From contig NZ_VFOR01000002.1 of the NCBI RefSeq assembly GCF_006716235.1, positions 1-64,000 of the forward strand: a DNA stretch of 64,000 nt. Direction: 5' to 3'. The notes under the pieces are model-generated. The model was not told the origin of the DNA and ran no database searches. It was given only the letters and a program-made list of their open reading frames with translations. The position numbers and the translations under genes were made by a program. Of the stretch, positions 1 to 64,000 are shown piece after piece (position 1 is the first letter of the stretch; the number at the start of each line of letters is the position of its first letter). This DNA comes from Propioniferax innocua. Its GTDB lineage: Bacteria; Actinomycetota; Actinomycetes; Propionibacteriales; Propionibacteriaceae.

Positions 1-1053
1 GGTGTCGGCCTCGAGCGTCTCGAAGCGTCCGGTGCCGTGAGGTTTCCCGTCGTCTCCGATCTCCATGATCTCGACGCGCATCTGCCCCTCGTCGACCTCG
101 TTGATCGTGCGCAACCAGTTCATCTGGACGCCCTCGCGCACCGCTTCCTCACGCTCGATGGCGTGGGCCGGCATGTGCTCCTCGGTACGTCGGTAGACCA
201 CGATGGATTCCTCGGCTCCGAGCCGCCGAGCCGTGCGGGCGGCGTCCATGGCGGTGTTGCCACCGCCGTAGACCGCGACGCGGCGGCCGATGACCGGGCG
301 CTCCCCCGATGCGACGCCACGCAGGAACGAGACGGCGTCGACGATGCGTCCGGCATCGCGGGTCGGGATGTCGACGCGCTTGGAGAGGTGAGCACCGATG
401 GCCACGAAGACCGCATCGAACTCACCTTCCTGCTGTTCGGTCAGGAGGTCCTCCACCTTGTGGTTCTGCACGAAGCGGACCCCGAGATCACGCAGACGGT
501 CGATCTCGGCATCGAGCACGGCGCGCGGAAGTCGATACTCGGGAATGCCGTAACGCATCATTCCGCCGGGCTGTTCGGATGAGTCGTGCACCTCGACCTC
601 ATGCCCGAGCATCGCCAGGTGATACGCGGCCGACAATCCCGAGGGCCCGGAGCCGACGATGAGAACACGGCGTCCCGACCGGTGCGGCGGAGCCTCGAAC
701 CGCCAGCCCGATTCGATGGCGAGGTCGCCGAGGTATCGCTCGACGGAGTGGATCGACACCGCGCCATCAAGCTCGATGCGGTTGCAGGCGCTCTCACAGG
801 GGTGATAGCAGACCCGGCCATGGATGGCCGGAAACGGGTTGTTCCGCGTCAGCTCGATGAATGCCGCATGATCATCCCCGGCCTTCACCAGACGGAGCCA
901 TTCCTGGATGTTCTCGCCGGCGGGGCAGGCATGATTGCACGGCGGCAGCAGATCCACGTAGATGGGCATCCGCGTCCGCACCGGCCCCACACGTCCGGCC
1001 GAGGTGCTGAGATCGGGCAGATGCGTGAGGTTTCGCTGTGACGGCTGATCCAT
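1..1053 (-). CDS. FAD/NAD(P)-dependent oxidoreductase, GltD-like (3' end outside window)
   Basis: The first 351 residues are visible; the gene runs off the left edge. It starts at ATG 1053 behind GGGAGG. The N-terminus has the Cys-rich helical domain of glutamate synthase small-subunit-like flavoproteins: CNHACPAG (Cys39, Cys43) and CYHPCESAC (Cys82, Cys86, Cys90), expected to bind Fe-S clusters. An FAD-type GSGPSG loop follows near residue 133, and a second dinucleotide fold (YGGGNTAMDAA) lies near residue 275. Such proteins pass electrons between NAD(P)H and a partner subunit, for example glutamate synthase large subunit or a 2-oxoacid oxidoreductase. The partner is not in view, so the exact reaction is open. 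It is separated from the upstream FKBP gene by a terminator and is probably transcribed on its own. Confidence 0.85.
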   Translation of the reverse strand, partial: MDQPSQRNLTHLPDLSTSAGRVGPVRTRMPIYVDLLPPCNHACPAGENIQEWLRLVKAGDDHAAFIELTRNNPFPAIHGRVCYHPCESACNRIELDGAVSIHSVERYLGDLAIESGWRFEAPPHRSGRRVLIVGSGPSGLSAAYHLAMLGHEVEVHDSSEQPGGMMRYGIPEYRLPRAVLDAEIDRLRDLGVRFVQNHKVEDLLTEQQEGEFDAVFVAIGAHLSKRVDIPTRDAGRIVDAVSFLRGVASGERPVIGRRVAVYGGGNTAMDAARTARRLGAEESIVVYRRTEEHMPAHAIEREEAVREGVQMNWLRTINEVDEGQMRVEIMEIGDDGKPHGTGRFETLEADT

Positions 1054-1170
1054 GGTCAAACCTCCCGGGGCGGCAACACTCTGCCCACCACACTACTCCC
1101 CGTAGTAGGAGTTGCCGACCGTTCCCGCTCCCCGAGCGCGTGCAACCGATCACGTTCCCCTCGAACAGCA

Positions 1171-1200
1171 CCACGCCCCGAACCGGAGTTCGGGGCGTGG
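1171..1200 (-). terminator. GC-rich hairpin after the FKBP gene
   Basis: A 13-bp perfect stem (1171-1183 with 1188-1200) closes a 4-base loop 36 bases after the FKBP stop codon. No T-run follows, as is common for terminators in high-GC actinobacteria. Confidence 0.65.
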
Positions 1201-1236
1201 CATGACCCAAGGGGCCGGACTTGATGTGGGGGCGAC

Positions 1237-2262
1237 TCAGCCTCCGGGCATCTGCTGCTGGGTCTGTTCGGTCCACAGGATGTCGACCACGTACACCAGC
1301 GTCTGCTGGGGTTCGATCGACGGCACATTGTTGCCCTGCGGGTAGGCCTTGTCCGGCGGGATCACCAGTAGGACGCGGGAGCCGACCTTCTGGCCGACGA
1401 GCCCTTCCTGCCATCCGGCGATGAGGTTACCCAGCGGCCCGGTGGCCGGCTGCTTCGGCGGGTAGGTGGTCTCGACCATCTCACCGCCCTCCCACGTGTA
1501 CATGACGAAGTTGGCGGTCACGGTGTCGCCCTCGGCGACCTTCTTGCCGTCACCACTGATCAGCGTCGCCGATTCCAGTTTCTTCGGCGGGGCGCCCTCG
1601 GGGATCTCCACCTTCGGTTCGGCGTCCCCTGGGCCCGAGACCTTCGGCAATCCCTTGGGCGCATCCTCGGCCTTGCCCGAGGCACGATCGCGCGTCCCGT
1701 CGGTGATGTCGACCACGAACACAAGGGTGTCGCCCACTTCGATCCCGGCCTGGGGGTTACCACCAGAGCTGTCGTAGCCGTCGGCACCGGGCATGGCGAT
1801 GAGGACGCGTGAGCCGACCTTCTGGTCGGTGAGGCCCTTCTTGAAGCCGGGAACCACCTGGTCCAGCGGGAAGCTCACTGGTTCGCCACGGCTGTAGGAC
1901 TCGTCGAAAGGCTTGCCGGTGCGACCATTGACTCCCTTGTAATGGACCACCGCGGTCGAGCTCTCCGAGAGCTTGGATCCCTTGCCCTCCTTGAGCACCT
2001 TGGTGCGTGTCTCGTCGATCGCGAACGGGGCCTCGAAGTCGATCTTCGGTTCCTTGCCCTTGCTCACCTTGATGCCATCGAGGTTGTCGGAGGTGTTCTC
2101 ATCAGGCTTCTCCGCCCCCGGAGTCGGCGTCGCGGAGGACGACTCATTCGGCTCCGGCGTAGGCGTCGGCTCCTCGCCGACTCCCCCGGACCCGCAGGCG
2201 GCCAATGTCAACACGGCGACCAGGGCGGCCGCGGCGGCGGCGATCTGCGATTTCACGCGCAC
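1237..2262 (-). CDS. FKBP-type peptidyl-prolyl isomerase lipoprotein, two FKBP domains
   Basis: Secreted, lipid-anchored prolyl isomerase expected to help exported proteins fold outside the membrane. I choose GTG 2262 (341 aa), behind AGAAGG, because it places a lipoprotein signal at the N-terminus: basic VRVK, an alanine-rich core and the lipobox LAAC. A further in-frame codon at 2322 lacks support. After a Pro/Glu/Thr-rich linker come two FKBP domains. The first has VVHYKG, PLDQVVPGF and LVFVVDI; the second is more divergent, with GWQEGLVGQKVGSR and LVYVVDI. The gene follows pafA by 93 bases, and the pafA-FKBP order is also known from other actinobacteria. Confidence 0.9.
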   Translation of the reverse strand: MRVKSQIAAAAAALVAVLTLAACGSGGVGEEPTPTPEPNESSSATPTPGAEKPDENTSDNLDGIKVSKGKEPKIDFEAPFAIDETRTKVLKEGKGSKLSESSTAVVHYKGVNGRTGKPFDESYSRGEPVSFPLDQVVPGFKKGLTDQKVGSRVLIAMPGADGYDSSGGNPQAGIEVGDTLVFVVDITDGTRDRASGKAEDAPKGLPKVSGPGDAEPKVEIPEGAPPKKLESATLISGDGKKVAEGDTVTANFVMYTWEGGEMVETTYPPKQPATGPLGNLIAGWQEGLVGQKVGSRVLLVIPPDKAYPQGNNVPSIEPQQTLVYVVDILWTEQTQQQMPGG

Positions 2263-2355
2263 AGGTGGACCTTCTGTCGGTGGGTGATTTCTCTGCCGGG
2301 CCAATGTACCCGAGGCGCGCACGGCAGCACGCCTTCAACTCACATGATCGCGTGG

Positions 2356-3792
2356 TCAGCGGTCCTGCTCGAATTGCTGGAGGGAATCGATGAGGTCATC
2401 GACGCGTCGATCCTCGGTCGTGAACGGGTCGGTCAGCAGCACCTGCCGGGGCGACATCGATGGGGCGTCCGCCCAGCGCCGGGCAGGTTGTTCGAGGATA
2501 CGGAGATTCACCCAGTCGACACTGTGCTCGACCCCCGCAGCACGGGCGGCGGCCAGGAAACGGGACCGCAGATGGGCGCGCGTGGTCGCCGGTGGCTCGG
2601 CGCGGGCCTGTTCCACCTGAGCGTCGGTGACGAGACGTCGCATCGCGCCGCGCCGCACCATCGTGGGGACGATGCCCCGTTCGGGGTGGATGTCGTGGTA
2701 CCGCAGGGCGAGTTCGGCCAGCCGGGCGTCGGTCCACGGCAGATCATGCCGTTCGGCGAACTGCGTCAACAGGCGACGTTTGGCGACCCAGTCGAGACGG
2801 TCGGCGAACGACTCCAGGTCATCGCTTTCGAAGGCGTCGAGGACATCGCCCCACAATTCGAGCGCTGCTTCCAGATCGGGCCGGTCCGCGGCGGAGATCT
2901 CCTCGGCGTCGCCGGTCTCGAAAAAGGCCTGGCATGCGGCATGGAACCGGCGTTGCACGTCGAGGGCGGAAATCGTTCGGCCGGACGCCAGGGTGAGCAC
3001 CGCGCGTCCGGTGAGGTCATGGCTCACCTCACGGATGGCCCGGCCGGGGACGTCCAGGGTGAGGTCGCCGAGCAGGGCGCCGGATTCGATGAGCCGGAGC
3101 ACCAGATCAGCTGTGGTCACCTTGAGCCACGTGACTGTCTCGGACATGTTGGAGTCCCCCACGATCACGTGCAGACGCCGGAACCGCGCCGGATCGGCGT
3201 GGGGTTCGTCGCGGGTGTTGATCATGGGGCGGGTGCGCGTCGTGGCCGACGACACCGGATCCCACATGTGCTCGGCCCGCTGCGAGAGCTGGAATCCACC
3301 ATCGGGCCCCAGATGCCCTGCCCCGGCGTAGAGCTGCCGGGTCACGAGGAACGGGATGAGCAGCTCGGCCTGATCGGCCAGATCGAGATCCCGGGAGACC
3401 AGGTAGTTCTCGTGGCAGCCATACGAGTTCCCGTGGGAATCGACGTTGTTCTTGAAGACGAAGATGTCTGCCTCGGTACCCTCGTCGGCCAGCCGTTCAC
3501 GCGCCTGCTCGGCGAGCTCCTGCACCAGGATCTCGCCCACGCGATCCTGCGCGATGAGGTCGGTGAAGGTGTCACATTCGGCCGTGGCGTACTCGGGATG
3601 TGATCCGACATCGAGGTAGAGCCGACCGCCGTTGTCGAGGAACACATTGCTGGACTTCCCCCATGCCACGACGCTGCGGAACAGCTGCCGGGCGACCTCA
3701 TCGGCGCCGAGGCGTCGTCGCTGACCCTCGCCGCGCTGCACGCACAGGACGCCGAACTCGGTCTCGAGCCCACGGATGCGTCGAATGATCAC
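2356..3792 (-). CDS. pafA: Pup-protein ligase PafA
   Basis: ATP-dependent ligase that joins the C-terminal glutamate of Pup to lysines of target proteins, the actinobacterial counterpart of ubiquitin tagging. The protein is 478 aa, close to the roughly 450-480 aa of the family. The N-terminal GLETEFG (Glu10, metal/ATP site) and DVGSHPEYATAE (Asp61, the catalytic base in characterised PafA) are present, as are FKNN, SYGCHENY, VSSATT, INTRDEPH and VGDSNMSE. It starts at GTG 3792, whose bases overlap the rluB stop (GTGA), so translation is probably coupled. Pup, Dop and the proteasome ATPase are not in the window. Confidence 0.95.
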   Translation of the reverse strand: MIIRRIRGLETEFGVLCVQRGEGQRRRLGADEVARQLFRSVVAWGKSSNVFLDNGGRLYLDVGSHPEYATAECDTFTDLIAQDRVGEILVQELAEQARERLADEGTEADIFVFKNNVDSHGNSYGCHENYLVSRDLDLADQAELLIPFLVTRQLYAGAGHLGPDGGFQLSQRAEHMWDPVSSATTRTRPMINTRDEPHADPARFRRLHVIVGDSNMSETVTWLKVTTADLVLRLIESGALLGDLTLDVPGRAIREVSHDLTGRAVLTLASGRTISALDVQRRFHAACQAFFETGDAEEISAADRPDLEAALELWGDVLDAFESDDLESFADRLDWVAKRRLLTQFAERHDLPWTDARLAELALRYHDIHPERGIVPTMVRRGAMRRLVTDAQVEQARAEPPATTRAHLRSRFLAAARAAGVEHSVDWVNLRILEQPARRWADAPSMSPRQVLLTDPFTTEDRRVDDLIDSLQQFEQDR

Positions 3793-4538
3793 AGCCCCAC
3801 CATGTCGAACAGCTCACCTAGCTCCTCGCGCGTCAGCTCCCGGCTCTCCCCCACCGGCAGACGGCCCAGGCGGACGGGGCCGATCGAGATCCGCGACAGC
3901 TCACGCACAGGGTGCGCGATCGCGTCACACATCCGGCGCACGATGCGGTTGCGGCCCGAATGGATCGTGATCCGCAGCAGCGAGCGGGGCGGCCCGTCCA
4001 CACGATTGACCACCTTGGCCGCGTCGGCGCGGATGAACCCGTCCTCCAGCGTGAGCCCCTTCAGGAGCCGCTGAACTTCCTTCTCGGTGACGATGCCCTC
4101 CACCTCAGCCAGATATGTCTTGGGCACCTCGTGCGCGGGATGCGACATGCGGTTTGCGAACTCGCCGTCATTGGTCATGAGGATGAGCCCATCGGTTTCG
4201 GTGTCGAGTCGACCGACGTGGAACAACCGGGTGTTGCGCGGCTGGAACTCCTCCAAGGTGGCCCGACCCTGTGGGTCATCCATCGTCGAGACGACACCGC
4301 GGGGCTTGTTGACCACCAGGTACACGTGGCGACGCGGTGGCGGGATCCGTGATCCATCGACGCGGATCTGGTCCCGGTCCGGGAAGACGCGGGTGCCCAA
4401 CTCGGTCACCAACCGCCCGTTCACCTCGATACGCCCATCGACGATCATCTGCTCGGCAGCGCGCCGTGAAGCGATACCCGCCTGCGACAAGACCTTCTGC
4501 AACCGAATCCCTTCGGTCGCCTCCTTCGCATCACTCAC
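3789..4538 (-). CDS. rluB: Ribosomal large-subunit pseudouridine synthase, RsuA/RluB family
   Basis: Isomerises a uridine of 23S rRNA to pseudouridine. The start is taken at GTG 4538 (249 aa), just behind GGGGAAGGGG and overlapping the scpB stop by 8 bases; an ATG at 4634 would add 32 low-complexity residues. An N-terminal S4 RNA-binding domain (RLQKVLSQAGIASRR) precedes the catalytic domain with the motif GRLDTETDGLILMTNDGE, which carries the catalytic Asp. The gene sits in the conserved scpA-scpB-rluB order of Gram-positive bacteria. The RsuA/RluB/RluE target cannot be told from sequence alone; RluB is the usual assignment in this context. Confidence 0.9.
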   Translation of the reverse strand: MSDAKEATEGIRLQKVLSQAGIASRRAAEQMIVDGRIEVNGRLVTELGTRVFPDRDQIRVDGSRIPPPRRHVYLVVNKPRGVVSTMDDPQGRATLEEFQPRNTRLFHVGRLDTETDGLILMTNDGEFANRMSHPAHEVPKTYLAEVEGIVTEKEVQRLLKGLTLEDGFIRADAAKVVNRVDGPPRSLLRITIHSGRNRIVRRMCDAIAHPVRELSRISIGPVRLGRLPVGESRELTREELGELFDMVGL

Positions 4539-5250
4539 CGTCAGCCCCTTCCCCTTCAAAAGCTTCGGCTCCGTCAAGAGCTTCGGCTGTGTCCACGACG
4601 TCGGTCGTCTCCGCGTCCGGGCCGTCCGGGCCATTCTCGTGCACCGGATCCAGCCGGGCCAGCTCGGCCTCGAGGTCCAGGGCGTCGGGCAGGTGCGGCG
4701 CCAGGTCGGGCAACTCGTCCAGGGAGTCGATCCCCAAGCGCTCCAAGAAAAGGGAGGTCGTCCCGTAGGCCTGGCCGGGTTGATCGGACTCGACGGGCTC
4801 GACGAGCCCGCGCGATTCGAGTGTCCGCATCACCGCATCCACCTTGACCCCGCGAACCGCCGACACCCGCGTCCGCGTGACCGGCTGCAGGTACGCCACC
4901 ACGGCCAGGGTCTCCATCGCCGCGCGACTGAGCTTGGCATTCTGACCGCTCACGACCCACTCCCCCAGCGCTTCGGCATGTTCGGGCCGGGTCTGCAGAC
5001 GCCATCCGCCACCGCTGTGGCGCAGTGCGAACCCGCGCCCGGAACGGTCGTAGAAATCGGCCAACTCGGCCATGGCGTCCTCGACCTCCGAGGCCGGTTC
5101 GTCCAGGGCCTCGGCGATCGCGGACGCCGGAACCGGCTCGGTCGCCATCAACAGAATGGCCTCGATCACCGGATGGTGCGGCGGCGTCCCGTGCTGCTCA
5201 TTCGGCCCCTCATTCATATTCGACCCCTCGTTCACATTCGATTCGGTCAT
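4531..5250 (-). CDS. scpB: Segregation and condensation protein ScpB
   Basis: Winged-helix kleisin-interacting subunit of the SMC-ScpAB condensin complex. 239 aa from ATG 5250, which overlaps the scpA stop (ATGA). The core (HPVIEAILLMATEPV, LSRAAMETLAVVAYLQPVTR, GVKVDAVMRTLESRGLV and YGTTSLFLERLG) is typical. The N-terminus is Asn/Glu-rich with a small repeat (NVNEG, NMNEG), and the acidic tail after about residue 190 repeats an Ala-Glu-Gly motif. The tail DNA contains an 18-bp imperfect tandem repeat (4556-4591). Confidence 0.95.
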   Translation of the reverse strand: MTESNVNEGSNMNEGPNEQHGTPPHHPVIEAILLMATEPVPASAIAEALDEPASEVEDAMAELADFYDRSGRGFALRHSGGGWRLQTRPEHAEALGEWVVSGQNAKLSRAAMETLAVVAYLQPVTRTRVSAVRGVKVDAVMRTLESRGLVEPVESDQPGQAYGTTSLFLERLGIDSLDELPDLAPHLPDALDLEAELARLDPVHENGPDGPDAETTDVVDTAEALDGAEAFEGEGADGE

Positions 5251-6134
5251 GTGGGATCGGCCTCCTGCGACGGGCTGACTGACTGTGACGGACTGACTGA
5301 TGGCTGGTTCACCGGTGGCGGGGCGTCGGCGCCCTCGGCACCCGGCGCGCCTTCGAACTCGTCGATCTCGATGTGATCCACTTCTCCGCTCCAGACGACG
5401 TGAAGCGCGCCGAGGGCGGCATCCTGCTCGAAGACGATGGCCCGTTCGCGATACAACTCCAACAGTGCCAGGAAGCGGCAGACGGTGGTGAGCCGATTGG
5501 CGGAGTCGGCCACGAGATCGCCGAATGTGACGCGTCCGGCGGAGCGGAGCCGGTCCATGACGATGTCGGCCTGTTCCCGGACGCTGACCGCAGGCGCGTG
5601 CAGATGCGTCAGGGAGACCTCTGCGGCCTCGGTGGGCGTCAGCGCTCGGGCCGCGATGCGGGCGAAGCGTTCGGGTGTGACGCCCAGTTCCACCTCGGGC
5701 AGCAGTCCGGTGAACTGTGGTTCCAGACCTCCGGGCCGAGGATGGTGTTGCGCTTCGGCATCCCAACGTGACCGCAGACGATCTGCGACCTCCTTGAAGG
5801 CCCGGTACTGGAGCAGCCGAGCGAACAACAGATCACGGGCCTCGAACAGAGCCAGGTCCTCGGCGTCCTCCACCTCACCGCTCGGCACGAGACGGGCAGC
5901 CTTGAGATCGAGCAGAGTGGCAGCCACCAGCACGAACTCGCTGGTGCGGTCCAGATCCCAGGTGTGCTCGGCAGCACGGATGAATGCAATGAACTCGTCG
6001 GTGACCTTGGAGAGCGCCACCTCGGTGACATCCAGCTCGTGCTTGGCGATGAGCTGCAGCAGGAGATCGAAAGGGCCCTCGAAGTTGTCGAGCCGGAGGG
6101 TGAAGACGTCTGACGTGGCGCTCTGCTGCGTCAC
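5247..6134 (-). CDS. scpA: Segregation and condensation protein ScpA
   Basis: Kleisin subunit that bridges the SMC ATPase heads and binds ScpB. 295 aa. The N-terminal family signature FEGPFDLLLQLIAKHELDV lies at about residues 19-37, and the C-terminal winged helix is present (LADSANRLTTVCRFLALLEL). The extreme C-terminus repeats SVSPSQ twice, encoded by a short tandem DNA repeat. It starts at ATG 6134 with a 4-base overlap of the preceding gene and ends with a 4-base overlap of scpB, giving a coupled operon. Confidence 0.95.
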   Translation of the reverse strand: MTQQSATSDVFTLRLDNFEGPFDLLLQLIAKHELDVTEVALSKVTDEFIAFIRAAEHTWDLDRTSEFVLVAATLLDLKAARLVPSGEVEDAEDLALFEARDLLFARLLQYRAFKEVADRLRSRWDAEAQHHPRPGGLEPQFTGLLPEVELGVTPERFARIAARALTPTEAAEVSLTHLHAPAVSVREQADIVMDRLRSAGRVTFGDLVADSANRLTTVCRFLALLELYRERAIVFEQDAALGALHVVWSGEVDHIEIDEFEGAPGAEGADAPPPVNQPSVSPSQSVSPSQEADPT

Positions 6135-6451
6135 GAGTCCGAGCCGAGACGATGCACCAAAGCGCTGTCGGTGTCGTGTGCGTCGAGGTCATCCAAACAC
6201 GTGGCCACCGCTTCGCGCACCACGCGTCCTCGATCCACCGAGATTCCGTGGTCGCTGCGGAGCGCGAGCCGTGCCTGCTCCAATCGAAGCAGCTCCTCAC
6301 TGGAGATGTAGACGGTGATCTTCTCGTCGTGGCGCACACGGCCACTGCCGCTGCTGGTTCCCGCGCCCATGGCGCGGCGTTGTGATGGTCGCGCCACCGA
6401 CAAGGGCTGCACATCGGCATGCAGCATCTCGGCGGCGTTCTCCGGTTTCAT
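6131..6451 (-). CDS. Small conserved actinobacterial protein, ribbon-helix-helix-like
   Basis: 106 aa from ATG 6451, which overlaps the parA-like stop as ATGA; ATG 6463 is an alternative. After a disordered first 40 residues, the segment KITVYISSEELLRLEQARLAL and then DRGRVVREAVATCL look like a strand followed by two helices, as in ribbon-helix-helix DNA-binding proteins. The fold call is an inference. The position between the ParA-like ATPase and scpA suggests a chromosome-organisation role, perhaps as partner of the ATPase. Confidence 0.75.
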   Translation of the reverse strand: MKPENAAEMLHADVQPLSVARPSQRRAMGAGTSSGSGRVRHDEKITVYISSEELLRLEQARLALRSDHGISVDRGRVVREAVATCLDDLDAHDTDSALVHRLGSDS

Positions 6452-7407
6452 CTCGCGTGGCATCTCGCCAGCACCTCCCGAGCCAGGGTCCGGTACGCCC
6501 GTGCCCCCGGCGAAGTTCCCGCGTAACTCGTGATCGGTTCGCCCGCAGCCGAAGTCTCCGGAAACTTCACCGTGCGCTTGATGACGGTGTGGAAGACGAT
6601 ATCCCCGAATGCCTCGACCACACGCTGCAGCACCTCACGACTGTGCAGCGTTCGCGAGTCGAACATGGTCCCCAGAATACCCACGATCTCCAGATCGGGG
6701 TTGAGACGTTCCTGGACCTTCGAAATGGTGTCGGTCAGCAAGGCCACCCCACGCAGCGCGAAGTACTCGCACTCAAGAGGGATGATCACTCCGTCGGCAG
6801 CGGTGAGCGCATTGATCGTCAGCAGACCCAACGAGGGCGGGGCGTCGATCAGGATGACGTCGTAACGGTCTCGAAGCCGGTCGAGCAGGCGCGAGAGAAT
6901 CATCTCGCGGGCCACCTCCGAGACCAGCTGCACTTCCGCGGCCGAGAGGTCGATGTTCGCCGGCAGCACGTCCACGTCATCGGTGTCGCTCTCGACGATC
7001 ACCTCATCGACATCCACATTGCGTTGCAGCAGGAGGTTGTAGACGCTCAACTCCAGCGCGTGGGGATTGATCCCAAGACCGACGGTCAACGAGCCCTGCG
7101 GATCGAAGTCGACCATCAGGACGCGGCGTCCGGTCTCGGCCAGCGCCGCCCCCAGGTTGATGCTCGTGGTCGTCTTGCCGACGCCACCTTTCTGGTTGCA
7201 GACCGCCAGGATGGTGGCGCGTTTGGGTCCCGGCGCGGGCGCGCTCGGCTCAGGGAGTTCGGGCCAGGCACGACCGGTGAGGTCGAGTTCCTCGGGCTCT
7301 GGTTCCTCGGGCGCCGGTGTCTGCGGAGCGTCGAAAAGGGCGTCATCGGACGCACGCACATCCCGCGCATACGGTTCGATGTCACGGGGGTCGGTGCCTG
7401 CAGTCAC
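6448..7407 (-). CDS. ParA/Soj-family ATPase
   Basis: Deviant Walker-type ATPase, 319 aa. It starts at GTG 7407 behind AGGAGG at 8 bases. A Pro/Glu-rich N-terminal extension of about 60 residues precedes the deviant Walker A motif KGGVGKTTT (signature Lys73, P-loop Lys78), then DFDPQGSLT (Walker A') and DAPPSLGLLT (Walker B). It is linked to xerD and scpAB, not to a parB gene, so it is the scpA-associated ParA paralogue found in many actinobacteria and probably not the origin-segregation ParA. Confidence 0.9.
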   Translation of the reverse strand: MTAGTDPRDIEPYARDVRASDDALFDAPQTPAPEEPEPEELDLTGRAWPELPEPSAPAPGPKRATILAVCNQKGGVGKTTTSINLGAALAETGRRVLMVDFDPQGSLTVGLGINPHALELSVYNLLLQRNVDVDEVIVESDTDDVDVLPANIDLSAAEVQLVSEVAREMILSRLLDRLRDRYDVILIDAPPSLGLLTINALTAADGVIIPLECEYFALRGVALLTDTISKVQERLNPDLEIVGILGTMFDSRTLHSREVLQRVVEAFGDIVFHTVIKRTVKFPETSAAGEPITSYAGTSPGARAYRTLAREVLARCHAR

Positions 7408-7446
7408 GTGACGGTCCTCCTACCGGTGGTACTTGAACATCCCAGC

Positions 7447-8360
7447 CTAGTACGCACGTGGGTGGGACGTCAGATAAGTCTCTCGCAGATGGTCGACGGT
7501 GACGAGCGTGTAGATCTGCGTCGTCGCCACAGACGCATGTCCCAGAAGTTCCTGGACCACGCGCACATCGGCCCCTCCGTCAAGCAGATGGGTGGCGTAA
7601 GAGTGCCTCAGGGTGTGCGGCGAGACCTCCGCATCCAGGCCTGCGGCAGCCACGGCGCGTTGCAGAACCGCCCATGCGCTCTGACGTGAGAGCCGCCCAC
7701 CGCGCTGGTTCAACACAAGCGCGGGGGACGATTTCGCGCCCCGTTCGACGAATACCGGACGCCCACGAACGAGCCAGGCGTCCACCGCATCCCGCGCAAA
7801 TGATCCGAGGGGCACCAACCGTTCCTTGTCCCCCTTGCCGAGCAGACGCAGCCCCATCTCCGGGTCGGCCAGCACACGCGTCAGATCATCAACGTCGAGG
7901 GCGACGATCTCGGAGATCCGAGCCCCCGTGCCATAGAGCAGCTCGAGCAGTGTCGCATCGCGCAGACCTTCCGGAGTGGTCCGATCCGGGGCGTCGAGCA
8001 GTGCCTGAACCTGGGCGATCGTGAGAGCTTTGGGCAACCGGCCCGGTGGTTTCGGCGGTCGCACCTCGGCAGCCGGGTTCTCCCGGCCATGCCCCTCCGC
8101 CACGGCGAAGGTGTGCAGGTTGCGTACCGACACCACGGCCCGCGCGATCGACGTCCGCGCCAGGCCCGAATCGGTCAGGGATCCGACGAAGGCCAGCACA
8201 TCCGCTTCGGTCACCTCCTCGATCTGCGTGATCGAGGCATCGGCGAGGACACGTTGATAGCGGGCGAGATCACGCCGGTAGGCGTCGATCGAGTTCGTCG
8301 ACAACCCACGATCGATCAGCAGGTGGTCGAGGTAGGCGGTGATGACCGCCTCCAGCGAGG

Positions 8361-8364
<4 letters not shown>
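7447..8364 (-). CDS. xerD: Tyrosine recombinase XerD
   Basis: Site-specific recombinase that resolves chromosome dimers at dif together with XerC. 305 aa from ATG 8364, which overlaps the NUDIX stop as ATGA; an in-frame codon at 8397 would add 11 residues. The N-terminal SAM-like DNA-binding domain is complete. The catalytic residues are all visible: Arg149 (GTGARISE), Lys177 (GKGDKERLVP), His250 and Arg253 (HTLRHSYATHLL), His276 (LLGHASVATTQIY) and the nucleophile Tyr285. It is a housekeeping recombinase; nothing mobile flanks it. Confidence 0.93.
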
Positions 8365-12469
<4,105 letters not shown>

Positions 12470-12480
<11 letters not shown>

Positions 12481-13381
12481 GTGCGGCTCCTCGCCACCCC
12501 TCCACACGGAGACCGAATTTCTTCACCAGCCGATCGGTGAACGGCGCCTGGCTCATTCGGGCCAGACGCAGGCGATGTTCATTGGAGTGGACGGTCACAC
12601 GCATCCCCTGCTGAATCTCGAACGAGCGTCGACCATCACACCAGACGATGCCGTCAAGATCTGCCGGATCACGCACGACCTCGACCGCGATCGTGCTCTG
12701 CGGGCCCATCACCATCGGGCGGGCGAACAGGGCGTGGGCGCTCAGTGGAACCACCAGTAACGCTTCGACGCCGGGCCAGACCACGGGGCCACCTGCGGAG
12801 AACGCGTAAGCGGTCGAGCCGGTGGGCGTCGAGATCAACACGCCGTCACATCCCCACCGGGACAAAGGCCGGTCGTCGATGCTGACCAGGACCTCCAGCA
12901 TGCGCTCGCGGGCCGCCTTCTCGATCGACACCTCGTTGACCGCGAATGACCGCCACACCTCCTCGCCGTGTTCGTCCTCGACCACGACCTCGGCAGTGAG
13001 TCGCTCCTCGACGACCCAGCTGCGGTCCACGACATGTTGCACGACGGCGTCGATCTCGTGGGAGTCGGCCTCGGCGAGGAACCCCACGTGCCCGAGGTTG
13101 ACGCCCAGCACCGGGATGTCCCGCTGCAGTGCCCATTCGGATCCCCGGAGAATGGTTCCGTCACCGCCGAACACGACGAGGATCTCCACATCGGGATCGT
13201 CCAGATCGAGCGGCTCGATCGTCGGTCCCGACAACGCAAGTTCTCCGAGGTCTTTCTCCGGCACGGCTGTGATCACGTCACAGGCGGCGAGTCCATCGGC
13301 GAAGCGTCGTGCTGCCTCGATGGCCGAAGGGCGGTGCACGTGCGTCAGCACGGCCACGGTGCGTTTGCCTGAAGTCGTCAC
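12470..13381 (-). CDS. nadK: NAD kinase
   Basis: Phosphorylates NAD to NADP. 303 aa from GTG 13381. The diagnostic GGDGT (residues 72-76) lies in VVFGGDGTILRG, followed by GVNLGHVGFL, NEVSIEK (substrate adenine pocket) and the glycine-rich STPTGSTAYAFSAGGPVV. It lies just after tlyA and just before recN. Confidence 0.96.
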
Positions 13382-13390
13382 CCTGCCAGC

Positions 13391-14182
13391 CTATCCGGCG
13401 TTGCTCGGCCCAACCGTCCTCGTTGATCGCGGCCCCACGAACCAGCAGAAATATTCCAGGTTCCCCGATGGCCCCGGGACATCGCTGGGACGCGTCGCGA
13501 TACACCGCCATCCTCGTCCGGCGGCCGCGCTCCGCACGCCTTCGACGGCGTGTTCACGAAGGCCCCGATCACGGACGACGCCATCAGCGATCGCTGCACG
13601 CCCCACTTCGAACTGCGGTTTGACCATCAACAAGGCTTCACCGTCGGGCCGCAACACCCCGAAGATCGGGTCCAGCAGGAGCGTCAAGGAGATGAAGGAG
13701 ACATCGGCCACCGCGAGCGACACCGGCTGACCATCGAGATCATCCACCGTGAGTCCCCGCGCATTGGTCTGTTCGCGCACCTGGACACGTGGATCTTGTC
13801 GTAGTCGGCTCTCAAGCTGATCGGTTCCCACATCCACGGCGAACACGGTGGCCGCACCGTGCTCCAGCAGGACCTGGGTGAAACCTCCGGTGGACGATCC
13901 GATGTCAACGCACCGACCGGGAACGGTCACGTCCCATGCCGCCAACGCGCCGCGAAGTTTGCCGCCGGCCCTGGACACCTCACCCGCGGCGGTCGCATCG
14001 ACCACCTCCAAGGATGTCTCCGGATCGACACGCTCGGCCGGGCGTCGGACGATCTGACCACTGACGCGGACCAGCCCACTATGGATGAGCTGTTGAGCAT
14101 GACTGCGGGAGCGGGCGAACCCCCGGTCTGCCAGTGCCCGGTCCAGACGCCCACCCTCTGCCGTCCGTCGTTCAGGGCTCAT
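13391..14182 (-). CDS. tlyA: TlyA family rRNA 2'-O-methyltransferase
   Basis: 263 aa. In mycobacteria TlyA methylates the ribose of one cytidine each in 16S and 23S rRNA, which confers capreomycin sensitivity. The N-terminal S4 domain (RLDRALADRGFARSRSHAQQ) is followed by an FtsJ-like methyltransferase with the S-adenosylmethionine loop DIGSSTGGFT, then VDVGTDQL, and VADVSFISL and KPQFEVG that carry catalytic residues. ATG 14182 overlaps the 54-aa gene upstream as ATGA. Confidence 0.94.
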   Translation of the reverse strand: MSPERRTAEGGRLDRALADRGFARSRSHAQQLIHSGLVRVSGQIVRRPAERVDPETSLEVVDATAAGEVSRAGGKLRGALAAWDVTVPGRCVDIGSSTGGFTQVLLEHGAATVFAVDVGTDQLESRLRQDPRVQVREQTNARGLTVDDLDGQPVSLAVADVSFISLTLLLDPIFGVLRPDGEALLMVKPQFEVGRAAIADGVVRDRGLREHAVEGVRSAAAGRGWRCIATRPSDVPGPSGNLEYFCWFVGPRSTRTVGPSNAG

Positions 14183-14343
14183 CCGTCGTTCAGAATGTCA
14201 CGTAGCCGCTCGTGCGCCTGTTCCAGTGCTTCGACGCGGTCAGCCGGATCGGCCTCATGGACCGCTTGCAGGGCTGCATCGATATCCTCGACGCCGGTGG
14301 CTTCGGGCGGCGCCAGGGACGCCGTCACCTGCTCATCATCCAT
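14179..14343 (-). CDS. 54-aa acidic helical protein between the HAD phosphatase gene and tlyA
   Basis: A short frame from ATG 14343 with a strong ribosome-binding site (GGGAGG, 6 bases away) to TGA 14179. Its ATG lies 6 bases inside the HAD gene and its stop overlaps the tlyA ATG, so it fills the gap exactly. The protein is Ala/Glu/Asp-rich; the second half (LQAVHEADPADRVEALEQ, then AHERLRDIL) looks like one or two amphipathic helices. Function unknown. Similar tiny genes are often left out upstream of tlyA, so it may be overlooked rather than new. Confidence 0.75.
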   Translation of the reverse strand: MDDEQVTASLAPPEATGVEDIDAALQAVHEADPADRVEALEQAHERLRDILNDG

Positions 14344-15442
14344 GCCTCACCTCCCTGTCCACCATGCTTCTGCCTTGAGAATCGTGTTCCTCAGCGGTGA
14401 TGCTCAGTGCACGGTCGATGGTGGCGGCCACTGCCGCCAGATCGGTGGTGACGCCGGCTCGGCGCAGGGCCACCAGGCATTGGAGCGCGGTCACGGCGCT
14501 ACTCGGGGTCACTCCCGCCACGGCGGCCTCGGACGCGGAGCAGTCGATCTGTACGAGGTCTCCTTGTGGAGCACGGGCTCTGGCCGATGCCGCACCGGTC
14601 TCGCGCGACATGTCGATGCTGACTTCGATGGGATCCTCGAGCACTGCCGCGATCGTCAGCCCCACGTGGTCGGGGAGCTGTTCGGGCGGCACGACGGCTG
14701 CATCATGCGCCCCGTGGGAACCGCTGAGCACCCATAGGGAGGTGATGCCGGACGCCCTCGCTCCGGCGATGTCGGTGTCGAGGCGGTCTCCCACGAAGAT
14801 CGGCCGTTCGGCGGCGGCACGTCTCACGGCGGTGTCGAACACGGGACGATTGGGTTTGCCCGCCACCTGGGGTTCCACGCCGGTGGCGGCGGCAACAGCG
14901 TTCACCATCATGCCCGTGCCCGGCATGAGGCCGAGGTCGGTGGGACGGGTGGAGTCGGTGTTGGCTGCGACCCAACAAGCCCCGGCACGCACCGCGCGCG
15001 TCGCATCGTTCAATCTGCTCCACACAAGGTCGGGGTCGTACCCCTGCGCCACGCCGCTGGCTTCGGGATTCGCGAGCACTTCATCGAGTCCTGCTGGTCG
15101 CAGTCCAGCCTCCACCACGGCTTCCATCAGCGCATCGGACCCGACCACCAGGACCGGAGAGTCAGCCGCGAGCATTTCAGACAGCTGCTGCGCCGCCGCC
15201 TGCCCCGAGGTGATGACGGTCTCGGCGTCAACGTCCAGACCAAGTAGCTGCAGATGCTCGGCCACCACCTGAGGCGAACGTCCGGCGTTGTTGGTGACAA
15301 AGCCGGTGGCGATGCCCCGTGACTGAGCCAGCGTGACCACGTGCAAGGCCTCGGGGATCCCCGCGTTGCCGAGATAGATGACCCCGTCCAGGTCGCACAG
15401 CAAAGCGTCGTGCCTTCCAAGCAAAGCGGTTGAATCACCCAT
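14336..15442 (-). CDS. HAD-superfamily phosphatase, NagD/phosphoglycolate phosphatase type
   Basis: 368 aa. Sugar- or metabolite-phosphate hydrolase of HAD subfamily IIA. Motif I is CDLDGVIYLG (nucleophile Asp), motif II FVTNNAGRS, a Lys is in AGKPNRPVF, and motif III is FVGDRLDTDIAGA. The catalytic part ends near residue 270. About 95 further residues form a separate Ala-rich tail not expected in NagD. ATG 15442 overlaps the upstream TPR gene by 8 bases. The substrate cannot be told. Confidence 0.9.
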   Translation of the reverse strand: MGDSTALLGRHDALLCDLDGVIYLGNAGIPEALHVVTLAQSRGIATGFVTNNAGRSPQVVAEHLQLLGLDVDAETVITSGQAAAQQLSEMLAADSPVLVVGSDALMEAVVEAGLRPAGLDEVLANPEASGVAQGYDPDLVWSRLNDATRAVRAGACWVAANTDSTRPTDLGLMPGTGMMVNAVAAATGVEPQVAGKPNRPVFDTAVRRAAAERPIFVGDRLDTDIAGARASGITSLWVLSGSHGAHDAAVVPPEQLPDHVGLTIAAVLEDPIEVSIDMSRETGAASARARAPQGDLVQIDCSASEAAVAGVTPSSAVTALQCLVALRRAGVTTDLAAVAATIDRALSITAEEHDSQGRSMVDREVRHG

Positions 15443-16571
15443 GGGGGTGTTCCTGACCGTTCACCTCGATGTCCCCGTCTTCTCGGTGGTCGTCTGCTCG
15501 GTGATCGTCTTCGCCCTGGTCATAGGAGACCACCGCCGTGCCATCCACGCGGTCAGCCGCATCGGTCTCATGATGGACATCCAGCTTGGCCGCAGCAGCG
15601 AACCACTCCCCCGCGGTCGGGGCACCATGCTCTGCGAGCAGGTCTGCGTAGGCATAGCGGACGCGAGCACGTGTCAGTTGAGTTGCGGCTCCATCCAGTT
15701 TCCGATTGGAGATGGTCTGGCGCAACACCCGTTGGGCTTCCGCTGTCTGCCCCATATCGGCACGGATACCAGCCTCGACCATCTTCAACTCGACACGGCC
15801 ATCCGGGTCCAGGCTCGTGGCCTCCGGATCCTGAACTGTTTCCAGCGCCTCCCGTGTACGTCCGAGGGCACGCTCGCAGTCCGCGATCACGGGAAGGTAT
15901 TCAGCAGCGCCGCGCATACGCCGGAGGGTGCGGTACTCACTCAGCGCGGTCGCCCATTCGCCGGCTGCATACGCTGTTTCAGCAACTGCTTCACGGACGA
16001 CCGCCAAACGTGCCGCATGTCTGCGGGCCACCAACACATGTTCAAGCGCGAGAGCCGGATCCTCGTCGATGAGCAGACCTGCCGCGATGATGCGCGCTCC
16101 GATCCGATCGGCAAGATCTTTGGGGACGCCTCGAAGCTCTGCCCGGACACCACGCGGAAGCTGGGCGTCCTCCATCCCCTCCGGCAGTGGGGGATCCCGA
16201 CGTTCAAGGTCGCTCTTACGCGGCGCACGTTCCTGACCCATGTCCCGTTCTTCGTCGGTTCGGAATCGACGCGGCCCCGAACCTCGATGACCGTCCCGTC
16301 CCTGATGGCCACGGCCTCGGGCGTCATGAGCACGCGTTCCCCTGCTGTGCTTCCCCTGGACGCGGCTCTCCGACTGATGAGCGCTCTGCTTCCGGTCGCC
16401 CGAGCGATTTTCTCGGCTGTCTTCGTCACGCCGCCGGAACGACTTCACACCGTCCCGACGTGCCCCCTTCGGGGGTCGGCGGTTCCCAGCACCGCCAGCA
16501 CCACCACGCCCGGCACGACCCGAACCGCCATCACGATCTCGACGACCGCCGTCACCTCTGTTGTCTGACAC
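15435..16571 (-). CDS. TPR-like helical repeat protein with Arg/Gly-rich N-terminus
   Basis: 378 aa from GTG 16571. The first 130 residues are extremely rich in Arg, Gly, Asp and Ser (GGRRDRDGG, GRAGRGGAGG) and look disordered, possibly RNA-binding. From about residue 145 to 330 the helices show the small-large spacing of tetratricopeptide repeats (AYAAGEWATALSEYRTLRRM, ADCERALGRTREALETVQ, ADMGQTAEAQRVLRQT). The end is His/Asp-rich. It is the first gene of the coupled run ending in rluB-pafA and lies next to rRNA-modification genes, but its function is not known. Confidence 0.8.
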   Translation of the reverse strand: MSDNRGDGGRRDRDGGSGRAGRGGAGGAGNRRPPKGARRDGVKSFRRRDEDSRENRSGDRKQSAHQSESRVQGKHSRGTRAHDARGRGHQGRDGHRGSGPRRFRTDEERDMGQERAPRKSDLERRDPPLPEGMEDAQLPRGVRAELRGVPKDLADRIGARIIAAGLLIDEDPALALEHVLVARRHAARLAVVREAVAETAYAAGEWATALSEYRTLRRMRGAAEYLPVIADCERALGRTREALETVQDPEATSLDPDGRVELKMVEAGIRADMGQTAEAQRVLRQTISNRKLDGAATQLTRARVRYAYADLLAEHGAPTAGEWFAAAAKLDVHHETDAADRVDGTAVVSYDQGEDDHRADDHREDGDIEVNGQEHPHG

Positions 16572-16761
16572 GCTTCAATTCTCCCTGATCAACACACACC
16601 CGACAAACCTTCTTCGCAGGCGTCCACGTTCGTGACGCCCTACATCACACAAGACATCCGCCCCATTCATCCCGGCCCACTCTCTCGTCCCCGACACCGA
16701 TGGCGACCAGACACATGAACGGCATGACCGCTCAGTCATGTGAACCTGAAGAAAAACAAAA
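16572..16761. other. Gap between the TPR gene and the rrn terminator; inverted repeat at 16723-16740
   Basis: About 190 bases without a gene. It must hold the promoter of the TPR-tlyA-xerD run, but I cannot point to a convincing -35/-10 pair. An inverted repeat CATGAC-N6-GTCATG at 16723-16740 could be an operator. Confidence 0.35.
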
Positions 16762-16802
16762 ACACCTCGGGGTGGCCCATGAAATGGGCCACCCCGAGGT
16801 GT
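16762..16802 (-). terminator. rRNA operon terminator
   Basis: A 19-bp perfect stem (16762-16780 with 16784-16802) closes a 3-base loop. On the minus strand it is followed by a T-rich run (TTTTGTTTTT). This intrinsic terminator lies directly after the 5S gene. Confidence 0.95.
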
Positions 16803-16809
16803 GTTATAT

Positions 16810-16926
16810 GTCCGGCGACGTCCTAGTCTCCCACATGGTCTCCCATGCAGTACCATCGGCGCTGAGAGGCTTAACTTCCGGGTTCGGAATGGAGCCGGGT
16901 GTTTCCCTCTCGCCATGGTCACCGAA
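16810..16926 (-). rRNA. rrf: 5S ribosomal RNA
   Basis: The complementary strand reads as a 5S rRNA of about 117 bases with the conserved segments CCGAACCCGGAAGTTAAGCC and GGGAGACTAGGACG. The ends are set by pairing of the terminal stem and may be off by a few bases. It is the last gene of the rRNA operon, ahead of the terminator. Confidence 0.95.
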
Positions 16927-17035
16927 ACTCTATTGAGATTGTCGGACCGCACGGCTGAGATCTTTCGATTCAGCAGCGGTGTCCCGACCGTATCTCGGGA
17001 ACCTCACAGTGGACGCGTAGCACCTTTGTAGTTTA

Positions 17036-21921
<4,886 letters not shown>

Positions 21922-22165
21922 TTGGTGCACGCCCGAAGGCGCTTAACCGTCTATCAACGAGTTTGATTACTGGCGGATCCGAATCTGGATCATTGTAATC
22001 AACTCAAAGAAACCGTCTTCAGTTCATGACACCTAAGCGTCATGCCGAAGCACGGGGTTTCTGTGCATAATTTGGCATTGACTTTCAAGCACGCTGTTGA
22101 GTTCTCAAGTTTCGTTTGCTTCCCGCGATTCTGGCCTCGGCCATCACCTTGGGGCAACCTGTCTA
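21922..22165 (-). other. rRNA operon leader
   Basis: About 245 untranslated bases between the nearest promoter and 16S. It contains the boxA-like TTGAGAACT (22100-22108) directly followed by the 5' half of the 16S processing stem (22087-22099). No gene is present. Confidence 0.7.
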
Positions 22166-22194
22166 ACTTTACCAGATCGATTCCGCCTTGTCAA
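22166..22194 (-). promoter_or_regulatory. rrn promoter, most proximal
   Basis: Perfect -35 TTGACA (22189-22194), a 17-base spacer and -10 TAAAGT (22166-22171), reading toward 16S. Confidence 0.9.
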
Positions 22195-22242
22195 ACCTGA
22201 ATCTCTCTGGCGTTTTCCGCTCGCCTCTCGGCGACTCGGATT

Positions 22243-22270
22243 ACTTTACCAGTTCGATTAAGCCTGTCAA
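22243..22270 (-). promoter_or_regulatory. rrn promoter, second
   Basis: TTGACA (22265-22270), a 16-base spacer and TAAAGT (22243-22248). The spacer end and -10 (CTGGTAAAGT) are identical to the proximal promoter, so the two look like a duplication. Confidence 0.88.
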
Positions 22271-22325
22271 CTCGGCGTTTCGAGCCAGTTTGCCTTCCGT
22301 TCATCTTGCCCGGCAGGCTCGCCCA

Positions 22326-22353
22326 ACCTTACACCATCTGGCCGAAGTGTCAA
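22326..22353 (-). promoter_or_regulatory. rrn promoter, third
   Basis: TTGACA (22348-22353), a 16-base spacer and TAAGGT (22326-22331). Confidence 0.8.
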
Positions 22354-22506
22354 CCCACATTCCGTGGATCATCTCAGCCTTCTGGCCGTACTCAACCACC
22401 GGTCCGATGGGCCCCGTCTTGGACACACATCATTCCGGTCAGCTTTGTACCTGGAAGGGAGTTCTTGAACCTTGGGCCCGAAGGCGCTTCGTCAAGACTC
22501 AGAGAA

Positions 22507-22535
22507 CATTACGGGGCTCTTCAGGATTCGTCAAA
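22507..22535 (-). promoter_or_regulatory. rrn promoter, most distal
   Basis: TTGACG (22530-22535), a 17-base spacer and TAATGT (22507-22512), about 20 bases after the tyrS stop codon. Confidence 0.7.
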
Positions 22536-22555
22536 TCGATCTGATGTGGTCTGCG

Positions 22556-23833
22556 TCACGATCGCCGCAGCTCCACAGCCCCCACCGTTTTCTTGCCGCG
22601 GCGAAGGATCAACCACCGACCGGCCAGCAGATCCTCGGCAGTGATCAACTGCTCGGTATCGGTGACCTTCGTGTTGTTCAGGTAGGCACCACCCTCATCG
22701 ATGGCACGACGTGCCGCCGACTTGCTCGGGACCACGCCCGATGCGGCGAGTGCGTCCACCACCAAAGGCAGCTCGGCACCACACTCCAGATCCTGCACAC
22801 CAACCTCGGCCACGGCATGGCGCAGCGTCGATTCATCCAAAACAGCCAGATCACCCCGGCCGAACAGTGCGGCAGCGGCTTCGGTTGCGGCACGGCGTTC
22901 CTCCACCGAATGCACCAGATCTGTCATGTCGTCTGCCAGAGCACGTTGCGCCTCGCGTCGAAACGGCTCGGTCTCGACCTTGTGGGCAAGTTCTTCAATC
23001 TCATCGCGAGACCTGCTGGAGAACACCTTCAGGTAGTCGATGACCTTGGCGTCCTCCGCGTTCAGGAAGAACTGATGGAACGCGTACGGAGAAGTCAGCT
23101 CCTTGTCGAGCCACACGGTTCCGGACTCGGTCTTTCCGAACTTGGTGCCATCGGCCTTCGTGAGCAGAGGAGTCACCAACCCATGCACGGTGGCCTGCTC
23201 GGTGCGACGCACGAAGTCGACCCCTGCTGTGATGTTTCCCCACTGGTCCTGGGCGCCGGTCTGCAATGTGCAGCCGTACTCCCGGTACAACTCCCGGTAA
23301 TCCAAGGACTGCAACAGGACGTAACTGAACTCCGTGTAGGAGATCCCCGAATCAAGTCGTCGGGCCACCACGTCGCGATCCAACATCCGGTTCACCGAGA
23401 AGTGCTTGCCGATGTCCCGCAGAAAGTCAAGAGCCGAAAGGCGACTAGTCCAGTCGAAGTTGTTGACCAACTGCGCACCCTGTGGCCCGTCCATCTCGAC
23501 GAACCGACTCACCTGCTCGCCAAGGCTCTCCACCCACTCGCGGACGGTCTCCACCGGGTTCATGACCCGCTCCCCCGTCTGCTTCGGATCACCGATCAGT
23601 CCGGTGGACCCACCCACCAGCAACAGCGGACGGTGCCCTCCCCGCTGCAGGGCACGCACCACCATGAGCTGCGTCAGATGTCCGATGTGCAGGCTCGCAG
23701 CCGTGGGGTCGAAGCCCACATAGGACCGGATCGGCCCCGCGTCCATGTGGGCCGACAGGGCCTCCCTGTCGGTGGACTCCGCAATGAGTCCGCGCCATTC
23801 CAGATCCTCGAGCACCTTGTTCACAGACCCCAC
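22556..23833 (-). CDS. tyrS: Tyrosyl-tRNA synthetase
   Basis: Charges tRNA-Tyr with tyrosine. 425 aa, normal for the bacterial TyrRS-1 form. The class I signatures are LHIGHL (near residue 48) and the KMSKS equivalent KFGKT. The Tyr/tRNA site motif YTEFSYVLLQS and GAQDQWGNI are present, and the C-terminal S4-like domain (SKSAARRAIDEGGAYLNN) binds tRNA. It follows argH by 37 bases and so probably ends the arg transcript; the rRNA promoters begin right after its stop. Confidence 0.96.
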   Translation of the reverse strand: MGSVNKVLEDLEWRGLIAESTDREALSAHMDAGPIRSYVGFDPTAASLHIGHLTQLMVVRALQRGGHRPLLLVGGSTGLIGDPKQTGERVMNPVETVREWVESLGEQVSRFVEMDGPQGAQLVNNFDWTSRLSALDFLRDIGKHFSVNRMLDRDVVARRLDSGISYTEFSYVLLQSLDYRELYREYGCTLQTGAQDQWGNITAGVDFVRRTEQATVHGLVTPLLTKADGTKFGKTESGTVWLDKELTSPYAFHQFFLNAEDAKVIDYLKVFSSRSRDEIEELAHKVETEPFRREAQRALADDMTDLVHSVEERRAATEAAAALFGRGDLAVLDESTLRHAVAEVGVQDLECGAELPLVVDALAASGVVPSKSAARRAIDEGGAYLNNTKVTDTEQLITAEDLLAGRWLILRRGKKTVGAVELRRS

Positions 23834-23870
23834 CCTAACGCCCGCTTCCTGCAGCGTCCGTCCGGCTCAT

Positions 23871-25864
<1,994 letters not shown>

Positions 25865-25890
25865 GGGGTGTTCTCCTCGACTCTTCGACC

Positions 25891-28095
<2,205 letters not shown>

Positions 28096-28099
<4 letters not shown>

Positions 28100-29043
28100 G
28101 CTTCGTCCTTCGCAAAGACCCGAGACCGATTCCCGTCGCTGAGAGCCTCAGCGTCATCGGCTGTCACCTGTGTGCCAACACCAGCATTGGTGAAGATCTC
28201 CAACAGCACCGAGTGCGGCACGCGTCCATCCAGGACGGTGGCGCGGGAAACGCCCCCATCGACCGCACGAAGACAGGCCGACATCTTGGGCACCATGCCC
28301 GACTCGAGCTCCGGCACCATCGCACGCAGATCGCCCGCCCCGATCTCGGAGATCAGCTCCGGGTCATCGGGCCAGTTCCGGTACAGACCCGGAACGTCGG
28401 TGAGAACCACCAGCTTCTCGGCGCCGAGAGCCACAGCCAGCGCCGCTGCTGCGGTGTCGGCATTGACGTTCAGCACCTGACCGTTGACCGTGGGTGCGAC
28501 CGTTGCGACCACCGGGATACGACCGGCGCTGATCAGATCCTCCACGGCCTCGACGCGGACATCGACCACATCGCCGACCAGACCCACATCCACCGGTTCA
28601 CCGTCGACGAACGCGGTGGTCCGAACCGCCGTGAACAAACCACCATCCTCACCGGAAAGCCCAACTGCCAGGGGTCCGTGGGCATTGATCTTCCCCACGA
28701 GCTCACGGCCCACCTGCCCCAACAGAACCATCCGCACCACGTCGAGCGACTCGTCGGTGGTGACGCGAAGACCACCCCGGAACTCGGACTCGATCCCGAG
28801 ACGGTCCAGCATCGTCGAGATCTGTGGTCCTCCGCCGTGCACCACGACCGGGTTCACCCCACAGCGCTTCAAAAAGACGATGTCGTCGGCGAAGGCCTGC
28901 TTGAGCTCGGCGTCGACCATTGCGTTCCCGCCGTACTTGATGACGACGGTCCTGCCCGCATACTGATCCAGCCAGGGAAGCGCCTCGATGAGCGTCGCCG
29001 CCTTCTGGATCAGGCCGGCGGTGTCGGGTTGGGCGCTCTTCAT
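28096..29043 (-). CDS. argB: Acetylglutamate kinase
   Basis: Phosphorylates N-acetylglutamate, the controlled step when acetyl groups are recycled by ArgJ. 315 aa. [10 protein letters not shown] and [10 protein letters not shown] (ATP and substrate loops) and [12 protein letters not shown] are clear. The mobile N-terminal helix (residues 1-25), associated with arginine-sensitive hexameric enzymes, is present, so feedback inhibition by arginine is likely. ATG 29043 overlaps argJ as ATGA. Confidence 0.96.
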
Positions 29044-30188
29044 GTGGAGTACTCCGCATTCTCTTTGACGTAGTCGTAGGTGAGGTCATTGGTCCAGACC
29101 GTGGCGGTCTCGGCTCCGGCGTGCAGATCGATACGGACATGCACCTTGCGCTCGGAGAGATCCACCAGCGAACGGTCCTCACCGATGCCACCGGCCCGGC
29201 ACACGACGACCCCGTTGAAGGAGACATCGAGTTGATCGGGATCGAACTGCGCATGTGTGGTGCCCACCGCCGAAAGCACACGCCCCCAGTTGGGATCCTT
29301 GCCGAAGATCGCGCATTTGAAGAGATTGGACGCCGTCACCGCGCGGCCGACCTCGACTGCATCGGCTTCACTCGCGGCGCCGACCACCTCGACAGCGATG
29401 TCATGCTGCGCCCCCTCGGCATCGGCCAGGAGCTGTTGCCCGAGGTCATGGCAGACCGCGGTGAGTGCCCCGGTGAGCTCGGGGAGGCTGACCTCCACGC
29501 CGGACGCACCCGATGCGAGCAACAGCACCGTGTCGTTGGTGGACATGCAGCCGTCCGAATCGACACGGTTCAGCGTCACCTCGGTCGCCGCGGTCAGCGC
29601 CTGTTGGAGGTCTTCGGGGGAAGTGACCGCATCGGTGGTGATGACCACCAGCATGGTCGCGAGCCCCGGCGCCAACATTCCTGCGCCCTTGGCCATCCCG
29701 CCCAGAGTCCACCCGTCCCCCCGGTGCACAGCGAGCTTGCGGACGGTGTCGGTGGTCAAGATGGCGTCGGCAGCCGCTTCTCCTCCATCGCGATCGGCAA
29801 CGGAACAGACCTGGGGAATCCCTGCCTCGAGCAGGGGCATGGGCAGACGCTCGCCGATGAGACCGGTGGAGCAGACCGCCACCTCAGTGGCCTCGACGGA
29901 CCATTCCTGCGCGGTGAGCCGGGCCATCTTCTCGGCATCGGAGTACCCCGGAGCACCGGTGCACGCATTGGCACCGCCGGAGTTGAGGACCACCCCGGCC
30001 AGCCGCCCGTCACAGACCTTGCGGGACCACTGGACCGGAGCCGCCTGCACCCGGTTGGAGGTGAATACCGCTGCGGCATGCTGATCCGGCCCCACATTGC
30101 GAACAACTGCAAGGTCGGGACGCCCGGACGCTTTGATACCGGCGATGTGACCGGCTGCAATGAATCCCTGTGCTGCAGTGACGCTCAT
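29040..30188 (-). CDS. argJ: Glutamate N-acetyltransferase / amino-acid acetyltransferase ArgJ
   Basis: Transfers acetyl from N-acetylornithine to glutamate, closing the acetyl cycle. 382 aa from ATG 30188, which overlaps the argC stop as ATGA. The self-cleavage site is in [21 protein letters not shown], where the Thr of ATML becomes the nucleophile of the beta chain. No argA-like gene is in this cluster. Whether the enzyme is also able to use acetyl-CoA cannot be read from sequence. Confidence 0.95.
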
Positions 30189-31216
30189 GGTGCCACTCCG
30201 ATCGTGCTCAGCCCGGTGTGTTCGGCAAGGCCGCACGCGAGGTTCATCGACTGGATGGCGCCTCCGGCTGTTCCCTTGGTCAGGTTGTCGATGGCCGCCA
30301 CGACCACGAGGCGTCCGGCCGCCTCATCGACGGTCACCTGCAGATGGCAGGAATTCGAGCCGACCACGGCCTGGGTCTGCGGCCACCGTCCCGACGGCAG
30401 CAATGTCGCGTAGGCCTCGGCCTCGAAAGCCTCCTCGTACACCGCACGGGCCGATTCCGTGGTCGTCGAGCGATCCACCAGCGGCGCGCTGCACGTGGCG
30501 AGGATCCCACGCGACATGGGAACCAACACCGGGGTGAAGGACACCGTCGGGTTCTCTGCCCCCAACCTGCGCAGATTCTGACGGATCTCCGGATTGTGCC
30601 GATGAACCCCGCCGACGCCATAGGCGGAGGCCGACTGCATCAACTCGGCCCCCAACAGATGAGGCTTGAGAGCGCGTCCGGCTCCCGAGGGTCCCGAGGC
30701 CGCCACGACCACCACGTCGTCACCACTGATCAGCCCCGCCGCCATGGCGGGCATGAGCGCCAACGTCACGCTCGTGGGATAACAGCCGGGAACCGCGATC
30801 CGGGTCGAACGACCGATCTTGTGACGCTGGTCACCGAACTCGGGCAGCCCGTAGGTCCAGGTACCGGCATGCTCCGACCCGTAGAACTCCCGCCACTCCT
30901 GGGGATCCTCGAGCCGGAAGTCGGCACCGCAGTCGATCACGACGGTCTCGTCCGGCAGGTCGGCCGCGATCGGCCCCGAAGTGCCGTGCGGCAACGCGAG
31001 GAAGACCACGTCATGGCCGGCCAGGTTCTCGGTGGTCGTCGGCAGGACCTCACGATCCATGAGCGGCGTCAGATGCGGCTGATGCTCACCCAGAAGCGTT
31101 CCGGCGCTCGACCCCGCGGTCAGATTCCCGATGACAACACCCGGGTGTTCCAGCAACAGACGCAGCAGCTCTCCGCCGGCATAGCCGGTACATCCTGCGA
31201 CAGCGATCCTCAACAT
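30185..31216 (-). CDS. argC: N-acetyl-gamma-glutamyl-phosphate reductase
   Basis: Reduces acetylglutamyl phosphate with NADPH. 343 aa. The N-terminal dinucleotide loop [14 protein letters not shown] and the catalytic Cys145 in VPGCYPTS are present, as is [12 protein letters not shown]. It is the first gene of argCJBDFRH, 60 bases after pheT. Confidence 0.96.
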
Positions 31217-31236
31217 GCGAATAAGTATGCCACATG
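31217..31236 (-). promoter_or_regulatory. Candidate ARG box before argC
   Basis: The bases just upstream of the argC ATG read TGGCATACTTATTCGCATG on the minus strand. This AT-rich, imperfect palindrome (GCATA / TTCGCATG) resembles actinobacterial ArgR half-sites. An ArgR bound here would cover the argC start. Inference from position and similarity only. Confidence 0.4.
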
Positions 31237-31276
31237 CGGAATGTTCATGCCGTGGCCCAACGGCGTGCGTCGTGGT

Positions 31277-33784
31277 TCAGGAGCGCAGCTCGGCTCCGAA
31301 CCGTTCGGTCGCCACAGCCACCGCAGCATCCCGAGCCTCGGCGGCCTGCTGATCGGTGAGGGTCGTGTCGGCGCCACGAAGCCGCAGGGCGAACGCCAGG
31401 GACTTCTTGCCGTCACTGATCTGGTCCCCGGTGTAGACGTCGAACAGCCGCACCGATTCGAGGAGGTCTCCCCCGCCCTCGCGCAGCGCGGCAGCCACAT
31501 CGGCAGCTGCGGTGTCCTCATCCACGACCAGTGCCACGTCCTCCTTGGCCACGGGGAACGTGGACAACGGCGGAATCGCCCCGCGGCCCGGCTGAGACGC
31601 CACGATCGCGTCCAGATCAAGCTCCACCGCGCAGGCACCGGCCTGCAGACCGTGTGCCTCGACGACAGACGGATGCAGTTCACCGGCGAGCCCGACCACG
31701 GCCCCGTCGACGAGCACCTCGGCGCAGCGTCCCGGGTGGAAGGGCGACACCTGAGCCTGACGACGCACCAATTCGATGCCCAGAGTGGTCGCGATCAGTT
31801 CGACGACGCCCATCGCATGACGCCACGTGACCGGTTCTGCCGGCGCATTCCAGCCCGCGGCCCGCCAGGCTCCGTGCAGGAGCACACCGAGATGGCGTGG
31901 CTGCTTCGGCAGCGCGGCGTCGATGGCGGCGAACTCCTCCGCCGTGGGACGACGGTCCACCGGCGGCATCGGGGCTGGCGTCGCATCGTCCAGAGCGAAG
32001 AAGACCGACCCGATCTCATAGAGGGCCAGATCGTCCTGTCCACGGCTGAGATTCCGTCCGGCTGCGGCGAGAAGCCCCGGGAGCACGGTGGTGCGAAGCC
32101 ACGGAGAGGTCTCGGCGAGGGGATTGGCCAACCGCACCGTACGGCGTCGAGGGTCGTCGGCGGTGATCCCGAGCTTGTCCAGATCGGCGTCGGATTGGAA
32201 GGGGAATGTCAGAACCTCGACCAGTCCCGACGAGGCCAGTGCCCGCCCGACCGCTCGGCGCGCGGCCTGTGCGGGGGTGTATCCACGCCCACCGGGTGCG
32301 GAGGGAAGGATCCCCTCGATGCGGTCGAGACCGACCTTCTGCCCGACCTCCTCGACGTAGTCATAAGGATCGCGGAGATCGGGACGCCACGTGGGTGGCG
32401 TGACGGTGGCCTGTGTGCCCTCCACCTCGACGTGAACGCCAGCGCCGGTGAGGGTGGCGATCACCTCGTCATGCGGAACATTCATCCCGAGCACGCGTGT
32501 TGGAAGATCGAGAGCCATCACTGTGGACGGCATCGCTGCGGGATCGCCCTCGACGGTCACCGCCTCGTCCACCGCCCCACCGGCAAGTTCGGCGAACATT
32601 CGTGCCGCACGCAGGGCCGTGGCATGGGCCGCGCCGGTGTCGACACCCCGTTCGAAGCGACGGGAGGCCTCTGACTGCAGATGGTGCGAACGCGCGGTGC
32701 GGGACACCGAGGCCCGATCAAACGATGCCCCCTCGATGATCACCTTGGTCGTGGAATCAGACAGTTCGGTGGCGGCACCCCCCATGACGCCCGCCATGCC
32801 GATGGCTCCCGAGTCATCGGCGATGACCAAGTCGCCAGCCCGCAGGGTGCGGGTCTGCCCGTCGAGTGTCGTCAGTTTCTCTCCCGCCACCGCATCCCGC
32901 ACCACGATGGCACCGCGCACCTTGTCCGCGTCATAGCCGTGCAGTGGCTGACCTGTTTCGAGCATCAGATAATTGGTGATGTCGACAGGCAAGGAGATCG
33001 GCCGCATTCCAGCGGCCGCGATCCGGCGGCGCATCCAGTCCGGGCTGGGTCGTGTGGCATCGATGCCCGTCACCTGGGCCGCCACGAACCGGGCGCACCG
33101 ATCGTCCTCGATGCGCACCTCGACACTGCCGGAGGCTGATTCGGCGCAGGTGGTGACCGGGTCGGTGAACTCCACGCCAAGGCCCTGGGCGAGCTCACGG
33201 GCGAGACCACGCATCGAAAGGCAGTGGGGCATGTCCGGAGTGACCTCGAGGTCGAACACGACCTCGTCGGCACCCAGGAGTTCCATCGCCGGCGTACCGG
33301 GCGCGGGCGCGTCATCGCCCAGGACGATGATGCCGTCGGTGCCGTCATCGGGGAGGCCGAGCTCGACCTGCGAGCAGATCATGCCGTCGGAAACATGGCC
33401 GTAGGTCTTGCGGGACGAGATCGCGAAATCCCCGGGCAGCACCGCTCCGGGCAGGGCGACCACCACATGATCGCCCACATCGAAGTTGTGGGCTCCACAG
33501 ATGATGCCGCGGCCGTGCATCCCCTCGGGGATGTCCTTGGGAGCTTCTTCCGGGTTGTGCGAGCCGACATCGACGACGCACCAGTTGATCGTCTTCCCGT
33601 TCTTCTGCTCCTCGGGATTGCGGTACAGAACCTTTCCCACGACGACGGGACCGGTCACCTCGGCGCCTTCCTGCACCGCCTCGACCTCGATGCCCGCACG
33701 CACGAAGACGTCCTTGAGCTGATCCACCGTGGTGTCGGCCGGGATGGCCACGTGGTCACGAAGCCAAGACAGTGGAGCCTTCAT
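31277..33784 (-). CDS. pheT: Phenylalanyl-tRNA synthetase beta subunit
   Basis: 835 aa, normal length. The N-terminal tRNA-binding OB domain (GKVLYRNP, CGAHNFDVGDHVVVALPGA) is followed by the B3/B4 editing domain, B5, and the C-terminal anticodon-binding FDX-ACB domain (STFPVAKEDVALVVDEDT). ATG 33784 overlaps the pheS stop as ATGA. It forms the alpha2-beta2 enzyme with PheS. Confidence 0.96.
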   Translation of the reverse strand: MKAPLSWLRDHVAIPADTTVDQLKDVFVRAGIEVEAVQEGAEVTGPVVVGKVLYRNPEEQKNGKTINWCVVDVGSHNPEEAPKDIPEGMHGRGIICGAHNFDVGDHVVVALPGAVLPGDFAISSRKTYGHVSDGMICSQVELGLPDDGTDGIIVLGDDAPAPGTPAMELLGADEVVFDLEVTPDMPHCLSMRGLARELAQGLGVEFTDPVTTCAESASGSVEVRIEDDRCARFVAAQVTGIDATRPSPDWMRRRIAAAGMRPISLPVDITNYLMLETGQPLHGYDADKVRGAIVVRDAVAGEKLTTLDGQTRTLRAGDLVIADDSGAIGMAGVMGGAATELSDSTTKVIIEGASFDRASVSRTARSHHLQSEASRRFERGVDTGAAHATALRAARMFAELAGGAVDEAVTVEGDPAAMPSTVMALDLPTRVLGMNVPHDEVIATLTGAGVHVEVEGTQATVTPPTWRPDLRDPYDYVEEVGQKVGLDRIEGILPSAPGGRGYTPAQAARRAVGRALASSGLVEVLTFPFQSDADLDKLGITADDPRRRTVRLANPLAETSPWLRTTVLPGLLAAAGRNLSRGQDDLALYEIGSVFFALDDATPAPMPPVDRRPTAEEFAAIDAALPKQPRHLGVLLHGAWRAAGWNAPAEPVTWRHAMGVVELIATTLGIELVRRQAQVSPFHPGRCAEVLVDGAVVGLAGELHPSVVEAHGLQAGACAVELDLDAIVASQPGRGAIPPLSTFPVAKEDVALVVDEDTAAADVAAALREGGGDLLESVRLFDVYTGDQISDGKKSLAFALRLRGADTTLTDQQAAEARDAAVAVATERFGAELRS

Positions 33785-34875
33785 CGGGCAAGTCCTTCCA
33801 GGGAACGGGAGAAACGGACGTCACCTTCGACCATGTCACGCAGGTCAGTGGCGCCGTTGCGGAACATGACGGCGCGGTCGATGCCGCAGCCGAAGGCGAA
33901 CCCCGAGTACACGTCGGGGTCGATACCACAGGCAACGAGCACACGGGGATTGACCACACCGCATCCACCCCACTCGATCCATCCCTCGCCACCGCAGGTG
34001 CGGCAGGTGGTGTCATCGCCATGGCACACGAAGCACTGGAGGTCGACCTCGGCGCTGGGTTCGGTGAAGGGGAAGAAGTGGGCGCGGAAGCGGGTGGTCA
34101 CTCCGCCGAAGAGTTTGGACGCGAAATGGTCGAGGGTGCCTTTGAGATGGGCCATCGAAATACCCTTGTCCACGACAAGGCCCTCGACCTGGTGGAAGAC
34201 GGGGAGATGCGTGGCATCGAACTCGTCGGCGCGGTACACCTTGCCCGGGCACGCCACGTACACCGGTAGTTCACGGGTCAGCAGCTCACGTGCCTGCACC
34301 GGGGAGGTGTGGGTACGCATCAACTGGTGGTGCTCGGGCGGATCCACGAACAGCGTGTCCTGCAGGTAACGGGCCGGGTGGTTGGGCGGGAAGTTCAGAG
34401 CATCGAAGTTGAGCCACTCCGATTCGAGCTCGGGCCCTTCTGCGATCTCCCAGCCCATGCCGATGAAGATGTCGGAGACGATGTCGATCATCCCGGTGAT
34501 CGGATGGATCTCCCCGCGCGGAGCCAGCTCGACAGGAAGCGTGACGTCGACCCGTTCCTCGGCCAACCGTTGTTCGAGCTCAGCTGCGGTGAGCGCCTCC
34601 TGGCGAGCCTTGATCGCTTGGTTGACCCGTCCACGGGCCTGACCGATTCGTTTACCCGTGTCCTTGCGAGCCTGGGGCGGCAGCGCACCGATCTCGCGGT
34701 TCGCCAAGGCCAGTGGGGCCTGCTCACCGGTGTGTTCGATGCGCACCTGCTTGAGCTCTGCGACCGACCCGGCACCTTCGATGGCGGCCAAGGCTTCTTC
34801 GACCATCTTCTGGACCTGATCTTCATCCAAGGGTGTGACCTGGACAGGATCGAAATTCGTGTTGGGCCCGGACAC
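33781..34875 (-). CDS. pheS: Phenylalanyl-tRNA synthetase alpha subunit
   Basis: 364 aa from GTG 34875 behind GAGGAGATCC. An N-terminal coiled-coil arm (residues 20-110) precedes the class II core: HPARYLQDTLFV, LLRTH-type motif 2 region (LMRTHTSPVQ) and GCGIDRAVMF (motif 3). An insertion with CFVCHG and CRTCGGEG forms two CxxC pairs, probably a zinc site; this insertion is known in actinobacterial PheS. Confidence 0.95.
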   Translation of the reverse strand: MSGPNTNFDPVQVTPLDEDQVQKMVEEALAAIEGAGSVAELKQVRIEHTGEQAPLALANREIGALPPQARKDTGKRIGQARGRVNQAIKARQEALTAAELEQRLAEERVDVTLPVELAPRGEIHPITGMIDIVSDIFIGMGWEIAEGPELESEWLNFDALNFPPNHPARYLQDTLFVDPPEHHQLMRTHTSPVQARELLTRELPVYVACPGKVYRADEFDATHLPVFHQVEGLVVDKGISMAHLKGTLDHFASKLFGGVTTRFRAHFFPFTEPSAEVDLQCFVCHGDDTTCRTCGGEGWIEWGGCGVVNPRVLVACGIDPDVYSGFAFGCGIDRAVMFRNGATDLRDMVEGDVRFSRSLEGLAR

Positions 34876-34894
34876 CGGATCTCCTCGCTCGTGG

Positions 34895-34924
34895 AATATA
34901 CATCGGCCAGTCTAGGGAGACTGC
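34895..34924 (-). promoter_or_regulatory. pheS promoter region with inverted repeat
   Basis: A -10-like TATATT (34895-34900) lies 20 bases upstream of the pheS start. At the -35 position sits a perfect inverted repeat CAGTCT-CCCT-AGACTG (34909-34924), a possible operator; no good -35 hexamer is seen. No T-box-like structure fits in this short leader. Confidence 0.4.
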
Positions 34925-34984
34925 GCCGGACTGGCGAACGCGTCCCACCGGGAACAGGACGGGTCAGGGCTCTACCCTGTGACC

Positions 34985-35335
34985 ATGAACGACCTCAAGA
35001 TCCTGCACAATCCCCGCTGCTCGAAGTCCCGCCAGGCCGTCGCGGCCGCCGAGGGACAGGAAGCTGAGATCGTCCAGTATCTGAAGGAGCCGCTGACACG
35101 CGCCGAGCTCATCGATCTGCTGGGCATCTTGGAGGACGAGCCGACGCTACTCGTCCGCCGCGACGCCACCTTCAAGGAGCTGGGCTTGACAGATGACGAT
35201 GTCGCAACCGCCGAGCAGGTGGCCGACGTGCTCGCCGAAAACCCCAAGCTGATGGAACGCCCCGTGCTGATCCGCGGTGACCGCGCGATCATCGGTCGCC
35301 CGACCGAGCGGGTTCAGCCCTTCCTCCAAGCCTGA
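34985..35335 (+). CDS. ArsC/Spx-family arsenate reductase-like protein
   Basis: 116 aa from ATG 34985; GTG 34979 would add two residues. The thioredoxin-like fold begins ILHNPRCSKSRQ with one Cys near residue 11, as in glutaredoxin-dependent arsenate reductases, followed by EIVQYLKEPLTRAEL and RPVLIRGDRAIIGRPTE. No other arsenic genes are present, so a general thiol role is as likely as arsenate reduction. No Shine-Dalgarno sequence is visible and a TACCCT -10-like box ends 6 bases before the ATG, so the mRNA may be leaderless. Confidence 0.85.
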   Translation: MNDLKILHNPRCSKSRQAVAAAEGQEAEIVQYLKEPLTRAELIDLLGILEDEPTLLVRRDATFKELGLTDDDVATAEQVADVLAENPKLMERPVLIRGDRAIIGRPTERVQPFLQA

Positions 35336-35355
35336 CCAGGATTGAGGTCACACGG

Positions 35356-35400
35356 CCTTTTCAGTACTGGCCTTTTCAGTACTGGCTTTTTCAGTACTGG
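35356..35400. repeat. Three tandem copies of a 15-bp unit over the trmH stop codon
   Basis: The unit CCTTTTCAGTACTGG occurs at 35356-35370, 35371-35385 and, with one change, 35386-35400. Each copy contains the palindrome CAGTACTG. On the minus strand the repeats follow each other in the trmH frame as Gln-Tyr-stop-Lys, so the gene end has been copied with its stop codon. It lies in the gap between convergent genes. Confidence 0.95.
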
Positions 35401-36212
35401 GCCGTCGCGGTGGCGTACATCAGCACCGCTGCCGCAGTGGCGAGGTTGAGACTCTCGGCTCGGCCATGGATGGGAACGGCGACGCTGCGGTCACACAGCA
35501 CCGAGTCCTCGGGAGTGAGGCCCCATGCCTCATTGCCCATGACCCATGCGGTGGGGCGGGCCAGTGTCCCGTCGGAAGCCAACTGTGAGACCGGCTCACC
35601 ACTCCCCTCGGCCGCGAAGACCTGGAAACCGCGGTCCTGCAGATCCCCGATGATCATGTCGAGTTGCACACCGAGCACCAGGGGCAGGTGGAACATGCTG
35701 CCCACCGAAGCGCGGACGACCTTGGGGTTGTACACATCCACCGAGTCCGCGCTGATCACCACGGCATCGGCACCGAAGGCGTCCGCGCACCGGATGATGG
35801 CGCCGGCATTGCCCGGATCACGAACCCTCGCACACACCAGAATCAGCTTGGCGTCGGCGGGGATGTCGTCGGGTTCCACATCGAGGTGACCGCAGACGGC
35901 CAGCACACCCTGGGGTGTGACGGTGTCACACATCTCCGCCAGAGCGCGGCCCGTCGTGGCCTGCACCGGGGCACCACGTCGCTGCGCCATATCGATGATG
36001 TCGAAGGCTTCCGGGCTTTCGGGGTCGACGAAGACCGCGTGCACCAAGCCCGGATCATCATGGTTCAGCGCCTCGCGGACCGCATTCGGCCCCTCGACGA
36101 GGAACTCCCGCTCCTGCTGGCGGAACTTTCGTTGATGAAGACGACGGACCGACCGAAGCTGCGCCTTACTGGGTTCGACGGCTTCGATCGGTCCGTTGCT
36201 GTGCTGTGAAAT
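35391..36212 (-). CDS. TrmH/SpoU-family RNA 2'-O-methyltransferase with non-canonical start
   Basis: 273 aa if it starts at ATT 36212. The frame is homologous to TrmH proteins throughout. The substrate-binding N-terminus runs from about 36176 (PSKAQLRSVRRLHQRKF, then EREFLVEGPNAVREAL). The SPOUT knot follows, with VRDPGNAGAIIRCADAFGADAVV, GSMFHLPLV, WVMGNEAWGL and VPIHGRAESLNLATAAAVLMY. No ATG, GTG or TTG occurs between the rplT stop (36216) and TTG 36047, and that TTG would remove the N-terminal domain. ATT 36212 follows the rplT stop by 3 bases, so coupled translation is likely. It modifies rRNA or tRNA; the target is unknown. Confidence 0.85.
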   Translation of the reverse strand: MSQHSNGPIEAVEPSKAQLRSVRRLHQRKFRQQEREFLVEGPNAVREALNHDDPGLVHAVFVDPESPEAFDIIDMAQRRGAPVQATTGRALAEMCDTVTPQGVLAVCGHLDVEPDDIPADAKLILVCARVRDPGNAGAIIRCADAFGADAVVISADSVDVYNPKVVRASVGSMFHLPLVLGVQLDMIIGDLQDRGFQVFAAEGSGEPVSQLASDGTLARPTAWVMGNEAWGLTPEDSVLCDRSVAVPIHGRAESLNLATAAAVLMYATATAQY

Positions 36213-36215
36213 GGC

Positions 36216-36584
36216 TCAGGCCGCCTCGGTGCCCTGATGGGCCTTGGCCACCTCGACCAGCGAGGCGAAGGCCTTCTGATCGGTGACGGCGAGATCGGCG
36301 AGGATCTTGCGATCCACGTCGACACCGGCATTCTTCAAACCACCGATGAGGCGGTTGTAGGTGATGCCCTCGGCGCGGGCCGCAGCGTTGATGCGTTGGA
36401 TCCACAGGCGACGGAAGTCGCCCTTCTTGGCGCGCCGATCGCGGAAGGCGTAGGTGTTGGAGTGAGCGATCTGCTCCTTGGCCTTGCGGTACAGACGCGA
36501 ACGCTGACCGCGGTAACCGGACGCCTGCTCGAGGATTTCGCGGCGCTTCTTCTTGGCATTCACTGAACGCTTGACGCGTGCCAT
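36216..36584 (-). CDS. rplT: Ribosomal protein bL20
   Basis: 122 aa from ATG 36584 behind [23 protein letters not shown] and the helical [12 protein letters not shown] segment are typical. L20 is an early 50S assembly protein and represses its own operon in several bacteria. It is the third gene of infC-rpmI-rplT. Confidence 0.97.
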
Positions 36585-36630
36585 CGTGATTCTCCTGGTC
36601 TGGTCGGGGAAAGTCGGGGGAGGGTGAGGC

Positions 36631-36825
36631 TCAGCGGCTGAGCAGCTTCTTGGCCTTCTTGGCGTCGCCCGGGGCCACGACGGCGTCACCGTCGAGGCGG
36701 CGCAGACGGCGGCGCGACTTGTGCTCGTTGAGGTGCATCTTGCCGGCCTTGCGGTGCATGACCTTGCCCGATCCGGTGATCCTGAAACGCTTCTTGGCGC
36801 CAGAGTGGGTCTTGGACTTCGGCAT
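36631..36825 (-). CDS. rpmI: Ribosomal protein bL35
   Basis: 64 aa from ATG 36825 ([15 protein letters not shown]), behind GGAAGGAG. The basic C-terminus [12 protein letters not shown] is typical of L35. It lies between infC and rplT. Confidence 0.97.
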
Positions 36826-36860
36826 GGTGGTGCCGCTCCTTCCGTTGCTGGGTCTTGCCA

Positions 36861-36878
36861 TAACGGGGGCTCCCGTTA
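36861..36878 (-). promoter_or_regulatory. Hairpin between infC and rpmI
   Basis: Perfect 7-bp stem TAACGGG / CCCGTTA with a 4-base loop in the 119-base infC-rpmI gap, 35 bases upstream of the rpmI ATG. No T-run follows, so it is more likely a protein-binding or stability element than a terminator. A TTGACA lies further upstream without a good -10. Confidence 0.45.
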
Positions 36879-36944
36879 CATGAGTCCGGGCCGGGTCGGC
36901 CGCGGATGGCTGTCAAGTGGCCGCGTCCATGGGGACGCTTCGGC

Positions 36945-37601
36945 TCACAGGTCGATATCGGGGTCCATGTTGTCGGCGGGCCCCTTCTTCTTTTTCTTCT
37001 TCGGCTCCGCCTGCGGCTTACGCGCGGGCAGTTCCTCGTGCTCGTCACCATGGCTCTTGCTCGCCTTGGCCGCGGCGCGGGCTTCAGCCTTCTTCTTGGT
37101 CGGCCCCAGCACCATCAACATGTTGCGGCCGTCCTGTTTGGGATGGGATTCGACGAATCCGAACTCCTCCACATCGTCGGCAAGACGCTTCAACAGGTTG
37201 AAACCAAGTTCCGGGCGGCTCTGCTCACGGCCACGGAACATGATCGTGATCTTGACCTTGTCGCCACCTTTGAGGAAGCGCACCACGTGACCCTTCTTGG
37301 TCTCGTAATCGTGCTCATCGATCTTCGGGCGAAGCTTCATTTCCTTGGTCTCGGTGTTGCCCTGATTTCGGCGATTCGAGCGTTCCTTCTGCGCGGACTC
37401 ATACTTGAACTTGCCGTAATCCATGAGCTTGGTCACCGGCGGGCGTGCCTGCGGCGCAACCTCCACCAGATCGAGGTTGGCATCTCGAGCCAATCGGAGT
37501 GCGTCCTCGATGGGGACGATGCCCACCTGCTCACCGTTGGGTCCGACCAATCGGACCTTGGGGACGCGGATGCGCTCGTTGATGCGGGGTTCGTTGCTGA
37601 T
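36945..37601 (-). CDS. infC: Translation initiation factor IF-3, ATC start codon
   Basis: 218 aa. The family N-terminus [20 protein letters not shown] begins at ATC 37601, directly behind a strong AGGAGG. Upstream in frame there is no plausible ATG or GTG. IF3 rejects non-AUG starts, so a rare start codon makes infC self-limiting, as established for other bacteria. Both IF3 domains are present, and a Lys/Ala-rich tail of about 45 residues follows the C-terminal domain. Confidence 0.95.
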
Positions 37602-37672
37602 GGGTCCTCCTGTTGATTCTGCAGTGACGTGGTACGCACATTCGCCGACCGAACCATCGCGGAGTGGAAACG

Positions 37673-37845
37673 AAAAAGGTCCCCGCCACAGCGGAGACCA
37701 GCAGCGTCGACGCTGATGCGTCCACGATCTGGGCCCTACCCCACGGCCCAGCCACACTCAGATGTGAATCGAGGTGCGCGCGTATCAGTCGTGCAGGTGG
37801 GAGACACAGGTCCCCGCTTGTGGATTCCCGAAGGAATCGGCCACC
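37673..37845 (-). promoter_or_regulatory. infC leader with terminator/antiterminator pair
   Basis: On the minus strand GGTCTCCGC (37691-37699) pairs with GCGGGGACC (37678-37686) over a 4-base loop, followed by TTTTT: an intrinsic terminator about 70 bases before infC. An identical GCGGGGACC(T) occurs upstream at 37808-37817 and can pair with the same GGTCTCCGC instead, which would break the terminator. A small UUCG-capped hairpin (about 37825-37842) precedes it. This is the layout of a transcription attenuator; the signal is unknown. Confidence 0.65.
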
Positions 37846-37850
37846 CGAGA

Positions 37851-37879
37851 ACTATACCCCGTCCGCTCCGGGATTGCAC
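37851..37879 (-). promoter_or_regulatory. Candidate infC operon promoter
   Basis: -10 TATAGT (37851-37856) with a weak -35 GTGCAA (37874-37879) at 17 bases, placing the transcript start near 37845 and giving a leader of about 245 bases. Confidence 0.5.
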
Positions 37880-37905
37880 CTTGGCAGCACGGGCCAAAGG
37901 ACAGC

Positions 37906-38424
37906 TCATGCCTCCGAACCAGAGGCACCGCCCTCACCGGGGAGCATCCACCCGTACCCATCATCGAGCCGCACGAGCCGATGCCCCTGGGCGATCTCAG
38001 CGACCACCGCTTCTTCCAGCACCAGAGGCGCAGGACCTTCGAGATCGATCAGGACCGTGCCCGCCCCCTCGTGCTGCGCGGTCTGACAGACGACATCCAA
38101 GGTGGCCGGCACCGGGCGAGCCCGCTCGAACCACTGGGCCATCGCATCCGAACCAGTGAACGCGAGCATGGCCTTCTGGCCATCGGGCCGCTGCAGCAGC
38201 GCTGTCGACATGTGCCCCTCACGTTCGGGGTCATGCGTCATGGTCTCGTCGCCACCAGCCACGAGGGGAACCAACAGACGAGCCATGCACAGCGCCACCA
38301 AGGCATCCAGATAGGCGGCCTGATCGCCACCGCCCGCTCCAGCCAGAGCTTTCCGGAGCTCGGGGTCCGCCGAGCCGTCATCGTCAGCGAAGGCCGCACT
38401 GTATCCACCAAGGGTTCCATTCAT
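37906..38424 (-). CDS. SseB-family protein
   Basis: 172 aa. The middle and C-terminal parts (RLLVPLVAGG, STALLQRPDGQKAMLAFTGSDAMAQW) match the SseB domain found in many actinobacterial proteins of unknown function, usually upstream of infC. Residue 62 onward is the domain. Only 29 bases separate its ATG from the divergent membrane-protein gene. Confidence 0.82.
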   Translation of the reverse strand: MNGTLGGYSAAFADDDGSADPELRKALAGAGGGDQAAYLDALVALCMARLLVPLVAGGDETMTHDPEREGHMSTALLQRPDGQKAMLAFTGSDAMAQWFERARPVPATLDVVCQTAQHEGAGTVLIDLEGPAPLVLEEAVVAEIAQGHRLVRLDDGYGWMLPGEGGASGSEA

Positions 38425-38453
38425 GACATCCCACTCTATGGAACCATGTCTGC

Positions 38454-38942
38454 ATGACCGAACCAGTGACCCTCCTCATCGTGACCGTCGTCGTCGCCAC
38501 CCTCGCCATCGTGGGCCTGGTGGCGGGCTTCATGCGTGGCCGACGCGGCCGTGGCATCCAGAGTCTGGCCGTGGGCGTGGGCTTCTTCGGCCTGTATCTC
38601 AGCGGACTTCTGGCCGTGATGTGGCAGGGGATCAAACAGATGGTGCAGTGGCTCGAGACGGCCGTGGGGTCCACCACCAACCTGATCGGCCTGGGGCTCG
38701 TGGCCGTCGGGGTTCTCGGCGTCATCCTCGCGCAGGTCGCGGTGTCCCGGGCCCGGTCGCGCGGCCCCGCGCCGCATCCCGACGCTCCCCACTCCGGCAC
38801 CGAGCCGGGCAGGAGTCAAGGTGGACACAGGACTCCCCCACCTCGTCAGCAGCCCGGGGTGGGCCGGGGCGACGGGCCGAAGCAGGCCGACCCCGAACTG
38901 GACGAGGTGGAGCAGATCCTCAGATCCCGCGGGATCAACTGA
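38454..38942 (+). CDS. Small membrane protein with three predicted transmembrane helices
   Basis: 162 aa. Hydrophobic segments lie at about residues 5-26, 37-58 and 76-97. The cytoplasmic tail of about 60 residues is Pro/Arg/Gly-rich and ends in an acidic helix (DPELDEVEQILRSRGI). I do not recognise the family. It is divergent from the sseB-like gene and convergent with the DUF2871 gene (2 bases between stops). Confidence 0.7.
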   Translation: MTEPVTLLIVTVVVATLAIVGLVAGFMRGRRGRGIQSLAVGVGFFGLYLSGLLAVMWQGIKQMVQWLETAVGSTTNLIGLGLVAVGVLGVILAQVAVSRARSRGPAPHPDAPHSGTEPGRSQGGHRTPPPRQQPGVGRGDGPKQADPELDEVEQILRSRGIN

Positions 38943-38944
38943 CC

Positions 38945-39412
38945 TCAGTCGCGGACAGGCAGGCACTTCCAGACGCTGATGACCCAGATGACCAATGCCG
39001 CGCTGAGGATCATGTGCCCCAGCCCGGCGATACCGGGGATGGCCGCGCTCTCGATGTGATTGCCCAGCACATCCGTGGTGCCACGGACAGTCATCATGAC
39101 CGCGGTCAGTCCGACGCCGGCGTGGAACAGAGGCTGGACCCAACGGAAGATCGGTCGCCGCGAAGTGGCGAACACCGCTTCCATCAGCAGAATCACCGAC
39201 AGCAACAGCACGCCCAGAGCCAGCAGGTGGGTGTGAAGGGTGTTGAGCTGGGTCGGTTCATCGATCACTGCGACCTTCGACATCTCACGGTAGTAGAGCC
39301 CGGAGATCAGCCCCAGCACCACATAGATGCTGACTCCGATGAAGAGCCGACGCAGGGTGCGTGGGTTGCCGTTGATCTGCAGAGGGTTGGTGGAAGCATT
39401 CGTTTCGGTCAT
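38945..39412 (-). CDS. DUF2871 integral membrane protein
   Basis: 155 aa from ATG 39412 behind GGGGG. Four hydrophobic helices follow a 25-residue polar N-terminus. Family motifs are GLISGLYYRE, LNTLHTHLLALGVLLL (with a paired His) and MMTVRGTTDVLG. Members are uncharacterised; the buried His residues suggest a metal or haem site, which is inference. Confidence 0.8.
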   Translation of the reverse strand: MTETNASTNPLQINGNPRTLRRLFIGVSIYVVLGLISGLYYREMSKVAVIDEPTQLNTLHTHLLALGVLLLSVILLMEAVFATSRRPIFRWVQPLFHAGVGLTAVMMTVRGTTDVLGNHIESAAIPGIAGLGHMILSAALVIWVISVWKCLPVRD

Positions 39413-39492
39413 GCCCCCAGTCAATCCTGCCGACGGCGGGGATACATCAACCGTCCGGTTGAATCATCCTCCCCACCCACAGATCCTGGCGG

Positions 39493-39969
39493 TCATTGCT
39501 GACGGCTGGCCTGAAGCCGCTCACGGATATCCACCACCGCGGCGGCTGCCCGCTCCCCATCGGTGCGTTGGATCCCCATGAGTGACCTCCGCACGATGCC
39601 ATCGGGGGTGTCGAACAGCGCCGACGCCCAAGGGTCCCCGTCGCGGAATCGCACACCGTCGATCTGGTACCAGGCCCACCGATGGGTCACCACACCGTTG
39701 CGAACAACGATCCCGTACTCGTTGAGCGTGACGCTGCTCAACGCCATCAACAGCATCGCTGCGACCATGCCGAGCACCAGCGTCGCCAGGAAGACGACCT
39801 GTCGAGGGGTGAACCGGGCCCGTACGTCGGCCCCCAAGAAGACCCATCCGGCGATCGCCCCTGCGACCAGGAGAAGAGAGAAACCCACGACCCACCACAG
39901 AAGAACACGTGGTTGATAGGTCCGCGTGGTGAAACCCCGCAACGGGGTGATGTCCCACTCGCCACTCAC
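39493..39969 (-). CDS. PH-domain membrane protein downstream of hisG
   Basis: 158 aa from GTG 39969 behind GGAG, 13 bases after hisG. Two transmembrane helices (about residues 22-45 and 58-80) are followed by a bacterial PH-like domain (SVTLNEYGIVVRNGVVTHRWAW). The position next to hisG is shared with mycobacteria. Function unknown. Confidence 0.82.
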   Translation of the reverse strand: MSGEWDITPLRGFTTRTYQPRVLLWWVVGFSLLLVAGAIAGWVFLGADVRARFTPRQVVFLATLVLGMVAAMLLMALSSVTLNEYGIVVRNGVVTHRWAWYQIDGVRFRDGDPWASALFDTPDGIVRRSLMGIQRTDGERAAAAVVDIRERLQASRQQ

Positions 39970-39982
39970 GACGCTGCTCCAC

Positions 39983-40849
39983 TCACAGTCGGCAGGCGGC
40001 GATATCGGTCACCAACACGCCGCGAGCTCCGAGCTCCCAGAGGTCATCCATCACGCTGTGGGCCACCTTGCGCTCCACCATGGCACGCACCGCGACCCAG
40101 CCCTCACGGGCCAGTGGCGACACCGTCGGCGACTCGAGACCGGGCGTCAGACCGATCGCCCGGTCCACCAGATCACCGGCGATGTCGTAGTCCATCATCA
40201 CGAAGTTGCGGGCCACGAGAACACCCGAGAGGCGACGCATCAGCTGGTCGACCCCCTCGGGGTGATGCCCCTCGCGCTGCACCAGGACGGCCTCGGACCG
40301 CAGGATCGGCTCCCCGAACAGTTCCAGCCCGGCCTGCCGTAGCGTCCGCCCGGTCTCGACGACATCGGCGATCACATCGGCGACACCAAGACGGATCGAG
40401 CTCTCCACCGCGCCATCGAGATGGACCAGCTCGGCCTCGATGCCCCTGGCCTCCAGGTGACGCTTCACGAGCCCGGTGTACGACGTGGCGATCCGCTTGC
40501 CGGCGAGGCCCTCGACGGTGTTTCCGTCACCACGAGGCTCGGCGAAATGGAACCGCGTCGCCCCGAACCCCAGTGCCATGACCTCCTCGGCTGCGGCACC
40601 GGAATCCAAGAGCATGTCCCGACCGGTCAGACCGACATCGAGAGTCCCCGAGCCCACGTACACCGCGATGTCACGCGGACGCAGGTAGTAGAACTCGATG
40701 TGGTTCGCCTCGTCGAGCAGGACCAGATCCTTGCCGTCACCGCGCTGCCGGTACCCGGCCTCACGCAGCATCTGCGTGGACGCCTCGGACAGGGAGCCCT
40801 TGTTGGGAACAGCGACCTTCAGCATCGGTCGATCAGCGGAAACGCTCAC
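39983..40849 (-). CDS. hisG: ATP phosphoribosyltransferase, long form
   Basis: First step of histidine synthesis: ATP plus PRPP to phosphoribosyl-ATP. 288 aa from GTG 40849 behind AGAGGA. It has the periplasmic-binding-like catalytic core (VGLTGRDML, GVADVIADVVETGRTLR) and the C-terminal ACT-like regulatory domain of the long form, so it needs no HisZ and should be inhibited by histidine. It is paired with hisE; the other his genes are elsewhere. Confidence 0.95.
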   Translation of the reverse strand: MSVSADRPMLKVAVPNKGSLSEASTQMLREAGYRQRGDGKDLVLLDEANHIEFYYLRPRDIAVYVGSGTLDVGLTGRDMLLDSGAAAEEVMALGFGATRFHFAEPRGDGNTVEGLAGKRIATSYTGLVKRHLEARGIEAELVHLDGAVESSIRLGVADVIADVVETGRTLRQAGLELFGEPILRSEAVLVQREGHHPEGVDQLMRRLSGVLVARNFVMMDYDIAGDLVDRAIGLTPGLESPTVSPLAREGWVAVRAMVERKVAHSVMDDLWELGARGVLVTDIAACRL

Positions 40850-40882
40850 GAAAATCCTCTCGGATCGTTGGTCGGCGCAGAC

Positions 40883-41149
40883 TCAGAGCTGCTCGTAGAT
40901 GTCGTTGAGATCGAGGTCGAGCGCGACCATCATCACCTGCAGGTGATACAGCAGCTGACTGATCTCGAGAGCGGCCGCGTCACGCCCCTCGTGCTCGGCA
41001 GCCATCCACACCTCGGCGGCCTCCTCGACAACCTTCTTGCCGATGGAGTGGACGCCTCCGTCGAGCAGCGCCACGGTGGACGACCCCTCGGGTCGCTCAG
41101 CCGCCTTGCGGGTCAATTCCTCGAACAGGGCCTCGAATGACTTGCTCAC
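40883..41149 (-). CDS. hisE: Phosphoribosyl-ATP diphosphatase
   Basis: Second step of histidine synthesis. 88 aa from GTG 41149, 10 bases after the pnuC-like stop. The MazG-like motif [15 protein letters not shown] binds Mg and diphosphate; [13 protein letters not shown] completes the helical fold. No strong Shine-Dalgarno sequence is visible, so translation may depend on coupling. Confidence 0.94.
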
Positions 41150-41159
41150 CCGAAGGAGT

Positions 41160-41840
41160 CTAGTCCGAAGTGGCAGGTTCTCGGAGTTGTGTCCGCCGCC
41201 ACGCGATGAACCCCACCAGGCAGAACAGACCGTAGAAGGCATACATCAGGGCCGACGGGTAATAGCCGGCGCTCCACAGCAACGGCACACCGACCAGATC
41301 GACGGCCACCCAGATCAGCCAGAACTCAGTCCATCCACGCGCCATGCCGTAGGTCGCGAGGATCGATCCGGTGAGGATCCAGGCGTCGGCCAGGGGTCCC
41401 CACGAACCCAGTGCCCGCAAGATCACGTAGAAGCCGGCGATCCCCACCGCCCCGGCAATGAGCAGTTGCAGGCGCCCGCGCGCGTCTGCCCAGCCCGGTT
41501 CGACGCCGAACGACTCGGCCGACGCACTGCGGAACCGCGCCCAACGCCACCAGCCGTAGGCGCTGGTGACCAGGAAGAAGACCTGACGCCCTGCTTGGCC
41601 CCACAGATCACGGTCCTGCGGTGTGGCGAACACCCCGCCAAGGAACACGGTGAACAGCAGCACGTTGCCGAGGATGCCGATCGGCCAGGCCATCACTCGC
41701 CGCCGCATGCCCCACAGCGCACTGGCCAGGCCGAAGAGGTTGCCGACGACCTCACGCCACAGGATCGGCTGGCCGAAACCGATATCGAGTTGGGCGTTGA
41801 TGAGGCGCAGGAATACGTCACCCACGGGGTTTGCTTCCAT
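41160..41840 (-). CDS. PnuC-family nicotinamide riboside transporter
   Basis: 226 aa from ATG 41840, overlapping the upstream gene by 23 bases; GTG 41825 is an alternative. About seven hydrophobic helices. Family features are [42 protein letters not shown] and [14 protein letters not shown]. It imports a precursor of NAD by facilitated diffusion. It sits in the mshC-hisE run. Confidence 0.85.
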
Positions 41841-43029
41841 CGTCGGAGTCGTTCTCCCCGTCCGCCCTGCCGTCGACGCCCACCAGATCCTCATCGGGCT
41901 CATCCGCCTCGGGGACGTCCGGGTCGGGCGTCTCCCCTCCTCCGGGACGCGACGCGATGAGTGCGTTCACCCAGCGACCGCGGGGGTCGGCGTCGACGAG
42001 GAAGGCCTTGAGCAGGAGTGTCGCAGGAAGGGCCAGAAGAGCGCCGGTGGCACCGAACACCCAGGCCCACAGGAGCAGGGAGAGAAAGCTCACCGTGGGG
42101 GTGACGCCCACCGCGTCACCGGCGTACTTGGGTTGGATGATGGCCTGCACGACGAAGTTTGCGACCGAGTAGACCACCACCACGGCGATGGCGGAAGCCA
42201 CGCCCTTGTCGAGAAGCGCGATGAGGGTCGGAGGAACCAGACCCAGCACGAAGCCGATGTTGGGGACGTAATTGGTGACGAACGACAACACTCCCCAGAC
42301 CAATGCGAACGGCACTCCGATGATCCCGAGTGCGACGACATCGATGACGGCGACGATGAGCCCGAACACCGTGGTGACCACCCAGTAGCGACGTACCCCG
42401 TCGCCGAACCTGGTGAGCGCGTCGGCGACCGTGGGGTGGGCGTCACGGACCAGTTGGATGCGTCGCTTGATGTCGATGGCATCCATCGAGAGGAACACCA
42501 GAACGGTCACGACGATCGCCATGATCGACACCCCATCGCCGATCCCCTTGGCGAGGTCGGTGGCCAGTCCCACGATCTGTTGCTTGTCGATGGATGCCAC
42601 CTGATCGGTCAGCATCGTCTCGGAGACGCCTATCGCCTGCAGCTGGTCGAGCAACTGCAGGTACAGCTCCTGGAACTTCGACGCATAGGCGGGGATCTCG
42701 TTGACCAGCACCGAGATCGACCACCACAGGGACAACACGAACACCACGAGGAACGCATAGACCGCCAGCACGGCGGAGATCGAAGCCACGACCCGCGGCA
42801 TCCCGATCCGCACCAACCAGCCAAACAGCGGCGCGGCCACGAGCATGAGGTTCAATCCGAGGAACACCGGCCCGACGAACGACCCGATCTGCCTGAGCCC
42901 CAAGAGCGTGATCGTCACCGCGGCGAGGGTCAACGTCACCGAAAGGACGCGCGGCAGCCCGGAGGGCTGCGACGTGGCACCCTCCGAGGTGGTCGAGCTG
43001 CTCCGGGCGTCCGGTTCGGTCGAGGTCAT
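41818..43029 (-). CDS. AI-2E family transporter (TqsA/PerM-like)
   Basis: 403 aa from ATG 43029, which overlaps the mshC stop as ATGA. About eight transmembrane helices, with the long periplasmic/cytosolic loop after helix 3 (residues 115-190) and the signature FVTNYVPNIGFVLGLVPPTLIAL. Export substrate unknown. The C-terminal 45 residues are acidic and disordered. Confidence 0.88.
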   Translation of the reverse strand: MTSTEPDARSSSTTSEGATSQPSGLPRVLSVTLTLAAVTITLLGLRQIGSFVGPVFLGLNLMLVAAPLFGWLVRIGMPRVVASISAVLAVYAFLVVFVLSLWWSISVLVNEIPAYASKFQELYLQLLDQLQAIGVSETMLTDQVASIDKQQIVGLATDLAKGIGDGVSIMAIVVTVLVFLSMDAIDIKRRIQLVRDAHPTVADALTRFGDGVRRYWVVTTVFGLIVAVIDVVALGIIGVPFALVWGVLSFVTNYVPNIGFVLGLVPPTLIALLDKGVASAIAVVVVYSVANFVVQAIIQPKYAGDAVGVTPTVSFLSLLLWAWVFGATGALLALPATLLLKAFLVDADPRGRWVNALIASRPGGGETPDPDVPEADEPDEDLVGVDGRADGENDSDDGSKPRG

Positions 43030-44270
43030 GCGCGCAGATCGACCCCGAGCAGCGCGTGGACGGCGTCGGCGATGAGCGCGGGGGCCGACGCGTCGTCCCC
43101 GTCCCCGGCGAGGGCGGATTCGGCCCAGGCATCGACCGCGGCCAGCGCGGTGGGCGCATCGAGGTCGGCGCGAAGAGTCTGCCGCATGGCGTCGAGGGTG
43201 TCGGCGCCGACCGGGCCGGAACCGGCCATGATCGCGCGCTGCCACGTGCTCAACCGCTGCTTCGCCGCAGCGAGGACCTCGGCGGACCATGACCAATCGC
43301 CGCGATAGTGATGAGCGAGCAGTCCGAGGCGTACGGCCCGGGGATCGACGCCCTCGGCGCGCAATTCGGAGACCTTCACGAGGTTGCCCTTCGACTTCGA
43401 CATCTTCTCCCCGTCGAGCCCGACCATGCCACCGTGCACATAGGCCTTCGCGAAGGGTTCACCGGTGAGCGCGTGGCTCTGCGCCGCGGACATCTCGTGG
43501 TGCGGGAAAGCGAGGTCCGAGCCGCCACCTTGCACATCGATGTTGGCACCGAGGTACTCATGGGCGATCGCGGTGCATTCGATGTGCCAGCCGGGGCGTC
43601 CCCGGCCACGATCACCACCGGGCCAGGAAGGTTCACCGGGGCGCTCGAGTTGCCAGACCAGGGTGTCGAGCGGATCGCGTTTGCCCGGACGCTCGGGGTC
43701 GCCCCCGCGTTCGGCGAATGTCGCGATCTGTGCATCGTGGTCAAGACCGGCGACATCACCGAAGTCACTGACGCGCGGAGCGGTGAAATACCAGTCCCGG
43801 TACTCCCCCTCCACCTGATAGAGCATGTCCTGCGGGATCTGGTCCAGGGCTTCCAGGACCAGCGGGATACCCTCGACGGCCCCGATGTAGTGGGCTGGCG
43901 GGATGACACCCAGGGCGGTCATGTCGCCACGGAAGAGTTCGATCTGCGAATCGGCCAGCTCTCGCCAGTCGACACCGGTGGCATTGGCCCGCTCCAGCAG
44001 CGGATCGTCGATGTCGGTGATGTTCTGCACATAGTTCACTTCGATGCCGGCGTCCAGCCACTGGCGGTACAGCAGGTCGAAGGTGACATAGGTGTTGGCG
44101 TGGCCCATGTGCGTCGCGTCGTACGGGGTGATTCCGCAGACATACAGACGCGCGGTGCCCGATTCGGGCCCAACGGTGACCAGCTCCTTGGTGGAGCTGT
44201 CATGGACACGCACCGGCTGCGGAGCGGCGTCCGGGATCTTCGGAATGTCGGGGTGGGGCCAAGCCTGCAT
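43026..44270 (-). CDS. mshC: Cysteine:GlcN-inositol ligase (mycothiol synthesis)
   Basis: Joins cysteine to glucosaminyl-inositol using ATP, the third step of mycothiol formation. 414 aa from ATG 44270. Related to CysS but with MshC signatures: DSSTKELVTV, YVCGITPYDATHMGHANTY (zinc Cys plus HIGH loop), GRPGWHIECTAIA, GGGSDLAFPHHE and EKMSKSKGN. It is the first gene of mshC - AI-2E - pnuC - hisE - hisG. Confidence 0.95.
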   Translation of the reverse strand: MQAWPHPDIPKIPDAAPQPVRVHDSSTKELVTVGPESGTARLYVCGITPYDATHMGHANTYVTFDLLYRQWLDAGIEVNYVQNITDIDDPLLERANATGVDWRELADSQIELFRGDMTALGVIPPAHYIGAVEGIPLVLEALDQIPQDMLYQVEGEYRDWYFTAPRVSDFGDVAGLDHDAQIATFAERGGDPERPGKRDPLDTLVWQLERPGEPSWPGGDRGRGRPGWHIECTAIAHEYLGANIDVQGGGSDLAFPHHEMSAAQSHALTGEPFAKAYVHGGMVGLDGEKMSKSKGNLVKVSELRAEGVDPRAVRLGLLAHHYRGDWSWSAEVLAAAKQRLSTWQRAIMAGSGPVGADTLDAMRQTLRADLDAPTALAAVDAWAESALAGDGDDASAPALIADAVHALLGVDLRA

Positions 44271-44351
44271 GGGATCAGGGTAGCGGGCATGCCATGAAGA
44301 CCGTCGAATCTCACGTGCCGGAGCAACGTGCGAAACCACTCAACCAGCCAC

Positions 44352-44380
44352 TGAACACCGTTCAATCCTCGTGCTAACTT
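44352..44380 (+). promoter_or_regulatory. BioQ-like operator and leaderless promoter of the biotin operon
   Basis: TGAAC-ACC-GTTCA (44352-44364) is a perfect palindrome of the TGAAC-N3-GTT type bound by the TetR-family biotin repressor BioQ in corynebacteria and mycobacteria. A -10-like TAACTT lies at 44375-44380, ending 6 bases before the bioA ATG, with no Shine-Dalgarno sequence, so transcription should start at or next to the ATG. The operator covers the -35 region, fitting repression. Confidence 0.65.
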
Positions 44381-44386
44381 GCCCCC

Positions 44387-45757
44387 ATGACACGTCGATC
44401 CGTCTCCGATACAACCGTTGCCCGCGATCTGCTCCGCCTCGACCGGGACCATCTCTGGCACCCCTACACCGCGGCTCGCGACAGCGCACATCATGTGGTG
44501 CGGGACGGTGATGGCCCGTGGCTGACATTGCTCGACGCCGATGGGCGAGAGCACCGCGCACTCGACGGCATGGGTTCGTGGTGGGCGATGGTGCACGGTC
44601 ATCGCCACCCGGCGCTGGTGGAGGCGGTGACCGAGCAGGCCTCGAGGCTGGCCCATGTGATGTTCGGTGGCCTGACCCATGGGCCTGCCGTGGCATTGGC
44701 TGAGCGCCTGCTCGAGCTGACCCCCGCGGAACTGGAGCACGTGTTCCTGGCCGATTCGGGCTCGGTCTCGGTGGAGGTCGCCCTCAAACTGACCCATCAG
44801 GCACAGGCCGCGCGAGGCCGTCCCGAACGGGACCGGTTCCTCACCGTGCGCGGCGGCTATCACGGCGACACCATCGGCGCGATGAGCGTCTGTGACCCGG
44901 TGAACGGCATGCACGCCGCCTTCGGCGCGATGGTGCACACCAATATCTTCGCGCCAAGGCCTCCGGCGGCCCGGCCGACCGCCGCGGGGTGGCAGACCGA
45001 TGATGCGGCGCTCGAGAGCTGGGCACACGAGTTCCGGCGCCTCGCGGACCAGCACCACGACGAGGTGGCCGGGGTCATCGTCGAGCCCGTGCTCCAAGGC
45101 GCCGGCGGCATGTACGTGTATGCGCCCGAAGCCCTTCGGGTGATGCGCGAGGTGTGTGACGAGCACGGCTTCACGTTGATCGCCGACGAGATCGCCACGG
45201 GATTCGGACGCACCGGACGGTGGCTCGCCTGCGAATGGGCGGAGGTGGTCCCCGACGTCCTCTGTCTCGGCAAAGCGTTGACCGGCGGCATCATGACCGG
45301 CGCCGCGGTCCTGTGTACCCGCGAGATCGCCGATGCCATCAGTTCCGGCACGCCACCGGCCCTCATGCACGGGCCGACGTTCATGGCCAACCCGCTGTTC
45401 TGCGCGGCCGCATGTGCGTCACTCGACCTGCTCGCCGACCCCGAGAACGGATGGTCGACGCAGGTCCCCACGATCGAGCGTGGGCTGCAGGACGGTCTCG
45501 ACGCAGCGCGGGGACTTCCCGGGGTCGCCGATGTCCGGGTCCTGGGTGGCGTCGGCGTGGTGGAGATGACCGAGCCGGTGGACCTGCCTCGACTGACCGC
45601 CGCTGCCGTGGCACGCGGCGTGTGGCTGCGACCGTTCGGTCGGCTGGTCTACGTCATGCCGCCCTACGTCTCGACGCCCGCCGAGATCGAACACCTCTGT
45701 TCCGGGCTCGTGGGCGCGGTGGCCGATGTGGCGCACACGCAGGACGCGAACGCATGA
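44387..45757 (+). CDS. bioA: Adenosylmethionine-8-amino-7-oxononanoate aminotransferase
   Basis: Makes 7,8-diaminopelargonate from KAPA with S-adenosylmethionine as amino donor. 456 aa from ATG 44387. The BioA signatures HLWHPYT (residue 22 on) and GMGSWWAMVHGH (about 61-72) are followed by the PLP residues Asp267 (LIADEIATGFGRTG) and Lys296 (LCLGKALTGG). First gene of bioA-bioF::P450-bioD, ending in an ATGA overlap. Confidence 0.96.
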   Translation: MTRRSVSDTTVARDLLRLDRDHLWHPYTAARDSAHHVVRDGDGPWLTLLDADGREHRALDGMGSWWAMVHGHRHPALVEAVTEQASRLAHVMFGGLTHGPAVALAERLLELTPAELEHVFLADSGSVSVEVALKLTHQAQAARGRPERDRFLTVRGGYHGDTIGAMSVCDPVNGMHAAFGAMVHTNIFAPRPPAARPTAAGWQTDDAALESWAHEFRRLADQHHDEVAGVIVEPVLQGAGGMYVYAPEALRVMREVCDEHGFTLIADEIATGFGRTGRWLACEWAEVVPDVLCLGKALTGGIMTGAAVLCTREIADAISSGTPPALMHGPTFMANPLFCAAACASLDLLADPENGWSTQVPTIERGLQDGLDAARGLPGVADVRVLGGVGVVEMTEPVDLPRLTAAAVARGVWLRPFGRLVYVMPPYVSTPAEIEHLCSGLVGAVADVAHTQDANA

Positions 45758-48048
45758 CGGCGACGTGGACCGAGTGGAGAACGAGCCGGGCGATGCGCCG
45801 GGAGCGACAAGGCGTCGAACGTGATGCCGTCGCGCGACCGGTCGAGGCCTTCGACCTCGCCTCCAATGACTACCTGGGCTTGCGCGACCACCCACGAGTG
45901 CGGGCGGCCGCGGCGTCACATCTGGACGACGGCCCGGTCGGTGCCGGAGCCTCACGCGTGGTCAGCGGAACCCACCCGGTGCATGACCGGCTGGAACGCG
46001 CGTTGACCGACCTGACCGGCGCAGGCGCCGCCTTGGTGTGTTCGAGCGGCTACCTGGCCAACATGACGCTCATCGGCGCGCTCGGCGGCCCGAACTCACG
46101 TGTGTTGTTGGACGAACACGTGCACGCGAGCATCCACGACGGGGCCCGGGCAGCACACACGCTCATGGAGACCTTCGCCCACAACGATCTCGACGCCCTC
46201 GAGATGCTTCTCTCCACGAGCGACCGCCGCACCACGGTGGTGGTCGAATCGATCTACTCCGCTCTGGGTGACGCCGCACCCCTCGCACGGATCGCCGAAC
46301 TGTGTCGCGCCCACGATGCGGCGTTGATGATCGACGAGGCCCACAGTCTCGCGGTCGTCCCCGGCCACAGCATGGTGCGAGCCACAGACCTGTGGGGTCT
46401 CGGTGGTCCCCCGGTGTTCGTCACCGCCACGCTCTCCAAGGCGCTGGGTGCCCAAGGTGGCGTCATCCTCACCGGGGGCGACGACGCCGCAAAATGGCGT
46501 CGGCACATCATCAACACCGGCCGGGGCTTCATCTTCGACACCGGGCTGGCCCCGGTGGTGGCCGCCGCTGCCGTCACTGCGGTCGAGATGGTCTGCGATG
46601 GTGCCCTCGCCGCCCGGTGCCGCGAGAACCAGGCCATGATCTCCGCCGCGCTGAGGCGGCGTCCGGAGTTGTTCGATCATGTGGAATCCGGCCCCGGCGC
46701 ACTCGTCTCGGTGCGCATGCCCAGCCCCGACGCGGCCGTGACCGCCGCCACCGAACTGCGTGGGCACGGGGTGGCTGTGGGCTGCTTCCGGCCGCCGAGC
46801 GTGCCCGACCGCTGGTCGCTGCTGCGGATCACCGCATCGGCGCGGCTCACCCGGGCCGAGACGGCGGTCGCCGCCGAGATGATCGCCGAGGTCGCCGCTC
46901 GATACTGGGGTGCCCCGGTCCGGGCTCCGTTCGACGACGTTGATGGGCGCCCGGTGGATCGGCGCGCCGATCAGGTGCTCGTGAGCGACAGCGACGAGGT
47001 GCGCCGCGTGTTCGGTGACGCCGAGACGTTCGCCGCCGACAATGCCCTGACCGCTCTTCAGCCCCTGAGCCGCCCCACGGCTCGTGCGCTGGCGGCTGCG
47101 AAATTCCGTCTGCCCAAGGTGCTGGCCTCGGCCGGAGGTCCCGAACATCTGGCGGTCCGGAAGATTGTCGCGGCCTTCTTCTCTCCTGCGCGTGTGCGGG
47201 CCCAGACCGACGCGATCATCACCGCCACCGATGCCTGCATCGAGGCTCTGGAGGCCTCCCCCGCCCCGTGCATCGGCTCTGCTCCGGTGATCGATCTCGG
47301 GGCGACGGTGGCCGGTACGGTCCCCGCCGGAGTCTTCTCACGGCTCACCGAGATGCCACTGCCCGATTTGGAGGACCTGAACCGTTGGAGCGCAGATTCC
47401 CTCGAGCTGTTCTGGGGGTGGCCGGGCGAAGCACGTCAGTCCCATCTGGCCGAGTCGGCCATCGAACTTCACGGCTGGTTGCGCGCGATGGTCGACGAGG
47501 TGTCCGCTCATGGAGCCGACGGCACCGGGCTGGTCGCCGAACTGATCGGGGCGGGGCTCCGCGTCGATCAGGTCGTGTCGTTGACCTACTTCCTGATCAT
47601 CGCCGGTCAGGAGACGACGCGCATGCTGATCGCCACCGCCTTGCAACGGGCCCTGCGGGACCGCGATCTGTGGCGCCGGTGCGGTGAATCCGGGGACGCG
47701 GCCGATGCGCTGATCGGTGAGGTTCTCACCGACGCGTCATCGGTGCCCACGTGGCGTCGCATCACTTCACGGGACGCCCTTGTGAACGGCCAGCACGTTC
47801 CCGCGGGAACGCCTCTGCTGCTGCAGGTCTCCGGTGGTGTCGACGCCGCGGAGCGCCGTGACCATCTCGCCTTCGGCCACGGTGTGCATCGGTGCCTGGG
47901 GGCGGGACTGGCGCGTCTGGAGGCCGGTCTCGTGGTGCACCGCACGGCCCGGGCCCTCCCCGGCGCCACGCTGGCCGGCCCCGAACCCGCGTGGGTGAAT
48001 CTGTTGTCGTTCCAGGCGCCCCGCACCGTGTTGGTGAAGACGCGATGA
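45754..48048 (+). CDS. bioF: Fusion of 8-amino-7-oxononanoate synthase (BioF) with a BioI-like cytochrome P450
   Basis: 764 aa in one uninterrupted frame from ATG 45754, which overlaps bioA (ATGA). Residues 1-385 are a complete BioF: SNDYLGL, GTHPVHDRLE, DEAHSLAVVPG (Asp194, His197) and the PLP lysine Lys229 in TLSKALGAQGG. A short linker leads to a P450 from about residue 405: C-helix GPEHLAVRK (His465, Arg469), oxygen-binding I helix AGQETT (617-622) and haem loop FGHGVHRCLG (Cys714). BioI-type P450s cut acyl-ACP to pimeloyl-ACP, the substrate of BioF, so the fusion couples supply and use. Unusual: the P450 lacks about 50 N-terminal residues of a free enzyme, ExxR reads EVLT (656-659), and the meander is about 11 residues short. 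No redox partner is nearby. Confidence 0.92.
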   Translation: MTATWTEWRTSRAMRRERQGVERDAVARPVEAFDLASNDYLGLRDHPRVRAAAASHLDDGPVGAGASRVVSGTHPVHDRLERALTDLTGAGAALVCSSGYLANMTLIGALGGPNSRVLLDEHVHASIHDGARAAHTLMETFAHNDLDALEMLLSTSDRRTTVVVESIYSALGDAAPLARIAELCRAHDAALMIDEAHSLAVVPGHSMVRATDLWGLGGPPVFVTATLSKALGAQGGVILTGGDDAAKWRRHIINTGRGFIFDTGLAPVVAAAAVTAVEMVCDGALAARCRENQAMISAALRRRPELFDHVESGPGALVSVRMPSPDAAVTAATELRGHGVAVGCFRPPSVPDRWSLLRITASARLTRAETAVAAEMIAEVAARYWGAPVRAPFDDVDGRPVDRRADQVLVSDSDEVRRVFGDAETFAADNALTALQPLSRPTARALAAAKFRLPKVLASAGGPEHLAVRKIVAAFFSPARVRAQTDAIITATDACIEALEASPAPCIGSAPVIDLGATVAGTVPAGVFSRLTEMPLPDLEDLNRWSADSLELFWGWPGEARQSHLAESAIELHGWLRAMVDEVSAHGADGTGLVAELIGAGLRVDQVVSLTYFLIIAGQETTRMLIATALQRALRDRDLWRRCGESGDAADALIGEVLTDASSVPTWRRITSRDALVNGQHVPAGTPLLLQVSGGVDAAERRDHLAFGHGVHRCLGAGLARLEAGLVVHRTARALPGATLAGPEPAWVNLLSFQAPRTVLVKTR

Positions 48049-48692
48049 GCCTGCCCACACAGATCCGCGTCATCACCGGAACCGACACCGATGTCGGCAA
48101 GACCCACGCCACCGCGCACATCGCCGCCCGATATCTGGCCGCCGGGCACACGGTGCACGTCGACAAGCCGGTGCAGACCGGTGTCGCCGATGGTGCCGAG
48201 ACCGATGTGCAGACCGTGCGTCGGCTGCTGGGGGCGCCGGCCGCGCTGACGTGCACCGAGGGGGTACGGCTGGAACCGGCCATGGCTCCGGTGGACGCGG
48301 CCCGCCTCACCGATTCTCGGCTCCCGGACCTGTCCTGGCAGCTCGCCCGGCTGGAACGTGTGGTGTCCGGTGATGTACTGCTCATCGAAGGCGCCGGCGG
48401 AGTCAGCGTCGAGATGTGCCCGGGAACCGATATGGCCGATCTGGCCCGGGAACTGTCGGTTCCTCTGGATGTGGTGGCGCGCCCCGGTCTGGGCACCCAG
48501 AACCACACCCTGCTCACGCTGGAGTACGCGGTGCGGCGTCAGGTGCGGCTCGGTGCGCTGATCGTGTGCCGCGTCCCCGCTGAACCCGATCCGGTGGTTC
48601 AGGCGAACCTCACCCACCTGAGGGCATTGGCCGATCGGTTCGACATGACCTGGGGACCACACATCGCCGAACGCACACCGAGCCCCTCCTGA
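48045..48692 (+). CDS. bioD: Dethiobiotin synthetase
   Basis: Forms the ureido ring of dethiobiotin from diaminopelargonate, CO2 and ATP. 215 aa from ATG 48045, overlapping bioF::P450 as ATGA. The P-loop is GTDTDVGKTHAT (Lys19), followed by VDKPVQTG and IEGAGGVSVEM. The last step enzyme BioB is not in this operon. Confidence 0.94.
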   Translation: MSLPTQIRVITGTDTDVGKTHATAHIAARYLAAGHTVHVDKPVQTGVADGAETDVQTVRRLLGAPAALTCTEGVRLEPAMAPVDAARLTDSRLPDLSWQLARLERVVSGDVLLIEGAGGVSVEMCPGTDMADLARELSVPLDVVARPGLGTQNHTLLTLEYAVRRQVRLGALIVCRVPAEPDPVVQANLTHLRALADRFDMTWGPHIAERTPSPS

Positions 48693-48716
48693 CAGCGCTC
48701 CTCACAACGGCGGCCC

Positions 48717-49532
48717 TCAGAGCGGCGGCCACGGGATCGAGGGCCAGTCGTCACTCGGGAGGGGCATCCCGTCCTCAAGAAGCCGTTCGCACCGGCGGTG
48801 GGCGGCGGTCACCTCATCGGCGCTGATGAGGTCGTCGAGGCCGTCGATCACCTCGTCGGCGAGCGTCACGAGCCCGATCTCGTCATCACGCAGTGGCTCA
48901 CCGGCCCATCCCCACAGGATCGTCCGGAGTTTGTCGTCCTGATGCCAGGTGACGCCGTGGTCGACGCCCCACACGCGGGTCATGGAGTGCTCACCGGACT
49001 CGGCGCTGACCGGCAGCAGGTGATAGCCCTTGCGGTCGGAGTTGTTGATGATCGCGTCGAACAGGGCGATGCGTCGCAGCGCCTCGTGATCGGCGTGGGC
49101 GAGCACCACGTCGTTGTCATCGCCGTCGACGCCTTCAAGGATCGCGAACCACCCCGGCGGTGTCCTTCCCGGCGGATCGATCCGCACCCACTGCTCGAGC
49201 CTGTCGGCGTCGATCCACTGCTGCAGCATGCCCATCCCGAACGGGCCGTCCACCAGCGTCGTCGGCGGCACCACGTCGAAACCGGCACGTGCGCTGAGTC
49301 GCGCCGAGGCGACCTCCCGTTCGGCGAGGGTGCCGGTGGGAAAATCCCACAGGGGCCGTTCCCCCGCGACGGGTTTGTGGATGCAACGGCGAGCGGTGCC
49401 CTCCTCGTCGGTGACCTCCACCAGGAAGGTGCCGTTGGAGGCACCGGTCAGGCGTCCGAGCAGACGCATCGTCCCCTCCGCCCACGCGAACCCATCCTCG
49501 GGTTCCCACAGGCGGACACGCTCGTCAGTCAT
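48717..49532 (-). CDS. SCO1664-family protein (PI3/4-kinase-like)
   Basis: 271 aa from ATG 49532, overlapping the DUF3090 gene by 8 bases. Conserved features include CIHKPVAGERPLWDFP, VASARLSARAGFDVVPPT, FDAIINNSDRKGYHLL and GVDHGVTWHQDDKLRT. The last two look like the catalytic and metal loops of an atypical protein/lipid kinase fold. It belongs to a three-gene set kept together across actinobacteria; function unknown. Confidence 0.88.
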   Translation of the reverse strand: MTDERVRLWEPEDGFAWAEGTMRLLGRLTGASNGTFLVEVTDEEGTARRCIHKPVAGERPLWDFPTGTLAEREVASARLSARAGFDVVPPTTLVDGPFGMGMLQQWIDADRLEQWVRIDPPGRTPPGWFAILEGVDGDDNDVVLAHADHEALRRIALFDAIINNSDRKGYHLLPVSAESGEHSMTRVWGVDHGVTWHQDDKLRTILWGWAGEPLRDDEIGLVTLADEVIDGLDDLISADEVTAAHRRCERLLEDGMPLPSDDWPSIPWPPL

Positions 49533-50130
49533 CGAGAAGACCGCTGCCGAACAGCGGGCGGCGATAGCCATTGGCCCGAGGGCAGATGTGTCCGTCGGGA
49601 TCGATCGGTTGCTGACAGAACGGGCAGGCCGGACGCCCCGCCTCGACGACAGCACGGGAGCGGGCCACGAAATCGCGGGCCGCAGCCGGTCTGAGCGAGA
49701 CGATGAACACCTCGGCGGCTTCGGATGCCTCCAGGCTGGCGGCTTCGGCAGCATCGGCGTCCTCGGGGACATCGATATCGGTCTCGGTGACGGGGAAGAG
49801 TTCGATGACGATCCGTTCGGACTTGGGATCCCAGGCGATCGTCATGGTGCCGATGCGGAACTCCTCCTCGATCGGCACGTCGAGGGGGTCGGCGTCCACC
49901 ACTTCGTCGCGACGCGGTGGCACCTGCACCGTCCCTGCCGACAGGCGTCCGATCTCGTCGAGGACGCGGTCGAGGTGCTCGGCGAGTACTTCCACCTGTT
50001 GTTTCTCGCACACCGCGCTGGTGAGTCTGCGACCCTGCCGTGCCTGCAGGAAGAACGTGCGGTCCCCCGGCTGCCCAACGGTGCCGGCGACGAACCGGTC
50101 CGGCTGCTCAAAACGGTGCTCGATCGGCAT
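49525..50130 (-). CDS. DUF3090 protein
   Basis: 201 aa from ATG 50130 behind AGGAGG. Conserved DUF3090 features are RTFFLQARQGRRLTSAVCEKQQVEVLAE and PACPFCQQPIDPDGHICPRANGY, the latter with CxxC and a further Cys that may bind zinc. Middle gene of the phosphatase-DUF3090-SCO1664 set; function unknown. Confidence 0.92.
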   Translation of the reverse strand: MPIEHRFEQPDRFVAGTVGQPGDRTFFLQARQGRRLTSAVCEKQQVEVLAEHLDRVLDEIGRLSAGTVQVPPRRDEVVDADPLDVPIEEEFRIGTMTIAWDPKSERIVIELFPVTETDIDVPEDADAAEAASLEASEAAEVFIVSLRPAAARDFVARSRAVVEAGRPACPFCQQPIDPDGHICPRANGYRRPLFGSGLLDD

Positions 50131-50166
50131 ATGCCCTCCTGGATCTTCCACCCTAGTTGTTGCGGT

Positions 50167-50853
50167 TCAGGCGTCCCGCCCGCCGACGACCGCGTGGCCT
50201 TCGGGAATCTCGGCGTCCTTCACCGGCTTCGGAATCAAGGAGGTGAACTCCCGCCCGGTGATGTTGACGCCCAGTACCTGTGGACCCTGCGGGGTGTAGC
50301 GGATGATCGAAACCGACGCCGGGTCCACCACGAGACGCTGGAACAGATCGAGGTGCAGGCCGAGGGCGTCGGCGATGATCGCCTTGATCACATCGCCGTG
50401 GCTGACCGCCATCCACAGGGCGTCGGCACCGTGTTCGTCGGTGACGCGGGCGTCCCAAGTGCGGGCGGCGTCGACGGCACGGGCGTGCATCTCCCGCAAC
50501 GACTCGCCCTCGGGGAAACGCGCCGCCGACGGGTTCTGTTGGACGGTCTTCCAGAGCTCCTGCGTGGCGAGATCGGTGAGCTTGGCTCCCGACCAGGTGC
50601 CGTAGTCACACTCGGTCAGGCCGGTCTCGGGGGTGGGTTCCAGATCGGGTGCCACCAGTCGTGCGGTCTGCTGGCATCGCTCCATCGGTGAGGCGACGAC
50701 CCGGGCGATGGGCAGCTCGGCCACCTGCGTCGCGACCCTGCGGGCCTGCTCGATGCCGGTGTCATCCAATGACATCCCGGGCAGGCGACCGGCGAGGATT
50801 CCTTCTGCGTTCGCCGTGGAGCGTCCGTGTCGGACCAACAGAACCGTGGACAT
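50167..50853 (-). CDS. Histidine phosphatase family protein (MSMEG_4193 type)
   Basis: 228 aa from ATG 50853. The phosphoglycerate-mutase-like catalytic motif is LLVRHGRSTANAEG (His of RHG), with SPMERCQQTA, TECDYGTWSG and the second catalytic His in AVSHGDVIKAI. The substrate is unknown. It precedes the DUF3090 gene by 36 bases. Confidence 0.9.
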   Translation of the reverse strand: MSTVLLVRHGRSTANAEGILAGRLPGMSLDDTGIEQARRVATQVAELPIARVVASPMERCQQTARLVAPDLEPTPETGLTECDYGTWSGAKLTDLATQELWKTVQQNPSAARFPEGESLREMHARAVDAARTWDARVTDEHGADALWMAVSHGDVIKAIIADALGLHLDLFQRLVVDPASVSIIRYTPQGPQVLGVNITGREFTSLIPKPVKDAEIPEGHAVVGGRDA

Positions 50854-50872
50854 GGCCGCAACGCTACCTTGC

Positions 50873-51406
50873 TCAATCGAGCACGTAACGTCCGCGCTCA
50901 TGGCGCAGGGCATCACCTGTCCCCCGCTCGGCGGAGACGACCCGTGCACGCACGAGCAGGGCCCATCCGGCGTGGGTCGCGGCGTCGATGATCTCGGCGC
51001 TCACCCACGCGGCCGCATCGTCGAGACGCGGCCCGTGGTCGGTGTCGGTCCATTGCCCGAGGGTGAAGGGGCCTCCCGGTGCGGGGGCGAGCCGTGCGAA
51101 GGCATCGGCCAGGTTCGCCGACGCGATGCCGTGCCCGAGGACGTTGACGGTGATCGGTGTGCCGGGCTCGAGCTCATCGGCGAGATCGGAGTGCTCATCG
51201 AGCAATCCGATGACCTCCGGGGCGCGCTCTCCACCGTCGGGGGCACCGTCGGCGAGCATCATCGATGAGATCGTCCAACCCTCCCGGCGTCGGCCCGCGC
51301 CGGTGGTCCACACCGTGACCGGCGCCGGCAGAAGACCCCGCACGCGACGCAGGGCGTCCCGGTCCGCAGGTGGCGTGGCGAACGGGTGCTCCTCATGGAT
51401 GGTCAT
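50873..51406 (-). CDS. Flavin reductase-like domain protein
   Basis: 177 aa from ATG 51406. A split-barrel FMN-binding fold is suggested by [48 protein letters not shown] and [12 protein letters not shown]. It may reduce flavin for a partner or act on another substrate. First gene of the run leading into the phosphatase gene, and divergent from uppP. Confidence 0.82.
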
Positions 51407-51556
51407 GCCCCCAGCGTAGGAGGATGTCTGCCGCGCTTTCTTCCGCGGGCCCCACGGGCTTGTCGAGACATCCGCCCCGAGGTGGACACCGTCGCTTCGT
51501 CACGCGAGTACTCTCGGCCCGGTGCCACCCGCGCACGACACACCGGAAGGGGTTCC

Positions 51557-52390
51557 ATGACCTGGTTGGAAGCGATCATCCTGGGCATCGTCCAGGGGCT
51601 CACCGAGTTCCTGCCCATCTCCTCGAGCGCGCACGTCTCGATCGTGGGCCAGTTGACCGGCAGCCAGGATCCCGGCGCCGCCTTCACCGCGGTGACCCAG
51701 CTCGGCACCGAGACCGCCGTGGTCATCTACTTCGCCAAGGACATCGGCCGGATCATCGCCCAGTGGTGCAAGGCTCTCGTCGGCAAGGTGCCCCATTCCG
51801 ACCCCGACGCCCGCATGGGGTGGCTGGTCATCATCGGCTCGATCCCCATCGTGGTCCTCGGGCTCCTCTTCCAGGACGCCATCGAGTCCTATCTGCGCAA
51901 TCTCTGGATCACCGCAGCGATGCTGGGTGGTTTCGGTCTGTTGATCGGTGTGGTCGACCGGTTCGCCCGCAACGAACGTTCCCTCGAACAGCTCACGTGG
52001 AAGCACGGTGTGCTGTACGGACTCGCCCAGTGCCTCGCACTCATTCCCGGCGTCTCCCGTTCCGGTGGCACCATCGCTGCCGGCCTCGCCATGGGCTACC
52101 GACGCGAGGCCGCTGCCCGCTACGCGTTCCTTCTGGCCATCCCCGCGGTGTTCGGATCAGGGCTCTTCCAGCTCGCGAAGGTCGGCGCCACCGACCCCGA
52201 CCCGCAGTGGGGTCCGATCGCCGTCGCCACGATCATCGCGTTCTTCGTGGGCATCGCGGTCATCCACTGGCTGCTGAAGTACATCAGCACGCACGATTTC
52301 CGCTGGTTCGTCGTCTACCGCGTGGTGCTCGCCATCGCAGTGGCGGTGCTGCTGCTCACCGGCGTCCTGGAACCCCTGCCCCAGGTTTGA
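51557..52390 (+). CDS. uppP: Undecaprenyl-diphosphatase
   Basis: Membrane enzyme that recycles the lipid carrier for peptidoglycan by removing one phosphate. 277 aa from ATG 51557 behind GGAAGGGG. The two catalytic motifs are [14 protein letters not shown] (near the N-terminus) and [14 protein letters not shown] (middle). About eight transmembrane helices. Its stop codon lies inside a 14-bp tandem repeat. Confidence 0.96.
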
Positions 52391-52425
52391 ATGAACCGGT
52401 TCGAATGAACAGGTTTGAATGAACA
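52384..52425. repeat. Three tandem copies of a 14-bp unit over the uppP stop codon
   Basis: GGTTTGAATGAACC (52384-52397), GGTTCGAATGAACA (52398-52411) and GGTTTGAATGAACA (52412-52425). The first copy contains the uppP stop. It lies between convergent genes, as does the 15-bp repeat at trmH. Confidence 0.95.
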
Positions 52426-52448
52426 GGGCCTGACTCACGCGCCCTGCG

Positions 52449-53129
52449 TCACTTCCTGGTGACCGACTGGATACGTGCCTCGTTGTTGGGCTTGCCGTCA
52501 CCGGGGCCATTGCTGGAGTCGTGCGATTCACCGGCCATCGTCCCGACGGTCTCCACCGAGGCGTCGTCCATGTGCCCGAGGATCGTGTAGTCCGGAGGCA
52601 GCGGCGAATCCTCGTAGACGAGGAAGAACTGCGATCCGTTGGTGTTGGGGCCGGAGTTCGCCATCGCGACGGTCCCCTTGGTGTATTCCCCGGCCTCCTC
52701 GTCGGCGAAGGCGTAGCCCGGGCCGCCGGTGCCGCTGCCGGTCGGGTCGCCGCACTGGAGCACGAACAATCCCTGATCGGTGAGCCGGTGGCACTGGGTG
52801 TCGTCGAAGTAGCCCTGCTCGGCGAGCGAGGCGAAGGAGTTGATCGCGCACGGTGCCTTAGACCGATCCATCGTGATGGTGACCGGCCCCTCGTTCATCT
52901 CGATGGTGTACGTGACCTCACCTTCGGCCGGAACATCCGAGCTCGGCGGCGGGTCGACCGGCTTGGCGGGCTCGACGCCACTGGAGGGGTAATCGCACGT
53001 GGTGACGCCCCCTGCATAGTCGGGGTCGGTGCTGTTGCCCTGAGGGGCACAGGCCGATGCGGTCACGATGAGGCCGCCGGAGACGGCGACGAGGGCAGCG
53101 GTGCGCAGCTGGTTGCGGCTCTGAATCAT
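52449..53129 (-). CDS. Cyclophilin-type peptidyl-prolyl isomerase lipoprotein
   Basis: 226 aa from ATG 53129; GTG 53132 and 53141 are also possible. A lipoprotein signal (lipobox ASAC, Cys near residue 27) is followed by a Pro-rich linker and a cyclophilin domain: FDDTQCHRL, LQCGDPTGSGTGGPGY, GTVAMANSGPNTNGSQFFLVY and LGHMDD. Expected to assist folding outside the membrane. No Shine-Dalgarno sequence is visible; a TACAGT -10 at 53140-53145 suggests a leaderless mRNA. Confidence 0.9.
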   Translation of the reverse strand: MIQSRNQLRTAALVAVSGGLIVTASACAPQGNSTDPDYAGGVTTCDYPSSGVEPAKPVDPPPSSDVPAEGEVTYTIEMNEGPVTITMDRSKAPCAINSFASLAEQGYFDDTQCHRLTDQGLFVLQCGDPTGSGTGGPGYAFADEEAGEYTKGTVAMANSGPNTNGSQFFLVYEDSPLPPDYTILGHMDDASVETVGTMAGESHDSSNGPGDGKPNNEARIQSVTRK

Positions 53130-53155
53130 CACAGCGGTCACTGTAGCCTCGTGGC

Positions 53156-53782
53156 ATGGTCGTCCTCAGCAAGATCTACACACGAACCGGCGACGCCGGC
53201 ACCACGCGTCTCTCGGACAATTCGGTCACCAGCAAACTCGATCCACGCATCGAAGCGTATGGAACGGTCGACGAGACGAACTCCACCATCGGCATGGCCC
53301 TGTCCACCGGTCAGGTTCCCGAGCAGGTGGCCGAGAAACTGCGCATCATCCAGAACGAGCTCTTCGACGTCGGTGCCGACCTCTCCACTCCCCTCGCCGA
53401 GGAGTACGAGTACCCGCCGCTCCGAGTGGATCCGGCGTCGATCGAGCGGCTCGAACAGTGGTGTGACGAGCTCTCCGAGGAGCTGCCGACGCTGCGTTCG
53501 TTCATCCTCCCCGGTGGCAACCCGGCCGGTGCGTGGCTGCACATGGCCCGCACCATCTGCCGCCGCGCAGAGCGAGCGGCGTGGGTTCCCGTCGCCGCGT
53601 TCCGCGAAGCGAACCCCGATGCCGATCCCGAGGCGGAGGGCGGCGTCAACCTCGATGCGGTGAAGTACCTGAACCGACTCTCGGATTTCCTGTTCCTCGC
53701 CTCCCGCGCTGTCAACGGCGTCGAGGACGAGGTGCTGTGGGTGCCCGGGACCGATCGGGCCAAGCCCGACGACGAGGAGTGA
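53156..53782 (+). CDS. Cob(I)alamin adenosyltransferase, PduO type
   Basis: Attaches adenosyl from ATP to cob(I)alamin, giving coenzyme B12. 208 aa. ATP-binding motif YTRTGDAGTTRLSD at the N-terminus, then AYGTVDETNS, and RTICRRAERAAW near residue 135. The B12 form made would serve enzymes such as methylmalonyl-CoA mutase, central to propionate metabolism. Divergent from the cyclophilin gene with 26 bases between the ATGs; a TAGCCT box at 53144-53149 would place the transcript start at the ATG. Confidence 0.94.
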   Translation: MVVLSKIYTRTGDAGTTRLSDNSVTSKLDPRIEAYGTVDETNSTIGMALSTGQVPEQVAEKLRIIQNELFDVGADLSTPLAEEYEYPPLRVDPASIERLEQWCDELSEELPTLRSFILPGGNPAGAWLHMARTICRRAERAAWVPVAAFREANPDADPEAEGGVNLDAVKYLNRLSDFLFLASRAVNGVEDEVLWVPGTDRAKPDDEE

Positions 53783-53827
53783 CCGGCGCCCGTCGAGCCA
53801 CAACCGCAGGTCTCGGCCCAAGGCCGG

Positions 53828-54274
53828 TCAGGTGTCAGGAAACCGATCGATGCTCGGTGGCGCGGCTTCGATCCAGCTGAGCAGACCGGTGGCTGATTCG
53901 TGGTCCATGGCGACCTCGACCTGACGCTCGCCCTTCGCAGTGCCGAACTCGACCTCGAGCACGCGCTCATCGCCGTACAGCTCGTCGGCGGGTTCGGCCT
54001 CGCGGCTCTCCAGCACATGCATCGTGGAGCGACGCATGCGAAACCGCGGGCTCAGCCCCAGTGAGAAGATGCGAAACCACTCGAGGTACTCGCCCTGATA
54101 GCGCGCGGCCCCGAGCTGCCACGGCTTGTTCCCACCCGAGGGTCGCAGGGCACAATCGAATGTGCCGCCGGAACGAGAGAGCCATCGACGTCGCGCGTAC
54201 AGCCAGACGAGCGGGATACCCACGCACGCAAGCACAGCGATGACCCACAGCTCGATCACCGTCCACCACTCCAT
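53828..54274 (-). CDS. DUF2550 membrane protein
   Basis: 148 aa. One N-terminal transmembrane helix (about residues 5-26) is followed by a soluble domain with GTFDCALR, WQLGAARYQGEYLEWFRIFSLGLSPRFR and TGLLSWIEAAPPS. DUF2550 genes commonly lie just after atpC in actinobacteria; here three other genes intervene. Function unknown. Confidence 0.85.
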   Translation of the reverse strand: MEWWTVIELWVIAVLACVGIPLVWLYARRRWLSRSGGTFDCALRPSGGNKPWQLGAARYQGEYLEWFRIFSLGLSPRFRMRRSTMHVLESREAEPADELYGDERVLEVEFGTAKGERQVEVAMDHESATGLLSWIEAAPPSIDRFPDT

Positions 54275-54397
54275 GACCAGAACCTAGTCCCACTGACCAC
54301 ATGAGTGCCACCCGGGTGCAGTAGTTTCGCCCGAGCATGGTCCGGATCCCTCCGGTCAATCACCGCAGAGCCAGCCATCACAGAACAGGAGAAGATC

Positions 54398-54592
54398 ATG
54401 TTCATCCCCCTGGATGTCCCACCGGATCCCGTCCCGGTGTCCCCGACGGATGACGGCGGCGCCGGCTTCCTGATCATCCCGGTCGTCCTCGTTCTGCTCG
54501 TGCTGGTGATCTCGATCGCGCTGCTGGTGCGGGCACGTCGATCACGCCGCGAACGACCCCCACATCATCAGCAACAGCCCCACCAGGACTGA
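54398..54592 (+). CDS. 64-aa single-pass membrane protein
   Basis: Starts at ATG 54398 behind AGGAGAAG. A Pro-rich N-terminus of 22 residues, one long hydrophobic helix (LIIPVVLVLLVLVISIALLV) and a basic, His/Gln-rich tail. No family recognised. Its last 51 bases overlap the convergent gene on the other strand, so one of the two may be shorter or not expressed. Confidence 0.6.
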   Translation: MFIPLDVPPDPVPVSPTDDGGAGFLIIPVVLVLLVLVISIALLVRARRSRRERPPHHQQQPHQD

Positions 54593-54874
54593 CGCGGCAT
54601 TGGCCGCCGTCGATGTGAGCAGAGCGACGCGCCATCCGGGCCGGCACACCAGCTGTGCAGCGACGCCTTCCAGCACGGCGATCAGAACCTCCATGAGCAC
54701 CAGTGCCGAGCCCCCGACGCCACCGCCGGCCACCCACCACAGGGTCGGGTGGGTCACGGCGTTGACGCCCAGCGCGAGAATCACCCGGCGCCCGAAACCA
54801 CCGGCGTCGAGCAGCCACACCCACAGCGGTACTTCCACCACGAGCGTCAGGACGAAGGCGATCCACCACGGCAC
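54542..54874 (-). CDS. Small integral membrane protein, four predicted helices
   Basis: 110 aa from GTG 54874. Strongly hydrophobic throughout, with helices near residues 3-23, 28-48, 53-75 and 84-107. No family recognised. It overlaps the small plus-strand gene tail to tail. Confidence 0.6.
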   Translation of the reverse strand: MPWWIAFVLTLVVEVPLWVWLLDAGGFGRRVILALGVNAVTHPTLWWVAGGGVGGSALVLMEVLIAVLEGVAAQLVCRPGWRVALLTSTAANAASVLVGLLLMMWGSFAA

Positions 54875-54904
54875 ACCCGCACGCTACCGAGGATGGGGAC
54901 CGGC

Positions 54905-55939
54905 ATGACACAGGTACTGGACACCGGGCGACGCCCCGGAGTGCTCACGTTGAGCCTGCTCGGGATCGCCGGAGCCCTGACCGTGTCCCTGTCCGCGCCG
55001 CTGGCGACCACCGTGATCGGGCTGGCACTGTTCGGGATCCTTCACCACGTTCTGGAACTGCGTTACATCACCGGACGCTTCGGCACGCTGTTCTCCCTCG
55101 AGGGCTGGGTCCTGCTGCTGGCGTTGATCAGCGGAATCGTCCTGTGCCGCACCACGGCTCCCTGGGCGCCGGACTTCAGCCGGATCGGGGAGATCTCACT
55201 CGGTTACCTGGTGATCGGGTATGCGCTCGTTCGTGTGCTGCGGGGCGGGCGTCGCGTCATCGCCGTGTCGATCGTCGCTGCATTGGCCGCCCTGTCCTTT
55301 CACTGGAGCACATGGCATTTCATCGTGCTGACGCACCTGCACAACGTGATCCCGCTGTTCTTCTGGTGGGAGTGGTCCCGACGCATCACCGATCCGCTGC
55401 GGCGTCGGGCCTTCCGTGCGATCCACCTGCTGTGGGTCGTGGCCATCCCGACGCTGATCCTCGCCGGCGCTCTCGACGGTGTTCTGACCGCCGGTTCGCA
55501 GCTCGTCGCGCCCGTGGTGGGTGACGGGTCCTCGATCATCGAATCCACAAGCATCCCAGACGCCTCCCCCATCGTGGACCTCAGATTCCTGACGATCTTC
55601 GCCTTCGAGCAGACCATGCACTACGTCACCTGGGTCGGCATGATGCCGACGCTGACCCCACGCGAGACACGAGCCTTCGAGCAACGCGTCCCGGCGCTGC
55701 GTGGCTGGCGGACGTGGCTCCTGGGCCTCGGATTGGCGGGCCTGCTCGGCCTCGTCTTCATCAGCGACTATCTCCAGGGCCGCAGTCTCTACGGCACCAT
55801 CGCCAGCTATCACGCCTATCTGGAGTATCCGGTGCTGCTGGGTGTCGTCTTCGGCGCCGGAACCTCGCAACCGATGGACGCCCACAGCACCTCTGGAACG
55901 GCATCCGTGGAAACGGCGACAGCCGCCACCCGAAGGTGA
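54905..55939 (+). CDS. Polytopic membrane protein with conserved-looking His motifs, unknown function
   Basis: 344 aa from ATG 54905. Eight or nine hydrophobic helices. His and aromatic residues cluster in membrane segments: GILHHVLELRYITGRFG (near residue 45), FHWSTWHFIVLTHLHNVIPLFFWWEW (in two pieces, near 138-164) and FEQTMHYVTWVGMMP (near 238). Such clusters are typical of membrane metal or haem enzymes, including Brp/Blh-type oxygenases, but I cannot assign a family. The C-terminal 25 residues are polar, and the stop lies inside a hairpin. Confidence 0.75.
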   Translation: MTQVLDTGRRPGVLTLSLLGIAGALTVSLSAPLATTVIGLALFGILHHVLELRYITGRFGTLFSLEGWVLLLALISGIVLCRTTAPWAPDFSRIGEISLGYLVIGYALVRVLRGGRRVIAVSIVAALAALSFHWSTWHFIVLTHLHNVIPLFFWWEWSRRITDPLRRRAFRAIHLLWVVAIPTLILAGALDGVLTAGSQLVAPVVGDGSSIIESTSIPDASPIVDLRFLTIFAFEQTMHYVTWVGMMPTLTPRETRAFEQRVPALRGWRTWLLGLGLAGLLGLVFISDYLQGRSLYGTIASYHAYLEYPVLLGVVFGAGTSQPMDAHSTSGTASVETATAATRR

Positions 55940-55947
55940 CGGCTGTC
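55918..55947. terminator. Hairpin between convergent genes, probable two-way terminator
   Basis: GACAGCCG (55918-55925) pairs with CGGCTGTC (55940-55947), with a further 4 bp inside after one mismatch and a CGAA loop. It covers the stop of the plus-strand gene and lies 26 bases beyond atpC. GC-rich, with no T-run. Confidence 0.6.
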
Positions 55948-55972
55948 GTCTCGTGTTCGTGCTCGTCCGGGG

Positions 55973-56410
55973 TCAGCCCGTGATCTCCTGGTGGCGACGC
56001 GCGGCACGCACCTGGGCACTGGCCCGCTCGTAGCGGACCTCGAGCTCCGGATCCCGGTTGGTGAAGCCCTCGTTGGCGGCGCTCTCCAGCTCTTCGCGCG
56101 CCTTGTAGAGCTCCTTCTCGGCCTCTTCCAAGGTGATCTCGTGGCCAAGCTTGGCGAACTCGCTCAGCACCGAGACGTGGCGTCCGGGCTCCACGGAGAT
56201 GAATCCCCCGTCGACGGCGACCACTTCGCGGTTGCCGTCGACGGCGAACACCTCCACCGCGCACGGGGCGAGAACCCCGAGGAACGGCTCGTGCCCGGGC
56301 AGGATGCCGATCTCACCCTCGGTGGTGCGGGCCATGATCTGGTGTGCGTCTCCGTTCCAGACCTCACGCTCTGCGGAAACGACCAACACCTTCAGGGTCT
56401 TCTCGGCCAT
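55973..56410 (-). CDS. atpC: ATP synthase epsilon subunit
   Basis: 145 aa from ATG 56410; GTG 56416 overlaps the atpD stop (GTGA) and is an alternative. The beta-sandwich domain (GEIGILPGHEPFLGVL, VAVDGGFISVEPG) is followed by the C-terminal helix pair that can inhibit the motor. Last gene of the atp operon. Confidence 0.95.
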   Translation of the reverse strand: MAEKTLKVLVVSAEREVWNGDAHQIMARTTEGEIGILPGHEPFLGVLAPCAVEVFAVDGNREVVAVDGGFISVEPGRHVSVLSEFAKLGHEITLEEAEKELYKAREELESAANEGFTNRDPELEVRYERASAQVRAARRHQEITG

Positions 56411-56412
56411 AC

Positions 56413-58795
<2,383 letters not shown>

Positions 58796-58798
58796 GGA

Positions 58799-60439
58799 TC
58801 AGCCCCGCTTCTGCTTGACGATCTTCTCCTGAGCCAGACCGTCGGCGTCCATGGCCTCCACGTCTTCCTCCTGCGCGGCGAGGTGCTGGCCCTCGCTGAG
58901 CTGGAAGGTCGGCTTGAAGTCCGCCACGGCGGCGCGGATGGCCTCAGCGGTGTCGTCGTCCCACTTGCCGGTCTCGGCGATGTTCTGCAGCACCGAGCCG
59001 TTGTGGCGCAGGTACTCCAGGAACTCGGTCTCGAAGCGGAGGACGTCCTTCACCGGGACGTCGTCGAGCTGTCCATCGGAACCGATGAACACGCTGACGG
59101 TCTGCTCCTCGACGGCCATCGGGCTGTACTGGCCCTGACGCAGCAGCTCGGTGAGACGCGCGCCACGCTCGAGCTGACGACGCGAAGTCGCGTCCAGGTC
59201 GGAGGCGAACATGGCGAAGGCCTGCATGTCGCGGTACTGGGCCAGCGAGATCTTGAGCGTGCCGGAGACCTTCTTCATGGCCTTCACCTGAGCGGCACCA
59301 CCCACACGGGACACCGAGATGCCCACGTCGATGGCCGGACGCTGGTTGGCGTTGAAGAGGTCCGACTGCAGGAAGATCTGGCCGTCGGTGATGGAGATGA
59401 CGTTGGTCGGGATGAACGCCGAGACGTCGTTGGCCTTGGTCTCGATGATCGGCAGGCCGGTCATCGAGCCGCCACCCATCTCGTCGGAGAGCTTGGCGCA
59501 GCGCTCCAGCAGACGCGAGTGGAGGTAGAACACGTCGCCGGGGTAGGCCTCACGGCCCGGCGGGCGACGCAGCAGCAGCGACATGGCGCGGTAGGCCTCG
59601 GCCTGCTTGGTGAGGTCATCGAACACGATGAGAACGTGCTTGCCCTCGTACATCCAGTGCTGACCGATGGCCGATCCGGCGTACGGGGCGATGTACTTGA
59701 AGCCGGCGGGGTCGGATGCCGGGGAGTGAACGATGGTGGTGTACTCCAACGCACCGGCACGCTCCAGGGCACCGCGCACCTCGGCGATCGTCGAGCCCTT
59801 CTGGCCGACGGCGACGTAGATGCAGCGCACCTGCTTCTTGGGGTCGCCCGACTCCCAGTTGGCCTTCTGGTTGATGATCGTGTCGATCGCAATGGCGGTC
59901 TTGCCGGTCTTGCGGTCGCCGATGATGAGCTGACGCTGGCCGCGACCGATCGGGATCATGGCGTCGATGGCCTTGATACCGGTCTGCATGGGCTCGCGGA
60001 CCTCCTGGCGGTCCATCACGCCGGCGGCCTGGATCTCCAGTGCACGGCGACCGGCCAGATCGGTGATCTCGCCAAGGCCGTCGATCGGGTTACCCATCGC
60101 GTCGACGACGCGACCGAGGTAGCCGTCGCCGACGGGCACCGAGAGCACCTCGCCGGTGGCGCGCACCTTGCTGCCCTCTTCGATGCCGTCGGAGCTGCCG
60201 AGGACGACGACGCCGATCTCACGGACGTCGAGGTTCTGGGCGATGCCCAGGGTGCCGTTCTCGAACTCGACCAGCTCATTGGCCATGACCGAGGGGAGAC
60301 CCTCAACGCGGGCGATGCCGTCGCCGGAGCTGAATACGGTGCCCACCTCTTCGCGGGTAGAGGTCTCCGGGGTGTAGTTCTGGACGAAGTCGTCCAGTGC
60401 GTTCCGGATCTCCTCCGGACGAATCGTGAGTTCCGCCAT
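58799..60439 (-). CDS. atpA: ATP synthase alpha subunit
   Basis: 546 aa. Regulatory nucleotide-binding F1 subunit with P-loop GDRKTGKT and [13 protein letters not shown]; the family signature near [13 protein letters not shown] is intact. The C-terminus extends about 35 residues beyond the E. coli protein, as in mycobacteria, where the extension limits ATP hydrolysis; that role here is inference. Confidence 0.97.
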
Positions 60440-60514
60440 CGTTGCGTCCCTGCTTCCTTGTTCGGGCTTCGGTTACGGAGTTGTCTGTGTTGCGTTACGT
60501 CAGGCGATCGGGTG

Positions 60515-61318
60515 TCAGGCGATCCGGCGCTCGGCCTGCTGGAGACGTCCAGCGACCGTGCCCTCGATCACTTCATCACCGATCTCGACGCGGACCCCTC
60601 CGAGGAGGTCCGGTTCGACCACGACGCGAAGATCGACCTGATGGCCGACCTGACGGCCCAGCGCCACACGCAGGCGCTCGACCTGATCAGCGGGAAGGGG
60701 ACGTGCCACACGCACGGTCGCGACGACCCGATCACGGAGTTGCGCGGCCAGCGAGAGGTACCCCTCTGCGGTGTCATGGAAGGTTCGCGTGCGTGCCTTC
60801 ACAGCACGGCGCGCCAACCCCACGGTGATGGGATCGGCCCGACCGTCCAGCAGTTTCGACACCAGAGCCTGACGGCCCTCGAGATCGGAGTACTGCTGCG
60901 CCAACGCGTCACGCAATTCGCCATTGGCGGCGACCAGCCGCACGAAGCGGAAGAGCTCGTCCTCGACCTGATCGAGGGCCCCCTTCTCGTTGGCTGCCAA
61001 GAGCTCGGCGCGAACGGCCTGACGCTCGAGTGCGGCCACGAAGGTGTTGGGACCACTCCATCGTTGACGAGCTCCGGCCTCGACCACAGCGAGCGCTGCT
61101 GGCGAGACCTTGCCGGTGAGCACGGTACGAGCCAGAGCCGCGCGGCGCTCCCCCTCCTGCGAGGGATCGGTGAGGGCCCGACGCAGGGTCACTTCCCCGT
61201 CCAGCAGGTCGGTGACGGAGAACAGCTCGCTGCCGAGCTCAGCGCCGTGCGGCTGCTGGTCCAGCACACGGTCCAGGCTCGAAAGCCGTTCGGTCTCGGC
61301 CGCGCGTGTCTGGCTCAT
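60515..61318 (-). CDS. atpH: ATP synthase delta subunit
   Basis: 267 aa, longer than the 180 aa of E. coli but normal for actinobacteria. The N-terminal part binds alpha; the C-terminal conserved block VVEPDLLGGVRVEIGDEVIEGTVAGRL is clear. ATG 61318 overlaps the atpF stop as ATGA. In mycobacteria the equivalent gene is fused to a b subunit; here atpF is separate. Confidence 0.95.
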   Translation of the reverse strand: MSQTRAAETERLSSLDRVLDQQPHGAELGSELFSVTDLLDGEVTLRRALTDPSQEGERRAALARTVLTGKVSPAALAVVEAGARQRWSGPNTFVAALERQAVRAELLAANEKGALDQVEDELFRFVRLVAANGELRDALAQQYSDLEGRQALVSKLLDGRADPITVGLARRAVKARTRTFHDTAEGYLSLAAQLRDRVVATVRVARPLPADQVERLRVALGRQVGHQVDLRVVVEPDLLGGVRVEIGDEVIEGTVAGRLQQAERRIA

Positions 61319-61866
61319 ACCTGCTGCCCCACATTCTGGGCCGACTGCCCGTCATTTTCGAGGTCGGCGAGGAAACGGTCGACGGTGCGTCGTGCCCGCT
61401 CGTCGTCATCGAGGGACTCGCCCACGATGCGACCCGCCAGGGTGGTGGCCAGGCCACCGACCTCGGCACGAAGCTGGCTGACGACCTGTGCTCGCTCGGC
61501 CTCCATCTGGATGCGCGCCGATTCGACGATGCGCTCCTTCTCGGCCTCGGCCTCGGCACGCATCTCCGCCTTGATACGAGCCCCGTCGTTCTTGGCGTCC
61601 TCGCGGATGCGAGCCGCCTCCTGACGGGCCTCGTTGAGCTGCTGTTGATGCTCCTGCAGCGCGGCCGCGGCCTCGGCCTGAGCACGCTCTGCCTTCTCGA
61701 TGCCGCCCTGGATCTGCTCGGTGCGCTCCTCGTACATCCGCTCGAAGGCGGGCACGACGACCTTGCCGATGAAGATGGCGATCACCACGAGCAGCGCGAA
61801 GCCCATGACGACTTCGATGAAGTGGTGCGGCAGCAGCGGCCCGAGGTCAATTTCCATCGGAACCAT
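61315..61866 (-). CDS. atpF: ATP synthase b subunit
   Basis: 183 aa. One N-terminal transmembrane helix (about residues 16-40) and a long charged helical stalk (EKAERAQAEAAAALQEHQQQ onward) that links Fo to F1 as peripheral stalk. Confidence 0.96.
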   Translation of the reverse strand: MVPMEIDLGPLLPHHFIEVVMGFALLVVIAIFIGKVVVPAFERMYEERTEQIQGGIEKAERAQAEAAAALQEHQQQLNEARQEAARIREDAKNDGARIKAEMRAEAEAEKERIVESARIQMEAERAQVVSQLRAEVGGLATTLAGRIVGESLDDDERARRTVDRFLADLENDGQSAQNVGQQV

Positions 61867-61890
61867 GGTGGTTGCTCCCTAGAGGATCGG

Positions 61891-62100
61891 TCAGAGTGCG
61901 AAGGCGAGGGCAATGGCGATAATGGCCAGAGCCTCGGTCACGGCGAAGCCGATGTAGACGGCGCTCATCATCGCGCCACGGGCCTCGGGCTGACGGGCGA
62001 TACCGGTGATGGCCGAGGAGAAGATCCAAGCGATGCCGAGCGCGGGGCCGACGGTCGCGAGGGCGTAGCCGATCATGTTGATGCTGCCGGTGATTTCCAT
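61891..62100 (-). CDS. atpE: ATP synthase c subunit
   Basis: 69 aa rotor-ring proteolipid. Two helices joined by the polar loop ARQPEA; the ion-binding carboxylate is Glu56 in FAVTEALAI. The polar partners expected for sodium are not evident, so a proton-driven ring is likely. Confidence 0.97.
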   Translation of the reverse strand: MEITGSINMIGYALATVGPALGIAWIFSSAITGIARQPEARGAMMSAVYIGFAVTEALAIIAIALAFAL

Positions 62101-62172
62101 GGTGGGTCCTTTCAGATGTCTTCTTGTGAAGGGATCTTGGGTGGTTCAGATTGTTGGTCGGAGGCTTTGTGG

Positions 62173-62973
62173 TCAGTGGGCTTCGGAGATCGACGACTCG
62201 ATGTACTGAGCCGCGAGCACGGTGAAGATGTAGGCCTGCAGGGCTCCAATGAAGAGTTCCAGGCCGAACACCGCGAAGCTGAAGATCAGGGAGACGCCAC
62301 CACCGATGTTGTTGATGAGGCCATCGGCCTGGGTCACCAGGAATCCGCCGCCCACCACGAACACCATGATCACCAGGTGTCCGGCGAACATGTTGGCGAA
62401 CAGACGCAACGCCAGGGTGATGGGGCGGGTGATGAAGTTGGAGAGGACCTCCAGCGGGATGATCATCAGGTACAGGAACCACGGGACGCCCTCGGGCATC
62501 GTCTGCAACTTCAGATATTTGAGCAGACCGTGCTTACGAATGCCGGCGGTGATGTAGATGATCCACACCAGCAACGCCGATCCGTAGGCATATCCCACCA
62601 AGGAGTAGGTGGGGAGCATCACGAAGAACACCTGTCCGAACCAGTTGTTCACGAGGATGAAGGTGAAGAACGCGAGCAGCCAGGGAAGGTAGCGGCGGAA
62701 GTCATGGCCGATCATGTCGCGGCCCACACCGTTGCGGATGAAGTCGTAGAGCATCTCGCCGAAGAACTGACGCTTGCCGGGCACGACCTTCAGGTTCCGG
62801 CTGAGCACGAACCACAGCACCATCACGATGATGAGCGCCAGGATCGACTGCAGGAACACCTTGTTCAGCCACGTGGTACCCAAGATCGGGTCATAGATGA
62901 AGTCATCCGCACTGGGCGGCGTGTAGCCACCTCCCCCAGCCATGGGGATAAGGGGCAGGGTCAACGATCCCAC
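62173..62973 (-). CDS. atpB: ATP synthase a subunit
   Basis: 266 aa from GTG 62973 behind AAGGAG, overlapping the upstream gene by 13 bases; ATG 62943 is possible. The essential Arg is Arg190 in ALRLFANMFAGH. Five or six transmembrane helices form the proton half-channels. Confidence 0.96.
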   Translation of the reverse strand: MGSLTLPLIPMAGGGGYTPPSADDFIYDPILGTTWLNKVFLQSILALIIVMVLWFVLSRNLKVVPGKRQFFGEMLYDFIRNGVGRDMIGHDFRRYLPWLLAFFTFILVNNWFGQVFFVMLPTYSLVGYAYGSALLVWIIYITAGIRKHGLLKYLKLQTMPEGVPWFLYLMIIPLEVLSNFITRPITLALRLFANMFAGHLVIMVFVVGGGFLVTQADGLINNIGGGVSLIFSFAVFGLELFIGALQAYIFTVLAAQYIESSISEAH

Positions 62974-63302
62974 CGGTCACTCCTTCCGAGCGTCACCTTC
63001 TGAGCGTCCTTGGACTGCCCAAAGCGTTTGATGATCATGTAGGCGGCCAGTCCGACACCGAGCACCAGACCGACCGGGAAGAGAAAAGAGGTGTCGAGCA
63101 GCCAGTCACCGAGCCAGCCCAGTCCGCCGTACAGCAGCAGGCCGGAGAGGATGTAGGAGATGACCTGGAGACCGTCATTGGTTCCACCCGTGTCATCAGA
63201 AACCTTGCGTGGGGCACGAGGAACGCCTGTGCCCTCGGCGGGGACCCGGCGCTCCGTCGAGCGGCCGCCCTTGACGGTCGAGGTCTGATCCTCACGGCTC
63301 AT
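62961..63302 (-). CDS. AtpZ/AtpI-like membrane protein
   Basis: 113 aa from ATG 63302, overlapping the upstream gene as ATGA. A polar N-terminus of 42 residues is followed by two helices (SYILSGLLLYGGLGWLGDWL and FPVGLVLGVGLAAYMIIKRFG), the pattern of ATPase gene 1 (AtpZ) proteins that help assemble Fo or handle Mg/Ca. Confidence 0.85.
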   Translation of the reverse strand: MSREDQTSTVKGGRSTERRVPAEGTGVPRAPRKVSDDTGGTNDGLQVISYILSGLLLYGGLGWLGDWLLDTSFLFPVGLVLGVGLAAYMIIKRFGQSKDAQKVTLGRSDRWDR

Positions 63303-63796
63303 CGGGGCACCTCCTCGTTCGGATCCGGATCGTCGAAACACAGGATGCGCAGTCGGCTGGACGCCATGACCTCGGCGATCAACCACACCACGACCACCGT
63401 GACGCATCCCGTGACAAGAGCTACCGAATGCAGCCCGGTGGAGTTTCCGAGGGAAAGGTACAGTGCCAGCCCCATCCCGAACAAACCGACGCGGGTCCCG
63501 TAGGAGGAAAGCGCAGCCACAAGTTGCGCCGGAACCGAGGCATTCGCCCACAGCCACTGGACCATATGCCCCAGACCGGAGAACACGATCGCTCCCGCTG
63601 CGCCGATGGCCGCCGAGAGGCACGCCTGCACGGAGTCCAACATCCAGATCAGGGAGACGATGAGACCCGCAGGAAACGAAGCGGACAGGCCGGCGATCCC
63701 CATGGTGCGCACCATGTCCCGAGGGGTGGCACCCATACGCGACGAACGGTCGCGTCGCATGCCGAAGGCACGCGGCAAGGAGGGTGTCAAGGTCAT
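63299..63796 (-). CDS. Membrane protein at the head of the atp operon, AtpI-like position
   Basis: 165 aa with four predicted helices (about residues 35-53, 58-82, 100-117 and 124-145) and an acidic C-terminus. First gene of the atp operon, where AtpI is expected; similarity to AtpI is by position and topology, not by a clear motif. Confidence 0.75.
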   Translation of the reverse strand: MTLTPSLPRAFGMRRDRSSRMGATPRDMVRTMGIAGLSASFPAGLIVSLIWMLDSVQACLSAAIGAAGAIVFSGLGHMVQWLWANASVPAQLVAALSSYGTRVGLFGMGLALYLSLGNSTGLHSVALVTGCVTVVVVWLIAEVMASSRLRILCFDDPDPNEEVPR

Positions 63797-63841
63797 GGGC
63801 TCACTTCATCTGCAGAAAAGCAGGATCTTGGGACTTTGTGA

Positions 63842-63850
63842 AAGGTAGCA
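63842..63850 (-). promoter_or_regulatory. Candidate atp operon promoter
   Basis: Extended -10 TGC-TACCTT (63842-63850) about 45 bases upstream of the first atp gene. No good -35 is seen. Confidence 0.4.
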
Positions 63851-63888
63851 CAATCTCACCGTGGTGGGCATCTCGAGTCGGGACCGAC

Positions 63889-64000
63889 TCAGCCTCGGGG
63901 CTCGGTGCGCTGCGGTGTCTTCCCCGCCAGTTCCCGGGGGGAGGGCTTCATCTGACGGTTTCCTCGGACGGTCAGTACCGTCACGACCCCGGCCGCGATG
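63889..64000 (-). CDS. C-terminal tail of a membrane protein, probably MraY/WecA-family transferase
   Basis: Only the last 36 residues are in the window: the end of a hydrophobic helix (IAAGVVTVLTV) and a basic, Pro-rich cytoplasmic tail ending in TEPRG. The identification rests on the common actinobacterial order with an undecaprenyl-phosphate N-acetylglucosaminyl transferase gene just before atpI, so it is an inference. Confidence 0.45.
   Translation of the reverse strand, partial: IAAGVVTVLTVRGNRQMKPSPRELAGKTPQRTEPRG

Follow-up and report, generated by a model that had tools for sequence, protein, structure and literature searches.

The locus analysed here lies in a 64,000-nucleotide stretch of Propioniferax innocua DNA (assembly GCF_006716235.1, contig NZ_VFOR01000002.1, positions 1 to 64,000; hereafter the window) and comprises three consecutive biotin genes in the order bioA, bioF::P450 fusion and bioD, with neither a ketosynthase nor an ACP gene among them (Table 1). 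The bioA stop and the fusion start overlap in the ATGA at 45754-45757, and the fusion stop and the bioD start in the ATGA at 48045-48048. As a first-pass annotation had claimed, the fusion is a continuous frame of 764 open codons encoding a BioF-type domain followed by one with the P450 fold, within a biotin operon, and the motif sites reported there, namely K229 (SKALG from residue 228), H197 (DEAH from 194), AGQETT (from 617) and FGHGVHRCLG (from 707, with Cys714), proved correct.

Table 1. Positions in the window of the biotin genes and of the domains and motifs of the fusion protein.
Feature	Position	Strand	Basis
bioA (456 aa), gene upstream of fusion	44387..45757	+	TIGR00508 bioA, 517 bits vs cut-off 405
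bioF::P450 fusion gene, 764 aa	45754..48048	+	ORF; domain models; second example in G001
BioF-type domain, residues 12-377	45787..46884	+	TIGR00858, E 8e-81; solved relative 3wy7
Lys229 of SKALG motif	46438..46440	+	sequence position
Linker, ~residues 383-406 (limits by eye)	46900..46971	+	low model confidence at 392-404; no stop in fusion frame
Compact P450 domain, ~residues 407-764	46972..48045	+	profile, structure model, structural matches
I-helix motif AGQETT (617-622)	47602..47619	+	invariant in 40/40 rows of core-P450 alignment
EVLT (656-659) at usual ExxR place	47719..47730	+	full ExxR in 3/40 rows only
WRR (667-669), after K helix	47752..47760	+	W289 R290 R291 invariant in core-P450 alignment
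Haem-cysteine loop FGHGVHRCLG (707-716), Cys714	47872..47901	+	Cys in 40/40 rows
bioD	48045..48692	+	TIGR00347, 99.9 bits vs cut-off 83.3

The closest solved relative of the N-terminal half is the 8-amino-7-oxononanoate synthase 3wy7 (E 8.8e-66), to which K229, D194 and H197 align, and Pfam PF00155 also matches this half (E 8.8e-40). We take Lys229 to be the Schiff-base lysine of the alpha-oxoamine synthase family, and presume that all three residues have the roles familiar from that family. TIGR00858 is the best match in the NCBIfam library, but its score of 271.6 bits (322.5 bits for a second fusion, described below) is under the cut-off of 426.45, so the strict BioF equivalog label is unearned. 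In an operon of this type, an unfused relative carries the annotation 8-amino-7-oxononanoate synthase, and, judged by sequence and context, the N-terminal half probably works like BioF.

For the C-terminal half, the Pfam p450 model scores above its cut-off but covers only residues 701-730, and the NCBIfam CYP119 model matches residues 457-733 (E 8.5e-16) far below its own cut-off. The predicted structure of this half has a P450 fold (pLDDT 84.9, pTM 0.88), with structural matches reaching a Z score of 40.3. Modelled over its full length (pLDDT 87, pTM 0.60), the protein has low confidence at residues 392-404, and the relative placing of its two domains was left unused.

Scanning contigs with the P450 alignment gave 561 relatives, the best 80 of which supplied the core and distant loci considered here. 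All 40 core P450 loci adjoin biotin genes and none of the 40 more distant ones does, the two groups having been split by identity (38-49% versus 24-36%) after their contexts had already been seen. Among the matches listed, core loci occur in Arthrobacter, Glutamicibacter, Microlunatus, Kribbella and others, and the 40 core stretches carry bioB (38), bioA (38), bioF (38) and bioD (39). bioF and the P450 are separate genes in all 38 core loci that carry both on the stretch, with bioD sitting between them in 25 (again among the matches listed); in the nearest relatives the two are adjacent and mostly overlap. These unfused P450s belong to the same family as that of the window and lie in the same biotin operon, differing in being separate genes. 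The P450 family is thus tied to biotin synthesis by an observed pairing. The Arthrobacter sp. FW306-05-C member is annotated simply as 'cytochrome P450' (WP_336885647.1), and we found no family name for the biotin-operon P450.

The Glu-Arg-Arg core, formed by ExxR and the meander, has long been held near-essential in P450s. In an alignment of 38 of the 40 core P450s (without L084 and L091) with the window and second fusion proteins, the haem cysteine, AGQETT and HxxxR are each present in 40 of 40 rows, and ExxR is complete in three. The distance from WRR to the cysteine loop is 51 residues in all nine scored outgroup P450s (of 13 fetched), 38 in the window, 29-33 in 12 of 12 Kribbella-group rows (14 fetched, without L044 and L046) and 31-58 across the core-P450 alignment, whose longer loops resemble, by eye, unrelated filler. 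For L148 and L149, where the script hit an earlier WRR, the motif was read off the printed sequence instead. Against CreJ, the family profile has a 12-residue gap at the meander. By these alignments the biotin-operon P450 family has lost, or is losing, ExxR and the usual meander while keeping its haem residues, a feature that the first-pass annotation did not mention: ExxR is lost in most unfused members and the meander is cut or replaced, as in the window. Conservation of Cys, AGQETT and HxxxR is consistent with a P450 that binds haem and activates O2. With ExxR and the usual meander gone, catalysis may have changed or been lost.

Assignment to the P450 superfamily rests on the fold and the cysteine, ExxR being absent and CYP157 providing a known exception; CYP157 P450s also lack ExxR and, in the accessible part of the source, are linked to conservons and not to biotin genes (PMC3599690). 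The erosion of ExxR and the meander, together with a weak, sub-cut-off match to TIGR04515 (P450-derived glycosyltransferase activator), could mean that the P450 half is a non-oxidising scaffold, haem-bound or empty, which activates or stabilises BioF much as such activators do for their partners. We regard this as improbable, given that the three haem-associated motifs are kept throughout while ExxR erodes, that CYP157 shows ExxR-less P450s to be a described class, and that bioD intervenes between bioF and the P450 in so many of the loci listed, which makes an obligate BioF partnership odd.

A second fusion, in a genome of the same family but another genus (G001), carries both domains at full length with 50% identity to the window's protein, and a check for a stop or frameshift between its domains found one open frame. 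The fusion is also the sole TIGR00858 match at E<=1e-10 in this genome and in that of the window (G000). Across 198 genomes of the family Propionibacteriaceae, four have a hit to the P450 profile at E<=1e-45, and these comprise the two fusions, an unfused core gene (G546) and a more distant P450 (G556). Apparent fusions in two Kribbella genomes, where the BioF and P450 matches shared one listed open-frame length (1059 in G063, 1184 in G087), were rejected since in the DNA bioF ends at its own stop and several hundred bases separate it from the P450 start. The titles and abstract openings searched in open-licence PubMed Central name no BioF-P450 fusion.

The existence of G001 bears directly on whether two truly separate genes might only look fused in the window, through a recent frameshift or an error of assembly or sequencing. 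Among the matches listed, 13 unfused relatives share this gene order, and in 12 of them bioF and the P450 occupy different frames, so that a single indel can join such a pair. The window's linker has a four-G run at 46907, a four-C run at 46913 and a neighbouring frame that runs without a stop from 46883 until the TGA at 46982. That TGA belongs to a GTGA at 46981, just past the linker, which reads GTG in the fusion frame. This GTGA may be a remnant of the stop/start overlap seen in the unfused relatives, or may resemble that overlap by chance; no GTGA-like motif was found at the fitting place in the G001 junction. However, G001 is fused through a different linker, and its shifted frame meets a stop only at 3362, beyond the conserved P450 start, or none in the stretch examined. 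A P450 starting at 46981 in the window would miss a stretch present in the unfused relatives, third-position G+C stays high through the junction, and the base composition of the linker by codon position, although the stretch is short, is most coding-like in the fusion frame. With a second full-length fusion at hand, we consider an artefact highly unlikely. A genuine fused frame might in addition contain an in-frame internal start that yields free P450, the candidates being the GTG codons of residues 401, 408 and 410, approximately where unfused P450s begin; such codons are common in G+C-rich DNA, and this addition, compatible with the explanation we favour below, seems distinctly doubtful.

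In a joint tree of 37 rows with both halves (without L084 and L089), the window groups with unfused Glutamicibacter-type genes and G001 falls one step outside; when the two were constrained to a single clade, the AU test returned p 0.0487, with long branches, so that one fusion event or two may lie behind them. The BioF and P450 halves (the P450 tree being built without L082 and L091) fall in matching clades with relatives of the bioF-P450-bioD order. The fusion would have arisen by the joining of two neighbouring genes, a pair that overlaps in most relatives with this order.

The first-pass annotation had called the P450 BioI-like, a kinship that does not hold up. Ranked by sequence, the nearest solved P450s are CreJ (E 2.2e-64) and CYP116B46 (1.2e-55), with P450BioI (CYP107H1) of Bacillus subtilis a long way behind (5.2e-34), and this ranking, with 18-20% identity in the structural alignment, led us to reject BioI orthology. 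A place in CYP107H would call for BioI as the nearest solved P450 or for identity above 40%, the usual rule for a CYP family (PMC3599690, in the part accessible), and neither was found. P450BioI is alike in fold, with its acyl-ACP complex ranking fairly high in the structural comparisons (Foldseek rank 8; Z 34.5, rank 11), in its biotin operon and in its presumed supply of a pimeloyl thioester, but it is a separate gene. The analogy drawn with Bacillus is also weaker than claimed, as B. subtilis BioF reportedly does not use pimeloyl-ACP and absence of BioI is described as having little effect on biotin (PMC11089781, accessible part).

Similarly, the idea that the P450 is the only pimelate source loses its footing. 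None of 12 genomes has BioC or BioW over the cut-off (weaker methyltransferase matches occur in all 12), but BioC is likewise below the cut-off in 8 of 8 other actinobacteria, including all three that have bioF and lack a core P450 (G058, G061, G084). BioC absence therefore says little about a sole source, and we dropped this argument; given those bioF-bearing relatives, a further pimelate route may have gone unnoticed. bioB is over its cut-off in 11 of the 12 genomes (the exception being G152). There is also a gene for a BioY importer, which would allow uptake of biotin from outside. The tethered ACP once envisaged gives way to a carrier encoded elsewhere: no ACP domain matched in the fusion, and ACP-like matches occur in 12 of 12 genomes, above the cut-off in three, including G000 and G001. 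No Fer4_15 ferredoxin, the only ferredoxin kind searched for, was found in G000.

From the genomic context we infer that the P450 is the pimelate supplier in the fusion. The polypeptide would cover two successive early steps of biotin synthesis, in which the C-terminal P450 would oxidatively cleave a fatty acyl chain on the cell's acyl carrier protein to a C7 (pimeloyl) thioester, and the N-terminal PLP enzyme would condense this with L-alanine to 8-amino-7-oxononanoate (KAPA), to be taken on by BioA and BioD from the same operon. The P450 would be a dedicated actinobacterial biotin enzyme recruited independently of Bacillus BioI. We think it probable that such an independently recruited P450 makes a pimeloyl thioester used by BioF on the same chain. 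What the sequences show is the fusion, the operon, the tie of the whole P450 family to biotin genes, a predicted P450 fold and conserved haem residues; catalysis, substrate and any channelling are predictions. The more demanding version, a self-contained fatty-acyl-ACP to KAPA synthase whose P450 independently evolved the BioI role, passes its product to the BioF of its own chain and is catalytic despite the loss of the Glu-Arg-Arg core, we regard as possible and hold tentatively.

The P450 might instead be catalytic for biotin with another substrate, for instance by oxidising a free fatty acid or a dicarboxylic acid to pimelate, or through tailoring towards a biotin-vitamer analogue such as the alkylated KAPA of the mkp cluster. 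To our knowledge, its nearest solved relatives, CreJ and CYP116B, are not acyl-ACP enzymes, which favours such a role. Furthermore, in the Streptomyces mkp cluster the P450 MkpG and the BioF-like MkpD are both reported essential for alpha-methyl-KAPA (PMC13336041, accessible part), so that a pair of this kind can yield an analogue instead of biotin. These are two proteins, in a cluster with a ketosynthase and an ACP, likened here by function with their sequences uncompared; the Streptomyces relatives L149-L151, considered as mkp clusters, have no BioF match at E<=1e-8 within 19.9-kb stretches, and mkp stays a functional analogy, which also serves the favoured reading as a precedent for a P450 working with a BioF-like enzyme. 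We judge the alternative rather unlikely, as the P450 family resides in primary biotin operons (by the gene counts listed above), G000 has no BioF match other than the fusion, and the fusion's own operon is free of ketosynthase and ACP genes. For a P450 that feeds the BioF on its own chain, a precedent with another pimelate enzyme exists in the BioWF fusions, in which both halves are reported active (PMC9544090, accessible part). In CaBioWF of Corynebacterium amycolatum, BioF is naturally fused to an enzyme that makes a pimelate thioester, as proposed for the window's protein, but the partner is the ATP-dependent BioW, placed N-terminally and using free pimelate and CoA.

One gene joining BioF to a stripped-down P450 suggests a short-cut from fatty acids to biotin. 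How the pimelate half of biotin is made in many actinobacteria is, to our understanding, not settled, and even for Bacillus the accessible part of PMC11089781 reports that BioF is not fed by the P450 route. With BioF tied to a P450 by evolution, the physiological reality of a P450-to-BioF route becomes directly testable. The P450 family also forms a graded natural series: ExxR and meander are intact at one end, the Kribbella members combine a lost meander with a half-eroded ExxR, and in Arthrobacter, Glutamicibacter and the window ExxR is almost wholly gone. Such a series can be used to test what the Glu-Arg-Arg core does for folding and haem retention.

A search of plasmid records gave 222 matches, of which two span 80% or more of the fusion, both of them in two pieces; the second is unannotated, and the best is annotated with separate bioF and P450 genes with bioD between them.

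The fusion gene runs for 764 codons without a stop, and every residue singled out in the first-pass annotation was confirmed at its position. Its BioF half (residues 12-377) matches TIGR00858 with E = 8e-81, at 272 bits against a model cut-off of 426, while the P450 half matches the CYP119 model below cut-off (residues 457-733, E = 8.5e-16) and the Pfam p450 model over residues 701-730 only. The gene shares an ATGA overlap with bioA at its 5' end and with bioD at its 3' end; 5' of bioA lies a tRNA-synthetase-like gene on the opposite strand, and the ORF taken as the next gene 3' of bioD is on the minus strand. The bioB of this genome is on a separate contig, truncated by the contig end, such that its neighbours are only partly known.

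Positions of the genes and sites discussed
Feature	Sequence	Positions	Remark
bioF-P450 fusion	window	45754-48048	plus strand
GTGA in fusion linker	window	46981	
bioB, P. innocua	L172	6852-7690	end of contig C1
Two further P450 genes, P. innocua	L175 (contig C3)	within 80000-94000	near each other
Fusion, G001	L035	2122-4374	
bioB with putative bioD and bioA, G001	L173	2474-5607	different contig from fusion
bioF/P450 near-fusion	L070	7956-7965	Arthrobacter cryoconiti
bioB-bioA-bioF-bioD-P450 operon	L178	1385-7061	Arthrobacter sp. FW306-05-C plasmid
Small Cys-rich ORF	L152	15919-16164	immediately 3' of bioB

A search with the fusion protein found near-full-length single-frame matches in two of 96 genomes, namely P. 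innocua itself and G001, a member of another genus of the same family; the two proteins share 50% identity and differ in their linkers. Across 198 genomes of the family, the P450 profile (E<=1e-45) matched four: the two fusions, an unfused P450 in G546 (taken as Microlunatus speluncae; the L065 locus) and a more distant one in G556 (28% identity). In both fusion-bearing genomes the fusion is the sole TIGR00858 match at E<=1e-10. A single indel at the linker could mimic a fusion, and the window linker does carry short homopolymer runs and a GTGA, whereas G001 has no such GTGA at any fitting place; the fusion is rare, and it is probably genuine. In G001, the bioB contig also carries neighbours read, from ORF starts, as bioD and bioA.

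Genome contigs were searched with a profile of a 14-row P450 alignment and the best 80 of 561 relatives were used. Among these 80, a core group of 40 loci (38-49% identity) was separated from the rest by identity, with the dividing line set after the contexts were known. At least one biotin gene lay on the fetched stretch in all 40 core loci (bioA in 38, bioB in 38, bioD in 39 and bioF in 38), and biotin genes at E<=1e-8 were found beside none of the other 40 (24-36% identity), some of which lie on short contigs. Among the 38 core loci from these best 80 that hold both genes, the order was bioF-P450-bioD in 13 and bioF-bioD-P450 in 25, and none was fused. In 10 of the 13 loci with the former order, a start codon and the bioF stop share a four-base overlap (ATGA, GTGA or TTGA); L071 has a one-base overlap, and L064 and L070 have none, the two genes of L070 being read in one frame but separated by a stop codon. 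Within L055-L096, bioB type tracks gene order, with 35-38% identity to Kribbella bioB where the P450 directly follows bioF and 76-97% where bioD intervenes. In three Kribbella-group genomes the P450 gene lies ~26-29 kb from bioF (G085, L047/L048; G083, L049/L050; G091, L053/L054).

Separate BioF and P450 trees each placed both fusions in a 15-row clade in which every member with visible order is bioF-P450-bioD, and a joint tree recovered the same grouping (14 rows, support 100/99), which indicates that fusion joined a pair already adjacent and travelling together. An AU test of the two fusions forming a single clade gave p = 0.0487, with long branches; the genes may have been joined once or twice.

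The predicted structure of the P450 half has a good P450 fold (pLDDT 84.9, pTM 0.88). Its best solved relatives by profile search were CreJ (2.2e-64), a type IV self-sufficient P450 (6kbh; 1.3e-57) and CYP116B46 (1.2e-55), with P450BioI at 5.2e-34; structural comparison gave Z scores of 40.3 for CreJ, 39.6 for CYP116B5 and 34.5 for BioI with acyl-ACP, and BioI ranked eighth in Foldseek. Thus the P450 half is not a BioI orthologue, and the earlier label "BioI-like" is not supported as a statement of kinship.

In an alignment of 38 of the 40 core P450s with both fusions, the haem Cys, AGQETT and HxxxR are each present in 40/40 rows, and the K-helix Glu and Arg occur together in 3/40. In each of the nine outgroup P450s that were scored, ExxR is present and 51 residues separate WRR from the Cys loop. 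This distance is 29-33 residues in all 12 Kribbella-group rows, five of which retain a complete ExxR; it varies in Arthrobacter-type rows (31-58 across the alignment, 38 in the window), nearly all of which have lost ExxR, and by eye the long-loop rows have lost meander character. We infer that the meander was lost first and ExxR eroded later, as would be expected if the two make up a single structural unit. CYP157 is a precedent for losing ExxR by itself (PMC3599690). Biotin genes also neighbour four outgroup P450s from other families of the class (L148, L152, L153, L154) in which ExxR and the meander length are intact, so biotin service probably predates ExxR loss. The small ORF beside bioB in L152 may, as a guess, encode the auxiliary protein for biotin synthases in actinobacteria.

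The P450 family is consistently tied to biotin operons and paired with BioF, and its haem residues do not vary; all of this fits an enzyme that makes BioF's pimeloyl thioester. Most likely, the P450 half would yield this thioester and BioF would use it, with a putative substrate, product and electron donor and presumed channelling. The closest functional precedent is Streptomyces mkp, where a P450 and a BioF-like enzyme are both required for alpha-methyl-KAPA (PMC13336041); the closest fusion precedent is BioWF, which joins BioF to a pimelate enzyme (PMC9544090). ACP-like matches occurred in all 12 genomes tested, above cut-off in three, and a search for Fer4_15-type ferredoxins found none in P. 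innocua. The suggestion that the P450 might be the only pimelate source is not supported: BioC and BioW were above cut-off in 0/12 genomes, yet BioC was so in 0/8 control actinobacteria too.

Both enzyme families, and fusions of BioF with a pimelate enzyme, are already known. Searches of the open-licence literature turned up no BioF-P450 fusion in the listed titles and abstract openings; within the literature searched, the pairing, the position of this P450 family inside biotin operons and the joint loss of ExxR and meander appear undescribed. An unfused relative is labelled just "cytochrome P450" in two annotated plasmid records. On the Arthrobacter sp. FW306-05-C plasmid, typed as conjugative, the operon is complete and adjoins an IS110 transposase.
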